From the NCBI RefSeq assembly GCF_003966735.1, contig NZ_AP017378.1, positions 1,101,501-1,165,500 of the forward strand: a stretch of DNA of 64,000 nucleotides. The letters are read 5' to 3'. Position numbers and translations under genes: made by a program. Numbering within the stretch: position 1 is the stretch's first letter; each line of letters opens with the position of its first letter. The stretch is from Desulfovibrio ferrophilus. Lineage in GTDB: Bacteria > Desulfobacterota > Desulfovibrionia > Desulfovibrionales > Desulfovibrionaceae. Positions 1 to 64,000 of the stretch are shown here, piece by piece. A model generated the notes under the pieces. The model did no database searches, was not told the DNA's origin, and saw only the letters and a program-made list of their open reading frames with translations.

Positions 1-769
1 CCAAAAGCAATTTAAGGCGTGACCGATCAGCATCAAGCCCCAACAACCGGGCTTGGGAGTCTCCCATAGACAGTAGATCTATCTCACGAGCCCAAAGTAC
101 AGCCGCCAGGCCACCGAACAGCATATAAGGCCAGGCAAAGGCCACATGCTCCCAGCTTCGGCCCTGAAAACTGCCCATCACCCAGAATACAATACCTGCC
201 ACGGATTCCTCATCCAGAGATTTCAGTAAGGAAATCAATGCGGAGAGGAATGTTGCGACCACGATACCGGCCAGAACCACGGTTTCACGGCGCAGGCGAC
301 CAGCCACACGGCCCAGAGAAATGACCGCTGCCAAGGCCAAGACTGCTCCCACCATGGCAGCCAGGGGCAATACCCCCATGCCCAGCCAGATCGGAAGCGA
401 TGCCACGCCCAGAAAGATGGCCAATGAGGCGCCAAATGCTGCACCGGTGGACACGCCAATGGTGAAGGGATCGGCAAGAGGATTTTGTAAAATCCCCTGG
501 AATACGGCTCCTGCAGCAGCCAAAGACGCCCCGACCAGCCAGGCCAGGCAGGCCCGAGGCAGGCGAATATCATTCACCACCAGCCCCATGGCCGCATCGA
601 GGCTTTGCCCTGCATTGAATCCAAACAGCGTTCCCAAATGCTCTGCAACCTGATCAGCAGGAATGGACAGGGGACCAAACAGACAGCCCGCAAATACGGA
701 CAGGATCGACCCCAGAGCCAACAACCCTCCAAGGGCTGTCAGCCGGGTCTTGCGTCCCGATTCCGTCAT
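1..769 (-). CDS. FecCD-family ABC transporter permease (partial)
   Basis: Inner-membrane permease of a BtuC/FecCD importer for cobalamin, haem or ferric siderophores. The visible 256 residues hold the N-terminal helix, a second hydrophobic block and the family signature NPLADPFTIGVSTGAAFG, which forms the cytoplasmic loop that contacts the ATPase. The C-terminal part lies beyond the left edge of the window. I chose the ATG at 769 because AGGAG sits 7 bases upstream; an in-frame ATG at 784 is possible but has poorer spacing. It lies 33 bases downstream of cbiK behind a cobalamin riboswitch, so cobalt-corrinoid uptake is the most likely role. That substrate is inferred from context; the family alone would also allow haem or siderophores. 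Confidence 0.9.
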   Translation of the reverse strand, partial: MTESGRKTRLTALGGLLALGSILSVFAGCLFGPLSIPADQVAEHLGTLFGFNAGQSLDAAMGLVVNDIRLPRACLAWLVGASLAAAGAVFQGILQNPLADPFTIGVSTGAAFGASLAIFLGVASLPIWLGMGVLPLAAMVGAVLALAAVISLGRVAGRLRRETVVLAGIVVATFLSALISLLKSLDEESVAGIVFWVMGSFQGRSWEHVAFAWPYMLFGGLAAVLWAREIDLLSMGDSQARLLGLDADRSRLKLLL

Positions 770-802
770 GGCGTGACTCCTCATGTCCCCTGTCCTCTTG
801 TT

Positions 803-1687
803 CTAATTCAGGCGCTCAAAGGCGCTCTGCAAATGGTCGATCCAGATGGTGGAATAGACGTCATATTCGGCGGTCCCCTTGAGCACGGCCTCCGTCTTGT
901 ATCCCTTGGCCGTCAGGATCGAAATCCAGGAATCGTCCTCGGGGCCAGCCATGTCGTTGCGGGCATGGTCACCAGCCACGGACATGAAAGGCATCAGCCA
1001 GACTTTCTTGACCTTGTTAGCCTTCAACCCTGCCAGGACGTCGTCCAGGCTGGGCGTGCCTTCCACCGTGCCCACATACACCAACGGGGCGGCCTTGGAC
1101 AGGTACCACTGCAACCCGGGGTAGTAGATGTTGCCGGGATGGTGAGTGCCGTGGCCCATGAGCACGACGGCTTCGCTGGCTTTGCGATCAGCAGGAATGG
1201 TGGCCTTGATGGCTTTGACCACTGCTTCCATGTCTTGGGGCGTTGCCATGAGTGGTGCGCCAACGCTGATCTGAGCCATGGATCGGAATCCTTTGACGAC
1301 TCGTAGCAGCTTCTCATGAAATTCTTCACCCGGAATGGTGTGCAGGGATTGCACGGCGATGTGCGTAAAGCCTTCGTCGATCATCTTGGACAGGGCGATG
1401 GGCACGGAATCGTACACTTGGCCCTGTTTTGCCAATTTTCTTCTGATGATATTGGACGTGTATGCCCAGCGCACCGGAGTTCCGGGAAGGCGTTTGCCGA
1501 CTTCTTCGCCCAGGTGCGTAAAGGAAACCTGCGCGGCAGGCTCGGAAGTCCCGAAGGCTACGAGCAGGATGCCCTTTTTAGCGGCTGATGCCTCGCCGTG
1601 ACCGGCATAGGCGACAGAAGAGAACAACAGAAGCAGCAGCACCAAACACAGAGTGCGTGGTGTGCGGCGGCCATGAACGAAACGCAT
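803..1687 (-). CDS. cbiK: Periplasmic sirohydrochlorin cobaltochelatase CbiK
   Basis: Type II anaerobic chelatase that inserts Co(II) into sirohydrochlorin in the early-cobalt B12 pathway. 294 residues. Residues 1-28 form a clear signal peptide (twin Arg, a Leu-rich core, then AYA), followed by the chelatase fold. The catalytic histidines are His179 in MGHGTHHPGN and His241 in VAGDHARNDM. Their 62-residue spacing equals that of the two active-site histidines reported for the Desulfovibrio vulgaris enzyme. Desulfovibrio is known to carry both cytoplasmic and periplasmic CbiK forms, and this one is the exported type. Exported CbiK has been discussed as a metal or haem transport component, which fits its place next to a FecCD permease. 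Transcription is probably controlled by the upstream cobalamin riboswitch. Confidence 0.93.
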   Translation of the reverse strand: MRFVHGRRTPRTLCLVLLLLLFSSVAYAGHGEASAAKKGILLVAFGTSEPAAQVSFTHLGEEVGKRLPGTPVRWAYTSNIIRRKLAKQGQVYDSVPIALSKMIDEGFTHIAVQSLHTIPGEEFHEKLLRVVKGFRSMAQISVGAPLMATPQDMEAVVKAIKATIPADRKASEAVVLMGHGTHHPGNIYYPGLQWYLSKAAPLVYVGTVEGTPSLDDVLAGLKANKVKKVWLMPFMSVAGDHARNDMAGPEDDSWISILTAKGYKTEAVLKGTAEYDVYSTIWIDHLQSAFERLN

Positions 1688-1854
1688 AGGACAAACCCTC
1701 CAGCGTTCGAACAGGTGGGCGGCCTGAAAATGATGTGACGAAAAACCGGATCCCGGCGAAATACCGAAAACCGGGGCTGTACCGGACGCATACTTGTCAC
1801 GTCGGACCCGCCAGACAAATGCCCTCGTTGCCCGGGCGGCGAGTACAGGTCTTC

Positions 1855-2050
1855 ATGGCAGGTCTTCTGGCTCTTCCGGTTTCCGGCTCCCCTTCCCGTT
1901 CAGACTGCGCATTGCACACAACTAAACAGTGGGTCTTGTGAGCGGAAAACTTCCTCTGCGGGAGCAAAGGCCGGAATCACAGCGGCGGGGCCGCCCCGGA
2001 TTCACACCGGGTTCCCTATTATCGTCCCTGGAGAACGACCATCAAGCGAG
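1855..2050 (-). promoter_or_regulatory. Cobalamin riboswitch
   Basis: Read on the minus strand, the region contains the ordered conserved blocks of the adenosylcobalamin riboswitch. GGGAACCCGGTGTGAATCC lies at about 2016-1998. The CCCCGCCGCTGT core lies at 1990-1979. The 3' B12-box GCCAGAAGACCTGCC lies at 1871-1857. About 170 bases separate the B12 box from the cbiK start, leaving room for an expression platform. It should lower cbiK-permease expression when cobalamin is plentiful. Confidence 0.93.
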
Positions 2051-2060
2051 GGCGAAATTA

Positions 2061-2403
2061 CCTCATTCCTTCTTCACTGTCATCCCTTTGGTCAGCCTGA
2101 ATATGAGGCTGGCATTCAGCCCATCTCCAAAAGCTTCTCAACCTCGGGTAGTTGCCCCTTAGTCCGATCTCAACTTCGTTTGTCTAGACTCTTTCATGAT
2201 GGTTTTTGCTCCCGATTTTTCCTCTCGAAAGAGTCAAGACCTTGTCGCGACGCTAAACCTGCTCATTTCGAATCAAATTTACCCTCGTTATTTCAGACAA
2301 AAATCAACATGGCCCATCCGTTGCAACTATCTTCGAAACCCTCTGAGGGACAAGATTATTCACATTCTGCATGACAAACTCTAACGATTGTCGAGAGGAT
2401 TCG
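2061..2403. other. Intergenic region with one inverted repeat
   Basis: A non-coding stretch between the divergent riboswitch leader and the next plus-strand gene. The only clear structure is a 9-bp inverted repeat, GACTCTTTC at 2187-2195 and GAAAGAGTC at 2227-2235, with a 31-base loop. I see no convincing promoter or RNA gene. Confidence 0.4.
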
Positions 2404-2874
2404 ATGCGTTACACTCTGTTGCTTCTGCCTTTGTGCCTGGTCCTACTGACTGGTTTCACGACTCCTGCAGCCGCCCCCGGCCCAGTAACGGCCAAACAGG
2501 TCTCCAGTGTCACTTCCGTGACATCTACTTCGACCTCCCAAGCAAGACTTGTGAGGCCCGCCGGGCAAAGCACAATCCGCATGAAAGCTGTCCCCACCAC
2601 TTACTCCCGCCGATACAAGCAGAGCAGGGAACTCAAGCCTATTGGGAACCTCTCGCGTCCGCGTACTTCCCGAGCAATCACTTCGTCAGTCAAAAGCATA
2701 AAGTCGCCGACACTCATGGTCGATTCAGGGCCCTCAATGATGCGAGCACCATTATCTCTTGAGCGCATAGCACCGGATCACACCCAAATTGCCAGTCTCT
2801 CAGCCAAACGTCTCCTGTCGTTAGCCCAGCGTGACCTGACAACTCCGTGTTTCCCCATGCTTATTACGGTCTGA
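2404..2874 (+). CDS. Hypothetical secreted Ser/Thr-rich basic protein
   Basis: 156 residues, not recognised. Residues 1-23 (MRYTLLLLPLCLVLLTGFTT) form a signal peptide; there is no lipobox cysteine. The mature part is rich in Ser, Thr, Arg and Lys with no obvious domain. I chose the ATG at 2404 because GAGAGG lies 5 bases upstream and the signal peptide begins there. A second reading frame is also open over 2388-2762, so the frame is not certain and a frameshifted remnant is possible. It stands alone, about 210 bases ahead of ileS. Confidence 0.45.
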   Translation: MRYTLLLLPLCLVLLTGFTTPAAAPGPVTAKQVSSVTSVTSTSTSQARLVRPAGQSTIRMKAVPTTYSRRYKQSRELKPIGNLSRPRTSRAITSSVKSIKSPTLMVDSGPSMMRAPLSLERIAPDHTQIASLSAKRLLSLAQRDLTTPCFPMLITV

Positions 2875-3007
2875 TGCACTCACTCTGAGCTACAGAACAG
2901 CTGATTCAACCCTCCGGTTTTTCTTCAAACCACCGCACTCAACCACTGGTTGATCGTTCTTCGTGCCGATTTTTGCCAAACTCCTGCCCTGTCACCCCGC
3001 TCTTTTC

Positions 3008-3035
3008 TTGACTTTGCACCTCATTTGAATAGTCT
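3008..3035 (+). promoter_or_regulatory. Putative sigma-70 promoter of ileS
   Basis: TTGACT at 3008-3013, a 16-base spacer and TAGTCT at 3030-3035, about 50 bases upstream of the ileS start. The -10 box is weak, so this is tentative. Confidence 0.3.
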
Positions 3036-3086
3036 GACTTCCCGTTTCGAAACCGCCACCCATTAGTATAAGGACTTGAAAATCCA

Positions 3087-5915
3087 ATGAGCGACTATAA
3101 GAAAACCCTGCACCTTCCCGGCACTTCTTTTCCCATGAAGGCGAACCTCGTCCAGCGTGAGCCAGAAATGCTCAAGTTTTGGGAGGAAATCGACGCCTAT
3201 TCAGTGATGGTTGCTGCTAATGAAGGTCAGGAGCGGTATGTGCTGCATGACGGCCCGCCTTATGCCAACGGGCACATCCACCTCGGCACGACCCTGAACA
3301 AGGTCCTCAAGGATATCATCGTCAAGTCCCGCAACATGAGTGGCAAGAAGGCCGAATATGTTCCGGGTTGGGACTGCCACGGCCTGCCCATCGAACATAA
3401 GGTTTCTTCCGAACTGCGCGAGAAAGGCAAAACCGATTTGCCCGCTCTGACCATTCGCAAGATCTGTCGCAGCTATGCCGAGAAATGGGTTGATATCCAG
3501 CGCGGCGAGTTCAAGCGCCTGGGAGTGCTCGGAACCTGGGATGACCCCTATCTGACCATGAAGCCGGTCTATGAGGCCGCCACGGCCCGCGAACTGGGCA
3601 ACTTCATGGGCAAAGGCTCGGTAGTGCGCTCCAAAAAGCCCATCTACTGGTGCTATGATTGTGAAACCGCCCTGGCCGAGGCCGAGGTGGAATACGCCGA
3701 TCACAGCTCGCCTTCCATCTACGTGCGCTTTCCCTTGAATGACCCCAAGTTGAAGGACATCATTCCGCAGGCTGATCCAGCCAAGGCCTACGTCGTCATC
3801 TGGACCACCACCCCTTGGACCTTGCCATCCAACATGGCCGTATCCCTGCATCCCGATTTCGACTACGTGCTTGTCGAGGTTGGCGGTGAACAGCATCTGC
3901 TGGCCGAGGGACTGCTGGAAGACTGCGCCAAGAAATTCGGCTGGGCCGACTACACCGTGCTGGCAACGGTTAGCGGTGATAAATTTGAAGGCCTCAAGGC
4001 CACCCATCCCTTCTACGACCGTGAGTCCACCCTTATTCTGGGCAATCACGTCACGCTGGAGTCGGGTACCGGTTGCGTCCACACCGCCCCCGGTCATGGT
4101 CGCGAGGACTACGATGTCGCGCTGAAGTACGATATCGAGGTGCTGTCGCCGCTGGATGACCAGGGCCGATTCCTGCCCAGCGTCGAATTCTTTGCCGGAA
4201 TGCGCGTGGATGAGTCCAATCCGCATGTCATTGCCAAGGTCAAGGAGTTGGGGCGTCTGCTGGCTCAGGAGAATATTTCTCACTCCTATCCCCATTGCTG
4301 GCGCTGCAAGGAACCCGTTATCTATCGCGCCACCACACAGTGGTTCATTTCCATGGAGCGCAACGACCTGCGCAAGAAGGCACTCAAGGCCATCAGCAAC
4401 GACGTCCGCTGGATTCCCAGTTGGGGCCGTGAGCGCATTTTCAACATGATCGAATCCCGCCCTGACTGGTGCATCTCTCGCCAGCGCAACTGGGGGGTGC
4501 CCATCGTGGCCCTGCTCTGCAAGGACTGCGATGAAGCATGGTTCGAGAAGGATTGGGTCATGGGCATCGTGGACAAATTCGAAACCCACGAGCGCGGCTG
4601 CGATTACTGGTTCGAGGCTACCATGGAAGAGGTTGTGCCCGAGGGGCTGACCTGTCCGCACTGCGGCGGCAATCACTGGGAAAAGGAAGACGACATCCTG
4701 GACGTGTGGTTCGACTCGGGCACCAGCTTTGCTGCTGTGGCCGAGAAGCGCCCAGAGCTGCGCTTCCCCACGGACATGTACCTTGAGGGTTCCGACCAGC
4801 ACCGCGGTTGGTTCCACTCCTCGCTGCTGGCGAGTGTGGGCACTCGCGACTGCGCCCCGTACAAGTCCGTCCTGACCCACGGCTACGTCGTTGATGGCGA
4901 GGGCAAGAAGATGTCCAAATCCATCGGCAACGTTGTAGCCCCACAGGAAATCATCGCCAAGCATGGCGCGGATATCCTGCGCATGTGGGTCTCCTCGGTG
5001 AACTATCAGGACGACGTACGCATCTCCGATGACATTCTCTCACGTCTGGTGGACGCTTACCGACGTATCCGCAACACCCTGCGCTACCTGTTGGGCAACC
5101 TGGGCGATTTCGATCCGGCCAAGCATGCCGTCTCCCCTGCCGACATGTTGCCCCTGGATCGCTATGCCATGACCCTGGTCTACGACATCCACAACCGCGT
5201 TCAGCGCGGCTATGAGGAATTCGAATTCCATCGGGCCTATCATGCCCTGCACAACATGTGTGTCACCGAGTTGTCCGCGTTCTATCTGGATATCGTCAAA
5301 GACCGTCTGTATGTTTCGGCTGGCAACTCTTTGGAACGCCGCTCGGCTCAGACAGCCCTGTGGCAAATCCTGATGACCTTCATTTCCGACATCGCCCCGG
5401 TAATGACCTTCACTGCCGAGGAAACGTTCCAGCACCTGCCTGACTCTGTGCGCCCGGACGTGAAGACCGTGCTGGCCATGCGTTTTGCCATGGACCGCGA
5501 TTACCTGCTGGACGAAGCAGCCCGCCACCAGTGGGAGACCGTGTCCAGCGTACGAGACGAAATCAGCCGTGCCATCGAGCCCGTGCGCAAGGCCGGAATC
5601 GTTGGTCACAGCCTGAATACTCAGGTTACAGTCTATGGCCGAGAAGATCTGCTGGCCGATCTCAAGGCACCGGGCGTGGATCTGGAAGAGGTCTGCATCG
5701 TGTCCAAGGCCATTCTGGCTCCACTGGCGGATGCCCCTGAAGATGCCTTTGTCAGCGATGAAATCGATGGCCTGAAGATCGCCGTGGCCGTGGCTCCCGG
5801 CGAGAAGTGCGAGCGTTGCTGGAAGTTCAATGAGAACCTGGGCACCGATGCCGGGCACGCAACCCTCTGCCCCCGTTGCACGGGCGTGATGAACGCCGAC
5901 AGCACCGAGGCTTAG
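3087..5915 (+). CDS. ileS: Isoleucyl-tRNA synthetase
   Basis: Cytoplasmic class I aminoacyl-tRNA synthetase that charges tRNA-Ile and edits valine. 942 residues, normal for the bacterial type. The HIGH-type motif is GHIHLG at 62-67 and KMSKS is at 608-612. The CP1 editing domain lies between them, including the [12 protein letters not shown] stretch near residue 240. Cys908, Cys911, Cys928 and Cys931 form the C-terminal zinc knuckle typical of type 1 bacterial enzymes. It heads a plus-strand run, and lspA follows 21 bases downstream, a common bacterial pairing. A long open frame on the opposite strand (3201-4964) is a codon-bias shadow. Confidence 0.98.
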
Positions 5916-5936
5916 GCCCTGGAGGGCAAGACACTT

Positions 5937-6455
5937 ATGCGGTCGAAATACACGTATCCCATGATCCTGGCTTCCATAGTATTAGGGCTGGATCTGGTGA
6001 CCAAGCTCTGGGTGGAGTCCTCTGGACTGCGCTTCGAGGCCATGCCGGTCATCCCAGGATTCTTTGATCTGGTTTTCGTGCTCAACAAGGGCGCAGCCTT
6101 TGGATTTCTGGGGGATCAATCCATTGATTGGCAGCGACCGTTCTTCATTTGCACGTCGCTGCTGGCTTGTGGGGTCATCCTCTATCTGCTCAAGATCGGC
6201 TACGGCAGAGAGCCCCTTGCCTCCACTGGGCTGGGCCTGCTCCTGGGCGGTGCCGTGGGCAACCTGATCGATCGCATTCGCATCGGATATGTCGTGGACT
6301 TCCTCGATTTCCATTACGATGGATGGCACTGGCCAGCCTTCAATGTTGCCGACATCGGTATTAGTTGTGGCGTCACCATCCTGTTGATCTCGTTCTACAT
6401 CACCGAACGGCGTACCCGGCGAACCGGCACCCGTCACGAAAGGGAGGACTCCTAA
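5937..6455 (+). CDS. lspA: Lipoprotein signal peptidase II
   Basis: Inner-membrane aspartic protease that removes signal peptides from diacylglyceryl-modified prolipoproteins. 172 residues, with four predicted membrane helices. The conserved GNLIDR (108-113) and FNVAD (135-139) motifs supply Asn109, Asp112, Asn136 and Asp139, so the catalytic Asp pair is intact. A short basic tail follows the last helix. The stop codon overlaps the next ATG (taATG), which suggests translational coupling. The window encodes several clear lipoproteins (CpoB, BamD and others) that would be its substrates. Confidence 0.97.
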   Translation: MRSKYTYPMILASIVLGLDLVTKLWVESSGLRFEAMPVIPGFFDLVFVLNKGAAFGFLGDQSIDWQRPFFICTSLLACGVILYLLKIGYGREPLASTGLGLLLGGAVGNLIDRIRIGYVVDFLDFHYDGWHWPAFNVADIGISCGVTILLISFYITERRTRRTGTRHEREDS

Positions 6456-6676
6456 TGGAGATGCTCGCCAATCTGCCCCACTGGTTCATGGGCATCCTGG
6501 CTCTGACTCTGGTTTGCTTATCCATATCTTTTTGGGCTATTTACCATGCGTATTGGCGAGAATTTCCTACTATCCAGGAAAAGATGATCTGGCTGGTCGT
6601 AGCCGTCTTCGTCCCCTTTATCGGTGGTTTTGCTTATCTGGTTTGGGGACGCAAACGAGGAAGGATATCCGAATGA
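6455..6676 (+). CDS. Small PLDc_N-type membrane protein
   Basis: 73 residues with two hydrophobic helices (about 10-32 and 43-63) joined by a short polar loop that ends in FPTIQEKMIWL, then a basic tail. The FVPFIGGFAYLVWGRKR ending matches the small PLDc_N (phospholipase D nuclease N-terminal-like) family, which forms membrane hairpins of unknown function. The start overlaps the lspA stop and the end overlaps the next ATG (ATGA), so it is tightly embedded in the operon. Confidence 0.75.
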   Translation: MEMLANLPHWFMGILALTLVCLSISFWAIYHAYWREFPTIQEKMIWLVVAVFVPFIGGFAYLVWGRKRGRISE

Positions 6677-7641
6677 AACGCATCCTGATTGTTATCATGG
6701 CCTGCATGGCCCTGACCGCCTGCGTCAAGGCTGACGATGTCCGGACACTGGACAATCGCGTCTACGAGCAGAAACTGCGTCTCGACGGGATTGAAGGTAA
6801 AGTTGAACAGTTGACGAGCGTCGACCCGCAAAAGGCCGATACCTGGTCACAGGTCCAGAGCATGCGTCAGGAACTGGCGGATGCTCGAAATGAGTTGGAC
6901 GCCCTGAATCGTGAAATTCAGACCCTGAAGGCAGACAGCGAAGCCATCGAAGTTGTGGCCGAAGACGTCAAGGACCTGAAAATCGGATGGCAACGCCTGA
7001 ATTCCCAGCTGGGAACCGATGTAGATCTGATGGCCATTCGTGCCGAGCGGACACCGGTCCCGGCCTTGCCTACTCCAGATACAACAGAAGCCGCCGATGC
7101 CGTCACCAGTGAGGCTACAGCCGCAACTGACGCAGCAAACGTAGAGACACCTGCAACTGATACGCCTCTCCCCGCAGCTGATCCGGCTGCCAGCACTGAA
7201 GCTGCTGCTGTTGCGCCTGCCGCAACCCCGGCACCCGCTGCACAGCCCGCTGTTGCAGTCAATGCTGACGCCGCATCGACCCTCTACAAAAGTGCCCGTG
7301 CAGCCTTCGAAGCCCGAGATTATCGTCAGGGCATCGCCCTGTGGGACGAGTTCGCATCCACTTTTGAAAGCCACAAGCTTGTTCCGAACGCCCTCTTCTG
7401 GCAGGGTGAATGCTATTATCAAATGAAGGATTACGCTCGTGCGGTACTCAAGTACCAGGTCGTTATCGACAAGTATCAGAAGAGCCCCAAGTATCCCACA
7501 GCCCTTCTGAAACAAGGTATTTCCTTCATGCGTCTGGGGCGCGTAAAGGCCGGGAAACTCCTGTTGGCCGATGTTGCCAAGAAGTTCCCAAAGGCTGCCG
7601 AAGGCAAACGCGCCGAAGCTATCCTGAAAAAAATGAACTAA
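6673..7641 (+). CDS. YbgF/CpoB-type tetratricopeptide lipoprotein
   Basis: 322 residues. MKRILIVIMACMALTAC ends in a lipobox, so the protein is a lipoprotein of the periplasmic side. Residues about 25-95 form a coiled coil of the YbgF trimerisation type. A long Ala/Pro/Thr-rich linker (about 120-200) follows, and then a TPR-like C-terminal domain (about 205-320) that starts LYKSARAAFEARDYRQGIAL. This arrangement is that of CpoB/YbgF, which links cell-wall synthesis to Tol-Pal during division. No tol or pal genes are visible nearby. The start at 6673 overlaps the previous stop. Processing by the adjacent lspA product is expected. Confidence 0.85.
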   Translation: MKRILIVIMACMALTACVKADDVRTLDNRVYEQKLRLDGIEGKVEQLTSVDPQKADTWSQVQSMRQELADARNELDALNREIQTLKADSEAIEVVAEDVKDLKIGWQRLNSQLGTDVDLMAIRAERTPVPALPTPDTTEAADAVTSEATAATDAANVETPATDTPLPAADPAASTEAAAVAPAATPAPAAQPAVAVNADAASTLYKSARAAFEARDYRQGIALWDEFASTFESHKLVPNALFWQGECYYQMKDYARAVLKYQVVIDKYQKSPKYPTALLKQGISFMRLGRVKAGKLLLADVAKKFPKAAEGKRAEAILKKMN

Positions 7642-7681
7642 CTACGGGCTCCGGGTGCATCCCGGAAAGTCGGAGATTCTC

Positions 7682-8119
7682 ATGGCCATTACCAGCAAGA
7701 CTCAGCGCAAGGTCGTTTATCTGAAGTTTCCACCGGAACGTTCAGGGCGCCCTATCATGTGCAACCTGACCAGGCTCTTTGATTTGACCTTCAATATTCT
7801 GTCGGCGCATATCCTGCCGCGAGGCGAAGGCCGAATGACTCTTGAGCTGACCGGGACGAGTGACAATTATAAAAAAGGCATTGAGTACCTGAAAGACCAG
7901 GGAATCAAGACCGAAAACGTTGCCCAAAAAATTTCACGCGACGAAGAAACCTGCATTGACTGTGGACTGTGCACGTCACTGTGCGCAAGCCAGGCTCTGT
8001 CCGTGAACCCTGAATCCCGAAAGGTTGAATTCGACTCCGAAAAATGCACGGCCTGCGGCATGTGCACTCGGGTCTGTCCGGTCAATGCCATGAACGTTGA
8101 GCTGGAAAACGGCGATTAG
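7682..8119 (+). CDS. NIL-domain 4Fe-4S ferredoxin
   Basis: 145 residues. The N-terminal 75 residues match the NIL domain, a small substrate-sensing fold also found at the C-terminus of methionine ABC ATPases. The C-terminus holds two 4Fe-4S motifs, CIDCGLCTSLCASQA and CTACGMCTRVCPVNA. Stand-alone NIL-ferredoxins are common in sulfate reducers and methanogens and have been linked to homocysteine or methionine biosynthesis; the role here is inferred. The ATG at 7682 has GGAG about 6 bases upstream. The PilZ-like gene follows within 16 bases. Confidence 0.88.
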   Translation: MAITSKTQRKVVYLKFPPERSGRPIMCNLTRLFDLTFNILSAHILPRGEGRMTLELTGTSDNYKKGIEYLKDQGIKTENVAQKISRDEETCIDCGLCTSLCASQALSVNPESRKVEFDSEKCTACGMCTRVCPVNAMNVELENGD

Positions 8120-8134
8120 AAACGGGAGATGATG

Positions 8135-8650
8135 ATGCCAAAGCAGGATTTCTCACGAGTGCCAACCAGATTACGGGCTTATGTGCGCCCAGCGGCCTCC
8201 AAGGATTCACTGCCCATGGCGTATGACAACCCTGCCCTGCAGGATGGTGCTGAGCAGCCTGACCTTACGGCAGGGGGCTTGTCCCAGGCCGTGAACGACT
8301 TTCTGCTGAAAGTTGATGCGAAGTTGGACACGGTGATCAGCCTGCTCAACCAGAAGCGCCTTGAGGATGAATTCACCTCTGATTTGGAAGTGATCGAAAT
8401 CGGTGGTGATGGGCTGCGGCTGATCGAGGGCAGCTCCTTTACACCGGGTGATGCCCTTGAATTTGCCCTTGTGCTGAACCAGTTTCCGCTGCGCATCGCA
8501 TCGGCAGTGGGAGTTCTGGCGCAGGACGACAGCGCAGAAGGACATCCCGTGACATTCACACGCATCCGCGAACCCGATCTGGAAGCCATCGTGAGCTATG
8601 TCTTCCAGGAACAACGCATGCGCATCCGCGAAACAAAATGGTCCGATTAG
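8135..8650 (+). CDS. Atypical PilZ-like domain protein
   Basis: 171 residues. The C-terminal half (about 75-170) reads as a beta-rich PilZ-like domain: LEVIEIGGDGLRL, a hydrophobic LEFALVLNQFPL strand, and the closing helix segment IVSYVFQEQRMRIRE. Arg residues near the N-terminus (RVPTRLRAYVR) could serve as the c-di-GMP RxxxR element, but the order is unusual, so ligand binding is uncertain. Three tandem ATG codons occur at 8129, 8132 and 8135; the last has the best spacing to GGGAG. Its place next to cheZ suggests a motility or c-di-GMP role. Confidence 0.65.
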   Translation: MPKQDFSRVPTRLRAYVRPAASKDSLPMAYDNPALQDGAEQPDLTAGGLSQAVNDFLLKVDAKLDTVISLLNQKRLEDEFTSDLEVIEIGGDGLRLIEGSSFTPGDALEFALVLNQFPLRIASAVGVLAQDDSAEGHPVTFTRIREPDLEAIVSYVFQEQRMRIRETKWSD

Positions 8651-8691
8651 CCTCGCCTACGACCTACGAAATATCCTGAGGGGGAGAATTC

Positions 8692-9462
8692 ATGACTTCG
8701 TCCGACAATCCGAAACTCGAGCAAATGGTCCAGGACATCACGACCAAGGTGGTCGAAGGCCTGGATTCAATACTGCTCGAAACGGTGCAGGCCGAGATTT
8801 CCAGCGCCCTGTCCAAATCCCTGTCCAACGCCCTGAAAGACGGTGAATTCTTCCGCAAGGTCAATGATGATATGCGCGAAGGGCTGGAGCAGATCTACGG
8901 CGAGATCAAAAAGGCCAAGAAGGATGCTGCCAAAGGCCTCACCCCCGAAGACACCAACGAGCTCATCAATCAGGCCTCCGATGAACTGGATGCCATCCTT
9001 GAGTCCACCGAGTCCGCCACAGTCAAAATCATGGACATTGTGGAAGACCACCAGGAACGCGTTATCAATGCGGGCACGCTGCTTCAGACCTTTCGCACCG
9101 GTGGTGCAAGCAAGGACAATGTCAACGAACTCATTGAGCTGAATCAGAAGAACCAGCAGGACCTGATGGAGATCATCACGGCACTCTCTTTCCAGGATCT
9201 GACCGGTCAGCGCATCAAAAAGATCATCACCGCCCTGAAGAAGATCGAAGAGATCGTGTTCAATGTCTACATGAGCACGGGACTAAAGGTCCGTGCTCGT
9301 GATCAGGAACCTGGACGCGACGAGAAAGAGATTGAAAAGTTGGCCACAAAGACCGTTAAGAAGTTGTCCAAGGACAAGATCAAGGGCTCCAAGCTCAAAG
9401 GCCCCCAAAAGGGAACCTCACAGGATGATGTAGACGATTTGCTGGCTCAGCTCGGTCTGTAA
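8692..9462 (+). CDS. cheZ: Chemotaxis protein phosphatase CheZ
   Basis: 256 residues. CheZ dephosphorylates CheY-P to end a chemotactic signal. The long helical region contains ALSFQDLTGQRIKKI, in which Asp169 and Gln173 correspond to the E. coli catalytic Asp143/Gln147 pair. The last residues, DDLLAQLGL, form the CheY-binding C-terminal peptide after a flexible Lys-rich linker. GGGGGAG precedes the ATG. It ends a plus-strand run and is followed by two strong terminators. No other che genes are in the window. Confidence 0.93.
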   Translation: MTSSDNPKLEQMVQDITTKVVEGLDSILLETVQAEISSALSKSLSNALKDGEFFRKVNDDMREGLEQIYGEIKKAKKDAAKGLTPEDTNELINQASDELDAILESTESATVKIMDIVEDHQERVINAGTLLQTFRTGGASKDNVNELIELNQKNQQDLMEIITALSFQDLTGQRIKKIITALKKIEEIVFNVYMSTGLKVRARDQEPGRDEKEIEKLATKTVKKLSKDKIKGSKLKGPQKGTSQDDVDDLLAQLGL

Positions 9463-9489
9463 TAACTCTGGACCAACACAGAAGCTAGT

Positions 9490-9518
9490 AAGGCGTTTCC
9501 CACGGGAGACGCCTTTTT
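9490..9518 (+). terminator. Rho-independent terminator after cheZ
   Basis: Stem AAGGCGT/ACGCCTT with a 12-base loop, followed by a T run, 28 bases after the cheZ stop. Confidence 0.85.
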
Positions 9519-9535
9519 CTTTCGTGTCTTTCAAC

Positions 9536-9570
9536 AAAATGACCGCTTTCCAAAGGAAAGCGGTCATTTT
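9536..9570. terminator. Bidirectional terminator between cheZ and mgtE
   Basis: A near-perfect 35-base palindrome, aaaatgaccgctttcc, an AAA loop, and its complement ending in TTTT. It can end cheZ transcripts on the plus strand and mgtE transcripts on the minus strand. Confidence 0.85.
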
Positions 9571-9640
9571 GATTTTCTGCTGATATTCCGGACATTAAGC
9601 TTTTTTGTAGCAACAAAGAAGCTGGCGGCTTGGGGATAAC

Positions 9641-10975
9641 CTAGAGCAGGAACATATTGGCTAGTCCCAAAAACAGGAAGAAGCCCATGGTGTCCGTGAC
9701 CGTGGTCACGAAGATGGATGACGCCTGAGCAGGATCACGTCCCAACATCTTCAGGATGATGGGGAACATGGCTCCCGATGCATTACCCACAATCAAATCA
9801 AGGGCCAGGGCCACTGCCATGACACCAGCCAGCAATGGTTGATGGGTCAGCAGGAACACACCAATAAAGATCAACAAGCCCATGACCAAACCATTGACGA
9901 CACCAATCTTGGATTCGCGCCACACGGCGTACCAGGCTCGTTTTGGGTCCCAGCCTTCCATGGCCAACTGGCGAATCATCATTGCCAGGGACTGGTGCCC
10001 TGCATTGCCCGCCAGGTTGGCGACCATTGGCATCAAAACGGCCAGAATGGTAATTTGAGCGATGGTTCCCTCGAACCGATAGACCACCAGTGCCGCCACG
10101 ATGGAGTTGGCGATGTTGACGATCAGCCAGGGTAAACGGAGCGCAACTGAACGCAGCCAGGGGGTATCAACGGTCTCATCCTGACCGGCACCCACCATAC
10201 CCAGCATATCCTCACTGGCCTCCTCATGAATGATATCCATAACATCATCATGGGTAACCACGCCCATCAGACGGCCTTCATAGTCGACAACAGGCACAGC
10301 AAGGAAGTTGTAGTGGCGCAGCAGGTGTGCGACGTCCTCTTTGTCGGTGTCGTAAAGGGTCGTCACCAGTTGCTGGTTCTCCAGCATCTCACGCAGGGGC
10401 TTGCGTGGCCGGGCCAACATGAGGTTGCGCAGGGAGACCACACCCACCAGCGTTTCAACACTGTCCACAATATAGGCGTAGTAGGGAATTTCGGATTCTT
10501 CAGCTGCCCGGCGAATGAGCGTGATGGCCTGATCAGCGGTGAGATTTTGATCCACCACCGTGATTTCGGTGTTCATGACACCGCCAGCCGTATCCGGATC
10601 AAACGTCATCAGCGTTTCGATCTCGGCGGCTTCCTCACTTTCCACGCGATTGAGCAGTTGCTGCTTGTGGGCATCATCCAGATCGTCCAGCACGTCTGCA
10701 GCATCATCGGGAGACATCTGCTCAAGGATATCGGCAGCGAGGTCAGGAGCAAGAGAGCGCATCAGTCTGGCGCGATCGTGCTTCTCCATCTCTGAGAGAA
10801 ATTCGGCGGCATCCTCAAGATCAAGACCTCTGACGACCTCTACCTGGTCGGCCAGGGGCAGGTCTTCGATGACGTCTGCACCGTCGGCTGGGTGAGCGTA
10901 TTCCAACTCAGCCAGATGGGCTTCTGTCCGCTGGATTTCCTGCTCGTTATGAGCGATAGTTTCGTTCTTCGACAT
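9641..10975 (-). CDS. mgtE: Magnesium transporter MgtE
   Basis: 444 residues. MgtE is a dimeric Mg2+ channel gated by cytosolic Mg2+. The order is the usual one: an acidic N-terminal superhelical domain (to about 130) rich in LxxMxPDDAADVL repeats, a CBS pair (about 135-255, with TAGGVMNTE at its start), and a C-terminal five-helix membrane domain with PMVANLAGNAGHQSLAM. Several Asp/Glu residues at the domain interfaces could bind regulatory Mg2+. The ATG at 10975 has AGGAG 4 bases upstream; 30 further codons upstream are open but lack a good start. Divergent from nadC. Confidence 0.95.
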   Translation of the reverse strand: MSKNETIAHNEQEIQRTEAHLAELEYAHPADGADVIEDLPLADQVEVVRGLDLEDAAEFLSEMEKHDRARLMRSLAPDLAADILEQMSPDDAADVLDDLDDAHKQQLLNRVESEEAAEIETLMTFDPDTAGGVMNTEITVVDQNLTADQAITLIRRAAEESEIPYYAYIVDSVETLVGVVSLRNLMLARPRKPLREMLENQQLVTTLYDTDKEDVAHLLRHYNFLAVPVVDYEGRLMGVVTHDDVMDIIHEEASEDMLGMVGAGQDETVDTPWLRSVALRLPWLIVNIANSIVAALVVYRFEGTIAQITILAVLMPMVANLAGNAGHQSLAMMIRQLAMEGWDPKRAWYAVWRESKIGVVNGLVMGLLIFIGVFLLTHQPLLAGVMAVALALDLIVGNASGAMFPIILKMLGRDPAQASSIFVTTVTDTMGFFLFLGLANMFLL

Positions 10976-11126
10976 GGCGCTCCTGAGGTATACCAAATGC
11001 TTTGGAAGGTCAAAACCTACCGTGGCTTGACGGCACAATGGCTTTGCCGTACCCCCGGTCCACAAAACCTAGCGGAGCAAACAGTTTCAAGAGTTCCGCT
11101 GTTACGAACATCAAGGCCCGCCAACC

Positions 11127-11999
11127 ATGACCCAGATGAATTTTTCAAGCTTCTTTCAAGGTAAAGCTTTTGAGTATCTCCAACAAGCCTTACGCCTTGC
11201 CCTTGACGAGGATGGACAGGATCTTACCAGTGACGCCCTGTTTTCTCCAGAAGTCATGGCAGAGGCCGAAATAGTTGCCAAGGAACAAACCCTGGTGGCA
11301 GGATTGCCTTTGACTTTTATGATTTTAGACATGGTTCAGGAGCATTGCGGGCAGGGAACCACCCTGCTGGCAGATGAAGGCTCTTTGGTTGAACCCGGAA
11401 CCATCGTCGCCACGATCAAGGCCCCGGCCCGGGTCATTTTGAAGGCTGAAAGAGTTATCCTTAATTATATCTGCCACTTGTCTGGAGTCGCCAACCTGAC
11501 AAAGACGTATGTTGAGCGCATGGGTGAAACCAGCACACGTTTGCTGGACACCCGAAAGACTCTGCCCGGTTTACGTCATGCCGAAAAATACGCCGTCTTG
11601 CTGGGCGGAGGCAAAAATCATAGGATGGACTTGGAGCAGATGCTTATGCTCAAGGACAACCATATCGACCGTGCCGGAGGAATTACTCCTGCGGTGCAGG
11701 CCCTCCGGGCCGCCTATTCACCCTGCCCTCCCATCGAAGTGGAGTGCCGGACACCGGATGAAGTCCAAGAGGCGGCTTCCTTATCCGTCACGCGGATCAT
11801 GCTCGACAACATGCCCATCAGCAAACTGCAAAAGGTCCTGTCCCTGATTCCAGAAGGCATTGAAACCGAAGTCAGCGGAGGCGTGAACCTTGAGACCATT
11901 ACAGCAATCGCCCAGGCCGGACCGGATTTCGTTTCCGTGGGCCGACTGACTCATTCCGCACCTGCGGCGGACTACAGCATGCGGATTCGCATCGCATAG
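11127..11999 (+). CDS. nadC: Nicotinate-nucleotide pyrophosphorylase (carboxylating)
   Basis: 290 residues. NadC converts quinolinate and PRPP to nicotinate mononucleotide, the third step of de novo NAD synthesis. Recognisable segments include the N-terminal DGQDLTSDALF motif, LDTRKTLPGLRHAEKYAV, the GGGKNHRMDL substrate loop and LMLKDNHI. The C-terminus ends in a standard barrel strand (PDFVSVGRLTHS). The ribosome-binding site is weak; the in-frame ATG at 11136 is an alternative. It is first of the nadC-nadA-nadB operon, with 9 bases before nadA. Confidence 0.96.
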   Translation: MTQMNFSSFFQGKAFEYLQQALRLALDEDGQDLTSDALFSPEVMAEAEIVAKEQTLVAGLPLTFMILDMVQEHCGQGTTLLADEGSLVEPGTIVATIKAPARVILKAERVILNYICHLSGVANLTKTYVERMGETSTRLLDTRKTLPGLRHAEKYAVLLGGGKNHRMDLEQMLMLKDNHIDRAGGITPAVQALRAAYSPCPPIEVECRTPDEVQEAASLSVTRIMLDNMPISKLQKVLSLIPEGIETEVSGGVNLETITAIAQAGPDFVSVGRLTHSAPAADYSMRIRIA

Positions 12000-12008
12000 G
12001 ACAAACAA

Positions 12009-13040
12009 ATGAGCGAAAGTCACTCCAAGATCATTACCAATATCAAGGCTGAATTGGGTAGCAGGCTGACCATCATGGGCCATCACTACCAAAATGATCA
12101 CGTCATCCAACATTGTGATCTCCGTGGTGATTCCCTGGAACTGGCTCGCAAGGTTCCCGGCTTGAAATCCGAATACATCGTCTTTTGCGGGGTCAGCTTC
12201 ATGGCCGAGACAGCAGCCATGCTGGCCTCGGATCAGCAAAAGGTCATTCTGCCCGCACCCGAGGCCGGGTGTGTCATGTCGGACATGGCCCCTTGGGCCC
12301 TGCTGGACGCCGTGATGCGTAAACTCACCGCTGATGGACGCCGGGTCACCCCTCTGGCTTACGTCAATACCGAAGCCGCCATCAAATCCGTTGTGGCGAA
12401 CTACGGCGGCTCGGTCTGCACTTCTGCCAATGCCGAGACCATGCTCAAATGGGCACGCGAGCAAGGTGATGGCGTGTTGTTCCTGCCGGATGCCAATCTC
12501 GGGATGAACACGGCAAATCGCCTTGGCATCCCTGAATCAAAATGGGCACGGTTGGATGTTTCCGGCATGGCCAAGAATCTAAATCCAGAAGATCTGGCTG
12601 ATAAAGAAATGCTTCTCTGGCCGGGACTGTGCGTCATTCACAAGCGCTTCAAGGCTGAACAGATTGATGAAATCCGACACAGAGACCCCGATGCCCTGGT
12701 GGTGGTTCATCCCGAGTGCCATCCCGACGTGGTTGCCAAGGCTGATGCCGACGGTTCTACCTCCTTCATCATCAAGTATGTGGAAGAAGCGCCCCCTGGT
12801 GCAGCCATCTACATCGGCACCGAGATCAATCTCGTGGAGCGTCTGGCCAAACAGTATCGCAACGAAAAACTTGTTCGGCCTCTGTATCCCAGCCGCTGTC
12901 TGAACATGGCCAAGACGACCGAAGAAGTCCTGGCAGCGACGTTACAAGACCTTGATGGTATCGACGCCGTGACCGTGCCTGGAGACGTTGCCCACAAGGC
13001 AACGGTGGCTATCGAACGCATGCTGGATATCTGCAGTTGA
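12009..13040 (+). CDS. nadA: Quinolinate synthase
   Basis: 343 residues. NadA condenses iminoaspartate with dihydroxyacetone phosphate to quinolinate using a [4Fe-4S] cluster. The three cluster cysteines are Cys88 in GCVMSDM, Cys208 in GLCVIHKRF and Cys297 in RCLNMAK. HHYQNDHV near the N-terminus and HPECHP match the substrate site. The protein sits between nadC and nadB, so the operon supplies all three enzymes from aspartate to NaMN. The cluster is oxygen sensitive, which suits an anaerobe. Confidence 0.97.
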   Translation: MSESHSKIITNIKAELGSRLTIMGHHYQNDHVIQHCDLRGDSLELARKVPGLKSEYIVFCGVSFMAETAAMLASDQQKVILPAPEAGCVMSDMAPWALLDAVMRKLTADGRRVTPLAYVNTEAAIKSVVANYGGSVCTSANAETMLKWAREQGDGVLFLPDANLGMNTANRLGIPESKWARLDVSGMAKNLNPEDLADKEMLLWPGLCVIHKRFKAEQIDEIRHRDPDALVVVHPECHPDVVAKADADGSTSFIIKYVEEAPPGAAIYIGTEINLVERLAKQYRNEKLVRPLYPSRCLNMAKTTEEVLAATLQDLDGIDAVTVPGDVAHKATVAIERMLDICS

Positions 13041-13054
13041 ACCAAGGGACCCAC

Positions 13055-14641
13055 ATGAACAGCTATCGCTTGAAAACTCAGGTTTTGATCATCGGCACGG
13101 GTATTGCGGGAAGTACCGCTGCCCTGACCCTTGCCGACGCGGGCCTGGAAGTTACACTCATTACTGCAGACGACAAACCCGATGGCGGCAATACGACCCT
13201 GGCTCAAGGAGGTATTGTCTACAAGGCTGAAGACGAAGACCCACGCGATCTGGAAAAAGACATCTTGACTGCGGGCTGGAAGCTCAACAACCCACGGGCC
13301 GTACGCTACCTAGCCAGAAAAGGGCCTCAGGCCGTTGAAGAAATGCTTCTGGAGCGACTGGGAGTGAAGTTCGCCCTCAGCGAGGACGGAAGCTACGATC
13401 TGATCCGTGAGGGCGGTCATGGCAAGGGGCGCATCCTGCACTGCGCCGATTACTCCGGCCGGGCCATCATGGACAAACTCATGGCCGCCGTCCAGGAACA
13501 CCCCGGAATCAACCTGCTTACACGTCGAACCGCTGTAGACCTCCTGACCAGCCACCACCACGCCAACAGTCTGGAATTCAAGTACCAACTGACCAATCAG
13601 TGCTGCGGAGCCTACATTTTCAACCAAGAACTGGGACAGGTGGAGACCATCCTTGCCGATTATACTCTGCTGGCCACCGGCGGCATCGGCCAGATCTATC
13701 TGCACACAACCAACACTTCGTCCAGTATCGGTTCGGGCATGGTCATGGCCGCACGAGCCAAGGCCAAAACCATCAACGCCGAATACGTCCAGTTTCACCC
13801 CACTTCACTCTTTCACCGCGCGCACCGCAAATTCCTGGTTTCTGAAGCCGTTCGCGGAGCGGGAGCCAAGCTCATCAACTCCAAGGGCGAAGCCTTCATG
13901 CAGCGCTATGATTCCCGAGCCGACCTGGCTCCACGTGATATCGTAACCCGCGCCATTCAGGAAGAAATGCTTAGTTTGGGCGACGACTGCGTGTATCTGG
14001 ACGCTGTGAACCACGTCTCACGAGACCTGGAAAACAGCTTCCCGACCATCAATGCCAAGTGCCTCGAGATCGGTGTGGACATGACCAAGGAGTCCATCCC
14101 TGTGGTGCCAGCGGCACACTACTTCTGCGGCGGCATTCTGACCGATGTGCGTGGCCGTACTACTCTGTCGCGTCTGTATGCAGGTGGCGAATGCTCCTGC
14201 ACCGGAGTGCACGGAGCCAATCGTCTCGCCAGCACCTCCCTGCTGGAGGGACTTCTGTGGGGAATCTCGGCAGGCAAGGATATCGCTGGCCGCTACAGCA
14301 AGAAGACCACCCTGTCCCGACGCTTGGCTGATTCCATCCCTGACTGGGTAAACCCGGGTGACGTCAAGAACGAAGACCCGGCGCTGATCGCACAAGACTG
14401 GGCAACCCTGCGCCACACCATGTGGAATTATGTGGGCATCACCCGGACCGACGCCAGACTGCACCGGGCCTTTGATGATATGCGTAGTCTGTATAGGCAC
14501 TTGCAGGACTTCTACAAGTCTACCCCCATGTCGAAAGACATCATCGACCTTTTCCATGGAGCCTACGCAGCCTATATTGTGACTCTGGCTGCATTGCGCA
14601 ATACCGAAAGCAATGGCTGCCACTATCGCATTCAACAATAG
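13055..14641 (+). CDS. nadB: L-aspartate oxidase
   Basis: 528 residues. NadB is a flavoenzyme that oxidises aspartate to iminoaspartate, the substrate of NadA. In an anaerobe fumarate is the likely electron acceptor. The FAD fingerprint is IIGTGIAGSTAALTLADAG near residue 12. The succinate-dehydrogenase/fumarate-reductase-like active-site region includes QFHPTSLF, GGIGQIY and VPAAHYFCGGI. The C-terminal helical domain is complete. I chose the ATG at 13055 for the AAGGGA upstream; a TTG at 13037 overlapping the nadA stop is possible. A terminator follows. Confidence 0.96.
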   Translation: MNSYRLKTQVLIIGTGIAGSTAALTLADAGLEVTLITADDKPDGGNTTLAQGGIVYKAEDEDPRDLEKDILTAGWKLNNPRAVRYLARKGPQAVEEMLLERLGVKFALSEDGSYDLIREGGHGKGRILHCADYSGRAIMDKLMAAVQEHPGINLLTRRTAVDLLTSHHHANSLEFKYQLTNQCCGAYIFNQELGQVETILADYTLLATGGIGQIYLHTTNTSSSIGSGMVMAARAKAKTINAEYVQFHPTSLFHRAHRKFLVSEAVRGAGAKLINSKGEAFMQRYDSRADLAPRDIVTRAIQEEMLSLGDDCVYLDAVNHVSRDLENSFPTINAKCLEIGVDMTKESIPVVPAAHYFCGGILTDVRGRTTLSRLYAGGECSCTGVHGANRLASTSLLEGLLWGISAGKDIAGRYSKKTTLSRRLADSIPDWVNPGDVKNEDPALIAQDWATLRHTMWNYVGITRTDARLHRAFDDMRSLYRHLQDFYKSTPMSKDIIDLFHGAYAAYIVTLAALRNTESNGCHYRIQQ

Positions 14642-14668
14642 TCCGGTCGTTTTGAATCCTGTCCTTTG

Positions 14669-14696
14669 AAGCGGTGCCTACGGTGCCGCTTTTTTA
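14669..14696 (+). terminator. Terminator after the nadCAB operon
   Basis: Stem AAGCGG/CCGCTT, 10-base loop, then TTTTTT, 28 bases downstream of nadB. Confidence 0.85.
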
Positions 14697-14790
14697 TTTC
14701 CTCTCTTTTTTTTGCACCCTCCATTTCAATCTGTCTTTTCCCTTTCATATTATGCTATTCTTGGAGAACATATTAATCAGGAGGCAAGCC

Positions 14791-15201
14791 ATGAAACAAT
14801 GGATCAAGGTAATGATGTTGATCGCTCTGTCGATCATCTGGACAGGTTCGAATATGCAGGCGTCAGCGGAGCAAATACTCCCCGAAGGTTCATTCCTCGT
14901 GGCGCAGGACGACACCCAAGCCGATGAGGATTCATATCGCCAGGAGAGAATGGAAAACCTACAGAAGCAACATAAACAGGAAGCAGAAGCTCTCAGGGCA
15001 AAACATAAAACCGAAATGCAGGAACTTCGCGACAAGCACAAAACAGAAAGGGAAGCTCTGCACAATGAAATCAAGCAGGACAAAAAGCAGATGCGTGAAC
15101 AACGCAAGGAAGAAAATAAAGCCCAAAGGGCCTTGAAAAAGGAAGAACGGAAAAGTTCAAAAAAGATCTCAAAGGGTAAAAAGACCGATTCGGATGATTA
15201 A
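14791..15201 (+). CDS. Hypothetical secreted coiled-coil protein
   Basis: 136 residues, not recognised. Residues 1-27 form a signal peptide (IALSIIWTGSNMQASAEQ). From about residue 48 onward the protein is almost all charged residues with repeating KHKTE/RDKHKTE heptads, a long single-helix or coiled-coil pattern, and a very basic Lys/Ser end. An excellent CAGGAGG precedes the ATG. It is flanked by the nad terminator and by the 3' end of the converging predicted small RNA. A periplasmic structural or chaperone-like role would be a guess. Confidence 0.7.
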   Translation: MKQWIKVMMLIALSIIWTGSNMQASAEQILPEGSFLVAQDDTQADEDSYRQERMENLQKQHKQEAEALRAKHKTEMQELRDKHKTEREALHNEIKQDKKQMREQRKEENKAQRALKKEERKSSKKISKGKKTDSDD

Positions 15202-15248
15202 TCCAGGTTATCCTCTCGCAGGTTCTTCCATTGAATCAGATTTTCCCT

Positions 15249-15283
15249 CAAAAAGACCCCGGCCCCTTGAACAGGGGCCGGGG
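15249..15283 (-). terminator. Terminator of the predicted small RNA
   Basis: On the minus strand a perfect 10-bp stem, CCCCGGCCCC/GGGGCCGGGG, with a 7-base loop is followed by TCTTTTT. No T run exists on the plus side, so it serves minus-strand transcription only. Confidence 0.85.
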
Positions 15284-15385
15284 GGAGGGTTTCGCAGGAT
15301 TCCTCGGGGGGGACGAGGAACCCCTTGAGGGGCATATGGACTGAGGAGGAGTGTCCTATCGAAGGAGTTTGCGTTGCCTTCGTTG
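15249..15385 (-). ncRNA. Predicted small RNA with C/U-rich hairpin loops
   Basis: About 137 nt with no open reading frame of note. In transcript order the hairpins are as follows. Hairpin 1 (15382-15360) is CGAAGG/CCTTCG. Hairpin 2 (15356-15338) is GGAC/GTCC with loop ACTCCTCCTCA. Hairpin 3 (15332-15321) is CCCC/GGGG. Hairpin 4 (15320-15300) is TTCCTCG/CGAGGAA with loop TCCCCCC. A single-stranded CCCTCC tract follows, then a Rho-independent terminator. The loop of hairpin 2 contains CCTCCT, the exact complement of the Shine-Dalgarno core AGGAGG. Multi-hairpin RNAs with exposed anti-Shine-Dalgarno loops are known in other bacteria as translational repressors; that role here is inferred. A terminator at 15541-15570 isolates it from the upstream gene, so it must have its own promoter. 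Confidence 0.7.
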
Positions 15386-15395
15386 CAAGACATAT

Positions 15396-15411
15396 TACAA
15401 TCGCCGTGCCA
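15396..15411 (-). promoter_or_regulatory. Sigma-54-like promoter of the small RNA
   Basis: The minus strand reads TGGCACG-GCGA-TTGTA. The -24 element is perfect, the spacing is right, and the -12 element has T in place of the usual C of TTGC. The expected start is near 15385, just before the first hairpin. A TAATAT at 15397-15392 could instead be a sigma-70 -10 box, but no good -35 box lies 17 bases upstream. Confidence 0.5.
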
Positions 15412-15472
15412 AAAACTATCCTATTGATATTTATACATTAAATAAACTTAAGTGTTTGAAACAGACTCGGCT

Positions 15473-15533
15473 TGTGCAGCATTATGCACAGCAATGTGCA
15501 GCAGTCCGTGCCGCGTATTGCACATCTTGCACA
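15473..15533. promoter_or_regulatory. TGTGCA half-site cluster (possible activator site)
   Basis: A perfect dyad TGTGCA-N6-TGCACA at 15473-15490 is followed by three more half-sites, TGTGCA at 15495 and TGCACA at 15519 and 15528. The dyad centre lies about 97 bp upstream of the expected small-RNA start, a usual distance for a sigma-54 enhancer-binding protein. AT-rich DNA with a TATCAA element (minus strand, 15429-15424) lies between the dyad and the promoter and could bind IHF. Confidence 0.5.
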
Positions 15534-15540
15534 TCTTCAC

Positions 15541-15570
15541 AAAAAAGCCCCGGTCCATTGGACCGGGGCT
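15541..15570 (-). terminator. Terminator of the lipoprotein gene at 15595
   Basis: Perfect 11-bp stem AGCCCCGGTCC/GGACCGGGGCT with a 3-base loop, followed on the minus strand by TTTTTT. Confidence 0.88.
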
Positions 15571-15594
15571 GACTATTTGAATTAAAAAATGAAA

Positions 15595-16044
15595 TTATTC
15601 CGAGTTCTTGAACAAGGCTATGATCTTCCACTGCCCTTCGCAGTCACGCAGCAAATACCAAAAACGCTGCTTTCCATCAGCACGAGTCACTTCCTGTACG
15701 ACTTCCATATCCTCGGCCACGATAACCACCGAGGCTCCATCGTAGACAGACATTCGCTCGCCTTTGAACAACGTGGGGCGAACAGTCACAATGTTGTGGT
15801 CTGTCCACTCACCGAGGCGCCCAAAAAAGGCTTTACGTTCGACCAAAGGCCAGGAGGCGGGGAAACAACGAGCCGCATCCTCGGCAGTCTCTGCCGTTGT
15901 ATATGTTTCAACGGCAGCCTTGGGGTTTGAAAACTCCCATCTGGCGGTCACATCACGCCAAGAGCACCCCGATGACACCAGCGCCCCGCACATGACCGAG
16001 GCGAACAATATCCAGCGAAATATGATACGCATTGTTGTTTGCAT
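15595..16044 (-). CDS. Hypothetical lipoprotein
   Basis: 149 residues. A hydrophobic signal (FRWILFASVMCGALVSSGC) ends in a lipobox cysteine. The mature part contains an alternating strand/helix pattern with YDGASVVIVAEDMEVV and ends QRFWYLLRDCEGQWKI, resembling the compact NTF2-like fold of small periplasmic lipoproteins; this is only a resemblance. GGAA precedes the ATG at 16044; in-frame ATGs at 16062 and 16032 are alternatives. It lies downstream of secDF but behind a terminator, so it is probably a separate transcript. Confidence 0.75.
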   Translation of the reverse strand: MQTTMRIIFRWILFASVMCGALVSSGCSWRDVTARWEFSNPKAAVETYTTAETAEDAARCFPASWPLVERKAFFGRLGEWTDHNIVTVRPTLFKGERMSVYDGASVVIVAEDMEVVQEVTRADGKQRFWYLLRDCEGQWKIIALFKNSE

Positions 16045-16105
16045 TGGGTTTCCATACTTCATTGCTGTCACACTCTCAACAGGCCGTTTCGCCTCTTCTG
16101 ACCAA

Positions 16106-16141
16106 CGAAAACGCCCGGCCCCGCAGATGCGGAACCGGGCG
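16106..16141 (-). terminator. Terminator after secDF
   Basis: The minus strand reads CGCCCGG..CCGC-loop-GCGG..CCGGGCG followed by TTTTC, 25 bases past the secDF stop. Confidence 0.85.
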
Positions 16142-16165
16142 ATATCTATCTATTATAACCAACAG

Positions 16166-18811
16166 TTAGGCAACGGCAGGTGATTCGGTCTTCTCTTCCT
16201 CAACGCTGCTGGGGCCAAATCCAAGCAGGATCGGGCTGGCCACGAAGATGGAGGAGTAAGTACCGACCAACACACCGATGAGCAAAGCAAAGGCGAAATC
16301 ATGGATCACGCCGCCGCCGAAGATGAACAGCGCCAGCACAACCAGCAAGGTCGTACCGGAGGTGAGCAACGTACGGGACAGAGTCTGGTTCACGGAGATA
16401 TTGATGATCTCCTTGAAGCTCGGACGCTTCTTGCCATGCAGATTCTCGCGGATTCGGTCAAAGACGATGATTGTATCGTTCAGGGAGTAACCAATAATGG
16501 TCAACAGCGCTGCCACGATGGTCAGATCGAATTCCTTGCCCAGTAGCGAGAAGACACCGATGGTTATGATGACGTCGTGAATCAGGGCCACGACGGCTCC
16601 CAGGGCATAATTCAAGCGTAGATACCAACACAGTCCCAAGGTGATGCCCAGAGCTGCAAAAATCAACACGCTCATGGGCACGTTGATCAAACCCAGCAGG
16701 TACACTCCCGTTGACAGGCCAGCAGCCATGATTCCAGCGGTAAACCAACGGGCCTCGAATCGTCCAGAGATGTAGATTGCAATGAGCAGCACCGCGAAGA
16801 ACATGGCTTCCAGAGCTTTCTCACGTAGATCTGCACCGACCTTGGGACCAACCATCTCCTGACGTTGGATCTCGAACTTGCCGTCAGGCACCTGCTCCAA
16901 CGCGGTCTGAACCTTGCCCCGAACCATATTGGTGGTCAGGCCCTTCTCGGAGATGCGAATCAGGAACTCGTTGTCCTCGTCCAGTCCCAGGCGTTGGACG
17001 ACAACGCCATCCAGACCGGAACCGTCCATGGCACCCTTGAGAGAATCGATATCCACATCGTGATCGGCCTTGACCTGCACGGTGATACCCCCGGCAAAGT
17101 CAACGCCGTACTTGGGGCCACCCTGCACAAGCAGGGAACCGATACCAATCAGAATCACCAGTGTGGAGACGACAAAGGCGATCTTGCGACGACCAATGAA
17201 GTTGTACCTAGTGTTCGGTTTGATGATGGACAGACCTGAAACAGGCTTCTTGATCGCCGGGAACAGATCAAACAGGATGCGGGAGACAAAGATGGCCGTA
17301 AACATCGAGGCCAGGATACCCAGAGTCAAGGTCACGGCAAATCCACGAATGGGGCCGGTACCGAACTGATACAGGATGATGGCAGCAATGATGGTGGTGA
17401 CGTTGGCATCCAGAATGGTCAGCGTGGCGCGGCCATATCCTTCGGCAACGGCCTGTCCACGTGACAATCCTCGCCGCAATTCCTCTCGGATACGCTCAAA
17501 GATAATAACGTTGGCATCAACCGCCATACCAATGGTCAGGATGATACCGGCGATACCCGGCAAAGTAAGCGTAGCCCCGAAGGCCGCCAATCCTGCCATG
17601 ATCAACACAATGTTCAAAAGCAGCACGAGGTTGGCCACAATACCGCCGAAGCCGTAGTACAGGGCCATGAAGACCAGAACCAGAGCAAAGCCCACCATGG
17701 TGGACTTGATGCCCTTGTCGATGGATTCCTGCCCCAGGGAGGGACCGACGCTGCGTTCTTCAAGGATGTGCACCGGCGCAGGCAGAGAGCCTGAACGCAG
17801 GATCACGGCCAGGTCGTGGGCTTCTTCGGTACTGAAGTTGCCTTCGATCTGGGCACGACCACCAACGATCTTGGCGCGGATGACCGGAGCCGAGTACACT
17901 TCACCATCCAGAACAATAGCCAGACGGCGCCCTTCATTCTCGCCCGTGATGCGGGCAAACTTGCGACCGCCAGCGGTATTGAAGGTCATGGTGACATAAG
18001 GCTGACCGAACTGGTCAAAATTGGTACCCGCGTTGGCGATGTACTCACCGGAAAGCAAAGCTTCCTTGTACACCACGATGGGCTCGGAGCTGTATGAGCC
18101 ATCAGCTTTCAGCACTTTGCGCTGAAGAACCTCACGGCCCTTGACCCTGGCCTGAGTCGGGCTGACATCGTCATCCACCAACTTGAATTCGAGGTGCGCC
18201 GTGCGTCCTATGAGTTCAATGGCACGTTGCGGATCATCAAGACCGGGCAACTGCACCTGGATGCGAGAGCCCTGTTGTTTGCGGATGTCGGGTTCGGCAA
18301 CACCAAACTGGTCAATACGGTTACGCATGGTCTTGACGGCCTGATCAATGGTCAAGCGCTCGACGTTCTTGCGATAATCCGAAGCCATGGCAAGCACATA
18401 TCGGATGGTGCCGTCGGCCTGAGGCTCTGTCAGTTCAATATTGAGAGCACTGCCATAATGGTCGTCCAGATAAGCTTCAAAGCCTTCCTGCATACCTTCG
18501 CGGACAACGGAGAGCTGGAGCTTCTCACCCGGAAGGACGGTGGTCTTGGTGACCACGATCTTTTCATCCAGGGTTCCGGCTTTGATGTCCTGACCCATCT
18601 GGCTCAGGGTGTACTCCACAGCCTTGGGTACATCCACCTCAAGGGTCAGATGCACTCCGCCCTTCAGGTCCAGGCCGAGATTGATCTCATCGGCGGGCAG
18701 GACATTCCTCAAGGGGGAGTCCTTGCCTACAAAGGACGGCAGGGCCCAGGCAAGGCCCAAGATGCCCACAAACAGGGCCAAAATAATGCGGTAACGCAGG
18801 GTGCCTTTCAT
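16166..18811 (-). CDS. secDF: Fused SecD-SecF protein export subunit
   Basis: 881 residues. SecDF uses the proton-motive force to pull exported proteins out of the SecYEG channel. Residues 1-530 are a complete SecD: TM1, LGLDLKGGVHL, a large periplasmic P1 domain, and five further helices with GMAVDANVIIFERIREE. A cytoplasmic joint, KKPVSGLSIIKPNTRYNFIG, then leads into a complete SecF with YGVDFAGGI and IGYSLNDTIIVFDRIREN, and a short acidic tail. In many Gram-negative bacteria these are two proteins; here there is no stop or start between them. It follows yajC on the minus strand. Confidence 0.95.
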   Translation of the reverse strand: MKGTLRYRIILALFVGILGLAWALPSFVGKDSPLRNVLPADEINLGLDLKGGVHLTLEVDVPKAVEYTLSQMGQDIKAGTLDEKIVVTKTTVLPGEKLQLSVVREGMQEGFEAYLDDHYGSALNIELTEPQADGTIRYVLAMASDYRKNVERLTIDQAVKTMRNRIDQFGVAEPDIRKQQGSRIQVQLPGLDDPQRAIELIGRTAHLEFKLVDDDVSPTQARVKGREVLQRKVLKADGSYSSEPIVVYKEALLSGEYIANAGTNFDQFGQPYVTMTFNTAGGRKFARITGENEGRRLAIVLDGEVYSAPVIRAKIVGGRAQIEGNFSTEEAHDLAVILRSGSLPAPVHILEERSVGPSLGQESIDKGIKSTMVGFALVLVFMALYYGFGGIVANLVLLLNIVLIMAGLAAFGATLTLPGIAGIILTIGMAVDANVIIFERIREELRRGLSRGQAVAEGYGRATLTILDANVTTIIAAIILYQFGTGPIRGFAVTLTLGILASMFTAIFVSRILFDLFPAIKKPVSGLSIIKPNTRYNFIGRRKIAFVVSTLVILIGIGSLLVQGGPKYGVDFAGGITVQVKADHDVDIDSLKGAMDGSGLDGVVVQRLGLDEDNEFLIRISEKGLTTNMVRGKVQTALEQVPDGKFEIQRQEMVGPKVGADLREKALEAMFFAVLLIAIYISGRFEARWFTAGIMAAGLSTGVYLLGLINVPMSVLIFAALGITLGLCWYLRLNYALGAVVALIHDVIITIGVFSLLGKEFDLTIVAALLTIIGYSLNDTIIVFDRIRENLHGKKRPSFKEIINISVNQTLSRTLLTSGTTLLVVLALFIFGGGVIHDFAFALLIGVLVGTYSSIFVASPILLGFGPSSVEEEKTESPAVA

Positions 18812-18904
18812 TGGTTCTCCTCAGATCCGGTCACGATACGTGGCGCGGGGCTTTTCCCCACGCAATCGACGCCAAAAAAGCACAGGATGAATACGCCTTA
18901 TGAA

Positions 18905-18960
18905 AAACGAAGGCAAGCGACCTTGCCTGCGCTATGCGCGGCTTGGCAGGCTTGCCTTCG
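18905..18960 (-). terminator. Terminator-like hairpin between yajC and secDF
   Basis: The minus strand forms a 10-bp outer stem CGAAGGCAAG/CTTGCCTTCG with inner CTGCC/GGCAG pairing, followed by TTTTTC. It lies 37 bases after the yajC stop and about 90 bases before secDF, so it may act as an attenuator within the operon or as the end of a yajC transcript. Confidence 0.65.
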
Positions 18961-18996
18961 CCAGGTCCGCGCACATATCTGCGCGGGGCGATTCAG

Positions 18997-19353
18997 TTAC
19001 TTGTCGCCTTTGCTGGGCTTGGCGCTCTTGGGAGCGCGGTCGGCCAGGCCGGAAACAAAGCTGCGATTGACTTCGACGATCAGGCCGCTGCCCAGATCAA
19101 CAGAGATGACATCGCCGTCAATGGCCTCGATACGACCATACATGCCACCACCGGTCAGGACCTTGTCGCCCTTTTTCAGAGCACCGAGCATATCCTTATG
19201 CGCTTTCGCCTTCTTCTGCTGCGGACGAATCAGCAGGAAATAGAAGATAACGAACATCAGGATGAGCGGCATCATGGACATCAGCGGGTTGCCGGCATCG
19301 GCACCAGCGCCACCTTGGGCGCCCATGGCGTAGGCTACGTCTGCAAAAAACAT
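18997..19353 (-). CDS. yajC: Preprotein translocase subunit YajC
   Basis: 118 residues. YajC is a small single-pass partner of SecDF in the inner membrane. A short periplasmic N-terminus rich in Gly/Ala is followed by the transmembrane helix MMPLILMFVIFYFLLIRPQQ. The family cytoplasmic domain comes next, with LGALKKGDKVLTGGGMYGRI and a Lys-rich tail. AGGAGG precedes the ATG at 19353. Its place upstream of secDF is the usual bacterial order. Confidence 0.96.
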   Translation of the reverse strand: MFFADVAYAMGAQGGAGADAGNPLMSMMPLILMFVIFYFLLIRPQQKKAKAHKDMLGALKKGDKVLTGGGMYGRIEAIDGDVISVDLGSGLIVEVNRSFVSGLADRAPKSAKPSKGDK

Positions 19354-19843
19354 TGGGCCTCCTAAACGATTACATGGAAGGGCCGCCCCGATGGGCGGTA
19401 TCATTTCCTTAATATAAATACCTAGCCGAAACCAGGCGGTATGCGGCAAAACGCCGCATCGAGTCCTGTTAAATCGTCCTTACTCTTTCGTCAACTCTAA
19501 TCACCCTGTTCAGCTCTTGCTTCCTGTTCTCAAAGCCCTTGACTCTATGCACCCAAAACCATTGTTTTTTACCATTTTTGACAGCAATGAAAATTATAGC
19601 TTTGCATATTTGTAAAAAAATAGGTGCCTTCAACTCTAGACGAAAACAATCTATTACTATAAAAAGATTTCCCCGTTTAAGGTCGCCAGTGCTTTCTGTG
19701 AGTTTTCACAGGGCAGCCGGACCTTCCTGGCGAAGATGCTCACAGGCCTATGTCTTTATAGCACTCTTTGCCTTCAGTTTGATGGACACGCCGCCACAAG
19801 CGGTGACGCACGACAACCACTTGCAGCAGGGAGACAGACGACG
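19354..19843. other. Divergent intergenic region with structured leader
   Basis: Holds the promoters of yajC (minus) and the split glutamate synthase (plus). A consensus-like TTGACA lies at 19578-19583 but I see no matching -10 box at normal spacing. Near the plus-strand gene two nested perfect stems occur: TCGCCAG (19683-19689) with CTGGCGA (19737-19743), and CTGTGA (19696-19701) with TCACAG (19706-19711). A structured 5' leader about 100 bases ahead of the start codon is likely. It matches no riboswitch class I know. Confidence 0.45.
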
Positions 19844-20974
19844 ATGTGCCGATTGTTCGCGCTCACCAGCTCTGAACCCGTCTCACCCATGCGGGCCGTC
19901 AAGGCCCTCGACGTCATGCGCGAAGGCCATGACGGTTCTGGTGTGGGACTGTTCCTGACCGGACTTGGCGGTCCTTTCGAAGAGCTTTCCGGATGCCCTA
20001 TCCTCTCCGGTATTTTCACCAAGAATGGCGAGAAACGCCTCGTGACATACATGTCCGAGCACGGCTTCAAACTACGTCACCGCCTGTCCTGGGACCTGGC
20101 TGAAACTCCCCCGGAAGGTACCCCCAGGCGTGACGTGTATCTGGTTGCAGCCTATGACATCCCCGAAGACTGGAGGCATCTGCCGCAGTCGGAAATCGAA
20201 CTGCGGACCATGCAGACCCGTTTGGATCTCAAACACATGGGCCTCGATGCCGAAGACATGACAGTGTTCAGTTTCTGGCCCGATGTGATCATGCTCAAGG
20301 AGATTGGCGATCCCATGCACGTGGGCGAATATCTTCAGGTTGATCGCGAGGAGCTCCGTGCCCGCCAGATTCTGGCTCAGGGCCGACAAAACACCAACTA
20401 CGCTATCAATCTCTATGCCTGCCACCCTTTCTTCATTCAGGGTATTTGCACCATGACAAATGGTGAGAACACGGCATTTATCCCTATTAAGGAATATCTG
20501 ACGGGCCTGGGCATCCCCGGTTACGAAGGCTATCATTCCGATTCTGAAGTTTTCACCCATATCCTTCATTATGCGACCCGTCGGCTTGGTCTGCCCATCG
20601 AGGCCTACAAGCACATCATCACTCCGCTTTCCGACGAGGAAATGCAGGGACATGAAAACGCCCCCTTCCTTGCAAACCTGAAAACTGTCTGCCGCAAGAT
20701 GATTATCGATGGCCCCAACTGCGTCATCGGCTGTCTGCCGGACAAGACCATGTTCATGGTCCAGGACCGCAAAAAACTACGCCCCGGTGTTGTCGGCGGA
20801 GCAAACGGCATCTACGCCTTCTCCTCGGAGATCTGTGGCCTGGATGCCGCCATCCCCGAGCGGGACAAGACCGCCGACTTCCAACCCATGCATTTGGACA
20901 CCGCCATAGTCACCCCTGACTGTCAGGAGCTTAAGATATGCCGTCAAACGCAGTCATTACCCCCAGTACGCTAA
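19844..20974 (+). CDS. Split glutamate synthase, glutamine amidotransferase subunit
   Basis: 376 residues. The protein starts MCRLFALTS, so Cys2 becomes the N-terminal nucleophile after Met removal, the mark of class II (Ntn) glutamine amidotransferases. EGHDGSGVGLFLTG and QGRQNTNYAINLYACHPF are recognisable parts of the glutaminase fold. It releases ammonia from glutamine for the next subunit. In archaea and Desulfovibrio glutamate synthase is split into separate amidotransferase, FMN and GXGXG proteins, and the three genes here follow that order. The next gene overlaps its 3' end by 37 bases. AGGGAG lies about 10 bases upstream of the start. Confidence 0.9.
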   Translation: MCRLFALTSSEPVSPMRAVKALDVMREGHDGSGVGLFLTGLGGPFEELSGCPILSGIFTKNGEKRLVTYMSEHGFKLRHRLSWDLAETPPEGTPRRDVYLVAAYDIPEDWRHLPQSEIELRTMQTRLDLKHMGLDAEDMTVFSFWPDVIMLKEIGDPMHVGEYLQVDREELRARQILAQGRQNTNYAINLYACHPFFIQGICTMTNGENTAFIPIKEYLTGLGIPGYEGYHSDSEVFTHILHYATRRLGLPIEAYKHIITPLSDEEMQGHENAPFLANLKTVCRKMIIDGPNCVIGCLPDKTMFMVQDRKKLRPGVVGGANGIYAFSSEICGLDAAIPERDKTADFQPMHLDTAIVTPDCQELKICRQTQSLPPVR

Positions 20975-22572
20975 GCATCAAGGATCTGCCTTGGCAGATC
21001 AACTGGAACAAGGATAAGTGCACCCTGTGTGGTTCATGCACCACCGTTTGTCCGGTGCAGGCCATTGAACTGGGTGTTCATAGAAAGCGCGAAATTAAAG
21101 TCAAGATGGGACTGAAAACCGAGTCCGAGAATGATTATTCCATCTATTATGGTATTCGCCAGAAGACCGACCCCGCGTTTTCATGCATCGGTTGCGCCAT
21201 GTGCACCCAGGTCTGTCCCAACGATGCCATTATGCCCATGCATAGCGACGAGCAGTCCAAGCTTGCCATGCACAGCAACCGTGGAGGCGCAGCCCGCACC
21301 CGAGGCGGTCGCCGCAACGACACGGGCAGTCTGCTGGATCAGATCAAGTTCGTACGCATCTCCATGCTCACGGATCCAGCCCTGGACGCCGGGCGCCATG
21401 AATTCAGCATGAACACCCTCATTGGCCGCATTCTCCCCCCCGAAGAAGGCATCAAGACCTTCAACGAACAGGGTTGGATGCCGCCGGTACGCGAAATCTA
21501 TCCGCTGATGATCGGTGGCATGAGCTTCGGTGCTCTGTCTCCCAATATGTGGGAAGGTTTGCAGATGGGTGTGGCCTACTTGAACGAGGAACTGAACATG
21601 CCGGTGCGCATGTGCACCGGAGAGGGTGGCTGTCCGCCCCGCCTGCTTCGTTCCCGCTTCCTGAAATACGTTATTTTGCAAGTCGCATCAGGCTATTTCG
21701 GCTGGGATGAAATCATCCAGGCCATCCCCGAGATGAAAGTCGATCCCTGTGCCGTGGAGATCAAATATGGTCAGGGCGCCAAGCCCGGCGACGGCGGTCT
21801 GCTCATGTGGCACAAGGTCAATAAGCTCATTGCCGCCATTCGTGGCGTACCCACGGGCGTGTCTCTGCCTTCGCCTCCGACGCACCAGACCAAGTACTCC
21901 ATCGAGGAGGCAGTGGCCAAGATGATCCAGTCCATGTCCATGGCCTGGGGATTCCGTGTCCCTGTCTACCCCAAGATCAGCGCCACCACGACCTCGCTGG
22001 CTGTGCTGAACAACCTTGCCCGCAACGGTTACGCTGCCGGGTTGGCCATCGATGGCGAAGATGGTGGTACTGGTGCGGCGTACAATGTCTCCATGAACCA
22101 CATGGGACATCCCATCGCTTCAAGCATCCGTGATTGCTACCTTAACCTGTGCAAGATCGGAAAACAGAACGAACTGCCCATCATCGCAGGTGGAGGTACC
22201 GGCAAGAACGGCAACCTCGCTGCCAACGCCGCAGCTCTGATCATGATGGGTGCTTCTGCCGTTCAGATTGGCAAGTACATCATGCAGGCTGCTGCTGGTT
22301 GTGTGGGCAGCGAAGGCGACCGTTGCAACGTCTGCAACATCGGTGTCTGCCCCAAGGGTATCACCAGCCAGGACCCGCGCCTCTATCGCCGGCTGGATCC
22401 TGAAAAAGTGGCGGAGAGAGTGGTCGACGTGTTCACGTCCTTTGATGCGGAAATGCGCAAGATCCTTGCCCCGCTCGGACGTTCCACTGCCCTGCCCATC
22501 GGCATGTCCGACGCTTTGGGTATCTCGGACAAGGCCGCGGCCGACCGGCTGCAGATCCGCTACTGCGTGTAA
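20938..22572 (+). CDS. Split glutamate synthase, FMN/Fe-S synthase subunit
   Basis: 544 residues. The N-terminus carries two ferredoxin motifs, CTLCGSCTTVCPVQA and CIGCAMCTQVCPNDA, which bring electrons to the synthase. Residues about 170-520 are the FMN-binding glutamate synthase barrel, with GGMSFGALSPNMW, GQGAKPGDGG, DGEDGGTGAA and GGGTGKNGN. The 3Fe-4S-type cysteine group is CNVCNIGVCPKGI. It forms glutamate from 2-oxoglutarate and the ammonia passed on by the amidotransferase. The electron donor (ferredoxin or the fused oxidoreductase downstream) cannot be told from sequence. AGGAG precedes the start. Confidence 0.93.
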   Translation: MPSNAVITPSTLSIKDLPWQINWNKDKCTLCGSCTTVCPVQAIELGVHRKREIKVKMGLKTESENDYSIYYGIRQKTDPAFSCIGCAMCTQVCPNDAIMPMHSDEQSKLAMHSNRGGAARTRGGRRNDTGSLLDQIKFVRISMLTDPALDAGRHEFSMNTLIGRILPPEEGIKTFNEQGWMPPVREIYPLMIGGMSFGALSPNMWEGLQMGVAYLNEELNMPVRMCTGEGGCPPRLLRSRFLKYVILQVASGYFGWDEIIQAIPEMKVDPCAVEIKYGQGAKPGDGGLLMWHKVNKLIAAIRGVPTGVSLPSPPTHQTKYSIEEAVAKMIQSMSMAWGFRVPVYPKISATTTSLAVLNNLARNGYAAGLAIDGEDGGTGAAYNVSMNHMGHPIASSIRDCYLNLCKIGKQNELPIIAGGGTGKNGNLAANAAALIMMGASAVQIGKYIMQAAAGCVGSEGDRCNVCNIGVCPKGITSQDPRLYRRLDPEKVAERVVDVFTSFDAEMRKILAPLGRSTALPIGMSDALGISDKAAADRLQIRYCV

Positions 22573-22587
22573 GGGAGAGGACATATC

Positions 22588-24975
22588 ATGGCCAAAAGCA
22601 ACATTATCAAAATAAGCGGCCAGGACAACGGGGAGCGCATCGAATCCCGCATCCTGGAGGAACGCATCCAACAGGCCGTCAAGGACGGAGCCACCACCAT
22701 CGAAGTGCAGGCCTGCGGTCAGCACGGCATCGGTGGCCGCCTGTGGATCAACAAAGACGTCCCCGTTTCCGTGAAGGTCACGGGCTCCCCGGGCCAGCGC
22801 CTGGGGTCCATGGGCTTTCCCGGAACCAGCATCGAAGTGGACGGGCCTGGCTCCGACGACATCGGCTGGCTGAATACCGGCGCCGAGATCGTGGTGCGTG
22901 GCAATGCCTCCAACGGCATCTGCAACGCCATGGCGCAGGGCAAAGTCTACATCGGTGGACACATCGGTTCACGCGGCATGACCATGACCAAGCAGAATCC
23001 TCGCCTGACTCCACCCGAACTGTGGGTGCAGGACGACGTGGGTGATTACTTTGCCGAATTCATGGCAGGCGGCATCGCCGTTGTCTGCGGGCTGAACCCG
23101 GTCAAGCCGGACAACGTCCTTGGCTACCGTCCCTGCGTAGGCATGGTGGGCGGCAAGATCTTCTTCCGCGGTCCGCACAAGGGCTACTCCACAGCCGACG
23201 CCAAGATTATTGAAATCAGCGACGAGGATTGGGCCTGGCTGACCGAAAATCTTGAGATTTTCCTGAACAAGGTCGGCAAACCCGAAGAACTGAAGAAATT
23301 CAGCAATCGCGAAGAATGGCAGCTAATTACAGCCAGAAGCCCGCTGGAGCGTGTTTCCAAGAAACGCCGCACCATGGCCGAGTTCCATAGCGACGTCTGG
23401 GACGCCGAGCTGGGCAGAGGCGGTCTGATCGGCGATCTGACCAGCCTGGACCGCTCCCCCATCCCGCTGATTACCACCGGCGAAATGCGTCGCAACGTCC
23501 CGGTCTGGGAAAACCGCAAATACGCGGCCCCCTGCCAGAACTCCTGCCCATCGGGTATTCCTGTGCGCGAGCGCTGGGGCCTGATTCGGGCCGGAGAGCT
23601 GAACAAGGCCGTTGACCTGGCTATGCGCTACACCCCTTTCCCGGCTACGGTCTGTGGGCATCTGTGCCCCAACCTGTGCATGGAAGGTTGTACCCGCACC
23701 ACCCAGAAGATGGCTCCTGTGGACGCCAAGGGGCTTGGTCAGGCCGGTATTGATGCCAGCGACCCTGAACTGCCTGCACTTTCCGGGCACAAGGTTGCTG
23801 TGATCGGCGGTGGCCCGGCTGGTATCTCAGTGGCGTGGCAGCTCAGGCTGCTGGGACACGAAGCCACCATCTTCGACCGCGAGAAGGAGTTGGGCGGCAA
23901 GATCACTTCCCAGATTCCCGAAGGCCGCATTCCCACGGATGTCCTGAAGGCTGAACTGGAGCGCGTACGCCGGATTTTACCTCATGTGCAGGTAGAGAAG
24001 GATCTGACCAAGGCCGACTTCGAAAAGCTGAAGAACGACTTCGAGTTCGTCGTTTTGGCCACAGGTTCCCAGAAACCGCGCATTATCCCCATGCCCGGTA
24101 AGGAACGCCTCGTTACCGCGGGTGATTTCCTGCGCTCCGCCAAGGATGGCTCCGCCACCCCCGGCAAGCGCATCGTGATCATCGGTGCAGGCAATGTGGG
24201 CTGTGATGTGGCCTCCGAAGCCGGGCGCCTGGGCGCCGAGGAAATCACTTTGCTGGACGTGCAGGAACCTGCAAGCTTCGGCAAGGAGCGCGAGGAAGCC
24301 GAAAAATACGGTGCCACATTCCGTTGGCCCTGCTTCTCCAAGGAAGTCACCGCTGAAGGCCTACTCCTGAACACAGGGGAACTGATCCCGGCTGATACCG
24401 TGGTCATTTCCATCGGCGACATGCCCGATCTGGACTTCCTGCCGGAGACCATCGACACCGACAGGGGCTACGTCACCGTCAATGAAGCCTTCCAGACCAC
24501 CGACCCGCAAGTCTTTGCCATCGGCGACGTGATCCGACTGGGGCTGTTGACCCAGGCCATCGGTGATGGCCGCCGTGCTGCTGTGGTCATGGACGGTATC
24601 TTCTCCGGCGCCCGCCCCGTGGGCGACCCTGCCGAGATGACCGCCGACCTGCGCGCCCGCCTGGACTATGTGGACGACGAAGGCAGGCTCTCGGAAATGA
24701 TCGACTACTCCCGCATGAGCCTGGAGTACTTTGATCCGCGCAAGGATAGCTTCGACTCGGTGCAGGAATGCGCCACCGAATGCTCGAGTTGCGGAGCCTG
24801 CCGCGACTGTGGACTGTGTGTGACCGTTTGCCCTCAGGGTGCCATCAGCCGCCAGGAAAAGGACGATGACTTCGAGATGGTCTCCAATCCGGACAAGTGC
24901 ATCGGTTGCGGTTTCTGCGCCGACGCCTGCCCCTGTGGTATCTGGAGCCTGATCAAGAACACGCCCATCGGTTAA
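22588..24975 (+). CDS. GXGXG glutamate synthase domain fused to GltD-like oxidoreductase and ferredoxin
   Basis: 795 residues in three parts. Residues 1-240 are the GXGXG beta-helix domain (the C-terminal domain of bacterial GltB) with CGQHGIGGRLWIN. Residues about 310-690 are a GltD/SudA-like unit: N-terminal Fe-S cysteines (CPSGIPVRERW, CGHLCPNLCMEGC), the FAD site VIGGGPAGISVAWQL, and the NAD(P)H site IIGAGNVGCDVASEAG. The tail carries clusters CSSCGACRDCGLCVTVC and CIGCGFCADACPC. The fusion supplies pyridine-nucleotide electrons directly to the synthase subunits encoded upstream. A terminator follows. Confidence 0.92.
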   Translation: MAKSNIIKISGQDNGERIESRILEERIQQAVKDGATTIEVQACGQHGIGGRLWINKDVPVSVKVTGSPGQRLGSMGFPGTSIEVDGPGSDDIGWLNTGAEIVVRGNASNGICNAMAQGKVYIGGHIGSRGMTMTKQNPRLTPPELWVQDDVGDYFAEFMAGGIAVVCGLNPVKPDNVLGYRPCVGMVGGKIFFRGPHKGYSTADAKIIEISDEDWAWLTENLEIFLNKVGKPEELKKFSNREEWQLITARSPLERVSKKRRTMAEFHSDVWDAELGRGGLIGDLTSLDRSPIPLITTGEMRRNVPVWENRKYAAPCQNSCPSGIPVRERWGLIRAGELNKAVDLAMRYTPFPATVCGHLCPNLCMEGCTRTTQKMAPVDAKGLGQAGIDASDPELPALSGHKVAVIGGGPAGISVAWQLRLLGHEATIFDREKELGGKITSQIPEGRIPTDVLKAELERVRRILPHVQVEKDLTKADFEKLKNDFEFVVLATGSQKPRIIPMPGKERLVTAGDFLRSAKDGSATPGKRIVIIGAGNVGCDVASEAGRLGAEEITLLDVQEPASFGKEREEAEKYGATFRWPCFSKEVTAEGLLLNTGELIPADTVVISIGDMPDLDFLPETIDTDRGYVTVNEAFQTTDPQVFAIGDVIRLGLLTQAIGDGRRAAVVMDGIFSGARPVGDPAEMTADLRARLDYVDDEGRLSEMIDYSRMSLEYFDPRKDSFDSVQECATECSSCGACRDCGLCVTVCPQGAISRQEKDDDFEMVSNPDKCIGCGFCADACPCGIWSLIKNTPIG

Positions 24976-24998
24976 TCACCAGGGCCTGACACACATTC

Positions 24999-25033
24999 AA
25001 AGGCGGTTGTTCCAAATGGAGCAGCCGCCTTTT
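24999..25033 (+). terminator. Terminator after the split glutamate synthase operon
   Basis: Stem AAGGCGGTTGTTCC/GGAGCAGCCGCCTT (with G-U pairs) and loop AAAT, followed by TTTTCC. Confidence 0.85.
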
Positions 25034-25238
25034 CCTTTGCCCGAATCCCCCAGACTCTGTCCTGATCCCGTTTTCAGTCTGGAATTGCCCCTATCGTTTT
25101 AACGATCAAAAAACGATTTTGCTTTGCGATTCATACGATTTTCCTTGTCATGTTTCGTTCTTTTTGGGCATTCTATATCCTGATACGTTTGCGTCGGAGA
25201 TCAACGGCGCCCACAACCCAGAACAGGCAGGACCGATC

Positions 25239-25799
25239 ATGAGCAATCAACGGCTGTATAAATCGATCTACACGATCGCCAGTGTCATCAATTCGAGCCT
25301 GAACCCCAAGAAGGTCCTGGCCAGCATCGCCGAGCAGGTCACCCAGGCCATGGATGCCAAAGGCTGCTTCATCCGCCTGCTGGACCCCTCGGGCGAAATC
25401 CTGCTGCCTGACGCCTCCTATGGCCTGAGCGAACGATACGCCCAGAAAGGCCCGGTACAAGTTGCAAAAAGTCTGCTGGATCAGGATGTTTTACGCGGAG
25501 ATGCCGTGCTCATCCCTGACGTCCGCACCGACCAGCGTTTCCAGTATGGCAATGAAGCCGCCGAGGAAGGCCTTGTGTCGCTGGTCGTCGTGCCCCTGAC
25601 GGCTCGCGGAGACAAGGTCGTTGGTGTGCTCAGAGTCTATTCCGGTGAACCTCGCGAGTTCAGCGCCGAGGAACAAGAGTTCCTTGGTTGCATCGCCAAT
25701 CTTTCAGGCATCGCTCTGGAGAACGCCCGAATGTTCCATGCCCTGAAGCGGGCATCCGAACTGGCAGAGGCGTATAATTACCAGACCTTTGACGACTAG
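25239..25799 (+). CDS. GAF-domain sensor protein
   Basis: 186 residues made almost wholly of one GAF domain (about 20-170). KKVLASIAEQVTQAMDAKGC opens it, and SLVVVPLTARGDKVVGVLRV and FLGCIANLSGIALENA close it. No output domain is attached, so it probably binds a small molecule or redox ligand and acts through a partner. Upstream are the glutamate synthase terminator and an AT-rich stretch; GAPDH follows 208 bases later. The ATG at 25239 starts exactly where homology-like sequence starts. Confidence 0.85.
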   Translation: MSNQRLYKSIYTIASVINSSLNPKKVLASIAEQVTQAMDAKGCFIRLLDPSGEILLPDASYGLSERYAQKGPVQVAKSLLDQDVLRGDAVLIPDVRTDQRFQYGNEAAEEGLVSLVVVPLTARGDKVVGVLRVYSGEPREFSAEEQEFLGCIANLSGIALENARMFHALKRASELAEAYNYQTFDD

Positions 25800-26007
25800 C
25801 GTGGAGTGCACAGAGAACATTATCTGCGTTGTTGCTGCGGCGAATCCGAACCCTCGCGTACGTGAATCGGATTAGCCTTGCACCTCGCATCTAACGCCCT
25901 CTGCACCCTCCATCTGCCAGTAGAATTTTCAAAACGAAAAATAATTAATTAAGAACATTGAAAGAGAAAGATTCGAGCCAACAGGCGCCAGACGCCCGGA
26001 GGATAGC

Positions 26008-27027
26008 ATGAAAAAAGCCAGAATCGGCATCAACGGTTTCGGTCGCATCGGCCGCCAAGTGGTCAAAACCATTTGGCAGCATCATCGCGATACCATGGAG
26101 GTCGTGGCCGTCAACGACCTGTTCGATGTAAAAACCAACGCCCACCTGCTGCAACGTGACACCAATTACGGGACCTTCCCGGCCGAAGTGCGCGTTGAAG
26201 GTGACACCATCCTGGTTGGCGATGATTTTTCCATCAAAAGCCTGGCCGAACGCGATCCGCGCCTGATCCCCTGGGGAAAACTGGACGTGGATGTAGTCAT
26301 CGAGGCCACAGGTATTTTCCGCACCGGCCCCACCGCCTCACAGCATCTGGATGGCGGCGCCAAACGCGTGGTCATCTCCGCCCCGGCCAAGGAAGAAGAC
26401 ATCACTTTGGTCATGGGCGTGAACCATACGGACTACGACCCTGAAAAGCACTTCATCATCTCCAATGCCTCGTGTACCACCAACTGCCTTGCCCCTGCGG
26501 TCAAGGTCATGCATGAGGCCTTTGGGGTGAACAAGGGAGTGATGACCACCATCCACTCCTACACCAATGACCAGCGCATCCTGGACCTGCCGCACAAGGA
26601 CCTGCGACGTGCCCGTGCCGCGGCCTGCAACATGATCCCCACCACCACGGGCGCGGCCAAGGCAGTTTCTCTGGTGCTGCCGGAGATGAAGGGCCGGATT
26701 GACGGCTATTCCGTGCGCGTCCCCACCCCGACGGTGTCTCTTGTGGACTTTGTGGCCGTTCTGGACAAGGAAACAACCACCGAAGAACTGAAAGCGACTC
26801 TGAAGGCTGCCACTCAGGGTGAGTTGAAGGGCATCTTGGGTTACTCTGAACTCCCACTGGTGTCTTCGGACTTCATCGCGGACCCGCATTCGGGCATCGT
26901 GGAAGCCGATTTCACCATCGTTCAGGGGGGCACCCTGGCCAAGACCTATGTCTGGTATGATAACGAATGGGGCTATTCCTGCCGCATCGCCGACCTGATT
27001 GAATACATGCGCCAACAGGGGCTGTAA
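26008..27027 (+). CDS. gap: Glyceraldehyde-3-phosphate dehydrogenase (type I)
   Basis: 339 residues. NAD-dependent enzyme of glycolysis and gluconeogenesis that interconverts glyceraldehyde 3-phosphate and 1,3-bisphosphoglycerate. GINGFGRIGRQVVKT is the NAD-binding N-terminus. Cys156 in SNASCTTNCLAP is the catalytic thiolate. MTTIHSYTNDQ, PTTTGAAKAVSLVLPE and WYDNEWGYSCR are family signatures. AGGAG precedes the ATG. The upstream 80 bases are AT-rich and contain TAATTAATTA at 25942-25951, also found upstream of gltB. Confidence 0.98.
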   Translation: MKKARIGINGFGRIGRQVVKTIWQHHRDTMEVVAVNDLFDVKTNAHLLQRDTNYGTFPAEVRVEGDTILVGDDFSIKSLAERDPRLIPWGKLDVDVVIEATGIFRTGPTASQHLDGGAKRVVISAPAKEEDITLVMGVNHTDYDPEKHFIISNASCTTNCLAPAVKVMHEAFGVNKGVMTTIHSYTNDQRILDLPHKDLRRARAAACNMIPTTTGAAKAVSLVLPEMKGRIDGYSVRVPTPTVSLVDFVAVLDKETTTEELKATLKAATQGELKGILGYSELPLVSSDFIADPHSGIVEADFTIVQGGTLAKTYVWYDNEWGYSCRIADLIEYMRQQGL

Positions 27028-27094
27028 TTCCGGGGACAAAAGGCCTGGGGACTGAAGACCGTTACCAAATCAGTTCATCTCAATTCTACACAAC

Positions 27095-27126
27095 AAAAGG
27101 GGAACCGCGCAGCGGTTCCCCTTTTT
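27095..27126. terminator. Bidirectional terminator after gap
   Basis: Stem AAAAGGGGAACCGC/GCGGTTCCCCTTTT with a tiny loop. It lies between converging genes and has T runs on both strands. Confidence 0.9.
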
Positions 27127-27151
27127 CAATCCATCCCCGGAGAATATTATT

Positions 27152-27394
27152 TTAGGCGTATTCGATCTGCAGCCCGTCTTCAAACAGGGCCGTCAACTTG
27201 ACCTTCTTACCACTGGACTCAAATTCGTATTCATTGGCAGGGAACAGTTGGACCGTAGCTGTCCACTCGTCCCCGAAAAAGACATCCTTGGCCTCTCCGT
27301 TGCTTTCAAACCGTACTGTCTTGCCATCGTCGAATTTAAGAAATTCACCGTGACAAATCTTGCACGGAATGTCGGATTGCTTGTACTCGGACAT
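27152..27394 (-). CDS. Hypothetical small protein
   Basis: 80 residues, not recognised. It begins MSEYKQSDIPCKICHGEFLK with a CxxC pair followed by His, then alternating strands (KTVRFES, DEWTATVQLF, VKLTALFEDGLQIEY), so a small beta-rich, possibly metal-binding fold. A very strong AGGAGGG precedes the ATG, which supports expression. It sits convergent to gap and downstream of the transglutaminase-like lipoprotein gene. Confidence 0.7.
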   Translation of the reverse strand: MSEYKQSDIPCKICHGEFLKFDDGKTVRFESNGEAKDVFFGDEWTATVQLFPANEYEFESSGKKVKLTALFEDGLQIEYA

Positions 27395-27485
27395 GGCGAC
27401 CCTCCTACTGGGTTCCGGGGTTTATATGATATCTAACACACTGTCAGAAAAAGACAACCGAGTAGGAAACTATGGATTCTGCATA

Positions 27486-28835
27486 TTACTTATAACCCAA
27501 CGCTCTAAGCGCCGCCCGTTCCGCAAGTTGCCGTTCTGTCTCGTTGCTCACGCGATTCGACTTGATAATCTGAAGCGGCGTCATCATAGGCCCGGCTGGA
27601 AAACCCTCTGTCAGTTCCAAGCTCTGCGCCCAGACCAGAACAGCTGCGCGGACTTCGGGCTCGAGCAATAGCTTATACCCCATAAACTGCTTGGTATAGG
27701 CTCCGCGCCACATGCTGGGCGGTTCGTTGAAAATACGATTGGGCAATACATTGGTTACAAACTCGTTCCAGCTTTTTTCTTTTTCCGGTTTGGCCTTCGA
27801 GGTAGCCAAAGCCATGCGCACATTGTCCAGAGCCGAAGCCGGACGCAAAGAGGCCAATTCCTTATCCGAAAGATGAGTCACATAAGCACAATAGGCCTCG
27901 GCACGATACCCGGGAATAGCCAACAGATACGCTGCGACCTCTTTCCAGTTGCCTCTTGCCTGGGTCAAAACCCTGTCAGCGTCATTACGGCTACAGGCCA
28001 TCTTTCGCTGCGAGGCCATCCAGGCCAATGCCGAACCCTTGAGTGCCCTGTCCTGCTCCTCACGCCGCCTGTCTGCCGTCTCACGCGCGGCCAGGGGCAA
28101 ATCGGAGGAATCCATGGCGTTTACCAATTGCCATTGCCCATCCCAGTATTCAACGAGTCCAGCTCCATGGCCCCCTAGACGTGCAGGAACACACACGGCG
28201 CGCAGAGCACAAGTCAACAGCACCGCCAGTTCCTCACCACTCCCCTTGGAACAATTGACCGTGTCCACGGCAGCGGCCACGTACTCACGCGAAGGCTCAA
28301 AATGGGCCTGTTCGTATGTCCACAGACGAACCGCACGAACAGCTTCAGAAATGGAACCAAACTGCCCCAAACGAGGGGCGAGGTCATCGTACAAAGGCTT
28401 GCGCCAGGGGCGGAACATCTCGTGCCCCACGCGGTGCGGAACCACATAATTCAGGAACAGATCTTCGGACAACAGCGATCCCCAGGGCATGGTCTCGCGC
28501 GATGCATAGGCTTGCTCCAGATTGTCGACCAGTTCATTGATGTTCAATCCCGCCGCGTCGGCCAGACACATCTGTTGAACCTGCTTGGCAGCAGCATCAT
28601 ATTTGGGTGTCCCTTCTTCATAATTTTCGATGAAACCGCGGATCTGCCCACCGTTATTGCCGGCAGCCTTGACCACACGGGAAAGGGGCTCGGGCAGGCC
28701 TTCCCATATCTTGGGCGGTTCGGGGGCTTTTTCATCCACCATGAGCAACGTGTTCACCGTGCGGTTATCACAGGCACATAGCAACAAAGCCAGCATCAGG
28801 ACCACAAGCAGAGGAGACAATTGTTTCAGATTCAT
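27486..28835 (-). CDS. Transglutaminase-like lipoprotein (catalytic residues absent)
   Basis: 449 residues. The signal LLVVLMLALLLCAC ends in a lipobox. The region about 170-260 resembles a transglutaminase core: GSGEELAVLLTCALRAVCVPARLG matches the nucleophile helix plus the RaxGIPAR strand, and LVEYWDGQWQLVNAMD matches the His/Asp strand. The nucleophile position in GxCxExA reads Gly and the usual His is not evident, so it is probably a non-catalytic member. The C-terminal 200 residues are helical and unfamiliar. Orientation and a terminator separate it from gltB upstream. Confidence 0.7.
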   Translation of the reverse strand: MNLKQLSPLLVVLMLALLLCACDNRTVNTLLMVDEKAPEPPKIWEGLPEPLSRVVKAAGNNGGQIRGFIENYEEGTPKYDAAAKQVQQMCLADAAGLNINELVDNLEQAYASRETMPWGSLLSEDLFLNYVVPHRVGHEMFRPWRKPLYDDLAPRLGQFGSISEAVRAVRLWTYEQAHFEPSREYVAAAVDTVNCSKGSGEELAVLLTCALRAVCVPARLGGHGAGLVEYWDGQWQLVNAMDSSDLPLAARETADRRREEQDRALKGSALAWMASQRKMACSRNDADRVLTQARGNWKEVAAYLLAIPGYRAEAYCAYVTHLSDKELASLRPASALDNVRMALATSKAKPEKEKSWNEFVTNVLPNRIFNEPPSMWRGAYTKQFMGYKLLLEPEVRAAVLVWAQSLELTEGFPAGPMMTPLQIIKSNRVSNETERQLAERAALRALGYK

Positions 28836-28897
28836 GGAGCTTTTCTATCGTCCCGAAGCCAATACGGCAAGCCTCGAAACAAAACATTACACTCCAT

Positions 28898-28925
28898 TAA
28901 AAAAGCCCCTCCTAAGAGGGGCTTT
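28898..28925 (-). terminator. Terminator after the glutamate synthase large subunit gene
   Basis: The minus strand reads AAAGCCCCTC-TTAG-GAGGGGCTTTTTT, 50 bases past the stop codon. Confidence 0.85.
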
Positions 28926-28975
28926 GATATGCAATTCGATTCATCTGCAACCATCGGCTGCGATCGTGCGACGAC

Positions 28976-31900
28976 CTATTCCGCCTTGGGCGGGCGTTTG
29001 TGTGCCGGGACGATCATCACGAAACGGTGCCGTGCCTCGGACAGGAGTCTTTCCACTTCGCTGGCTTCGGCATCCTGAAAACTGGCTCGAAGCTCCTCGA
29101 CATAACCGGCGAGCAGCCCTTTGACCTCTTTAAGTCCATCATCACTGATAACCTCAATAGTGACATCTGCTCCAGTGGCCAATCGACGGGTCAAGGCAGC
29201 ACGCGTGAACCCGAACTCCGGGTACAGACACTGGAACACCACGCCACCGGTCATGCCGGAGCACAGCCAGGGGCCCGGGTCACCAAGGACAACAGCACGC
29301 CCACCAGTCATGTACTCGAAGGCAAAGCCTTTCAGATGGGCACGGGCCGCAATATTGCCCAATTCATCCCGAACGGGACTCGTGATGCGCGCTCCAAAAA
29401 TGGCATCAGCGCCGGACATGCGAATACAGGCCCGGGAATCAGCATAATTCTGCACCATCAGGCGCCCGCCAATAGCTCCGTAGGCAAAGCTCTTCCCTGT
29501 AGAACCATCCACGCGTCGCCCAAGCAGGTTCGCGCCCTTGAATACACCGAGCGCCCCACCGAAGCTGCCTTTGGCCGTGCCATCCTGTGTGCCTCCGTCC
29601 ACAATGGCCTCGATCCCCGGGATATTGAAGGCACACAGGCCATTGCCCGGAACGGAAGCGTCAAGGCGCAAACGTGCCGTACGTCCACCCTCGGAGCCAT
29701 ACTCGCGGACCATGGCTCCAGCCAGATACGTCCCCACGGCTCGGTCGACACTTCGCACATACTGATCCGTATAGCGGACTTCGGTGACTCCAGGATTTGC
29801 AAATTCTCCCAAGGCAATGTCTGAAATAAGTTTAGTCAGGTTATTCAATGGTTTGCGAAGACCACGAATGGCCCCGGCAGGGCCTACCGACCCGTCGATC
29901 GCCGGAGCTTCGAGCAAGGGATGACAATCAACTCGCTGCTGGTCGGAAATCTGCTCCAGCAGATCGGTTCGTCCGACGGCTTCGCTGACACTGGCAACGC
30001 CCAGTTCAGCCAGAATGCTACGCATCTCTTCACCAATGGAACGGAGCAAACGCGACAGATTGCCGGTTTCTTCACCAATCTGCACAACGCTGAAGTTCTT
30101 GACCCCACGCGCCTCGGCCTCGGCCTTGGTTCGCAGCTGGGTGGAAATCCCCTTGGGGCAGGTATCGAGATGACAACGCTGGCAACTGATACAGCCAACT
30201 CCCATCAAGGCAACGGTACCCATGCCCACGCGATTGGCGCCGAGCATGATCATTTTCAAGGCGTCCGCGCCGCTACGCAGGCCTCCATCGCACCACAGCT
30301 CGACCTCATCGCGCAGGCCGGATTCGATCAGCGCACGATGTGCTTGTGACACACCAATTTCGGCGGGCAGTCCCACATATTTCTTGGCATGTTCCCGAGC
30401 CGCGCCCGTGCCGCCATCGAATCCAGAGACGTTAACGATATCCGCCCCGGCTTTAGCGACGCCCACGGCAATGGTTCCCACACCGGAGGTCACCGGAATC
30501 TTGACGGAAACCTTTGCCTCGGGATTGGCGGTCTTCAGCTCCGTGATGATCTGGGCCAAATCCTCAATGGAATAAATGTCATGATGGTTGGACGGTGAGA
30601 TAAGCGCAATACCGGGTTTGCAATGACGAGCGGAACCCACCATCTCGGTCACCTTCTGACCGGGCAGATGCCCACCCTCACCGGGCTTGGCCCCCTGCCC
30701 TACCTTAATTTCAAGGAAGTCGGCAGAGTTCAGAAACTCCATGAAAACGCCAAAACGGCCCGAGGCGATCTGTTGTCCCCGATTATGACGATATTTGCCC
30801 ATCATATCCGGGATTTCACCGCCCTCGCCGTTCATGCAAATGATGTTGCACTGCTTGGCGGCCTCGGCATAGGTCCTGAACGAATTCTCGCCCTGAGAGC
30901 CAAAACTCATGGCCGGGATAAGCAGGGGCATATCGTGACGGCCAATGGACAGATCCACATCGCTCATGGCCAGCGGCTTGGCCTCTTCAGCTTTCTTAAA
31001 GCCCAACAAATGCCTGAGGGAAACTGGATTTTCCTGTTCTAATTCGCGCAGGCCATCGGCCATTTCGCGGAAACCGGCCTCGCCCACGGCAGCACGACGC
31101 AAGATTCGCCCAACCTTGGTGTTACGAGCGGGGTCACGCCAGAGTTTGGCGTCCTTGCCACTTGCCGCCAGTTCCACACGTTTTGCCGCCCGCTCTTCCA
31201 AAGAGGCAAAGGACAAACCGATCTTCTCCGCCTGGCAGAAGTTGGCACAGGCAAAGACCTTGGTCAGATCATCAGCCAGACCAATGGAAGCGAAAATGCG
31301 CCCATATCCACATAATTCGTGGATGCCCATGGTGGACATGACCTTTTCGATACCCTTTTGCAGCACGTCCATGGTGGTTCGTATCACCTGCTCGGCAGGG
31401 CGGGATTCCGTGGCGTGTTCGCGGGCCATGCGCCAGATCATATACGGGTTCAGGGCATCGGCTCCAAGCCCAAGCAGGAACATCACGTCATGCAGATTAC
31501 GAATCACCGCGGAGCGGACCACAAGCGAACACTTGCGACGGATACGACGCTGAGCAAAAGATTGCTCCACCCAGGCCACGGCCAAACCGGGATCGACATA
31601 GCAGCGTCCGTCCGAAAAACTGCGGGAGTCGTCCAGCACCACGACCACGGCCCCATCAGCAACAGCCTGCGCGCCTTCATCGGCCAGAGCGGCCAAACGC
31701 TTCTTGAGCTGGCCTTTGCCCGGCTTGAAGGTGGCGTCCAGAATGGCCACCCGCGAGGCGTCGCGCCCCTGTGCCGTGAAGAAATTGAGTACATCGTCGA
31801 TGGTCTGGGTCCCAAAGGCCCGAGCCAGCTTGGACAAGGCACTGCCACAGACCTCGGCATCCAGACAGCCGCCGAGCAACAACGGAGTCTTGAGTTCCAG

Positions 31901-33541
31901 GCCAACGGCAGCAGGTTTACCCTCTCCGTCCGCGGACGGGCGATCGCCCAGAATAGCGCGAGTGGTAAAGTGGTCGGCCTCGCGTTCCCTATCAATGGCC
32001 GGATTGGTGACAACAGCCACGTTTTCCTTAAAATATTCGGAAATATTGGGCATTCCCTTATTCAGACAAGCCAGAGGCCCCTGATATCCCATGGAACCGA
32101 TCACTGCCCGCCCGATGGTTGCCGTCTTCTTGCGAATGTCGACATCGTATTTCTGCCAGCCAAAAGCCGCCAAATAGCCGGGTTCGGTCAACTGTGCCGT
32201 CGGCACCCGCTTGCCTTGGGGCAAAAAGGATTCCAACCGGCGCTTGTCACCCTTCTGGTCCGGGATCGATTGATACAGTGCGTCCACGCAATCCAGAGCC
32301 TTACCCCGCTCGGCCATAAGCCCGGCAACACGCTTCTGGAACGAAGTGTAGTCAAAAACCACGGCGCGGCGGTCAGGCACTGACAGGATGGCGATCTTTT
32401 CGCCGGGAGCCAAAGGTTTGGGATCGGAGACGGTGTCTTCGATATCCACCACTCCTTTTTCAGAAGAAAGATAATAATCATAGTCGCTTTCACCAAACCA
32501 CAAAGGACGCAGCCCCAAAGCGTCCACACTGCCCATGCAAACCTGGCCCTGACGGGCAATGACGGCCGCAGGCCCCTGAGCAGAAGGCGGGAAAAACCAG
32601 CGGAAGAAGCCGTACGCCTTTTGCAGGGCCTCGGGATACTGCTCCACTTCGGTATGTACAGCCGGAAAGACCATGGCAAAGGCCTCCAGCGGGTCAAACC
32701 CATAGAGATTGATCAGCCCTTCCAGAATACGGTTCAGGTCTTGGGAATCCGAGCCGCCTGGCACGGGCTCGATATCCAGCACGCGGCCTGAACTGCGCAG
32801 GCGCTCGATGGTATTGATTTCGCCGTTGTGAGCCAGAATGGAAAAAGGCTGAGAGCGCTCCACGGTGGGCAACGTATTAGTAGAATATCGACTGTGTCCC
32901 ACGGTCATGCGCGAGCGGGCTTCCTCCAATTGCAATTCAGGATACACCCGAGGCAACAGGTCCGCGAGACCGCGAACCTTGTACACAACGCTATCGCGCG
33001 AGAGCGAAGCGATATGCAGGTCCTTCTCCGCACGCTCCAGCTGCATCTGAACATGGAACAAGCGCTTTTCGACGGTTTTCTTGCTGCCTTCCACCGGTGC
33101 AAGTCCAGCGACCTGCCAAAATAAGGGAGCCTCAGAACGGGCCATGGGCCCCAGTTCATCATCACGAGTCTGTCCCGTGAGTTCGGCCAGAAGTTCCACA
33201 CCGTTCTTGGTGAAGGTGTCCCGAATCATGGCCAGAATATCGTCAGTTCGGTCACGAATGCTATGGGGCAACAGGAAATGCCCAACGAAGAATCCTGCTG
33301 ACTCGGCCAGGTGCCTCGACAGCCCAGCCTCTTCAAGACGATGCCCCCACACCTCGCGCGGGATATCCGTCAAGATGCCGCAACCGTCACCCTCGTCATT
33401 GATGTCACCGGAACGGTGGGCCATCTTTTTCAAGGCTTCGATGGTCTTGACGATATTGGCGTGGGTCGCGTGTCCGCGCTTGTCCACGTAGGCGATAATG
33501 GCGCAGGCATCCTTTTCCTGGGCAATAAGCTGGCGAGTCAT
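28976..33541 (-). CDS. gltB: Glutamate synthase large subunit (full length)
   Basis: 1521 residues, the usual length of the bacterial alpha subunit. Cys13 in EKDACAIIAYVDKRG is the expected glutaminase nucleophile after propeptide removal. VGHSRYSTNTLP and LAHNGEIN complete that domain. The central domain, the FMN barrel (GQGAKPGEGGHLPG, VSGFDGGTGAA) and the 3Fe-4S cysteines CISCQRCHLDTCPKGIST follow. The C-terminus is a GXGXG domain (GSFGGALGVFKGANLLGRR). No small subunit gltD is adjacent, so it may use ferredoxin or a distant partner. It is the second, architecturally distinct glutamate synthase in the window. Confidence 0.96.
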   Translation of the reverse strand: MTRQLIAQEKDACAIIAYVDKRGHATHANIVKTIEALKKMAHRSGDINDEGDGCGILTDIPREVWGHRLEEAGLSRHLAESAGFFVGHFLLPHSIRDRTDDILAMIRDTFTKNGVELLAELTGQTRDDELGPMARSEAPLFWQVAGLAPVEGSKKTVEKRLFHVQMQLERAEKDLHIASLSRDSVVYKVRGLADLLPRVYPELQLEEARSRMTVGHSRYSTNTLPTVERSQPFSILAHNGEINTIERLRSSGRVLDIEPVPGGSDSQDLNRILEGLINLYGFDPLEAFAMVFPAVHTEVEQYPEALQKAYGFFRWFFPPSAQGPAAVIARQGQVCMGSVDALGLRPLWFGESDYDYYLSSEKGVVDIEDTVSDPKPLAPGEKIAILSVPDRRAVVFDYTSFQKRVAGLMAERGKALDCVDALYQSIPDQKGDKRRLESFLPQGKRVPTAQLTEPGYLAAFGWQKYDVDIRKKTATIGRAVIGSMGYQGPLACLNKGMPNISEYFKENVAVVTNPAIDREREADHFTTRAILGDRPSADGEGKPAAVGLELKTPLLLGGCLDAEVCGSALSKLARAFGTQTIDDVLNFFTAQGRDASRVAILDATFKPGKGQLKKRLAALADEGAQAVADGAVVVVLDDSRSFSDGRCYVDPGLAVAWVEQSFAQRRIRRKCSLVVRSAVIRNLHDVMFLLGLGADALNPYMIWRMAREHATESRPAEQVIRTTMDVLQKGIEKVMSTMGIHELCGYGRIFASIGLADDLTKVFACANFCQAEKIGLSFASLEERAAKRVELAASGKDAKLWRDPARNTKVGRILRRAAVGEAGFREMADGLRELEQENPVSLRHLLGFKKAEEAKPLAMSDVDLSIGRHDMPLLIPAMSFGSQGENSFRTYAEAAKQCNIICMNGEGGEIPDMMGKYRHNRGQQIASGRFGVFMEFLNSADFLEIKVGQGAKPGEGGHLPGQKVTEMVGSARHCKPGIALISPSNHHDIYSIEDLAQIITELKTANPEAKVSVKIPVTSGVGTIAVGVAKAGADIVNVSGFDGGTGAAREHAKKYVGLPAEIGVSQAHRALIESGLRDEVELWCDGGLRSGADALKMIMLGANRVGMGTVALMGVGCISCQRCHLDTCPKGISTQLRTKAEAEARGVKNFSVVQIGEETGNLSRLLRSIGEEMRSILAELGVASVSEAVGRTDLLEQISDQQRVDCHPLLEAPAIDGSVGPAGAIRGLRKPLNNLTKLISDIALGEFANPGVTEVRYTDQYVRSVDRAVGTYLAGAMVREYGSEGGRTARLRLDASVPGNGLCAFNIPGIEAIVDGGTQDGTAKGSFGGALGVFKGANLLGRRVDGSTGKSFAYGAIGGRLMVQNYADSRACIRMSGADAIFGARITSPVRDELGNIAARAHLKGFAFEYMTGGRAVVLGDPGPWLCSGMTGGVVFQCLYPEFGFTRAALTRRLATGADVTIEVISDDGLKEVKGLLAGYVEELRASFQDAEASEVERLLSEARHRFVMIVPAHKRPPKAE

Positions 33542-33730
33542 AAGCAGTCACTATCCTTCGACGATCGCAGTTTGTTCAAGAAATCCCAAGCCCCTTAAGA
33601 CGGGAAAATCCACCGCAGCGGTCCTCGCCTGGTGGATAAGCCTGGGGGCGGGCACCAGCCGACACCAAGTCGGCCAGTCCACACTAGCATTTCAAAGCGG
33701 CAACGACGAACAGAGAATGTCATCGCCTGT

Positions 33731-33746
33731 GAGTAATTAATTACTC
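33731..33746. promoter_or_regulatory. 16-bp perfect palindrome upstream of gltB
   Basis: GAGTAATT/AATTACTC. It is a possible repressor or activator operator; its TAATTAATTA core recurs upstream of gap at 25942-25951. Confidence 0.35.
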
Positions 33747-33957
33747 ATTCCGTATCGCCTCGTCAAACAGAACCTACATTTTTTGCAATTTTGGCATCCA
33801 GCACAGCACAAAAATGTATATCAATAGTTATTTCAGATTATTAGAGCACCTATCAGGCGATATGAAATACCCCACAAAAACACTCAAATGCTATAGGCAC
33901 AAGCTAGATATCAAAGACGAATACTCTTCTCTCCCAACGCTTTCCTTTTATAACTCA

Positions 33958-33986
33958 TTGTGAGATATAGAATAGCAAAGTCATAT
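33958..33986 (+). promoter_or_regulatory. Putative promoter of the accessory cassette
   Basis: TTGTGA at 33958-33963, a 17-base spacer and TCATAT at 33981-33986, about 40 bases ahead of the first cassette gene. Confidence 0.35.
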
Positions 33987-34027
33987 CTTGAAGTCATGAA
34001 TCATCACGTTCCAGGGGGGGAGAGATC

Positions 34028-34540
34028 ATGGGGATCTATGAAAAGCTACTTGAATTGTCGGATGCGCAGGGTGAGCCCGCGGCGCGTACAATTTCACAGG
34101 AAAAAATAATCAAATACGCCTGCATGGTCACACAGCTCTCCCAAGATCTGCCTGATCAAATCATCCAAAAGCTTCAAGCAGACAGCGAAATCCGCACCGA
34201 TTTCTTTACGCTGGTGAATGGCTGCACTCCAGACGATGACACTCAAAATGCCAGATCCCTGATGAAAACGTTGCAGAACACATCCCTGGGCAAGGCTCCT
34301 GTCATACTATCGATTATCATCACTTCAGGTTTCTTTCTCGTCCTCATTCTGGTCATCCTCTCAGCGACCCTGAACTTGAACCTCGGGGGCAACAAGGAGC
34401 TCGTATACCTGCTTGTGGGCACCATGACCGCCGGCTTCACTCAGGTCCTCAATTTCTGGCTGGGCTCCTCGAAAGGCAGCTCGGACAAAATGAGTCTGCT
34501 CTTTCACCAGTTTTCGAAAAAGCCCAAGACGGATCAATAA
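34028..34540 (+). CDS. Two-helix membrane protein, holin-like
   Basis: 170 residues. The first 88 residues are soluble and helical. Two transmembrane helices follow, about 91-113 and 124-146. The second runs into NFWLGSSKGSSDK (142-154), a motif I associate with small phage and prophage membrane proteins of the holin type (consensus like NYWFGSSxGSxxK). The soluble N-terminus is unusual for a simple holin. GGGGGAGAG precedes the ATG. It is first of a four-gene plus-strand group. Function unknown; a phage-derived lysis or membrane-sensing role is only inferred. Confidence 0.65.
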   Translation: MGIYEKLLELSDAQGEPAARTISQEKIIKYACMVTQLSQDLPDQIIQKLQADSEIRTDFFTLVNGCTPDDDTQNARSLMKTLQNTSLGKAPVILSIIITSGFFLVLILVILSATLNLNLGGNKELVYLLVGTMTAGFTQVLNFWLGSSKGSSDKMSLLFHQFSKKPKTDQ

Positions 34541-34611
34541 TGCAACCTCGTTGACGCAGAGAAATATCCCCTGCGACAACTACTTTCACTAAAATAAGGG
34601 AGGAGTGATCT

Positions 34612-34968
34612 ATGAGGAAAAAAGCCGTCATTGTGCTGATCCTTTTCATAATGGCAATCCTGTCTGGGTGCGCCATCGGCACCACCAAGCGTGATGATGG
34701 CAGTATCGTCCAGCATTATTTCGGATATGTCAGAGTCGTCACCCCTCCTACTGCTCCTGAGTCTGCAGATATCGTCGTAAACGATATCGAATGCTTCGGT
34801 CTTCACGCCTACAAAGGGTTCGGCTTGGGATACGTGCATCGTAGAAATGAAAGCATACCGGTCGATTGTAGACTTGTGATCAAAGTCAGCAATGAGGAAC
34901 AAATAAACCATGTCATGTCTGTATGGGGACCTATCCTCAAGGAGGGACTATGTGCCGTAGTCGAATAA
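34612..34968 (+). CDS. Hypothetical lipoprotein of the accessory cassette
   Basis: 118 residues. MRKKAVIVLILFIMAILSGC is a lipoprotein signal with a clear lipobox. The mature domain starts IGTTKRDDGSIVQHYFGYVRV, a short beta pattern, and continues with FGLHAYKGFGLGYVHRR and VDCRLVIKVSNEEQINHV. Not recognised as a named family. AGGAG precedes the start. The next lipoprotein gene overlaps its last 19 bases, so the two are probably translated together. Confidence 0.75.
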   Translation: MRKKAVIVLILFIMAILSGCAIGTTKRDDGSIVQHYFGYVRVVTPPTAPESADIVVNDIECFGLHAYKGFGLGYVHRRNESIPVDCRLVIKVSNEEQINHVMSVWGPILKEGLCAVVE

Positions 34969-35657
34969 CTACCTTTGTTTTACTCGTTCTGGCCTGTGCC
35001 CTGTTTTCAGGATGCAGCACTCCGAAACACACCAATACCCTGATGTTCGGCACAAACACCAAGGTCGGTTTCGATATTGGTTACGATGCGGCAACGACCT
35101 CAGGAAACATCCTATTGGGATACGATAGGCAGGAGGCTGTGTGGCTGCCCCTGCTTGCCAATAGAGACAAGGATGGCAACAGCTCGGCAAACACACAAAT
35201 GCTCTTCAAAGGTGAAGAAGGTGCAAATAATAGAGATACCTATTCGGTTCTTGCTTCATTTGGTGCTGACTTCAATGGCAAGGGCGCTGCCACAGGCGTA
35301 GAATCGGGATCAGGCCTAGCCCAGTACTTTGCCACAGGCCTCGCTGCACGCACCTTGGCAGACAAAGGCGGTGCTGATCTGGTCAAGGTTTCTGCAAATG
35401 GGGTTACCCAAGAAATCAAGGACGCCGCGACGGCCCAAATTGCTACTTGGAACAAAAGCGTCAGCCGTATTATTGCCTTTGTACAGAAGGGAGGAAACGT
35501 CGATGGTGAACGCCTCGCCTTGTTGCTCCCAAACACAGGTCTTGGAGATAACTTCAAGGACAAGTACGCAGGAAACCCCATCGACAAATTCAAGAAGGAC
35601 TTGAACGGCAGATATCAATCCAATATCGAGGCTCTTGCAAAAAACATTCAGGAGTAA
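34950..35657 (+). CDS. Hypothetical lipoprotein of the accessory cassette (235 aa)
   Basis: 235 residues. The signal FVLLVLACALFSGC ends in a lipobox. The mature part opens LMFGTNTKVGFDIGYD and then LLGYDRQEAVWLPLLANR, a strand-rich pattern that looks like a conserved but uncharacterised domain. The C-terminal third is helical. AAGGAGGG lies ideally before the ATG inside the preceding gene. Exported and lipid-anchored like its neighbour, it may form a complex with it. I cannot assign a function. Confidence 0.75.
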   Translation: MCRSRITTFVLLVLACALFSGCSTPKHTNTLMFGTNTKVGFDIGYDAATTSGNILLGYDRQEAVWLPLLANRDKDGNSSANTQMLFKGEEGANNRDTYSVLASFGADFNGKGAATGVESGSGLAQYFATGLAARTLADKGGADLVKVSANGVTQEIKDAATAQIATWNKSVSRIIAFVQKGGNVDGERLALLLPNTGLGDNFKDKYAGNPIDKFKKDLNGRYQSNIEALAKNIQE

Positions 35658-35660
35658 GTT

Positions 35661-35861
35661 ATGAGCTATATCGTCGTAGATGTCTTCGAAGATCAGCAAC
35701 AAGCCTCAGTACGCGCCGAAGCGTATCGTCAATCGGGCAAAAACGTGGTTCTCGAGACCTCAACTGAGGGCATCACAGCTAACGACTGCCGGACAGATCC
35801 ATGCACAGCCAAACTCGATGCAGATGGAGCCCCACTCTACATCATCATTGCAAGTGACTAA
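35661..35861 (+). CDS. Hypothetical small protein of the accessory cassette
   Basis: 66 residues with no signal peptide. It has a beta-alpha-beta start (MSYIVVDVFEDQQQASVRAE) and ends in a second strand (GAPLYIIIASD). Two cysteines lie in DCRTDPCT. An AGGAG immediately upstream overlaps the preceding stop region, and a strong terminator follows, so it closes the operon. Not recognised. Confidence 0.65.
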   Translation: MSYIVVDVFEDQQQASVRAEAYRQSGKNVVLETSTEGITANDCRTDPCTAKLDADGAPLYIIIASD

Positions 35862-35864
35862 CCT

Positions 35865-35899
35865 CAAAGTCCCTGAGCGGCAAACTCAGGGACTTTTTT
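35865..35899 (+). terminator. Terminator of the accessory cassette
   Basis: Stem AAGTCCCTGAG/CTCAGGGACTT followed by TTTTT, directly after the 66-residue gene. Confidence 0.9.
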
Positions 35900-35918
35900 A
35901 CATTAATTGCCGACTTCT

Positions 35919-36605
35919 CTACCCCACAAGCCACGCCAAAAGCGGCGCAAAGGCCAGGGCAGGCAGTAAATTCGTCAGGGGAATGCGACGGACCTCCAGC
36001 AGGCTCAGACCGATGCCAAGAATCAGCACCCCACCCGTTGCCGTCAGTTCCGTCATCATGGATTCTGTCAGCCACGGCTGAAGCACGGTGGCCAGTTCAG
36101 TCAATCCGGCCTGATACAAAAAGACGGGGATACAGGAAAAGATCACCCCCACCCCCAGCGCAGCAGCAAAAGCCACGGAGGCGAATCCGTCCAGAATGGA
36201 CTTGGTGAAGAGAATTGTATGGTCACCGCGCAACCCCTCGTCAAAAGAGCCGAGGATAGCCATGGAGCCAATGCAGAACAGAACCGAGGCCGTGACAAAT
36301 CCATCGGTAAAACGTGCATCTGAAGATCCCGAACGGGCCTTCAACCAGTCGCCCACGCTCGTCAGTCGGTCCTCCAGACGAAGCAACTCGCCCGTGATGC
36401 AGCCCAGCACCACACTGAAGACCATAATCAGTGGATTTTTCGTAATTAAAGCCATCTGCATACCGATGACCAACACACACAGCCCGAGTCCAGTGAACAC
36501 GATGGAGCGCACCCGCTCGGGCAGGCGACCACCCGCCACGAGCCCAATAAGTCCGCCAACCACAATGGCAGCCACGTTGACCACTGAGCCCAAAGGAAAG
36601 ACCAT
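35919..36605 (-). CDS. DUF554 (YdfK-type) membrane protein
   Basis: 228 residues with about seven hydrophobic helices. The start FPLGSVVNVAAIVVGGLIG and the central ASVLFCIGSMAILGSFDEG match the DUF554 family, putative small transporters or channels of unknown substrate. AAGGAG precedes the ATG at 36605. The gene ends 20 bases from the converging cassette terminator and is separated from etfA by a hairpin. Confidence 0.85.
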   Translation of the reverse strand: MVFPLGSVVNVAAIVVGGLIGLVAGGRLPERVRSIVFTGLGLCVLVIGMQMALITKNPLIMVFSVVLGCITGELLRLEDRLTSVGDWLKARSGSSDARFTDGFVTASVLFCIGSMAILGSFDEGLRGDHTILFTKSILDGFASVAFAAALGVGVIFSCIPVFLYQAGLTELATVLQPWLTESMMTELTATGGVLILGIGLSLLEVRRIPLTNLLPALAFAPLLAWLVG

Positions 36606-36638
36606 GATAAACACTCCTTCTCGATAACTGCACGGACA

Positions 36639-36668
36639 AGGCCCCGGCAGCATATACCGCCGGGGCCT
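36639..36668 (-). terminator. Hairpin after etfA
   Basis: Perfect 10-bp stem AGGCCCCGGC/GCCGGGGCCT. There is no long T run, so it may be a weak terminator or an RNA-stabilising hairpin. Confidence 0.5.
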
Positions 36669-36692
36669 CGGAAATCCAACTATTCGTTCGAG

Positions 36693-37712
36693 CTATTTGC
36701 CAAGCATCTCATTGACCTTGGTCATGACCTCAAAGGCATCGGCCACGTACAGCACGTCTGCCTTCCCCTGAGCCCAACCGCAGTTGGGGTCCAGGTTCAC
36801 AGCGCGACGCTCGGTAATGAAACGCCAGCCAACGACATGAGGCTCTTCGCCGTGGCAACAGGTTGCCAGCCCCTTCTTGTGCCGCGGGGTGGCTCCGGTT
36901 TGCCCCACCTGATGCAGGTGAGTCATGAAGGACAAGACTTCCTCGCCTTCACCGGACAGGTCCACCAGCGACTTGGACGATCCCAATGAGGCCTTGGAAC
37001 CTTCCAGGAAGCCCAAAATGTGCTGTTCGGCCTGCTTCATGTGTGCAGCACCATCGGCCTGCTTCTTGGTCCAACCAGCACCAGCCACAAACAAGATCTC
37101 GGCCTCGGGGCGGATCGTCTGTTCGTCCGCGGAAGGAGCTTCCACGCCCACCACTTCAGTTCTGGTCGTAACATTCACGGCGACCTCGGTCAGGCTGGCG
37201 CTTCCGGCACAGCCTTCCTCAGGCATGAAACAGCAAGGAGCCACGGTAATCACCCAGGGGCGCTGGGCGCGGGTCTGGGCACTCTCCATGCGCTGACGAT
37301 AATACCAGCGATTGACGACAACTTCGCCGCCGTCCACGGCAAGGCCGGTGCACTGTGTATCCGTGCGGCCACCCAAACGAGCGGCAACACCAGGCAGACA
37401 ACGAGAGAAGCGCGCCGTGGCCGGACCAACCACAAGGTTGGCTCCAGCCTGCTTGCAGATAGCCTCGCAAGCGGCAGTATCAGTTGCGTAGCGGGAGACG
37501 GCATAGTCCGCACCCTGTACGGCATAAAAATCAGTGGCACCGCATCCGGCGACGGAATCGGCAGCAGCCTGTACGGCTTCGCCCACCAAACCCACGGCAA
37601 ATCCACCGCCCAGGCCCTTGGCCAGTGACTTCACGGCAGACAATGCTTCCAGAGCGGTCTTGGAAAGGGAGCCATCAGCCTCGGTATGCGCAAGATAGAG
37701 AATCGTATCCAT
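36693..37712 (-). CDS. etfA: Electron transfer flavoprotein alpha subunit (divergent)
   Basis: 339 residues. ETF carries electrons from acyl-CoA dehydrogenases to ETF:quinone oxidoreductase. The N-terminal Rossmann-like domain has NLVVGPATARFSRCLPGVAARL. The C-terminal FAD domain shows VGQTGATPRHKKG followed by CCHGEEPHVVGW where typical proteins read GISGAIQHLAGM. It closes with LDPNCGWAQGKADVLYVADAFEV, in place of the usual INKDPDAPIF. So the FAD-site loops are clearly divergent though the fold should be intact. GGGAGG precedes the start; etfB lies 11 bases upstream. Confidence 0.88.
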   Translation of the reverse strand: MDTILYLAHTEADGSLSKTALEALSAVKSLAKGLGGGFAVGLVGEAVQAAADSVAGCGATDFYAVQGADYAVSRYATDTAACEAICKQAGANLVVGPATARFSRCLPGVAARLGGRTDTQCTGLAVDGGEVVVNRWYYRQRMESAQTRAQRPWVITVAPCCFMPEEGCAGSASLTEVAVNVTTRTEVVGVEAPSADEQTIRPEAEILFVAGAGWTKKQADGAAHMKQAEQHILGFLEGSKASLGSSKSLVDLSGEGEEVLSFMTHLHQVGQTGATPRHKKGLATCCHGEEPHVVGWRFITERRAVNLDPNCGWAQGKADVLYVADAFEVMTKVNEMLGK

Positions 37713-37723
37713 GTCGGCCTCCC

Positions 37724-38527
37724 TTAACTCTTGATCCAATCGACGATCTCACGGGCGATATCCTCGACCGGAGTATCCTTGACGATACGTGTGTCACGAC
37801 GCACCTTGGGCAACTCAACACTCTTGTAGGTCACGCCTTCGGCACCCACGGCAGCGGGTTTGGCCTGCTGCAGGGCGGGCATTACGAAACGCATGTTCTG
37901 CATGCCCACCTGAGGGTTATTGGGGGGCTCGGGCAGGTTACCCGTGGCCCAGCCCAGAGCAGCGGGAGCGCCAGCACACTTGCTGCGCAGGTAGCTACCA
38001 CCTTCGATGCGCTCGATGACCTCAAAGGAACTGTCAGCGGCGGGAGTAAACTCGTCCACGCCCTGGAACTGCTCGGTCACACCAAGCAACTCTCCAAGAA
38101 TCTGCATCACGGCACCGGTGCCGCGAGAGGCGGACTGCCAGCCACCGAATAACAGCATCTTGTCCTTGTCCAAGGTGGCGATACCGTCGATGGCTTCCTT
38201 CAAGGCGGCAGCGGTGTCGGCGGCTTCAATGAAACCGCTGGCAGGACCATCCATGACCACCAACTCAAAGGGGACCTTCTGGGCAATATTCATCATCACC
38301 TGCTGCAGCTTGGCCTTGGGGCCGATGCTCACGAGCCAGACTTTGGAATCCGGCACGTTGGCGGCAAGGTTGGCAGCTTCAAACAGCGCATGCCCGGCCC
38401 AGGGATCGAGCACTGCAGGCAGCATCATTTCATTTTTCAGCGTCGGTCCCTGCGGACCATCCATGGGCTCCAGGGTCTGGAGCGGGTCCGGGACAATGCT
38501 CCCGCAGACCACGATATGATAGCTCAT
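37724..38527 (-). CDS. etfB: Electron transfer flavoprotein beta subunit
   Basis: 267 residues. It starts MSYHIVVCGSIVPDPLQTLE and has the ETF-beta layout: DPWAGHALFEAANLAA, VWLVSIGP, then LDKDKMLLFGGWQSASRGTGAVMQILGELLG, which corresponds to the AMP-binding/LLGKQA region. A C-terminal extension with VELPKVRRDTRIVKDT forms the recognition-loop area. It pairs with the divergent etfA downstream and follows the ETF:QO gene, so the four genes form one acyl-CoA oxidation unit. Confidence 0.9.
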   Translation of the reverse strand: MSYHIVVCGSIVPDPLQTLEPMDGPQGPTLKNEMMLPAVLDPWAGHALFEAANLAANVPDSKVWLVSIGPKAKLQQVMMNIAQKVPFELVVMDGPASGFIEAADTAAALKEAIDGIATLDKDKMLLFGGWQSASRGTGAVMQILGELLGVTEQFQGVDEFTPAADSSFEVIERIEGGSYLRSKCAGAPAALGWATGNLPEPPNNPQVGMQNMRFVMPALQQAKPAAVGAEGVTYKSVELPKVRRDTRIVKDTPVEDIAREIVDWIKS

Positions 38528-38588
38528 ATAATCTCCTCAATCTTCGGAGTGATACAGTCGGCGAAAAGAACGCCGAAGACTTCCATCT

Positions 38589-40454
38589 CTAGTTTTCAGC
38601 CGAATGCAGACCACCGGAACCGGCTCTGAATGCGACGTTGGTCGCCTCAGGGTCTTTGGGGTCGGCCTTGGAACAGTTCCACAGGCAAGCCCCGCAGTGC
38701 ACGCATTTTTCACGATCAAACAGCGGCACACCACCTTCGGGGTTCATGGCAATGGCCTGACCGGAACAGGCTTCGATACAGATTTTTTCATTACAGGCTT
38801 CGCACACCGAATGATGCTTGAAGATCACATGGTCGGCATAACCGGGGTTGGCCTGTACCTTGCCGCCCATGAGCAGTGCATCCTGATGCGAAATAAGCAT
38901 CTGACCATCCAGGGGGATCTCGGGCCAGCCCACTTTATCCATCAGGGCATCATGCAGCCCCTGGCCTTTGGCCGTACAGTCCTTACGGATTTGTGCAATC
39001 TCCGACGGGGTGATTCGGCCCTTATAGAATTCCTCGATGCTCGGGATGCGTTCATAGGGCCGCTTGATGGCACTGCCCCAATTGAGCTTGCCACCGGACA
39101 GACCCGACATGGCCATGCCGATCAAACCCTGCACAACGCCGCTCTGGAAGCCATCGCGGGCCTTTTCCGCCACGAGAGCTTCGGACTCCACCCAGGAGGC
39201 ACGGCGCTTGGCAACATAGGTCCGTTCCAGGTCTTCCTTGCTGAAATCGCTGCCTTCGCGCAGCAGTTCCAGCACGGCTTCACCCAGCAATATGCCCGTG
39301 GTCCAGGCCTCATCAACGCCTGATCCTGTGAGCACATTGGTCGAGCCGGAGCATTCGCCGATGCGGGCGTAGCCGTCACCAGCCAGGAACGGTTCGCCAT
39401 GCTTACCGGACTCGCCCAGAGTTTTGGCACCCCAGGAACGCAGGGTCCCGCCCTCCAGCCAACGCCAGAGGTAAGGATGCATCATCCAATGTTGCAGATA
39501 GCGATAGGCCGTACGAACCGGGTTGTCGAACCACGAGGGCACGAAAATGCCCAGAGAGGCGGACATGTCAGGATAAACATACATAAAACCAAAAATCTCA
39601 GGTTCGGGAAAACCAAGAGTATGCAGCACCGTGCCCGGCTTCAGGTCACAGCCCTCGGGCAACTGCACGACCATCTTCATACCCACGGCATAATCGCGCT
39701 GGTGCTTGCCCTCCGGCAGGCCCTTCTCCTGGTCCACAGCGTGGCTCACAGGTCCCACGGGGCCGTCGCCAAGGATGGTCAGAGCAGCTTTGATATCCAT
39801 GCCGGGCATAAAACCGGCTTCGGGTTCGCCCTGCTTGTTCACGCCTTGATCCACCAGACGCACACCGGTCAGGCGCCCCTCTTCGAACAATGGCCCTGCC
39901 ACAGGAGTTCCAGGCCAGATCTGGGCCATGCCCGAGCCCATCACCTGTGATCCCGCCCACTGACAGAACTGCCCCATGGACAGTACCATGCCAGGCTCTT
40001 TCTTCAGAAATGGCGGAATCCAGGGCAATTCAAAGGCATGCAGGGACTTGTCACAACCCGGCATCAGACCCATCAGTTTTTCGCCCATCTTCAGCGTACC
40101 GCTTTTGCGGCTGGCACCGATGGGATCCAACAGATAGACGACCTTCTCCTCGGTGACTTCACTGGCCATGGGAATCTGCGACAGGTCGAGATCTGGGAAC
40201 GAAGCACGGATGCCCCGGCCCTTGGTGACCACGCCAGACACGCCAAAGCCGATATCATCGGCACGTTCGTAACAGATAACCTGCGGCGGCATACCGGGCA
40301 TGGCCTTGGAGTCGGCTACGGGAGTGCCATCTTCGTTCATCATGCCACGGGACAACGTTGTCAGGAAACCGGCCACGGCCGGGCCAAAGCCGACGCAGAC
40401 GATGTCCGCTTCCATGCTCTGGCGGGGCACCTCTGGGGTTTGATTCTCGCTCAT
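38589..40454 (-). CDS. ETF:quinone oxidoreductase-like flavoprotein with ferredoxin domain
   Basis: 621 residues. The N-terminal FAD site is VCVGFGPAVAGFLTTL. Central parts match the FixC/ETF-QO geranylgeranyl-reductase-like fold, with LAGDGYARIGECSGSTNVLTGSGVDEAW for the second FAD contact. The C-terminal FixX-type domain carries CEACNEKICIEACSG and CVHCGACLWNCSKAD. It passes ETF electrons to the membrane quinone (menaquinone in sulfate reducers). It lies between the acyl-CoA dehydrogenase and etfB on the same strand. Confidence 0.9.
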   Translation of the reverse strand: MSENQTPEVPRQSMEADIVCVGFGPAVAGFLTTLSRGMMNEDGTPVADSKAMPGMPPQVICYERADDIGFGVSGVVTKGRGIRASFPDLDLSQIPMASEVTEEKVVYLLDPIGASRKSGTLKMGEKLMGLMPGCDKSLHAFELPWIPPFLKKEPGMVLSMGQFCQWAGSQVMGSGMAQIWPGTPVAGPLFEEGRLTGVRLVDQGVNKQGEPEAGFMPGMDIKAALTILGDGPVGPVSHAVDQEKGLPEGKHQRDYAVGMKMVVQLPEGCDLKPGTVLHTLGFPEPEIFGFMYVYPDMSASLGIFVPSWFDNPVRTAYRYLQHWMMHPYLWRWLEGGTLRSWGAKTLGESGKHGEPFLAGDGYARIGECSGSTNVLTGSGVDEAWTTGILLGEAVLELLREGSDFSKEDLERTYVAKRRASWVESEALVAEKARDGFQSGVVQGLIGMAMSGLSGGKLNWGSAIKRPYERIPSIEEFYKGRITPSEIAQIRKDCTAKGQGLHDALMDKVGWPEIPLDGQMLISHQDALLMGGKVQANPGYADHVIFKHHSVCEACNEKICIEACSGQAIAMNPEGGVPLFDREKCVHCGACLWNCSKADPKDPEATNVAFRAGSGGLHSAEN

Positions 40455-40487
40455 GGGGTCTCGCTTCTCGCGGAGGTATTGGGAAAC

Positions 40488-40514
40488 GGGCCGCCCCCGG
40501 ATTGGGGGCGGCCC
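40488..40514 (-). terminator. Hairpin between acyl-CoA dehydrogenase and ETF:QO genes
   Basis: Perfect 11-bp G/C stem GGGCCGCCCCC/GGGGGCGGCCC followed on the minus strand by only GTTTCCC. It may attenuate or stabilise the operon transcript rather than end it. Confidence 0.5.
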
Positions 40515-40520
40515 AATGAA

Positions 40521-42578
40521 TTACATGGGATAATCAAGGGCCTCGGGGATCATCACCCCGGTCAGGGCATTGGCCGCACGATCCTTTGCCAAACGCGCCC
40601 CAGAGAGACAGGAATCCAGCTCCAGACGAAGCCTTGCGAATTCATCCTGGCCTTCGAATTCCGCCCCGTCGCCGTATCCAAACACCAATTCGGCGCAGAT
40701 ACGGGCGGATTCACCAGCCGCGCGGGCGGCCTGGGTAAAGCTCATGTTGGCATAAAAATCCGTCAGGCCTTCCACGCCATCTGCCAGCACCGGGTTCAGT
40801 GGCGCCTGCTCCTTGAGCACAAGGACGTCCTTGATGAAGTAGCGGGAGGCAATGAGCCAGCCCAGAGCATCCGCCATGGCAAAGGTCACACCCTGGCGTT
40901 TGCCATGATAGAGCTTGCGGCCATCGGAATCTTTGGCACCCTGCAGGTAGTTCATGGCCCACAGCCACTGTTCCATAGCCGAAGCGAGAGTACAGGCCCC
41001 CACACCGGCATCAGTGGCGTGGATGCGCTTGAGTTCGGCAATCCACTGCTTGACGATGGCCAGGAACACGGGGTTGCTCATGGTCAGGGTCAGATGGCGA
41101 CGCTGCACGGCCTCGGGGCCTTCGTAAGTGGCCTCCAACTGGGCGTCCATCCACTTGTGGCAAAGGAAGCCGGGACAATCTTCGGTAATGCCGTAGCCAC
41201 CAACCAGAGAAACGGCCTCGCGCATCATGGTCGCGCCCACGCCGGTGTTCCAGAGTTTTGTTCCGGGGTTGAGCACCCCAGCCAGGGCATCCATATAGGC
41301 AAAACGGACCAGATTGTCAGATTCCAGTTCAGCCATACGTGTGGCGTCACCCTCACCCTCGGGGGCAAATTTCAGGGCAATGTATTCTTCCACCTCGGCC
41401 TGCTTCTTGCGCAGAGCCATAAAGCCCTTACGACCGCTCAGGCCCTGTTCTTCGAAAGAACGGTCCTTCTCACGCTCGATGGGATCGAACTCATCGGCAA
41501 GGCGCGCGGCGGCAAAGCCCAGGGAACAGCCAGCCTCGCCAGCGGCCCAGACATCGATCAAACGATGCAGTGAATCTTCCTTCTGCTGCAAGCCCAGATC
41601 GAATCTCGGGCTGCCTTGCTCTGCGGAACCGCCTCGGAAACGCTGACGGTGATAGCGAATCACAGGCTCAATGGCGGACAACAACTTGGCGGAGGTCATC
41701 AGCCCCACAGGGATGCGGGTACGATGAAACACCGAGGCAATGATCTCGCTGTGATTGTATTTGGGGATGATGACTCCGTCCTTGACCTCATAGCCACCAA
41801 TGATCCGCGAAGCCGGGATCGAGAGGTTCATGACGGGGTCACGAGTGGAAGACAACTGGTGCACCATCTTCAGGGTCGGGGCGCCACGATCGAACACGCC
41901 GGGGTCACCATTTTCCAAGATCACCATGCAGGTGCCCTTGAGCCGCTCGTCATCGGATTCCACAGCTGCGGTCACGATATCGGCAAAATCCATATTGGTG
42001 ATGAAACGCCCGCGCTTCTCCACCTTGAGCATGGGCTCCTGCCCATCTTCCCAGGATTCCACACGAATCTTGCCGCCCAGCACTCCGGTATCCACCCCCA
42101 CGTAAGGTAAGGGCTCGGTCAGGGCAAAGGCGGCACGCTTGATCTCGCGGTCCTCACCGGGTTGGGGCGGACAGCACATACCCAGATAAGTATTGCGCTG
42201 GTCATCGGTCCCCTTTTCATGAATGGGGGCCAACCCCAGGCAACTGGCCAGAGAGCCGGTAGCCGCGCCTGCGTCTACCCAGGCCAATTCCAACGCCACC
42301 AAAGACAAAGCCAGGTTCTTAGGGCCTTCGATGAAGCCGCCCTGGCAGGGATCCATATAGATAGAGGTCAGACCGGATTCGTCAAAGGCTTTCAGCAGCT
42401 CAGCCTTACCCTCGGTCCACTCATGAGAATTGCGTTCACCATCAGCCACAAGCCTGGCGACCAAACCGCGGGCAATGCCCCGGGCCGACTGAACAGCCAT
42501 CTGCAGGTCAAAGCGATCAGCATAGCGCCACAGAATCTGGCGGACGTCATCACCGGGCAGCGTGCGTAGAGTTTCCAT
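40521..42578 (-). CDS. Acyl-CoA dehydrogenase (long form)
   Basis: 685 residues, longer than the usual 380-400 or about 600. The ACAD fold is visible: an N-terminal helical part with LALSLVALELAWVDAGAATG, the middle strand domain FALTEPLPYVGVDTG and ITNMDFADIVTAAVE, and the C-terminal helices with GGYGITEDCPGFLCHKWMDAQLEATYEGPEA, which holds the flavin and acyl-CoA contacts. An extra C-terminal helical region of about 160 residues follows. Substrate chain length cannot be read. It heads the etf operon. Confidence 0.9.
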   Translation of the reverse strand: METLRTLPGDDVRQILWRYADRFDLQMAVQSARGIARGLVARLVADGERNSHEWTEGKAELLKAFDESGLTSIYMDPCQGGFIEGPKNLALSLVALELAWVDAGAATGSLASCLGLAPIHEKGTDDQRNTYLGMCCPPQPGEDREIKRAAFALTEPLPYVGVDTGVLGGKIRVESWEDGQEPMLKVEKRGRFITNMDFADIVTAAVESDDERLKGTCMVILENGDPGVFDRGAPTLKMVHQLSSTRDPVMNLSIPASRIIGGYEVKDGVIIPKYNHSEIIASVFHRTRIPVGLMTSAKLLSAIEPVIRYHRQRFRGGSAEQGSPRFDLGLQQKEDSLHRLIDVWAAGEAGCSLGFAAARLADEFDPIEREKDRSFEEQGLSGRKGFMALRKKQAEVEEYIALKFAPEGEGDATRMAELESDNLVRFAYMDALAGVLNPGTKLWNTGVGATMMREAVSLVGGYGITEDCPGFLCHKWMDAQLEATYEGPEAVQRRHLTLTMSNPVFLAIVKQWIAELKRIHATDAGVGACTLASAMEQWLWAMNYLQGAKDSDGRKLYHGKRQGVTFAMADALGWLIASRYFIKDVLVLKEQAPLNPVLADGVEGLTDFYANMSFTQAARAAGESARICAELVFGYGDGAEFEGQDEFARLRLELDSCLSGARLAKDRAANALTGVMIPEALDYPM

Positions 42579-42682
42579 AATAGTCAGCGTCCTGATTGTT
42601 GTTTATTCATATGATATATATTGGTCTCGAAAAAGTTCACGCAAGGTAGAATATTCAACCTTTGGAGTCAACGCCCCAAAGC

Positions 42683-43471
42683 TCATGCCACCAGCAAGAA
42701 AGTGAGACTTGGCGCTGACTCCCGCCTCATCCTTGCGCCCGCAACAAAGGGCAGGTTCCAAGTCTCTGGCAAGGAAACCGAAACCGTAAAGAATGGAGCT
42801 GAATAATGTGAGGCAGCGGGCCAACAGGAAACGCTACGAGCGGGACTGTAACCCTGCCAATAAACTTCCCATAAATCAGGCAGTGGCACCTGATTCGTTG
42901 GATGTATACTATTGGCTGCTGCCGTCCCCACGGGAAAGGCCCTACCGGATCTGGAATTCCCCATCCATGCTCCATGATTGTCGGACAGAATCTTGATTCG
43001 AGGCCAGAACCCACGTCCCTTTTGCATGGCAGTACGTTGAGCCGTTAGCAGGCGGTGTCGAAGCACCTGTGTATGTTCCCTGTGCGGATAATAAAATGCA
43101 AAGCCATCTTGAACCATGGCTGCAGCCACATCACGTCCATCAGCGAGCAGACAGGTGGCAAGGGTTCGGCCGTATCTGTCCTTGCCATGACTGACAAGCG
43201 TCAGGGGCTGCCCCATAACCAATCCTTGCAACGCCGCAGTTGCCTCTTCCGAAAAATATTGTCCCGGCTGACCATCGCGCCCCATTTCGGGAGCATCAAT
43301 GCCCTGAAGACGAACCCAACGGCCTGAACGAAGGCGCATTGTATCTCCATCCGGAACCCATTTCACCATAACGGACCTTTCATTTGCCGCTACTGCCGAA
43401 GCACTGGCAAATGGCGATAAGAGTGCAACAAGTACAAATAAAACTCTATAAAATAGGTGCGTTGTATTCAT
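42683..43471 (-). CDS. Secreted thermonuclease-family protein
   Basis: 262 residues. Residues 1-29 are a signal peptide. Residues about 33-165 are a staphylococcal-nuclease fold: VKWVPDGDTMRL, VRLQGIDAPEMGRDGQPGQ (Asp and Arg of the active site), SHGKDRYGRTLA, and GFAFYYPHR. A C-terminal module resembles the GNxRSxxFH repair-type add-on, but its expected cysteines are missing. The last 40 residues look non-conserved. The gene ends about 100 bases upstream of the acyl-CoA dehydrogenase gene on the same strand. Confidence 0.85.
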   Translation of the reverse strand: MNTTHLFYRVLFVLVALLSPFASASAVAANERSVMVKWVPDGDTMRLRSGRWVRLQGIDAPEMGRDGQPGQYFSEEATAALQGLVMGQPLTLVSHGKDRYGRTLATCLLADGRDVAAAMVQDGFAFYYPHREHTQVLRHRLLTAQRTAMQKGRGFWPRIKILSDNHGAWMGNSRSGRAFPVGTAAANSIHPTNQVPLPDLWEVYWQGYSPARSVSCWPAASHYSAPFFTVSVSLPETWNLPFVAGARMRRESAPSLTFLLVA

Positions 43472-43561
43472 TGTGTTTCACCTCTTAGCGCAAAAAAACA
43501 ATTGTCGGGTCTCGTCATTGTCTGCTATAAAATTGCGACAATTATCCGGGCAACCATATCT

Positions 43562-44344
43562 ATGAAGCAATACCCACTCGCGCCTTTGAGGGCAATCCTG
43601 ACCGCGGCTTTGGTCGTTACACTTTTACTTGTGCCTTGCAATTCACTTGCTGGGCCGGACGATGGTCTTTTAACTCTCAGCTACAATGAAGATGGATACC
43701 CTCCTTTCCTGATTGAGCAAGAAGGGAAAATCTCCGGCATTACCGTCGACATTCTCACCCGGGCACTTCAACGGCTGGATTATAAACTCGCCATCACCTT
43801 GCATCCAGAAAAACGTGGCCAGGAACTTTTGCTTCGTGGCGAAGTCAACGCTCGCGGCAAAGCCAAGGAATGGGTCCTGCACCCGGAATTCTACGATTGG
43901 TCAGAACCTTTTCTGGAGCCCCATTCAGTCATCATTTCCCCCGCAGACAAACCTATTCTGACACCCACGATTGCCAACATGCAGGGTCTGTCCATCGCAG
44001 CCATACATGGCTTCAGCTATCCTTATCTGGACGAGGCCTTCACCCAAAACAGCCTCCATCGCGTCAATGTTCGCAACGCTCAAAAGCTGCTAGTTTTGAC
44101 GCATAAGAAGCGGGTTGATGGCGCGGTTATTGATCGCTTCACTGCGCTCTGGCTGATAAAGAATTCCGATGAATATTCCCTCGAAGACTTCCATATTGCT
44201 GCGCATCCACTGAGCACTCTCGGTTATCGTCTGATGTTCAACAAGAAGCAGAACTGGAAGCCATTCATCAAGCGCTTCAATTCCGAAATCAAACACATGA
44301 AAGCTGACGGTACAATCCAAAGCATTTTGGACAATTACCGCTAA
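43562..44344 (+). CDS. Family 3 extracellular solute-binding protein
   Basis: 260 residues. Signal peptide to about residue 30, then the two-lobed amino-acid-type binding fold: LTLSYNEDGYPPFLIEQEGKI, DILTRALQRLDYKL, DWSEPFLE, and KRVDGAVIDRFTALWLI. It ends in the normal helix KHMKADGTIQSILDNYR. No ABC permease or ATPase genes are adjacent, as is common for the single periplasmic PBPb proteins of Desulfovibrio. The exact ligand is unknown. It faces away from the thermonuclease gene and meets rpoD at a shared terminator. Confidence 0.88.
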   Translation: MKQYPLAPLRAILTAALVVTLLLVPCNSLAGPDDGLLTLSYNEDGYPPFLIEQEGKISGITVDILTRALQRLDYKLAITLHPEKRGQELLLRGEVNARGKAKEWVLHPEFYDWSEPFLEPHSVIISPADKPILTPTIANMQGLSIAAIHGFSYPYLDEAFTQNSLHRVNVRNAQKLLVLTHKKRVDGAVIDRFTALWLIKNSDEYSLEDFHIAAHPLSTLGYRLMFNKKQNWKPFIKRFNSEIKHMKADGTIQSILDNYR

Positions 44345-44364
44345 GACAGCCCACTCCACAACAA

Positions 44365-44396
44365 AAAACCCCGCCCGGTATCCCGGGCGGGGTTTT
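44365..44396. terminator. Bidirectional terminator between the binding protein and rpoD genes
   Basis: Stem AAAACCCCGCCCGG/CCGGGCGGGGTTTT with a short loop, T-rich on both strands. Confidence 0.9.
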
Positions 44397-44420
44397 ATTA
44401 TTTGCAAAGTGCAAACTCTT

Positions 44421-46173
<1,753 letters not shown>

Positions 46174-46187
<14 letters not shown>

Positions 46188-47907
46188 TGAGCCTCCTTAA
46201 GATCTCCTGCTGCACACCGAGAAGCCGTTGCACCTCGGTGGCATCACCATCGGTCTGGGCCTTTCGCAGAGCCTCGAACGTAGCGGCTCTCTCATCAGAG
46301 AGATGCTCGCGCTTGAGATGGTCACATATTTCATGAAATTCCCGGTCCGCATCTTCTTGTTTTTTTGTACTAGTCTCCAGGCATTCGACCCAGTACCTCT
46401 TCTCGTGCGGAGCCAGGATGTGCATGACATCCTTTCCAGGGTTCGCGGCCATTTTTTCCCATAAACACATGGCAAACTCACTACCGAGCAAGTCACCCAT
46501 GCCGAGATCGGCCAATTCCCCAACGCGATGTGGGTTACACACCGCAAATCGTAGCAGCTGCCTATCCAGCTTTTGCCCTCGGTCACGGGCAGCCAAGCCA
46601 CCACTTTGTACCGGGCGTGCGGTCTCGGATCGTTCGCGAACCCCAGAGACGAGTTTTTCGCGAAATTCGACTTCCTTGAACCCCAGCCGCAGGGCAATGC
46701 GCGAAATGAGCGGAGATCGCCATTCCGGGCTATCCAGTTGCTTCAAAAAATTACTCGCCCACTCCACGACTTCGCGCGTGGACTTTTCGCTCACTATCCG
46801 CAGGCAGTACTCCAAGCCATCCGGTGCCGCATCCAGCAATTGCCTGAATGCATCTGCTCCCTTGGCGTGGAGCAAACTGTCCACATCTTCACCATCGGGC
46901 AAAATAACAACCCTGCAGTTCATGCCCCGGGCCAGGATCATCTCGCTGGAACGAAGTGCAGCCTTGCGACCAGCACCGTCTCCGTCAAACACAAGGGCCA
47001 CCTGTGAACAGAATCCGGCCAATCGCCGAACCTGACTCTCGGTGAGCGCTGTGCCCAACACTCCGCAGGCGTTGCTGAAACCAAATTGATGCAAGGACAA
47101 AACGTCCGTATACCCTTCGGTCAGCAGGGCTTCCTTCAGATGAGCGATGGTGCGCCGTGCCTGAAATAGCCCATATAAATGGTCACCCTTCACATAAATG
47201 GGCGACTCACTCGAATTCAAATATTTCGGATCATCGCCGGTCAGGGTACGTGCCCCGAATGCAATGACCTGCCCTGAAAGATTATGAATGGGAAACATCA
47301 ATCGACCACGGAATCGATCGTAGATATTGCCCTTTTCATTCTGTACCAGCAACCCGGCCTGAACGGCTTCTTTGGGCTGGAATCCCTTGGCCTGCGCGAA
47401 CTTCTCGAACCCGTGCCAATCGTCCGGGCTGTAGCCCAGGCTGAAGGATTTGATCACTTCATCCGAAAGCTTGCGCTGAACCAGATAATCCCCCGCGATC
47501 TTTCCGCTGGGGGCGTTCAGGTTCCTGATATAGAATTCGGCAGCCTGCTCATGAAGCTTAAGGCTCCGACTTCGTTTTCGTTTTTTTTCGTCACGCTGGG
47601 GATCGGGTCTGGCTGTGGACAGTTCAACACCAACCTCTTCAGCCAGTTGCTGCAACCCCTCTCGAAACTCCAAGCCGTGGATATTACAATAGAAATCAAT
47701 CACATCGCCTGAGGCTCGACACCCGAAGCAATAATAATACCCCATTTCCGGGTTCACTGAAAAGGACGGTTTTGTCTCCTGATGGAATGGGCACGGTCCG
47801 CTCCAACGCCCGCTGACCTGTCTGAGGTCCACGAATCGACGCACCAACTCGACGATATCCAGGCGCTGTTTGATGGCCCCGATGGCGCCTGAATCGACCT
47901 TACCCAT
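46174..47907 (-). CDS. dnaG: DNA primase
   Basis: 577 residues. It makes RNA primers at the replication fork. The N-terminal zinc domain has [13 protein letters not shown] and YYYCFGC. The TOPRIM core has [15 protein letters not shown] and [16 protein letters not shown]. The C-terminal helicase-binding domain is shorter and divergent. It lies between mutS2 and rpoD and overlaps rpoD by 14 bases. Size and order are typical. Confidence 0.97.
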
Positions 47908-47917
47908 GTTTCACCGT

Positions 47918-50224
47918 CTATTTCAGTTCTACAATGGTCATACCGTCACCGCCACGATCCTCTGGCGCCAACGAAAATCGAGCAACAGCCGGAAATCCCT
48001 TCAAAATTCTGTGAACTTCCTTGCGCAATGCGCCAGTCCCGCGCCCGTGGACAACTTCCAGCTCTTCCCTGCCGGAAAGCACCGCACCATCCAGAAATTT
48101 GTACAACTGCGCTTCGGCTTCATCAGCTCTCATTCCGCGCAAATCCAGCACCATGGTTTGCGCAGCTCCCCCCGCAGGGACATTCACGGTAACATCAACG
48201 GGGCCGTTCTCAACATGGTCCGGGGTTAGACTCGCGATATCCGCCCACACGCTGACGCCGCCCATATCCAGCTTGACCTGTTGCCTGCGTTCGTTCAACC
48301 CGGCAATCACGCCTTTCTTACCCAGCCCCTGATGCTTCATGGCCATGCCAACGGCCAAATCATCCCAGCCCAGGGGTTTGGCCTGAGCTTCGTCTTCGAC
48401 CGAAGCACCGCCCTGCTCCACCGCTGCCTGCTTGCGCAGTTCTGCAAGTTCTTTGAGCGCCTGCTTACGGCCAATTTTATCCTCTCGCCACTTCTTGAGG
48501 ACAGATTGTGCCTGGGTCTGGATATCGTCCAGCAACTTGGCTTTCTCACGCTCAAAACGCTCGTGATAGCGCACTCGCTTTTCGTGCAACTTGTCACGCT
48601 CACTGCGAAGCACAGTCAGCTCTCTTTCGCGCTCCACCGCCAAGGTATTCAATCGTTCAACAACCTTGGAGGTGTCCGAGCCGTCGAGCAGCATATACTT
48701 CTCAGCCCGGATCAAAATATCTTCAGCCAGACCGTGTTCACGCGCGACATCCAAGGCCTGACTGGCACCAACCTGATCGTACGCCAGTTTATACAACGGC
48801 TTACGCGTGGCCGGATCGAACAGCACCGAGGCCGCCCGCACCTCGTCTCGCGTCAAGGCATAGGCCTTGAGTGCAGGAAAGTGCGTTGCCAAGGCAATCC
48901 AGGAGGATTTAGCCAAGAATCCATCCACCACGGCCTGAGCCAAAGCGGCCCCCTGGCTGGGGTCGGTACCTGCGCCAAATTCATCCATAATCACCAGAGT
49001 AGAATCGTCAACGCTATCGTAGGCATCAGATAAATTTTTTATCTGTGCGGTGAACGTTGACAGAGAGTCCTCGATACTCTGCTCGTCACCCAAAAGTACA
49101 AACACTTTGCGCCACAAAGGCATGCTGGAGCCCTCGGCAACACAGACGGGCAAACCGGACAACCCCATCAGTGCGGACAGTCCCAAGGTCTTCAGACACA
49201 CGGTTTTACCGCCCGCATTGCCACCACTGACAATCAGAGCCTTCTGTCCTTCCTCCAAAATCAAATCCACAGGGACATTGGCTTCATTACTCTGGACAAG
49301 CAGCGGATGCCGCGCATTGCGCAGATTCAGCGGAGCACCTTCGGTAATATCTACAGGCCGGGCATCGAATCGTTTGGCGAACCTCGCCTTGGCAAACAGG
49401 ATGTCCGCATTAATCAAAAATTCGTAGCAAGCCCTCAGGGCGTCCTCTTCCTGCCGCATCAGCCCCGACAGGTAGCGCAGAATCTCTTTTTCTGCGCTAC
49501 GTTCTTCCTTCTTGAGTTCCTGAAGCTCGTTGTTCTGATCCACCAGGAACATGGGTTCAAAATAGCAAGTCTCACCAGTCTGCGAGTAATCATGTATGAT
49601 TCCAGGCAGCTTATTCTTGAAATTCGTTTTGAGAGGCAACACGTACCGGTCCGAAGACACGGTCATGAAGTCTTCTTGCATATACTGCGCAATGCCTTTC
49701 TGGTCCACAAAGGACTTCACTCGCTTGGTACAGCGTTGGTGAATGGCTCGAATTTCTGAACGCACGGAGTACAATTCAGGGGAGGATTCATCCCGCAACA
49801 GCCCATCAGCATTGATGCAGCGTTTGAGTGCAGGCCACAAGGTGTCGGGCCAGGTGAATTCCGTCAGGGCACCCAGCAGAGGCCAACGCTCGGGGTCAGC
49901 TTCCTGCATACGCGAACGGACGTCACGGGCATCACCGAGGACCTGAGACACAGCCCACAGGGCGTCCAGGTCAAATACTTCTGATGGTCGCTTCAGGTGA
50001 TCAAGAAAACCAAGCAGGGACGGAAACACGGGCAGTCGAAAACCCGTTTCCAATTTCCAATCCGTAAATTGCCGGGTGAGCTCGGCTTCCAATTCAAGAT
50101 CTTTGGGATTGTCGAAGGGCGCAATACGCGTGCAACGCTCGGCTCCGGGCTCCGAAACGCACAATTCGGCCAGGATGCCGAGCACCTTGGGAAATTCCAA
50201 AAGCAGTTTTGATCTGGATTGCAT
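47918..50224 (-). CDS. mutS2: MutS2-family endonuclease/recombination inhibitor
   Basis: 768 residues. MutS2 proteins suppress homologous recombination or rescue collided ribosomes, depending on the species. The N-terminal clamp and coiled-coil regions are followed by the ATPase with Walker A GGNAGGKT, Walker B LVIMDEFGAGTDP and HFPALKAYA. A basic coiled-coil linker leads to the C-terminal Smr nuclease domain (LDLRGMRADEAEAQLYKFL, VHGRGTGALRKEV). I chose the ATG at 50224 over an in-frame TTG at 50227. It sits inside the rpsU-dnaG-rpoD operon. Confidence 0.95.
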   Translation of the reverse strand: MQSRSKLLLEFPKVLGILAELCVSEPGAERCTRIAPFDNPKDLELEAELTRQFTDWKLETGFRLPVFPSLLGFLDHLKRPSEVFDLDALWAVSQVLGDARDVRSRMQEADPERWPLLGALTEFTWPDTLWPALKRCINADGLLRDESSPELYSVRSEIRAIHQRCTKRVKSFVDQKGIAQYMQEDFMTVSSDRYVLPLKTNFKNKLPGIIHDYSQTGETCYFEPMFLVDQNNELQELKKEERSAEKEILRYLSGLMRQEEDALRACYEFLINADILFAKARFAKRFDARPVDITEGAPLNLRNARHPLLVQSNEANVPVDLILEEGQKALIVSGGNAGGKTVCLKTLGLSALMGLSGLPVCVAEGSSMPLWRKVFVLLGDEQSIEDSLSTFTAQIKNLSDAYDSVDDSTLVIMDEFGAGTDPSQGAALAQAVVDGFLAKSSWIALATHFPALKAYALTRDEVRAASVLFDPATRKPLYKLAYDQVGASQALDVAREHGLAEDILIRAEKYMLLDGSDTSKVVERLNTLAVERERELTVLRSERDKLHEKRVRYHERFEREKAKLLDDIQTQAQSVLKKWREDKIGRKQALKELAELRKQAAVEQGGASVEDEAQAKPLGWDDLAVGMAMKHQGLGKKGVIAGLNERRQQVKLDMGGVSVWADIASLTPDHVENGPVDVTVNVPAGGAAQTMVLDLRGMRADEAEAQLYKFLDGAVLSGREELEVVHGRGTGALRKEVHRILKGFPAVARFSLAPEDRGGDGMTIVELK

Positions 50225-50239
50225 CAAGAGTCGCTGAGC

Positions 50240-50689
50240 CTAACCGGCCAGTTTGGAGCGTACAAGGCCAGACAAGTGCTTGCCATCCACACGCCCCTTA
50301 TAAGCGGAAGTGATCGCCCCCATCACGCGGCCCATGTCTTTCATTCCATCGGCCCCGAGCTCTGCAATAGTGGCATCCACCAAAGCTTCAACCTCTTCGG
50401 GGGATAATGCCTCAGGCATGTACTCCTGAAGGATCACGAGTTCGGCTTCCTCGATGGCGACCAGATCATCGCGATTCGCCGCGCTGAACTGCTCGATGGA
50501 TTCCTTGCGCTGCTTTAATTGGCGCGCAATCAAATCCAGAACATCGTCATCGGATGGCTCGGCCTTCAGCTCGACCTGACGGTTCTTGATCGCAGTCTTG
50601 AGCATGCGCAAAACACCGACCCGAACCTCTTCCTTAGCCTTGTAGGCAGTAATGAAATCACTTTCGAGCTTTTTGAGAAGGGTTCCCAT
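50240..50689 (-). CDS. GatB/YqeY domain protein
   Basis: 149 residues, the standard size for YqeY. The N-terminal helical part (VGVLRMLKTAIKNRQVEL) is followed by LARQLKQRKESIEQF, and then the YqeY domain ends PEEVEALVDATIAELGADGMKDMGRVMGAI. It resembles the tRNA-binding tail of the amidotransferase GatB, but no GatA/C genes are near. Often found next to rpsU in bacteria. Function uncertain. Confidence 0.93.
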   Translation of the reverse strand: MGTLLKKLESDFITAYKAKEEVRVGVLRMLKTAIKNRQVELKAEPSDDDVLDLIARQLKQRKESIEQFSAANRDDLVAIEEAELVILQEYMPEALSPEEVEALVDATIAELGADGMKDMGRVMGAITSAYKGRVDGKHLSGLVRSKLAG

Positions 50690-50829
50690 GGCATCTCACC
50701 TCAGAGACTTTTTCCGGATGAACACCGGAGGTAGAAAAGAATGCGGCGCGGAACGGATAAAGGCCGTCCCGCGCTGCACATCTTGCTTTGTAGTAGACCA
50801 AGGGTCCACGCAGACAAGCGCCAAAGGCG

Positions 50830-51030
50830 CTAGCCCATGTTAATCTTGCGCATCTTCTTGAGGAGCCGTTTGCGAGCGGCAGCGCGTTTCTTTTTGCGCT
50901 GGACGCTAGGCTTCTCGTAGTGCTGACGCTTCTTCAGTTCGGACAGAATGCCGGACTTCTCAACCTGCTTCTTAAAACGACGCAGGGCGATATCGAAAAT
51001 CTCATTATCTTCAAGCAGCACGCCTGGCAA
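50830..51030 (-). CDS. rpsU: Ribosomal protein bS21
   Basis: 66 residues, standard length. [20 protein letters not shown] and the Arg/Lys-rich tail [18 protein letters not shown] are typical of bS21. The start codon is TTG at 51030, giving an initiator Met before PGVLLED as in other bS21 proteins; no ATG or GTG lies at this point. Upstream, AAGGGAGGTGAT at 51047-51036 is an exceptionally long Shine-Dalgarno sequence. A hairpin (51050-51073) lies directly before it. First gene of the macromolecular synthesis operon. Confidence 0.96.
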
Positions 51031-51035
51031 GAAAA

Positions 51036-51073
51036 TCACCTCCCTTGGTGAGTCCTCGTCTAACGAGGCACTC
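51036..51073 (-). promoter_or_regulatory. Extended Shine-Dalgarno sequence and leader hairpin of rpsU
   Basis: The minus strand reads GAGT-G-CCTCG-TTAGA-CGAGG-ACTC (51073-51050), then after two bases AAGGGAGGTGAT, which pairs with about 10 bases of the 16S 3' end, and a TTG start 5 bases later. The layout suggests initiation tuned to the state of the 30S subunit. Confidence 0.6.
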
Positions 51074-51119
51074 AATGTAGAACGAAGATAACTACCCCAC
51101 TCGGCGCCTCGAGGCAAGA

Positions 51120-51157
51120 AAAAAAAAAGCCCGGGCTGCATTGCTGCAAGCCGGGCT
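51120..51157 (-). terminator. Terminator after the small membrane protein gene
   Basis: The minus strand reads AGCCCGG..TTGCA-loop-TGCA..CCGGGCT followed by nine T residues, ahead of rpsU. Confidence 0.9.
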
Positions 51158-51180
51158 GATCTTACAATAATAAGATGGTC

Positions 51181-51366
51181 CTAGTGTCCGTTACCAGAGT
51201 CCGGATTGACGATGGTCTCGATGTAGGACTTGGCCACCACAAAGCCCACTGCGAGGCCCAGGATACCCAGAACCATATACAGTACGCCAAAGAACACAGC
51301 GTGATCGGGAGCCCACCAGGGGAGATCCCAAGGAAGCGCGCTATGCAGGGTTTCACCATGAATCAT
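51181..51366 (-). CDS. Small single-pass membrane protein
   Basis: 61 residues. A Trp-rich N-terminus (LPWDLPWWAPDHAVF) is followed by one long hydrophobic helix (FGVLYMVLGILGLAVGFVVA) and a polar tail ending NGH. AGGAG lies about 9 bases before the ATG. It resembles small membrane peptides I have seen conserved in Desulfovibrio, but I cannot name a family. It lies 25 bases downstream of the HU gene and ends at its own terminator. Confidence 0.7.
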   Translation of the reverse strand: MIHGETLHSALPWDLPWWAPDHAVFFGVLYMVLGILGLAVGFVVAKSYIETIVNPDSGNGH

Positions 51367-51391
51367 GATTCTACTCTCCTAAACGGACAAC

Positions 51392-51664
51392 TTACTTTAC
51401 GGCGTCCTTGAGGAGCTTGCCGGGACGGAACTTGACAACCTTGGTGGCGGGAATCTTGATCTTCTCGCCAGTGCGGGGGTTGCGGCCGGTGCGGGCTTTA
51501 CGCTCTTCAACTACGAAGGTGCCGAAGCCGGTAAGGGTCAGCTTGCCTTCTTTCACCAGGGTGGACTCGACAGTGTCGAGGAATGCATTCAAAGCGCGCT
51601 CGGCGTTCGCCTTGGTGATGTTCGCCTTTTCCGCGATTTTAACGACCAGATCAGCCTTAGTCAT
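51392..51664 (-). CDS. HU-family DNA-binding protein
   Basis: 90 residues, standard for HU. MTKADLVVKIAEKANITKANAERALNAF forms the dimerising helices, and the signature GFGTFVVEERKARTGRNP continues into the DNA-binding arm RTGEKIKIPATKVVKFRPGK. It bends and packs chromosomal DNA. The ATG at 51664 is preferred over 6 upstream codons because it gives the normal HU start. It could equally be called HupB-like. Confidence 0.96.
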   Translation of the reverse strand: MTKADLVVKIAEKANITKANAERALNAFLDTVESTLVKEGKLTLTGFGTFVVEERKARTGRNPRTGEKIKIPATKVVKFRPGKLLKDAVK

Positions 51665-51970
51665 CAGTCCTTTCCTCCTCAATAGAAAGTTACTCTAACT
51701 CCCCTAAAAACTTGCACACCTACTTCCAAATTCGTCCCGGAATCCCGAACGAATCAAGCGGCAGACATCAGTGCTACCGCACTTAACAAAAATCGGATGA
51801 AACTGGCTGGTAGCCTTAGTGCCACACACGCGCAGACCCTTCAGTGGCATTAAAGCAATCAGCATTCCGTGTCTAGGGGTTTTGTCAGAATTACTGCATG
51901 TTTTTAACCCCATGCAGGTTTTCCACCCCTCCGACAACCCAGAGACCTTGGCAACGAACCGTCCCTTATG
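51665..51970. other. Intergenic region between rsmA and the HU gene
   Basis: About 306 bases. One 7-bp hairpin, CTGCATG (51894-51900) and CATGCAG (51911-51917), has no T run. The rest shows neither a tRNA nor a clear promoter, although the HU promoter must lie here. Confidence 0.4.
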
Positions 51971-52795
51971 TCAAGCCATAAAATGCTGTTTCACCAGTAA
52001 CGACAAGGCCTGGAAGTGTATTGGGGCTAATTCTTCGGGTCTTGAACGCAGGTTGTGACCCATCTGTTCAAGAGCTTGCACAAAATCATCATTAATACAT
52101 GATTTCAGTGTCTTACCTAGTTGTTTACGGCGATTCTGAAAACACTTTTTGACCAAAGCAGCGAGTGCTTTAGGATCAAAATCCCGAGGCCCCGTCTGCG
52201 GAAAAAATGATAGCACTGCGGAATCCACTTTTGGGCGGGGAGTAAAGGCTCCCGGACCAATAGTGAACAGCATTCGTGGCTTCACGTAGCTCTGAATCCA
52301 GACGGACAGTCCTCCATAGACCTTGGAACCGGGAGCTGCGACCAGGCGCTGCCCCACTTCCTTTTGGACCATGAAAACGGCACGGGACAAACCGCTAGCC
52401 TGGGAGAAAATATCCCACATCAGCGGCGAGGCAACGTTATACGGCAGATTTCCTGCGATCTTCCAACCACCTTCAGGCATCAGACGTTCCCAACGCACGG
52501 CCATGGCATCCGCTGCCAACGGCTGTACCAAGGGACATTTGTCCCGCAACTCAAGAGCCAAATCCAAATCTCGTTCCACTGCCGCGTACACCCGGGGGGC
52601 TGCCTCACTGATATGTACGGACAACGCACCATGCCCTGGCCCTATCTCCAGAACCCGATCCTCGGGCTGGATTTCCAAGGCATCAACAATACGACGACAA
52701 ACACCACTATCATGCAGAAAGTGCTGTCCAAAACGTTTCTTGGCAAAGCGCCCGTATCTGGGTGGAGTCGCTACGGATTGTTTTTTGGAAGACAT
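51971..52795 (-). CDS. rsmA: 16S rRNA dimethyladenosine transferase
   Basis: 274 residues. It dimethylates the two adenosines in helix 45 of 16S rRNA. The SAM site is RVLEIGPGHGALSVHI, the catalytic motif is NLPYNVASPL, and the C-terminal helical domain contains CFQNRRKQLGKTLKS. QHFLHDSGVCRRIVDA near residue 25 is the usual opening. Length and order are normal. Confidence 0.96.
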   Translation of the reverse strand: MSSKKQSVATPPRYGRFAKKRFGQHFLHDSGVCRRIVDALEIQPEDRVLEIGPGHGALSVHISEAAPRVYAAVERDLDLALELRDKCPLVQPLAADAMAVRWERLMPEGGWKIAGNLPYNVASPLMWDIFSQASGLSRAVFMVQKEVGQRLVAAPGSKVYGGLSVWIQSYVKPRMLFTIGPGAFTPRPKVDSAVLSFFPQTGPRDFDPKALAALVKKCFQNRRKQLGKTLKSCINDDFVQALEQMGHNLRSRPEELAPIHFQALSLLVKQHFMA

Positions 52796-52873
52796 GTCGC
52801 TGGGGTCCCGAGGATGAATCTGTTAATCAGTCCGGCGCCAAAATGGACCGACCCTGAGGGAGTATGGGCGCTA

Positions 52874-54343
52874 TCAACGTTCCGTGTGAAAGTCCACACT
52901 ATCCTGACGAAAATCATCCAGGCGTGTGCCAAAACCGGCGTTCAGGAAGGAATCGACCCACCAGTAGATGTCGTACTTGCGGATGATGGTTTTCAGCTTG
53001 TGCATTCGAGTCTGTTTTTCATCAGTACCCATCACATAGGCTCGATACACCGCATCGGCCACCCCCTCAACGTCATGTGGATTAACCAACAACGCTCCGC
53101 GCTGGAGTTGTGCCGCCGCACCTGCAAATTCCGAAAGCACCAGCACCCCCTGCCCCGAGACGTCGCAAGCGCAGTACTCTTTGGCCACGAGATTCATGCC
53201 ATCCTTCAGCGGTGTTACCAAAGCGATTGCCGCCACACGATAATAGGCCACCAATTCCTCGCGAGACAAATTACGATAGAGATAGTGGATGGGGACCCAC
53301 CCCGGTTGGGAATACTTACCGTTCACCTCGCTGACCATGCTCTCGATCTTCAGCTTCTTATCCTTATATCCTAGAATATCCTCCCGACTGGGCACAACGA
53401 TTTGGACCAGAGACAATTTTTCACGCACTTCCGGGTACTTGGAATACAGGGTTAACATTGCCTGAATACGTTCAGGGATGCCTTTGGAATAATCCAATCG
53501 ATCCGCCCCCAGAATCAATATCCTTCGCCTGAAGGCCGCGTGAACCTGATGGGCAAGGTCGGCAGCGACGCGCGTCCTCGCCAGATCCTGGAACTCCTTG
53601 AAATCGATACTGATGGGGAAATACCCCACACGCAGTTCCCGTTGCTCATAATTGACGGATACAACCTGCCCACGTCCGCTAAGCTTGGCGTCGGGGCGCA
53701 GCAACCCCACGCACTGCACGAAATTGCGGCGGTCGCGCACGGTCTGAAAACCAACCAGATCAAATTCGAGCAACGCTTCGATGATCTGTTTACGCCAAGG
53801 CAGTTTCAAAAAAATATCAGGCGGGGGAAATGGAATATGCAAAAAAAATCCACAGCGGCGTTTATGATTCTGCTGCTTCAGGCTCCAGGCTGCGTGCATC
53901 AAATGATAGTCCTGAACCCATACATAGGCGTCTTCATCGCTCTGATTGGCAATGGCCGAGGCAAATTTTTGATTGACCTCAAGGTAGGATTGAAAAAAAG
54001 CCGGATCGAAATTGCAGAGGGTTTGCAAGTCATGGAACAAAGGCCAGATCACTTCGTTTGAAAACCCCTGATAATACCCCTGCACCTGTTCCTGCGACAA
54101 AGGTACAGCCACCAGATTGTACCCAGCCTTGCGCGAATAGGTATCAAGATGTGCCTGGACATCAACATCTCCCGTGGCACCAGTCCAACCGATCCAGTCT
54201 CCTCCCCGATCACGAAGAACCGGAGCCAAAGCCGTGACCAGTCCCCCCTTGCCAGGATGAACTTCAAAAGAATCACCTTGTTTCTTCAAGGCGATGGGAA
54301 GACGATTTGAGACGACGACAAGCCGCTTTGATGATTTACTCAT
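52874..54343 (-). CDS. otsA: Trehalose-6-phosphate synthase
   Basis: 489 residues, a GT-B fold glycosyltransferase (GT20). [13 protein letters not shown] opens it. [26 protein letters not shown] and [19 protein letters not shown] are the family motifs for UDP-glucose and glucose-6-phosphate binding. With otsB directly upstream on the same strand it makes trehalose, a stress and osmotic protectant. Confidence 0.97.
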
Positions 54344-54462
54344 GGGGTGTCAAAAGCCAAGCCCAAAGCCCGCATTCGGTCGTGAAGAGGTTTCACAATC
54401 ATATCGGGAATATACCTCAGCCACAGCTTGATGGCAAGAAAACCCGAAATACTGAGGGAAAC

Positions 54463-55248
54463 TCAACCCTTTGAGATGGCTACCAACACCCGATTCAGGA
54501 AATCCAGAAGCTCGCCCGGGGGTCTGACCCACCAGTCCGCCTGCGTTTCGCGATACTCGGGTCTGACCAGAATTCCAATTCCGTTGCCCTCCAGGGCAAC
54601 AAAACCATCTTCATCGGTCTGATCATCTCCAAGATAAAATATTCTTGTTTCCTTGGAGGATTCCTTCAACACACGGGCCACAGCAAGTCCCTTGTGCACA
54701 TCAGCACTTCGAAGTTCCACCCCTCCGTCGAAGGGGCGCAATTCCAACTCGTGCTGACCGGCGATCTCCAACCACATTTCATGAACACGAAGAAGGACAC
54801 CGGAACTCAATGCCGTCGGTATCGATCTAATATGAAAAGACAGACACCCGGGTTTGACTTCCACGGCCTGACCATATCCTGCCGTCACTGCCCAAGACCT
54901 GGCCCGCTTCAGGCCCTGCTCTTGCTCAGCCCTCAGCGTAGTGGCCTCAATGGTTCCGTCAGGACACAAACGTTCTCCACCATGACTCCCCCACACCTCA
55001 GGAGTCTTTTCCATTCCCAAAAAAACAGGTAACTGCCTGCAATTTCTGCCAGTAACAAAGACCAGCCGGCAACCAGCCTCGCTCAATTGATTCAGGATTT
55101 CTGGAATTCCAGGATACGGGCGGGCAGCTTCAGGGTTCGGAACGAACGGCGACAAAGTTCCGTCATAATCCAGAATCAGCGTGACTGACGAGCCAGATAG
55201 ACCAGCCCAGAGTTCACTCAGCGCCGAAACAGTGTCCCAGGTTTTCAT
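54463..55248 (-). CDS. otsB: Trehalose-6-phosphate phosphatase
   Basis: 261 residues, a HAD phosphatase. Asp27 and Asp29 in LILDYDGTLSPF are the nucleophile and acid/base pair. RLVFVTGRNCRQLP holds motif II, and FYLGDDQTDEDGF is motif IV for Mg2+. The cap domain contains VEVKPGCLSFHIRSIP. It removes the phosphate from the OtsA product and lies 119 bases upstream of otsA. Confidence 0.95.
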   Translation of the reverse strand: MKTWDTVSALSELWAGLSGSSVTLILDYDGTLSPFVPNPEAARPYPGIPEILNQLSEAGCRLVFVTGRNCRQLPVFLGMEKTPEVWGSHGGERLCPDGTIEATTLRAEQEQGLKRARSWAVTAGYGQAVEVKPGCLSFHIRSIPTALSSGVLLRVHEMWLEIAGQHELELRPFDGGVELRSADVHKGLAVARVLKESSKETRIFYLGDDQTDEDGFVALEGNGIGILVRPEYRETQADWWVRPPGELLDFLNRVLVAISKG

Positions 55249-55394
55249 CTCTGCTCCCGTTGGATAGAAAAATCATCATGAGTCGCCATGGAGGCGAACT
55301 GATGACAATCCTACACCAGCTTCATGGAGACAGCAAAAAACATCGCGTATCAGCAGGAAGGCGAAGAAAATCAGAATTATAAAGGAAAAACAGG

Positions 55395-55928
55395 TTAGCG
55401 CAGTCGAGTACGTTTCTTGAGCAGTCTCAAGGCCCGCCGTTTGCGATAGCGAACCACGGCCTTTCGGGTCAGAATGTACGTAGGAATGGAGGCTGGGAGT
55501 CCCATGACGAAGCCAGCGATCATCATGACCTTGAAGCATTCCAGCAGATCCTTACCAAAGCTGGCGAACTGGCGAACATCCAGGGTCTGTAAAAGCACCT
55601 TGAATTGCTCGACCTCCATGTCTGGCACATCCCAAGGGACCATGGCCTTCCCAGTGACATAAAGGAAATAATAGAAAGGCACCCAATTAAACGGGTTGGA
55701 AATCCAGGTCCCCATGAACCCCACCACAGGGTTACCCCGCAGCGGAATACACAGAATGACTGTCAATGTTGTCTGCAAGGGGACAATGGGCAGAAATCCT
55801 GCAAAAATCCCCACTGCCATGCCCATGGACACGGAGTGCGGAGTTGCGTTCATGCGCATCACGCGCAAATATTGATATCGGGTCCAGCGTTTGATTCTGG
55901 ACCATCTGGAATGCTTGATTTGCTTCAT
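55395..55928 (-). CDS. DUF2062 membrane protein
   Basis: 177 residues. ATPHSVSMGMAVGIFAGFLPIVPLQ and NPVVGFMGTWISNPFNWVPFYYFLY are the DUF2062 signature. There are three or four hydrophobic segments and basic ends (MKQIKHSRWSRIKRW, KKRTRLR). Function unknown. The ribosome-binding site is weak (GAG only). It stands alone between otsB and the EF-G paralogue. Confidence 0.88.
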   Translation of the reverse strand: MKQIKHSRWSRIKRWTRYQYLRVMRMNATPHSVSMGMAVGIFAGFLPIVPLQTTLTVILCIPLRGNPVVGFMGTWISNPFNWVPFYYFLYVTGKAMVPWDVPDMEVEQFKVLLQTLDVRQFASFGKDLLECFKVMMIAGFVMGLPASIPTYILTRKAVVRYRKRRALRLLKKRTRLR

Positions 55929-55963
55929 CTCGGATAAAATATGAACGGTTTGGGATTTACGAT

Positions 55964-58012
55964 TTAGTCCAGCACATCAAACCGGGAAAACTTCATCATC
56001 ATCCCGGCTCGGCCTTGCGTGGCGGACCTAAGCGCCGTGGAAAAACCAAACAACTGGCGAAGAGGAGCCAACGCCTGGACAACTTTCTGTCCGGCCTGAT
56101 CAAACATGTTGTCAATCTTGGCCCCCTTGGCTCCGAACAGACTGATGACCTCGCCCACGAACTCCTCGGGGACGCCGATCTCCACAGCCATGAGGGGTTC
56201 CAATAATATGGGCTTGGCAGCAGCCAGAGCGTCCTTCAAGGCAGACACTGCGGCCATATGATAGCCCACGGGGCTCGACTTGCCATTCTCGCGACGCATG
56301 CCTGTAACGGTGATGCGCACATCCTGCAAGGGATACCCCCTGAGAACACCTGACTGCATCCCGTCCTCCAAGCCATCCGCCACAGCTTGAACCCAGGCTT
56401 CCGGCCAGTCTGTGGTGTCCATCTCAAAAACAACGTCACAGCCCTGGCTGCGTGGCAAGGGGGCAACGCGGACACTGACGTGACCGTAATGTTCCTCGTC
56501 GCCAAGTTCGCGATCGAATATGCCATCAGCAGAGGCTTGAGCCCTCACGGTTTCCTGGTAGACCACCTGCGGTTTACCGGCACGAGGCTCAACGCCATAT
56601 TCCCGGCGAATCCGTTCAAGAACGACCTCCAGATGCAACTCCCCCATGCCGGAGATGACCAATTGATCAGTCTCTTCATCACGCTCGGTTGCAAGCGTCG
56701 GGTCTTCCATCAGCATCTTCGCCAAAACTTCTTCAAGTTTATCCGCCTCGGCGGAATTGCGTGGCTCAAGGGCCAAAGAGATCACCGGTTTATACGCTTC
56801 AATATTCTCGAGTATAACCGGAGTCTCGCGAGTACTCAGAGTATCCCCGGTTCGAGAAAATTTCATGCCTGCCGCGGCCACAATCTCACCAGCGAAGGCA
56901 TGGTCTGTCTTTTCCTTACGCCCGGCGTGCAGGTGGAACAGTCTGGCGACGCGTTCGTCCTTGTCCTGGGTGACATTATAGACGGTCTCTCCGGCCTGCA
57001 GCACTCCGGAATAGATTCGCATCAACACCAGTTTACGCCCGGTATCCATGCTGACCTTAAAGGCCAGTGCAGCAAGATCGCCACCTGGATCGGATATGAC
57101 CTCAACCTTTGTCTTGTCCAATGGACAGACCGCTTGTTGAGGTGGAACTTCACCGGGGCTGGGTAGATACCTGCAGACGGCATCCAGAACCTGTTGGACC
57201 CCAACATTCTTCAGTGCCGACCCGGTAAAGACAGGGACAAGGGCCAGGGAGAGTGTCGCCCTGCGCACGGCCTGATGCACATCCTCAGCCGTGATCTCTC
57301 CCTCCATATAAGCTGCCAGAAATTCCTCGTCTGCATCGGCCAGGATTTCCAGCATCTGCTCACGCCAGGTTTCAGCGGTGGTCGACTCAGTCTCTGACAG
57401 GTCCACTGTCGAATACTTTTCACCCTTGGAAGATTGATCAAAGATGATCTTCTTCATGCTGACCAAATCAATGATCGCTTCAAAGTCCTGACCTTCACCC
57501 ACGGGAATGATCATGGGCAGAGGGGTGACCTTGAGCTTATTTCTCATGGCCGTGAGGACGGCTTCGAAATCCGCCCCCAAGCGGTCCATCTTGTTGATGA
57601 ACGCCAATTTGGGTACGTGATATTTCTGGGATTGGCGCCACACCGTTTCGGATTGGGGTTCAACACCGCCCACCGCACAAAACACACCGACAGCGCCATC
57701 AAGCACACGGAGTGAGCGTTCGACCTCGATGGTGAAATCCACGTGCCCAGGGGTATCAATGATATTGATGGTGGAGTCTTGCCAATGGCAGGTGGTGCAG
57801 GCCGAGCCGATGGTGATGCCGCGTTCCTGTTCCTCTGGCATAAAATCCATGGTGGCTGTGCCTTCGTGCACTTCGCCCAACCGATGGATCTTGCCGGAAT
57901 AATACAGAATGCGTTCCGTCAAGGTCGTCTTGCCAGCATCGATATGGGCAATGATCCCGATATTTCTCAAATCCTGCAGATAATTCTTGGGTGCAACTGG
58001 CTTTTTGCCCAT
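55964..58012 (-). CDS. Elongation factor G paralogue
   Basis: 682 residues. It has all five EF-G domains and intact GTPase motifs: AHIDAGKTT (G1), RGITIGSAC (G2, where canonical EF-G reads RGITITSAA), DTPGHVDFTIEVERSLRVLDG (G3) and NKMDRLG (G4). ELHLEVVLERIRREYGVEP and GYHMAAVSALKDALAAA belong to domains III-V. The altered G2/switch region and isolated location (no rpsL, rpsG or tuf) point to a second EF-G of the EF-G2/spdEFG type. AAGGA precedes the ATG at 58012. Confidence 0.88.
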   Translation of the reverse strand: MGKKPVAPKNYLQDLRNIGIIAHIDAGKTTLTERILYYSGKIHRLGEVHEGTATMDFMPEEQERGITIGSACTTCHWQDSTINIIDTPGHVDFTIEVERSLRVLDGAVGVFCAVGGVEPQSETVWRQSQKYHVPKLAFINKMDRLGADFEAVLTAMRNKLKVTPLPMIIPVGEGQDFEAIIDLVSMKKIIFDQSSKGEKYSTVDLSETESTTAETWREQMLEILADADEEFLAAYMEGEITAEDVHQAVRRATLSLALVPVFTGSALKNVGVQQVLDAVCRYLPSPGEVPPQQAVCPLDKTKVEVISDPGGDLAALAFKVSMDTGRKLVLMRIYSGVLQAGETVYNVTQDKDERVARLFHLHAGRKEKTDHAFAGEIVAAAGMKFSRTGDTLSTRETPVILENIEAYKPVISLALEPRNSAEADKLEEVLAKMLMEDPTLATERDEETDQLVISGMGELHLEVVLERIRREYGVEPRAGKPQVVYQETVRAQASADGIFDRELGDEEHYGHVSVRVAPLPRSQGCDVVFEMDTTDWPEAWVQAVADGLEDGMQSGVLRGYPLQDVRITVTGMRRENGKSSPVGYHMAAVSALKDALAAAKPILLEPLMAVEIGVPEEFVGEVISLFGAKGAKIDNMFDQAGQKVVQALAPLRQLFGFSTALRSATQGRAGMMMKFSRFDVLD

Positions 58013-58076
58013 GAAATTGTCCTTGCGCTCCGGTGAATGGGGCATGGGATCGGAAGATGGATTTTCCTGAAACTTT

Positions 58077-58964
58077 TTACTCGTTCCAGCCACCAATTGC
58101 CAGTGTTTCCGCACGGAAAAAGTCAGTGGTCAGCTCCGGACAGGCCCAGCACCCTTCCTGCCCCGGCCCCAGGGCCAAGGCTGCTCGCCCGACGGACTCC
58201 ATCAAGCGTGCTTCGGGGACATACAACGCACGATACCCTTCACGGAGAAAAGACTCAAAGCTGCCACGCTTGCGAGAAAAATTAAGCGGCAAATCAGGAA
58301 GAGACTCCCGCGCACCCCATATATCAAACATTGTGCACGGATGGGCCCATGCCAGCGTCTCATAGTCCCAATCGCCGCCAGCTCCAGCCCAAATACCAAG
58401 ACGCTCGGTCACAAAGGGCTTGAAAAGCTTGAGCGGTGGAGCAGCATACCCGGCAGCGACAGCCAGCGAATTCAGCGCTGTGCCCTGCCCAAAGAACAGG
58501 ACTGCAGCTGAACGGGTTTCGGTTAGCCTTTCCATGAAACGCCGTGCTTCGGGTTCACTCAATTGAAAGACTGTTTCCAGCCCAACCAGCTCCAAAGCGG
58601 CCAAGACATCATCTGACACAGCCAGACCATCTTCGATACGCACAGCGCACATGCGCTTGGCGCCCGACAAGACCAGAGGCACAGCAGCCGCAGCGACTTG
58701 GACAGGCGAAACACACGTGGAATCCAGAAAAATCACGGCACAATCCATGGGAGCGGATACCCCATGAGAAGAAAAGCCCTGACGATGAGCAATGCATTTG
58801 TCCTCACGTCGGTCCCGCATGGGACCGATCAGGGCATGTACCTGCGCGGCTGTCTTCTTGATCCAGGCCCGACGCATCCCTGGCATCGCGTTGTAGGCAA
58901 GGGAAAATGCCTCGTCCGGAACAAGACAGTCGGTCATCCAGTCAGCATAGAACGAATCACCCAT
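58077..58964 (-). CDS. Hypothetical protein with histidinol-dehydrogenase-like segment
   Basis: 295 residues, not firmly recognised. The middle (about 85-165) has the two-part pattern VQVAAAAVPLVLSGAKRMCAV then LAALELVGLETVFQLSEPEA, resembling the nucleotide-binding half of histidinol dehydrogenase (PSSVLMNAIPAKVAGV... AAKLAGVDEIYRVGGAQA). The HisD metal and catalytic residues are not visible, so it is not a true HisD. AAGGAG precedes the ATG. It lies 64 bases upstream of the EF-G paralogue. Confidence 0.7.
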   Translation of the reverse strand: MGDSFYADWMTDCLVPDEAFSLAYNAMPGMRRAWIKKTAAQVHALIGPMRDRREDKCIAHRQGFSSHGVSAPMDCAVIFLDSTCVSPVQVAAAAVPLVLSGAKRMCAVRIEDGLAVSDDVLAALELVGLETVFQLSEPEARRFMERLTETRSAAVLFFGQGTALNSLAVAAGYAAPPLKLFKPFVTERLGIWAGAGGDWDYETLAWAHPCTMFDIWGARESLPDLPLNFSRKRGSFESFLREGYRALYVPEARLMESVGRAALALGPGQEGCWACPELTTDFFRAETLAIGGWNE

Positions 58965-58989
58965 AGCTTCTCTCCTTGCGCTCCAAACA

Positions 58990-59013
58990 AAAACGGCCCG
59001 TGTGGGCCGTTTT
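58990..59013 (-). terminator. Terminator after bamD
   Basis: Stem AAAACGGCCC/GGGCCGTTTT with a 4-base loop. The T run is on the minus strand, just after the bamD stop. Confidence 0.85.
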
Positions 59014-59025
59014 CAAAATCATGGC

Positions 59026-59754
59026 CTACAGCCAGTCTAACCATTCCTTCCAGCTTCCCTGAAGTCGCTCGCGTTCCTCTTCCGAAGTCAACTTCTGGTG
59101 TTTCAACCAGGCAATCTCAGCTCGCTTGGCAGCGTAGGCTGCGATCTCAGGCAAATCCTGAAAGTTATCCTTGATGTAAGTATAACGCTCCCATGCAGAA
59201 CCATATCGCTCGGAGCGCCAGTAGAAGTCCGCCACAAACACTTCGTGTTCGGCCATCAGCCGGCGGCATTCAACGATGTAGCGATCAGCTTCGGCGATGT
59301 ACTTACTTTCCGGATAGACCTGCTTGAGGCGAGTAAAATACTCAATGGCCGTACGCACTGTATTATGGGGCTTGTCGATGGACTCGAACAGCTTGAAATT
59401 GCTGACGCCAACCTGGAAAAGCACGTACTCAATCATCTCATGGCGGGGATGCAGAGCCTCAAACTCCTCATAAACATCGGCAGCCATCTGGTATTCTTCA
59501 GCCAAGAACCAGGCATCACCCAGAGAGAGCTCAGCCTTGGGAGTGTAGGGACTGAAGGGGTACCTGTCTTTCAAGGCCTGGAAGTGCCCTGCTGCACTTT
59601 CAAACTCCTTGGCCTTCATGGCATCCAAACCAGCTTCGTACAGCTCCTGTGCGGTGTCTTCAGGAGGAGGAAGGAGATAGTAGTCGATCATACCACATCC
59701 TGGCAGCACCAGGAGCAATCCCATGAGAGAAACGAATTGAAGCAGTTTACGCAT
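59026..59754 (-). CDS. bamD: Outer membrane assembly lipoprotein BamD
   Basis: 242 residues. The signal SLMGLLLVLPGC ends in a lipobox. Five TPR-type helical pairs follow: AQELYEAGLDAMKAKEFESAAGHFQALKDRYPFSPYTPKAEL is the conserved first pair and DAWFLAEEYQMAADVYEEF the second. BamD is the essential BAM-complex lipoprotein that works with BamA at the outer membrane. I chose the ATG at 59754 because it starts the signal peptide; the open frame extends 41 codons further upstream. Confidence 0.92.
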   Translation of the reverse strand: MRKLLQFVSLMGLLLVLPGCGMIDYYLLPPPEDTAQELYEAGLDAMKAKEFESAAGHFQALKDRYPFSPYTPKAELSLGDAWFLAEEYQMAADVYEEFEALHPRHEMIEYVLFQVGVSNFKLFESIDKPHNTVRTAIEYFTRLKQVYPESKYIAEADRYIVECRRLMAEHEVFVADFYWRSERYGSAWERYTYIKDNFQDLPEIAAYAAKRAEIAWLKHQKLTSEEERERLQGSWKEWLDWL

Positions 59755-59897
59755 GTTCCCTTCCGATCCAAGTGTCACGGGCCAATTGCCCCCCAACTCC
59801 CTTCCAGTCGCACGACCGCGAACAGGACTTGGGTGGATGTACCCAACCCGATAGACTCGGGTCAAGCCCGAAGGCATTATATCACAACCAAGAACGC

Positions 59898-59931
59898 AAA
59901 AAAGGCGGCCTCGGGCCAGCCGGGCCGCCTT
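59898..59931 (-). terminator. Terminator after trxA
   Basis: Minus-strand stem AAGGCGGCC/GGCCGCCTT followed by TTTTTT, 28 bases past trxA. Confidence 0.88.
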
Positions 59932-59958
59932 AAACGAACGTGATCAAATAGCCATCAG

Positions 59959-60276
59959 TTAAATCTTGGAGCTGATCATTTCCTTGATGCTGCTCTTGGA
60001 CACAGCACCAGTCACCTGCTCCAGAACCTCACCACCCTTGAACAAAATCAAGGTAGGGATTGCACGAATACCGTACTTGCTCGGAGTCGCCTGGCTTTCG
60101 TCGACATTCATCTTGGCGACTTTGATCTGACCGGAGAACTCTTCGGCCAGCTCATCCACGACTGGTCCCATGGCCCGACAGGGACCACACCAGGGGGCCC
60201 AGAAGTCAACCAACACAGGAATCTCGCTCTGAAGAACTTCTGCCTCAAAATTGCTGTCAGTCACCTGCAAACCCAT
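59959..60276 (-). CDS. trxA: Thioredoxin
   Basis: 105 residues. Redox-active Cys30 and Cys33 in FWAPWCGPCRAMGPVVDEL and the cis-Pro in YGIRAIPTLILFKGG are intact. It is a general disulfide reductant of the cytoplasm. AGGAG lies 6 bases before the ATG. It is alone between bamD and tsaD and has its own terminator. Confidence 0.97.
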   Translation of the reverse strand: MGLQVTDSNFEAEVLQSEIPVLVDFWAPWCGPCRAMGPVVDELAEEFSGQIKVAKMNVDESQATPSKYGIRAIPTLILFKGGEVLEQVTGAVSKSSIKEMISSKI

Positions 60277-60431
60277 ATGTTACTCCTTGCTGTTTCATGT
60301 CGTTGTCAAAAGCATCCGACCATAAAAGGTCGACCTCAGGATCACCTACGGGCTGGACGCTGGAATCATTCTACAACATTAGATTTGCAACTACGACCTG
60401 TCAAGCGGCAAATAAGGAACAATACGCCAGA

Positions 60432-61523
60432 CTAAATCTCCAGTTGACAGTAATCCCAAGGAATTTTCCGTCCTCTGGGGATTGCTTCCAGGTCCATGCC
60501 ATGTCTATAGCCCGCTGAATGCAAATACCAACCGGTCAAGGCGATCATGGCACCATTATCGGTGCACAGCCTCGTTGATGGCAAAATAATTTCGAGCCCA
60601 CGCCCCTTGGCCAAGTCCGTCATGGCAGAACGGATCATGGAATTGGCGGCTACTCCGCCTGCAACGATCAATGAACGCACATCCTTCCCGACCTGCTCAA
60701 GAGCTCGGTCAACCTTGATGCGTAAAGCTTCGGCGATACACCAGTTGAAAGACGAGCAGACGATGCAAAGCTCCTCCAGCACGCCGCGTTCTCCCCTGTC
60801 CGCCAGCAGTTCATCCATGTCGGACATCATACGATCCGCGCGCAAATGAGGGTGGTTGGCCACATAGTTGGCCATGGCGGTCTTCACGCCACTGAAACTG
60901 AAATCAAGATTGGTATTGTTGACGTAAGGGCGCGGGAAAATCGTCTTGTCGGGAGTCGCACGCTGTGCAAGCTCATCGATGATCCGCCCTCCAGGGTAAG
61001 GGAGATTCAGGACCTTGGCAGCCTTGTCAAAGGCCTCACCTGCGGCATCATCCAACGTGCGGCCGAGCACTTCGAAGGCCAACGGGGAATCGACACGATA
61101 CGTCTGGGTATGGCCTCCGGAGACCAGAAGCCCCAGCGCAGGAAAAGCAATGTCCTGCTCCAGTGCAGGAGCCAACAGATGTGCCCAGAGGTGATTCACA
61201 CCCACCAAGTCCGCTCCGGCGGCAAGAGCCAAGCCTTTGGCAAAGCTCATGCCCACGAGCAGGCTCCCTAGCAACCCGGGTCCCCTTGCGACAGCAACAA
61301 CGTCCACTTCGCCAAGGGTGCGTCCACTGCCTTCAAGCAGGGAATCGACCAACGGGGCCAGAACACGCAAATGTTCCCGGCTCGCCAGTTCTGGCACGAC
61401 TCCGCCAAACAGGGCATGAGCATCCACCTGGGTAGCGATACGCTCCGTGAGCAGACGACCGTCTTCGACCAAAGCCAAGGCAGTCTCGTCACAGGATGTC
61501 TCAATCCCCAGACAAAGAGTCAC
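60432..61523 (-). CDS. tsaD: tRNA N6-adenosine threonylcarbamoyltransferase
   Basis: 363 residues. It transfers threonylcarbamoyl to A37 of tRNAs that read ANN codons, together with Tsa[20 protein letters not shown] opens the ASKHA fold, and the Fe-binding HLWAHL motif is at [22 protein letters not shown] and [12 protein letters not shown] are further signatures. The start is GTG at 61523. The gene begins inside the 3' end of fbp with a 23-base overlap, so the two are co-transcribed. Confidence 0.96.
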
Positions 61524-62541
61524 AGTCTTCCGCCTGCCCCATGATATCCTTGACCGTCATCACATCATTTCGCGAGCCCACAAAGAACGGGACACGCTGG
61601 TGCAACTCCGACGGGGTGTAATCCAAAATCCGATTCACACCATCCGTGGCCAGCCCACCCGCTTGTTCAATGATCATGGCCATGGGGGCAGCCTCGCAGG
61701 TCAAACGCAATTTTCCCTGATATTTTCCGGTGTCAGGATTCTGCTTTGCGGGATACATGAAGATCCCACCATAGAGCAGATTGCGATGGAAATCCGCCAC
61801 CAGTGACCCGATGTAACGCGAGGAATAGGGCTGACCCAAGGCGGTCTTCGTGCTTTTGAAATAGGAAATAACGTCTTTGGTCGGATTGTCCCAATAGTTC
61901 CAGTAGGACTCGTTGACTGAATATATTCTACCCTGCTCCGGGATCATCATATTAGGATGCGAAAGCAGGAATTCACCCACACTGGGATCCAGAGTAAAGC
62001 CGTGCACCCCGGCGCCAGTGGTGAAAACCATCATCGTGGATGAACCGTAGATGAAATATCCAGCGGCGACTTGCTTATCGCAGCGCTGAAGAACTTCCTC
62101 CAGTGTCGGATTTTCACCTGATTTCTTCAACGGACGGCGATAAATGGAAAAGATCGTACCGATGGAGACGTTGACATCAATATTCGATGAGCCGTCCAAA
62201 GGATCAAAGATCAGGATATAGTCCCCTTTGGGCAGATCACCTGAAATCTGAATCAGATCACCGTTTTCCTCGCTGGCCATGGCGCACAGCACTCCGGAAC
62301 GACGCATGCGATGGATGAGCACATTATTGGCGAACTCATCGAGCTTCCTGACTTTTTCACCCTGGACATTCGTGTCTCCAGTGAATCCCAAAACATCCAC
62401 AAGCCCAGCTTTGGTCACCTCTCGCGAGATGATTTTGGCCGAAAGAATAAGTTCGGAAATCAAGCTGGTGAATCGACCCGTGGCCATGGGCGACTGCTTC
62501 TGGTTCAGCAGAAGGTGCTCAGTGACGGTTACCTGTTGCAT
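61501..62541 (-). CDS. fbp: Fructose-1,6-bisphosphatase class I
   Basis: 346 residues. Key gluconeogenic phosphatase. Metal and substrate motifs are intact: [28 protein letters not shown] and [22 protein letters not shown]. The C-terminal [10 protein letters not shown] also fits class I. GGAGG precedes the ATG at 62541. With gap it suits growth on C2/C3 substrates such as lactate. Confidence 0.97.
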
Positions 62542-62655
62542 GGATGGTCCTCCGTTGCTGTTCAAAGGGAAGGCAGAGTGCCACCCTTTCCCGCAACTCC
62601 TCTTTCTTAAAACACCTTTCCAACCAAATCAAACCAAAGGCCAAACCAAACGAAG

Positions 62656-62683
62656 GGCCGGATGCGGCAAACCGCATCCGGCC
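62656..62683 (-). terminator. Hairpin after the lipoprotein gene at 62709
   Basis: Perfect 12-bp stem GGCCGGATGCGG/CCGCATCCGGCC with loop CAAA. There is no strong T run, so termination efficiency is uncertain. Confidence 0.5.
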
Positions 62684-62708
62684 GAAGATACATCTGGGGA
62701 CCAGAAAG

Positions 62709-63518
62709 CTAGAAGAACCACAGGAACGAGTCGTCTTCGTCCTCGCGGGGGACTGCAGCCTCGGTCAGGTACACCAGTTGCTTGTCACCCACATAGCGGG
62801 TCAGCCAGGCATACTCAGTTCCGTTTTCATCAACCCGCCCAGAGGCCTGTTCGGCCAGCATTTCGTTCCAGGGACGAGCCAACAAGGCTTCTGCCAAGGC
62901 AGAGTCTCCACCATTCCAAATCACGAAATCGGTGGTCAGTACCATCAATTCCTGCGGTGCAGGACAAAAATCAACAACACTTCTAGGGTCGAAATGCACG
63001 ACGATCACACCAACCAGATCATTGCCCTTGAACAAGGCCGTCCCAAGATACATCTCGGGACCAAGGGGGGTCTGATCAGTAAAAGAACGCAAACGACGAT
63101 CACGCAGAGCATCACCATGGTCAAGGATGGGCTGAAGATTGCGCGGCTTCATGGTCTCCTCGGGCATCTTGGCAACCATCGTCCCATCAAGGGTAGCGAT
63201 GACCAAACCGTTGATCCAGGGGAACCGTTGTTGTAGGTTTGCGACCCACTTCTCACCAGGGAAGGTATCAACCCGGTTCAAGTACACCGCAAGATCAGCC
63301 ACAGGCTTGTCCACCGGGGTGAACAACTTGGCAAGCTTCTCTTCAGTAGAGGTATATCCCAACTGCTCCAGATCGATTTCCGGATCGGGATTGATGTATT
63401 CTGAGTAGTAGCCCTTGCTTGATGTCCAGGTGCTATCCCATGACTGTTTCATGGATTCACAACCGGTAAGGGCGGCCAAAGCGAGTATTGCGCACAGTGC
63501 AGCAGCGATCCGAGTCAA
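62709..63518 (-). CDS. Hypothetical lipoprotein with PDC/Cache-like domain
   Basis: 269 residues. The signal ALCAILALAALTGC ends in a lipobox. The mature part resembles a single PDC/Cache-type sensor domain: a helical N-terminus (DKPVADLAVYLNRVD), then FPWINGLVIATLDGTMVAKMP, GPEMYLGTALFKGNDLVGVIVVHFDPRSV, and a helical end. It lacks membrane-spanning output modules, so it would act as a free periplasmic sensor. The start is TTG at 63518 with AGAGGA upstream. Confidence 0.75.
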   Translation of the reverse strand: MTRIAAALCAILALAALTGCESMKQSWDSTWTSSKGYYSEYINPDPEIDLEQLGYTSTEEKLAKLFTPVDKPVADLAVYLNRVDTFPGEKWVANLQQRFPWINGLVIATLDGTMVAKMPEETMKPRNLQPILDHGDALRDRRLRSFTDQTPLGPEMYLGTALFKGNDLVGVIVVHFDPRSVVDFCPAPQELMVLTTDFVIWNGGDSALAEALLARPWNEMLAEQASGRVDENGTEYAWLTRYVGDKQLVYLTEAAVPREDEDDSFLWFF

Positions 63519-63661
63519 GATGTTCCTCTCATGCTGTATTCATTACCGGGAAACACGGCGTGAAACGCCGTCCCCGGAGATGTGACAGAAGATACGATTT
63601 TGTTCAAGGGCAATCTTCCCGGCCAAAAGTCCGGGGTACCCACTCCCACTTCAAAATCAGG

Positions 63662-64000
63662 CTACAAAGCAGATCTGGCTTCCAGTCGTTCTGCAAGTGC
63701 ATCCAAAGTTTCCAGCAGTTGTTCCTTGCCAGGCATGTTCGCAGCCACAGCCTCTTCAACAGTGGCTGGCTCATGATATTCTGGTTCTTCGGGCATCAAC
63801 TCCGATTCATCAGTATCGTCAACACCTACAGTCAATTCATCAATAAAATTCGCAACGGTCTCTTGCAGAGTATCGGAGTCCGCAACTTCAATCTGACTGC
63901 CTGCGCCTTTATTGAGCTTGCCATGCATTTGCTCAATCAGGGCATCCAACTCTCCGTTCTCATCCGGACCACATTTGCTAACCAGCTCTTCATAAATATC
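63662..64000 (-). CDS. Hypothetical acidic protein (N-terminus beyond the window)
   Basis: 112 residues visible, with the start outside the right edge. The visible part is very acidic (DDTDESELMPEEPEYHEPATVEEA) and ends with an amphipathic helix (EQLLETLDALAERLEARS). Not recognised. An internal TTG at 63949 is open but the frame continues upstream without a stop, so I treat the gene as cut by the window. Confidence 0.6.
   Translation of the reverse strand, partial: DIYEELVSKCGPDENGELDALIEQMHGKLNKGAGSQIEVADSDTLQETVANFIDELTVGVDDTDESELMPEEPEYHEPATVEEAVAANMPGKEQLLETLDALAERLEARSAL

Follow-up and report, generated by a model that had tools for sequence, protein, structure and literature searches.

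GlrR is the sigma54 activator of the enterobacterial small RNAs GlmY/GlmZ, and the Vibrio Qrr sRNAs are linked to Hfq. According to the excerpts available from its report, the cuckoo-type RNA NfeR1 has three CCUCCUCCC motifs in unpaired regions, which silence targets redundantly, and acts independently of Hfq (PMC10746234). The accessible passages on the sigma54 regulome of D. vulgaris Hildenborough list four ncRNAs, namely Dv_sRNA2 downstream of DVU0679, one downstream of DVU0653, and two upstream of DVU3282 and DVU2357, respectively (PMC3333781, PMC4641369). In the same passages, the ncRNA upstream of DVU3282 is assigned to the regulon of DVU1419, which carries the label envelope stress, and the DVU1419 motif is 18 bp long and reported upstream of DVU1418 (PMC3333781, PMC4641369). 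The ncRNAs of O. alaskensis G20 have been surveyed computationally, and the abstract of that study names other RNAs (PMC11124144). No report of an sRNA of anti-Shine-Dalgarno (anti-SD) form in this group, of an enhancer shared with zraP, or of the sRNA described here was found in the open-access excerpts retrieved. An earlier note on this DNA knew of no described Desulfovibrionales sRNA of this form, which holds for the anti-SD form within the literature searched; ncRNAs controlled by sigma54 and response regulators are already published for D. vulgaris in the passages available (PMC3333781, PMC4641369).

The window, which is the whole 64,000-nucleotide stretch analysed, contains on its minus strand a locus that is very likely a genuine sRNA gene. 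Within the genus, the sRNA was compared with one other genome, G001 (G000 denotes the genome of the window). The transcription unit and its control region comprise the following predicted features.

15249..15385, minus strand: small RNA of about 130-137 nt, with the predicted +1 at 15385
15250..15283, minus strand: intrinsic terminator with an 11-bp GC-rich stem (15283-15257) and a U tract
15396..15412, minus strand: sigma54 promoter TTGGCACGGCGATTGTA (-24/-12), with GT for GC at -12 and 16 of 17 positions the same in G001
15473..15490, minus strand: perfect 18-bp inverted repeat TGTGCA-N6-TGCACA, comprising half-sites -77 and -66, a putative site of a ZraR-like regulator
15496..15500, minus strand: enhancer half-site TGCAC at -88
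15519..15523, minus strand: enhancer half-site GTGCA at -111, with a -110/-111 copy also at the Metal_resist promoters of G000, G001, G023, and G060
15528..15532, minus strand: enhancer half-site GTGCA, -120 from the promoter start
15546..15570, minus strand: terminator-like hairpin 3' of a lipoprotein-like gene, which sets the sRNA unit apart

The sigma54 consensus is YTGGCACGNNNNTTGCW. The promoter element fits it except for T in place of C at -12, that is, the GG..GC signature of -24/-12 elements with GT for GC, and places the +1 at 15385. The 5' end given in the earlier note coincides exactly with this +1, and the promoter itself was absent from that note. No sigma70 promoter match was present on the minus strand near 15385. 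Five GTGCA/TGCAC half-sites lie upstream (-120, -111, -88, -77, and -66), the inverted repeat being the sole copy without mismatches in the genome, and the G001 locus likewise combines a sigma54 promoter with a similar series of half-sites.

The upstream flank of the sRNA is the terminator-like hairpin behind the lipoprotein-like gene, and beyond its other end lies the convergent nadA-nadB side (the neighboring genes are presumably nadA, nadB, and secDF, as their proteins suggest). A 61-aa ORF in the ORF list spans the sRNA strand (15393-15208), but its start is upstream of the +1 and the G001 relative has indels, one of them 1 nt long; the sRNA therefore looks noncoding, and a small-protein gene was discarded. 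This frame, and another of 61 aa that precedes CCTCC hairpins at one site of genus g50, might suggest a short mRNA encoding a small peptide or the leader portion of a longer message. Such a reading is very unlikely, since in the window the frame begins before the +1, the relative has the 1-nt indel, a strong terminator closes the unit, and the gene that follows lies on the opposite strand. Elsewhere in the window, a cobalamin riboswitch (1840-2058, minus strand) scores 89.4 bits, above the Rfam cut-off. Beside nadB, positions 14791-15201 (plus strand) encode a Lys/Glu-rich protein with a signal-like start, which shares 39% identity over 106 residues with that of G001, far below the values of its neighbors.

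The 137-nt RNA has a minimum free energy (MFE) of -56.9 kcal/mol, compared with a mean of -40.3 for dinucleotide shuffles (z, -5.04), and none of 200 shuffles was equally stable. Together with the terminator and the terminator-like hairpin upstream, this fold largely bears out the proposal of a minus-strand RNA from 15385 to 15249 with separated hairpins and a strong terminator. Its elements are as follows, with G068 being the third orthologue described below.

15360..15382, minus strand: hairpin 1, CGAAGG/CCUUCG, in the MFE structure, with the differences in G001 confined to the loop
15338..15356, minus strand: hairpin 2, GGAC/GUCC with loop ACUCCUCCUCA, in the MFE structure, with the CUCCUC core kept in G001 and G068
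15321..15332, minus strand: alternative hairpin 3, CCCC-UCAA-GGGG, read from the sequence and not in the MFE structure
15296..15324, minus strand: hairpin 4 with a C-rich loop, in the MFE structure, the loop being the same in G001 and the hairpin a different one in G068
15284..15289, minus strand: unpaired CCCUCC tract before the terminator, in the MFE structure

The segments CUCCUCCUC, the C7 loop, and CCCUCC are predicted to be unpaired. Two elements described previously, hairpin 2 with its exposed loop and a single-stranded CCCTCC tract ahead of the terminator (unpaired at 15289-15284), both appear in the MFE structure. Hairpin 4 retains the suggested loop of U and C only, but its 7-bp stem becomes 11 bp through the GGGG of hairpin 3 (CCCCTCAAGGGG); hairpin 3 and the long hairpin 4 are therefore mutually exclusive, and in place of four simultaneous hairpins plus a terminator, the MFE structure contains hairpins 1, 2, and 4 and the terminator. 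A CsrA sponge was rejected because the predicted loops contain no GGA. The CCTCC count is unremarkable for the composition (2 versus a mean of about 1.25 expected, for the window RNA and its close relative), and the weight of the motif in this RNA derives from conservation, not from count. The probability that CCTCC is unpaired was 0.95 versus 0.53 in shuffles for the window RNA, 0.83 versus 0.53 for G001, and 0.46 versus 0.27 for G068, and it lay beyond all 60 shuffles for the window RNA only, not for G001 or G068. An accessible anti-SD motif is kept in the relatives, and its core is present in all three orthologues.

Identity between G000 and G001 amounts to 16/17 positions in the promoter, 117/138 in the transcript, 42/71 in the enhancer block, 32/59 in the spacer, and 22/60 downstream, with the neighboring lipoprotein being 69% identical. 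In G001, a deletion trims the loop of hairpin 2 by 3 nt, and CCUCCUC and the GGAC/GUCC stem are kept. The third orthologue, in G068 of another genus, was reached solely via the promoter pattern; its secDF and nadB are 71% and 76% identical to those of the window, and the order secDF-sRNA-nadB is shared by G000, G001, and G068 (three genomes, two genera), with GGACAC..CUCCUC kept. The G068 sRNA retains the promoter TTGTAATA, a 5' hairpin with CGAA/UUCG, GGACACCUCCUC, CCCC-CAAG-GG, and the terminator, and has hairpin 4 swapped for a different hairpin. RNAalifold, a check suggested previously, showed no double compensatory changes in the stems (0 of 29 predicted pairs in three sequences), so no covariation is claimed for the window sRNA; the consensus of the three orthologues was poor. 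BLASTN over 59 genomes gave a convincing match, besides that in the own genome, in G001 only, and a search of 247 family genomes with a covariance model (R1), built from the two closely related sequences, yielded nothing convincing beyond the genus. The 20 weak R1 matches outside the genus (best E value, 2e-4) were set aside, the eight inspected being terminator-like or coding stretches. The neighboring lipoprotein, used as an anchor, was found in 2 of 199 genomes. A contig search with a degenerate hairpin-1 pattern returned 14 stretches, one being the known relative (L075) and 13 coming from unrelated taxa, which were discarded.

Elsewhere in the genome, a 15-base BLAST match to the sRNA promoter lies upstream of a Metal_resist (PF13801) gene whose protein has the ZraP model as its best NCBIfam match (66.6 bits). 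This zraP-like gene is followed by a histidine kinase gene and then a response regulator gene with receiver, sigma54-activation, and Fis-type domains. The operon promoter, TTGGCACGGCATGTGCT, has half-sites at -110, -90, and -65, among others, in a layout that resembles that of the sRNA, and enhancer sites are common to the sRNA and the regulator's own operon. Similar promoter/half-site layouts precede the Metal_resist genes of G001, G023, and G060, and those of G015 (CTGGCACG) and G078 (CTGGCATG) have a sparser layout with TGCAC half-sites only. The ZraP-like protein, the kinase, and the regulator all score below the Zra equivalog cut-offs, and the latter two score higher to AtoS/AtoC; thus, "ZraSR-like" describes the operon and implies no proven orthology. 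Regulator orthologues with 63-90% identity occur in eight other genomes compared, the remaining matches shown reaching at most 48%; that of G089 aligned to residue 399 in one comparison and nearly over its full length in another. All nine genomes of this comparison have both sites and regulator. At a threshold of E <= 1e-140, the regulator was detected in 34 of 35 site-bearing genomes, which were selected by hand with one to several from each genus, versus 24 of 45 without strict sites (Fisher p, 7e-6, a statistic that ignores lineage). The lone site-bearing genome without the regulator is 62% complete, and two of the 24 genomes with the regulator and no strict site (G015 and G078) matched an earlier promoter pattern. 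The sRNA is likely under the control of the ZraSR-like system. At 15 uM copper, zraP showed the strongest decrease of all genes in D. alaskensis G20, according to the portion of the report available (PMC8836040), so the metal response may run in either direction.

These results also bear on whether the locus is a mere bidirectional terminator between convergent units, on the nadB and lipoprotein sides, with GC-rich hairpins that mimic an sRNA. The terminator does sit between convergent genes, but the sigma54 promoter is conserved, the enhancer layout is common to the zraP-like operon, and the block kept in the second genus takes in the anti-SD sequence besides the terminator, which makes this extremely unlikely.

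The pattern GTGCA-N12..42-TGCAC-N45..65-TTGGCACG-N5-TG matches 94 of 288 genomes of the family, which is presumably Desulfovibrionaceae judging by the earlier note and the gene content, and the reversed-pattern control gave one match among the genomes listed. Ninety distinct sites, a sample among the matches listed, were examined. Thirty-six precede a ZraP-like ORF, a class that is partly circular because it was called by a profile made from the eye-picked ORFs of 16 of the same sites (Metal_resist of Pfam was independently checked for the protein of L078 and by a genome search). Nine sites precede a small membrane protein (genus g4) and five precede other ORFs, both assigned by eye, and 40 are ncRNA-like, including 15 automatically flagged as "ORF" and reassigned by eye, with the 25 strict ones (no qualifying ORF) being tested apart. 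L082 and L085, from an earlier pattern search, were set aside as chance matches. Within the first <=300 nt of the 40 ncRNA-like sites, CCTCC occurs 82 times versus 38.5 expected, with at least one copy in 34, and the 25 strict sites have 42 versus 22.1 (standard deviation, 4.7; highest of 200 shuffle totals, 36), counts that are not independent events since sequences inside a genus are related. The motif occurs 7 times versus 14.9 expected from dinucleotide shuffles at the 36 zraP sites, 0 versus 3.2 at the membrane-protein sites, and 3 versus 3.2 at the other ORFs. Broken down by genus, g4, g2, g48, and one of two g50 sites show a clear excess, and g7 shows a modest one (one copy in each of six; 0.42 expected). 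In g1 and g56 the excess is slight, and within 300 nt there is none at the second g50 site or in g21; a CCTCC hairpin loop is present farther downstream in three of the g21 RNAs.

The unpaired probability was compared with that of shuffles in which CCTCC was held fixed for 37 of the 40 RNAs (three have no CCTCC), and it was above the shuffle mean in 26 of the 37. The native and shuffled values were 0.89 and 0.53 in g1, 1.00 and 0.63 in g7, 0.81 and 0.42 in g21, 0.70 and 0.53 in g4, 0.46 and 0.27 in g56, and 0.61 and 0.56 in g48; in g50 (0.32 and 0.44) and g2 (0.28 and 0.68), the native value was the lower of the two. In alignments of 8 of the 13 g4 ncRNA-like sites (one alignable type) and of all six g7 RNAs, double compensatory changes affect 11 of 56 and 8 of 30 predicted pairs, respectively, and CCTCC is invariant in both. 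The g7 motif is the loop of a covarying hairpin, and the g4 consensus has one invariant CCTCCTC single-stranded and the other partly paired. Half-sites near -111, -89, and -66 (within 2) are all filled at 13 of the 40 ncRNA-like and 7 of the 36 zraP sites, and the exact spacing varies across the family. A sigma54-dependent sRNA under the same regulator could also act by protein binding or by pairing in coding sequences or 5' leaders, with its C-rich loops as general seeds, and would then account for the C7 loop and C-rich tract not being strict SD complements and for CCTCC being predicted mostly paired in g50 and g2. However, CCTCC is specifically in excess and is invariant in two genera while the stems change, and we consider such action unlikely. 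Pairing with Shine-Dalgarno sites is the probable way in which the sRNA acts.

Three further arrangements were seen. In g4, the layout precedes a small membrane protein of the MEFLSAFGNWC... type (L187, L191, L193, L195, L197, L202, L205, L212, and L267), of which a 75-aa piece had no Pfam match and which is likely a further regulon member. In g50, a 61-aa frame (MHTPETCR...) followed by CCTCC hairpins was found at L156 (about 7580-7975, minus strand), L134, and L138 and, by reading, at L133 and L139; lying behind an enhancer and sigma54 promoter of the same kind, this element is perhaps a dual-function RNA. In g15 (L083 and L084), the protein behind a similar layout is small and exported and contains EF-hand-like DTNxDGxV repeats, as judged by reading.

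Hfq (PF17209) was found in none of nine genomes (G000, G001, G068, G060, G089, G114, G188, G119, and G002), the control search recovering it in 5 of 14 known genomes, which is consistent with Hfq-free action as in NfeR1 and is no proof of it. Such a mechanism would fit loop-based anti-SD pairing. The target check proposed in the earlier note was made as a ranking by duplex energy alone of 66 start regions, which came from simple gene calling and lie nearly all in the window, and is no target prediction. The hairpin-2 loop paired best with 8692(+) (CheZ), 34028(+) (no Pfam match), and 36605(-) (DUF554), and the C7 loop and CCCUCC tract also paired best with 34028(+). For the hairpin-2 loop, zraP ranked 26 and the regulator 20, so feedback of the sRNA on its own system is unsupported. 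The gene at 34028-34540 (plus strand) encodes 170 aa, and its start region, AGGGGGGGAGAGATC-ATG, is unusually rich in G and can pair with the C7 loop by complementarity.

The best explanation, with a probability of about 0.68 as a whole, is that the locus encodes a sigma54-dependent, Hfq-free sRNA of envelope or metal stress that pairs with Shine-Dalgarno sites and represses translation. It starts from the computed promoter, zraP-shared enhancer layout, terminator, fold, conservation, and co-regulated CCTCC-bearing ncRNAs and from Hfq not being found; from these we infer transcription, regulator binding at the sites, the signal, translation repression, and the targets. Upon envelope stress, by metal or other damage, a ZraSR/AtoSC-like two-component system, whose kinase and NtrC-type response regulator share an operon with a periplasmic protein resembling ZraP, would activate the sRNA through the GTGCA/TGCAC enhancer sites and the sigma54 promoter. 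The locus would yield a free-standing RNA of about 135 nt, whose unpaired CUCCUCCUC loop would pair with the Shine-Dalgarno sequences of chosen mRNAs, probably joined in this by the C7 loop and the CCCUCC tract. Pairing would block ribosome binding and lower the synthesis of some proteins, with no need for Hfq. The original proposal of a small RNA with exposed anti-SD sequences thus gains from the promoter, the terminator, the fold, two orthologues with GGACAC..CUCCUC, and the family set of CCTCC-bearing ncRNAs.

More tentatively, and with odds below even, the ncRNA-like sites may represent a class of stress sRNAs that spans the family, acts without Hfq, and preserves the controller (ZraSR-like system, enhancer, and sigma54 promoter) and the anti-SD segments, the remaining RNA turning over fast. 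Its members would together form a stress-induced brake on the translation of SD-strong messages. If so, one regulatory slot would have been refilled repeatedly by different RNAs of the same design, and sequence homology would be lost between genera while the design persists. The literature searches returned few reports on sRNAs in sulfate-reducing bacteria, and none of the nine genomes gave an Hfq match. For one sRNA, it is now possible to name a likely regulator, the class of signal (metal/envelope stress), a testable pairing element, orthologues, and a wider set of co-regulated sites. This sRNA would represent the anti-SD design independently of the alphaproteobacterial RNAs and provide a test bed for sRNA design outliving sequence.

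Among the known systems, ZraPSR of E. coli resembles the operon described here in combining a periplasmic Metal_resist protein, a kinase, and a sigma54 activator, but the proteins here score under the Zra equivalog cut-offs, and the kinase and regulator are nearer AtoS/AtoC. The portions of the ZraPSR literature available name no sRNA as a ZraR target. The D. vulgaris ncRNAs share the control by an enhancer-binding regulator and sigma54 proposed here, and the passages available give no sequence, fold, or anti-SD feature for them (PMC3333781, PMC4641369). In G089, a perfect TGTGCA-N6-TGCACA, at 18 bp equal in length to the DVU1419 motif, lies ahead of the HK-RR operon, but the gene after the RR reads as a lipoprotein, where the D. 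vulgaris legend, in the excerpt available, lists an Hpt domain. In the material available on Vibrio Qrr (LuxO/sigma54) and enterobacterial GlmY/GlmZ (sigma54, GlrR), a sigma54 activator likewise drives an sRNA, but these RNAs are unrelated and Hfq or RapZ linked, whereas no Hfq was found here.

A further comparison is with NfeR1/alpha-r14 (RF02344, ar14), which the earlier note had invoked as cuckoo-type RNAs. In a permissive Rfam search, the sRNA gave eight matches, all far under the cut-offs and two on the opposite strand, with the top score for ar14 (19.8 bits) and the lowest E value for Atu_C7 (18.0 bits; E value, 0.037). Nothing reached the gathering threshold, and the ar14 match (E value, 0.11; cut-off, 58.8 bits) gives no membership in that family. 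Three hairpins each with CCUCCUCCC are absent; the window RNA has one CUCCUCCUC hairpin loop, a C-rich loop, and a CCCUCC tract. As far as the excerpts on NfeR1 describe it, the likeness lies in a short multihairpin RNA with exposed C/U-rich anti-SD motifs and in the tie to a two-component system (PMC10746234), and the differences lie in one CCUCC loop, a C-rich loop, and a CCCUCC tract here versus three CCUCCUCCC motifs there and in a sigma54 promoter here versus one of sigma70 type there. In addition, NfeR1/alpha-r14 is alphaproteobacterial, and the host here, we infer, is not an alphaproteobacterium. The cuckoo comparison is therefore apt as a way of working, by the NfeR1 excerpts available (PMC10746234), and not as ar14 membership (19.8 versus 58.8 bits): if our reading is right, the sRNA works like ar14 but is not a member. 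In the best reading, it would be functionally like the NfeR1/cuckoo RNAs and stand outside their family.
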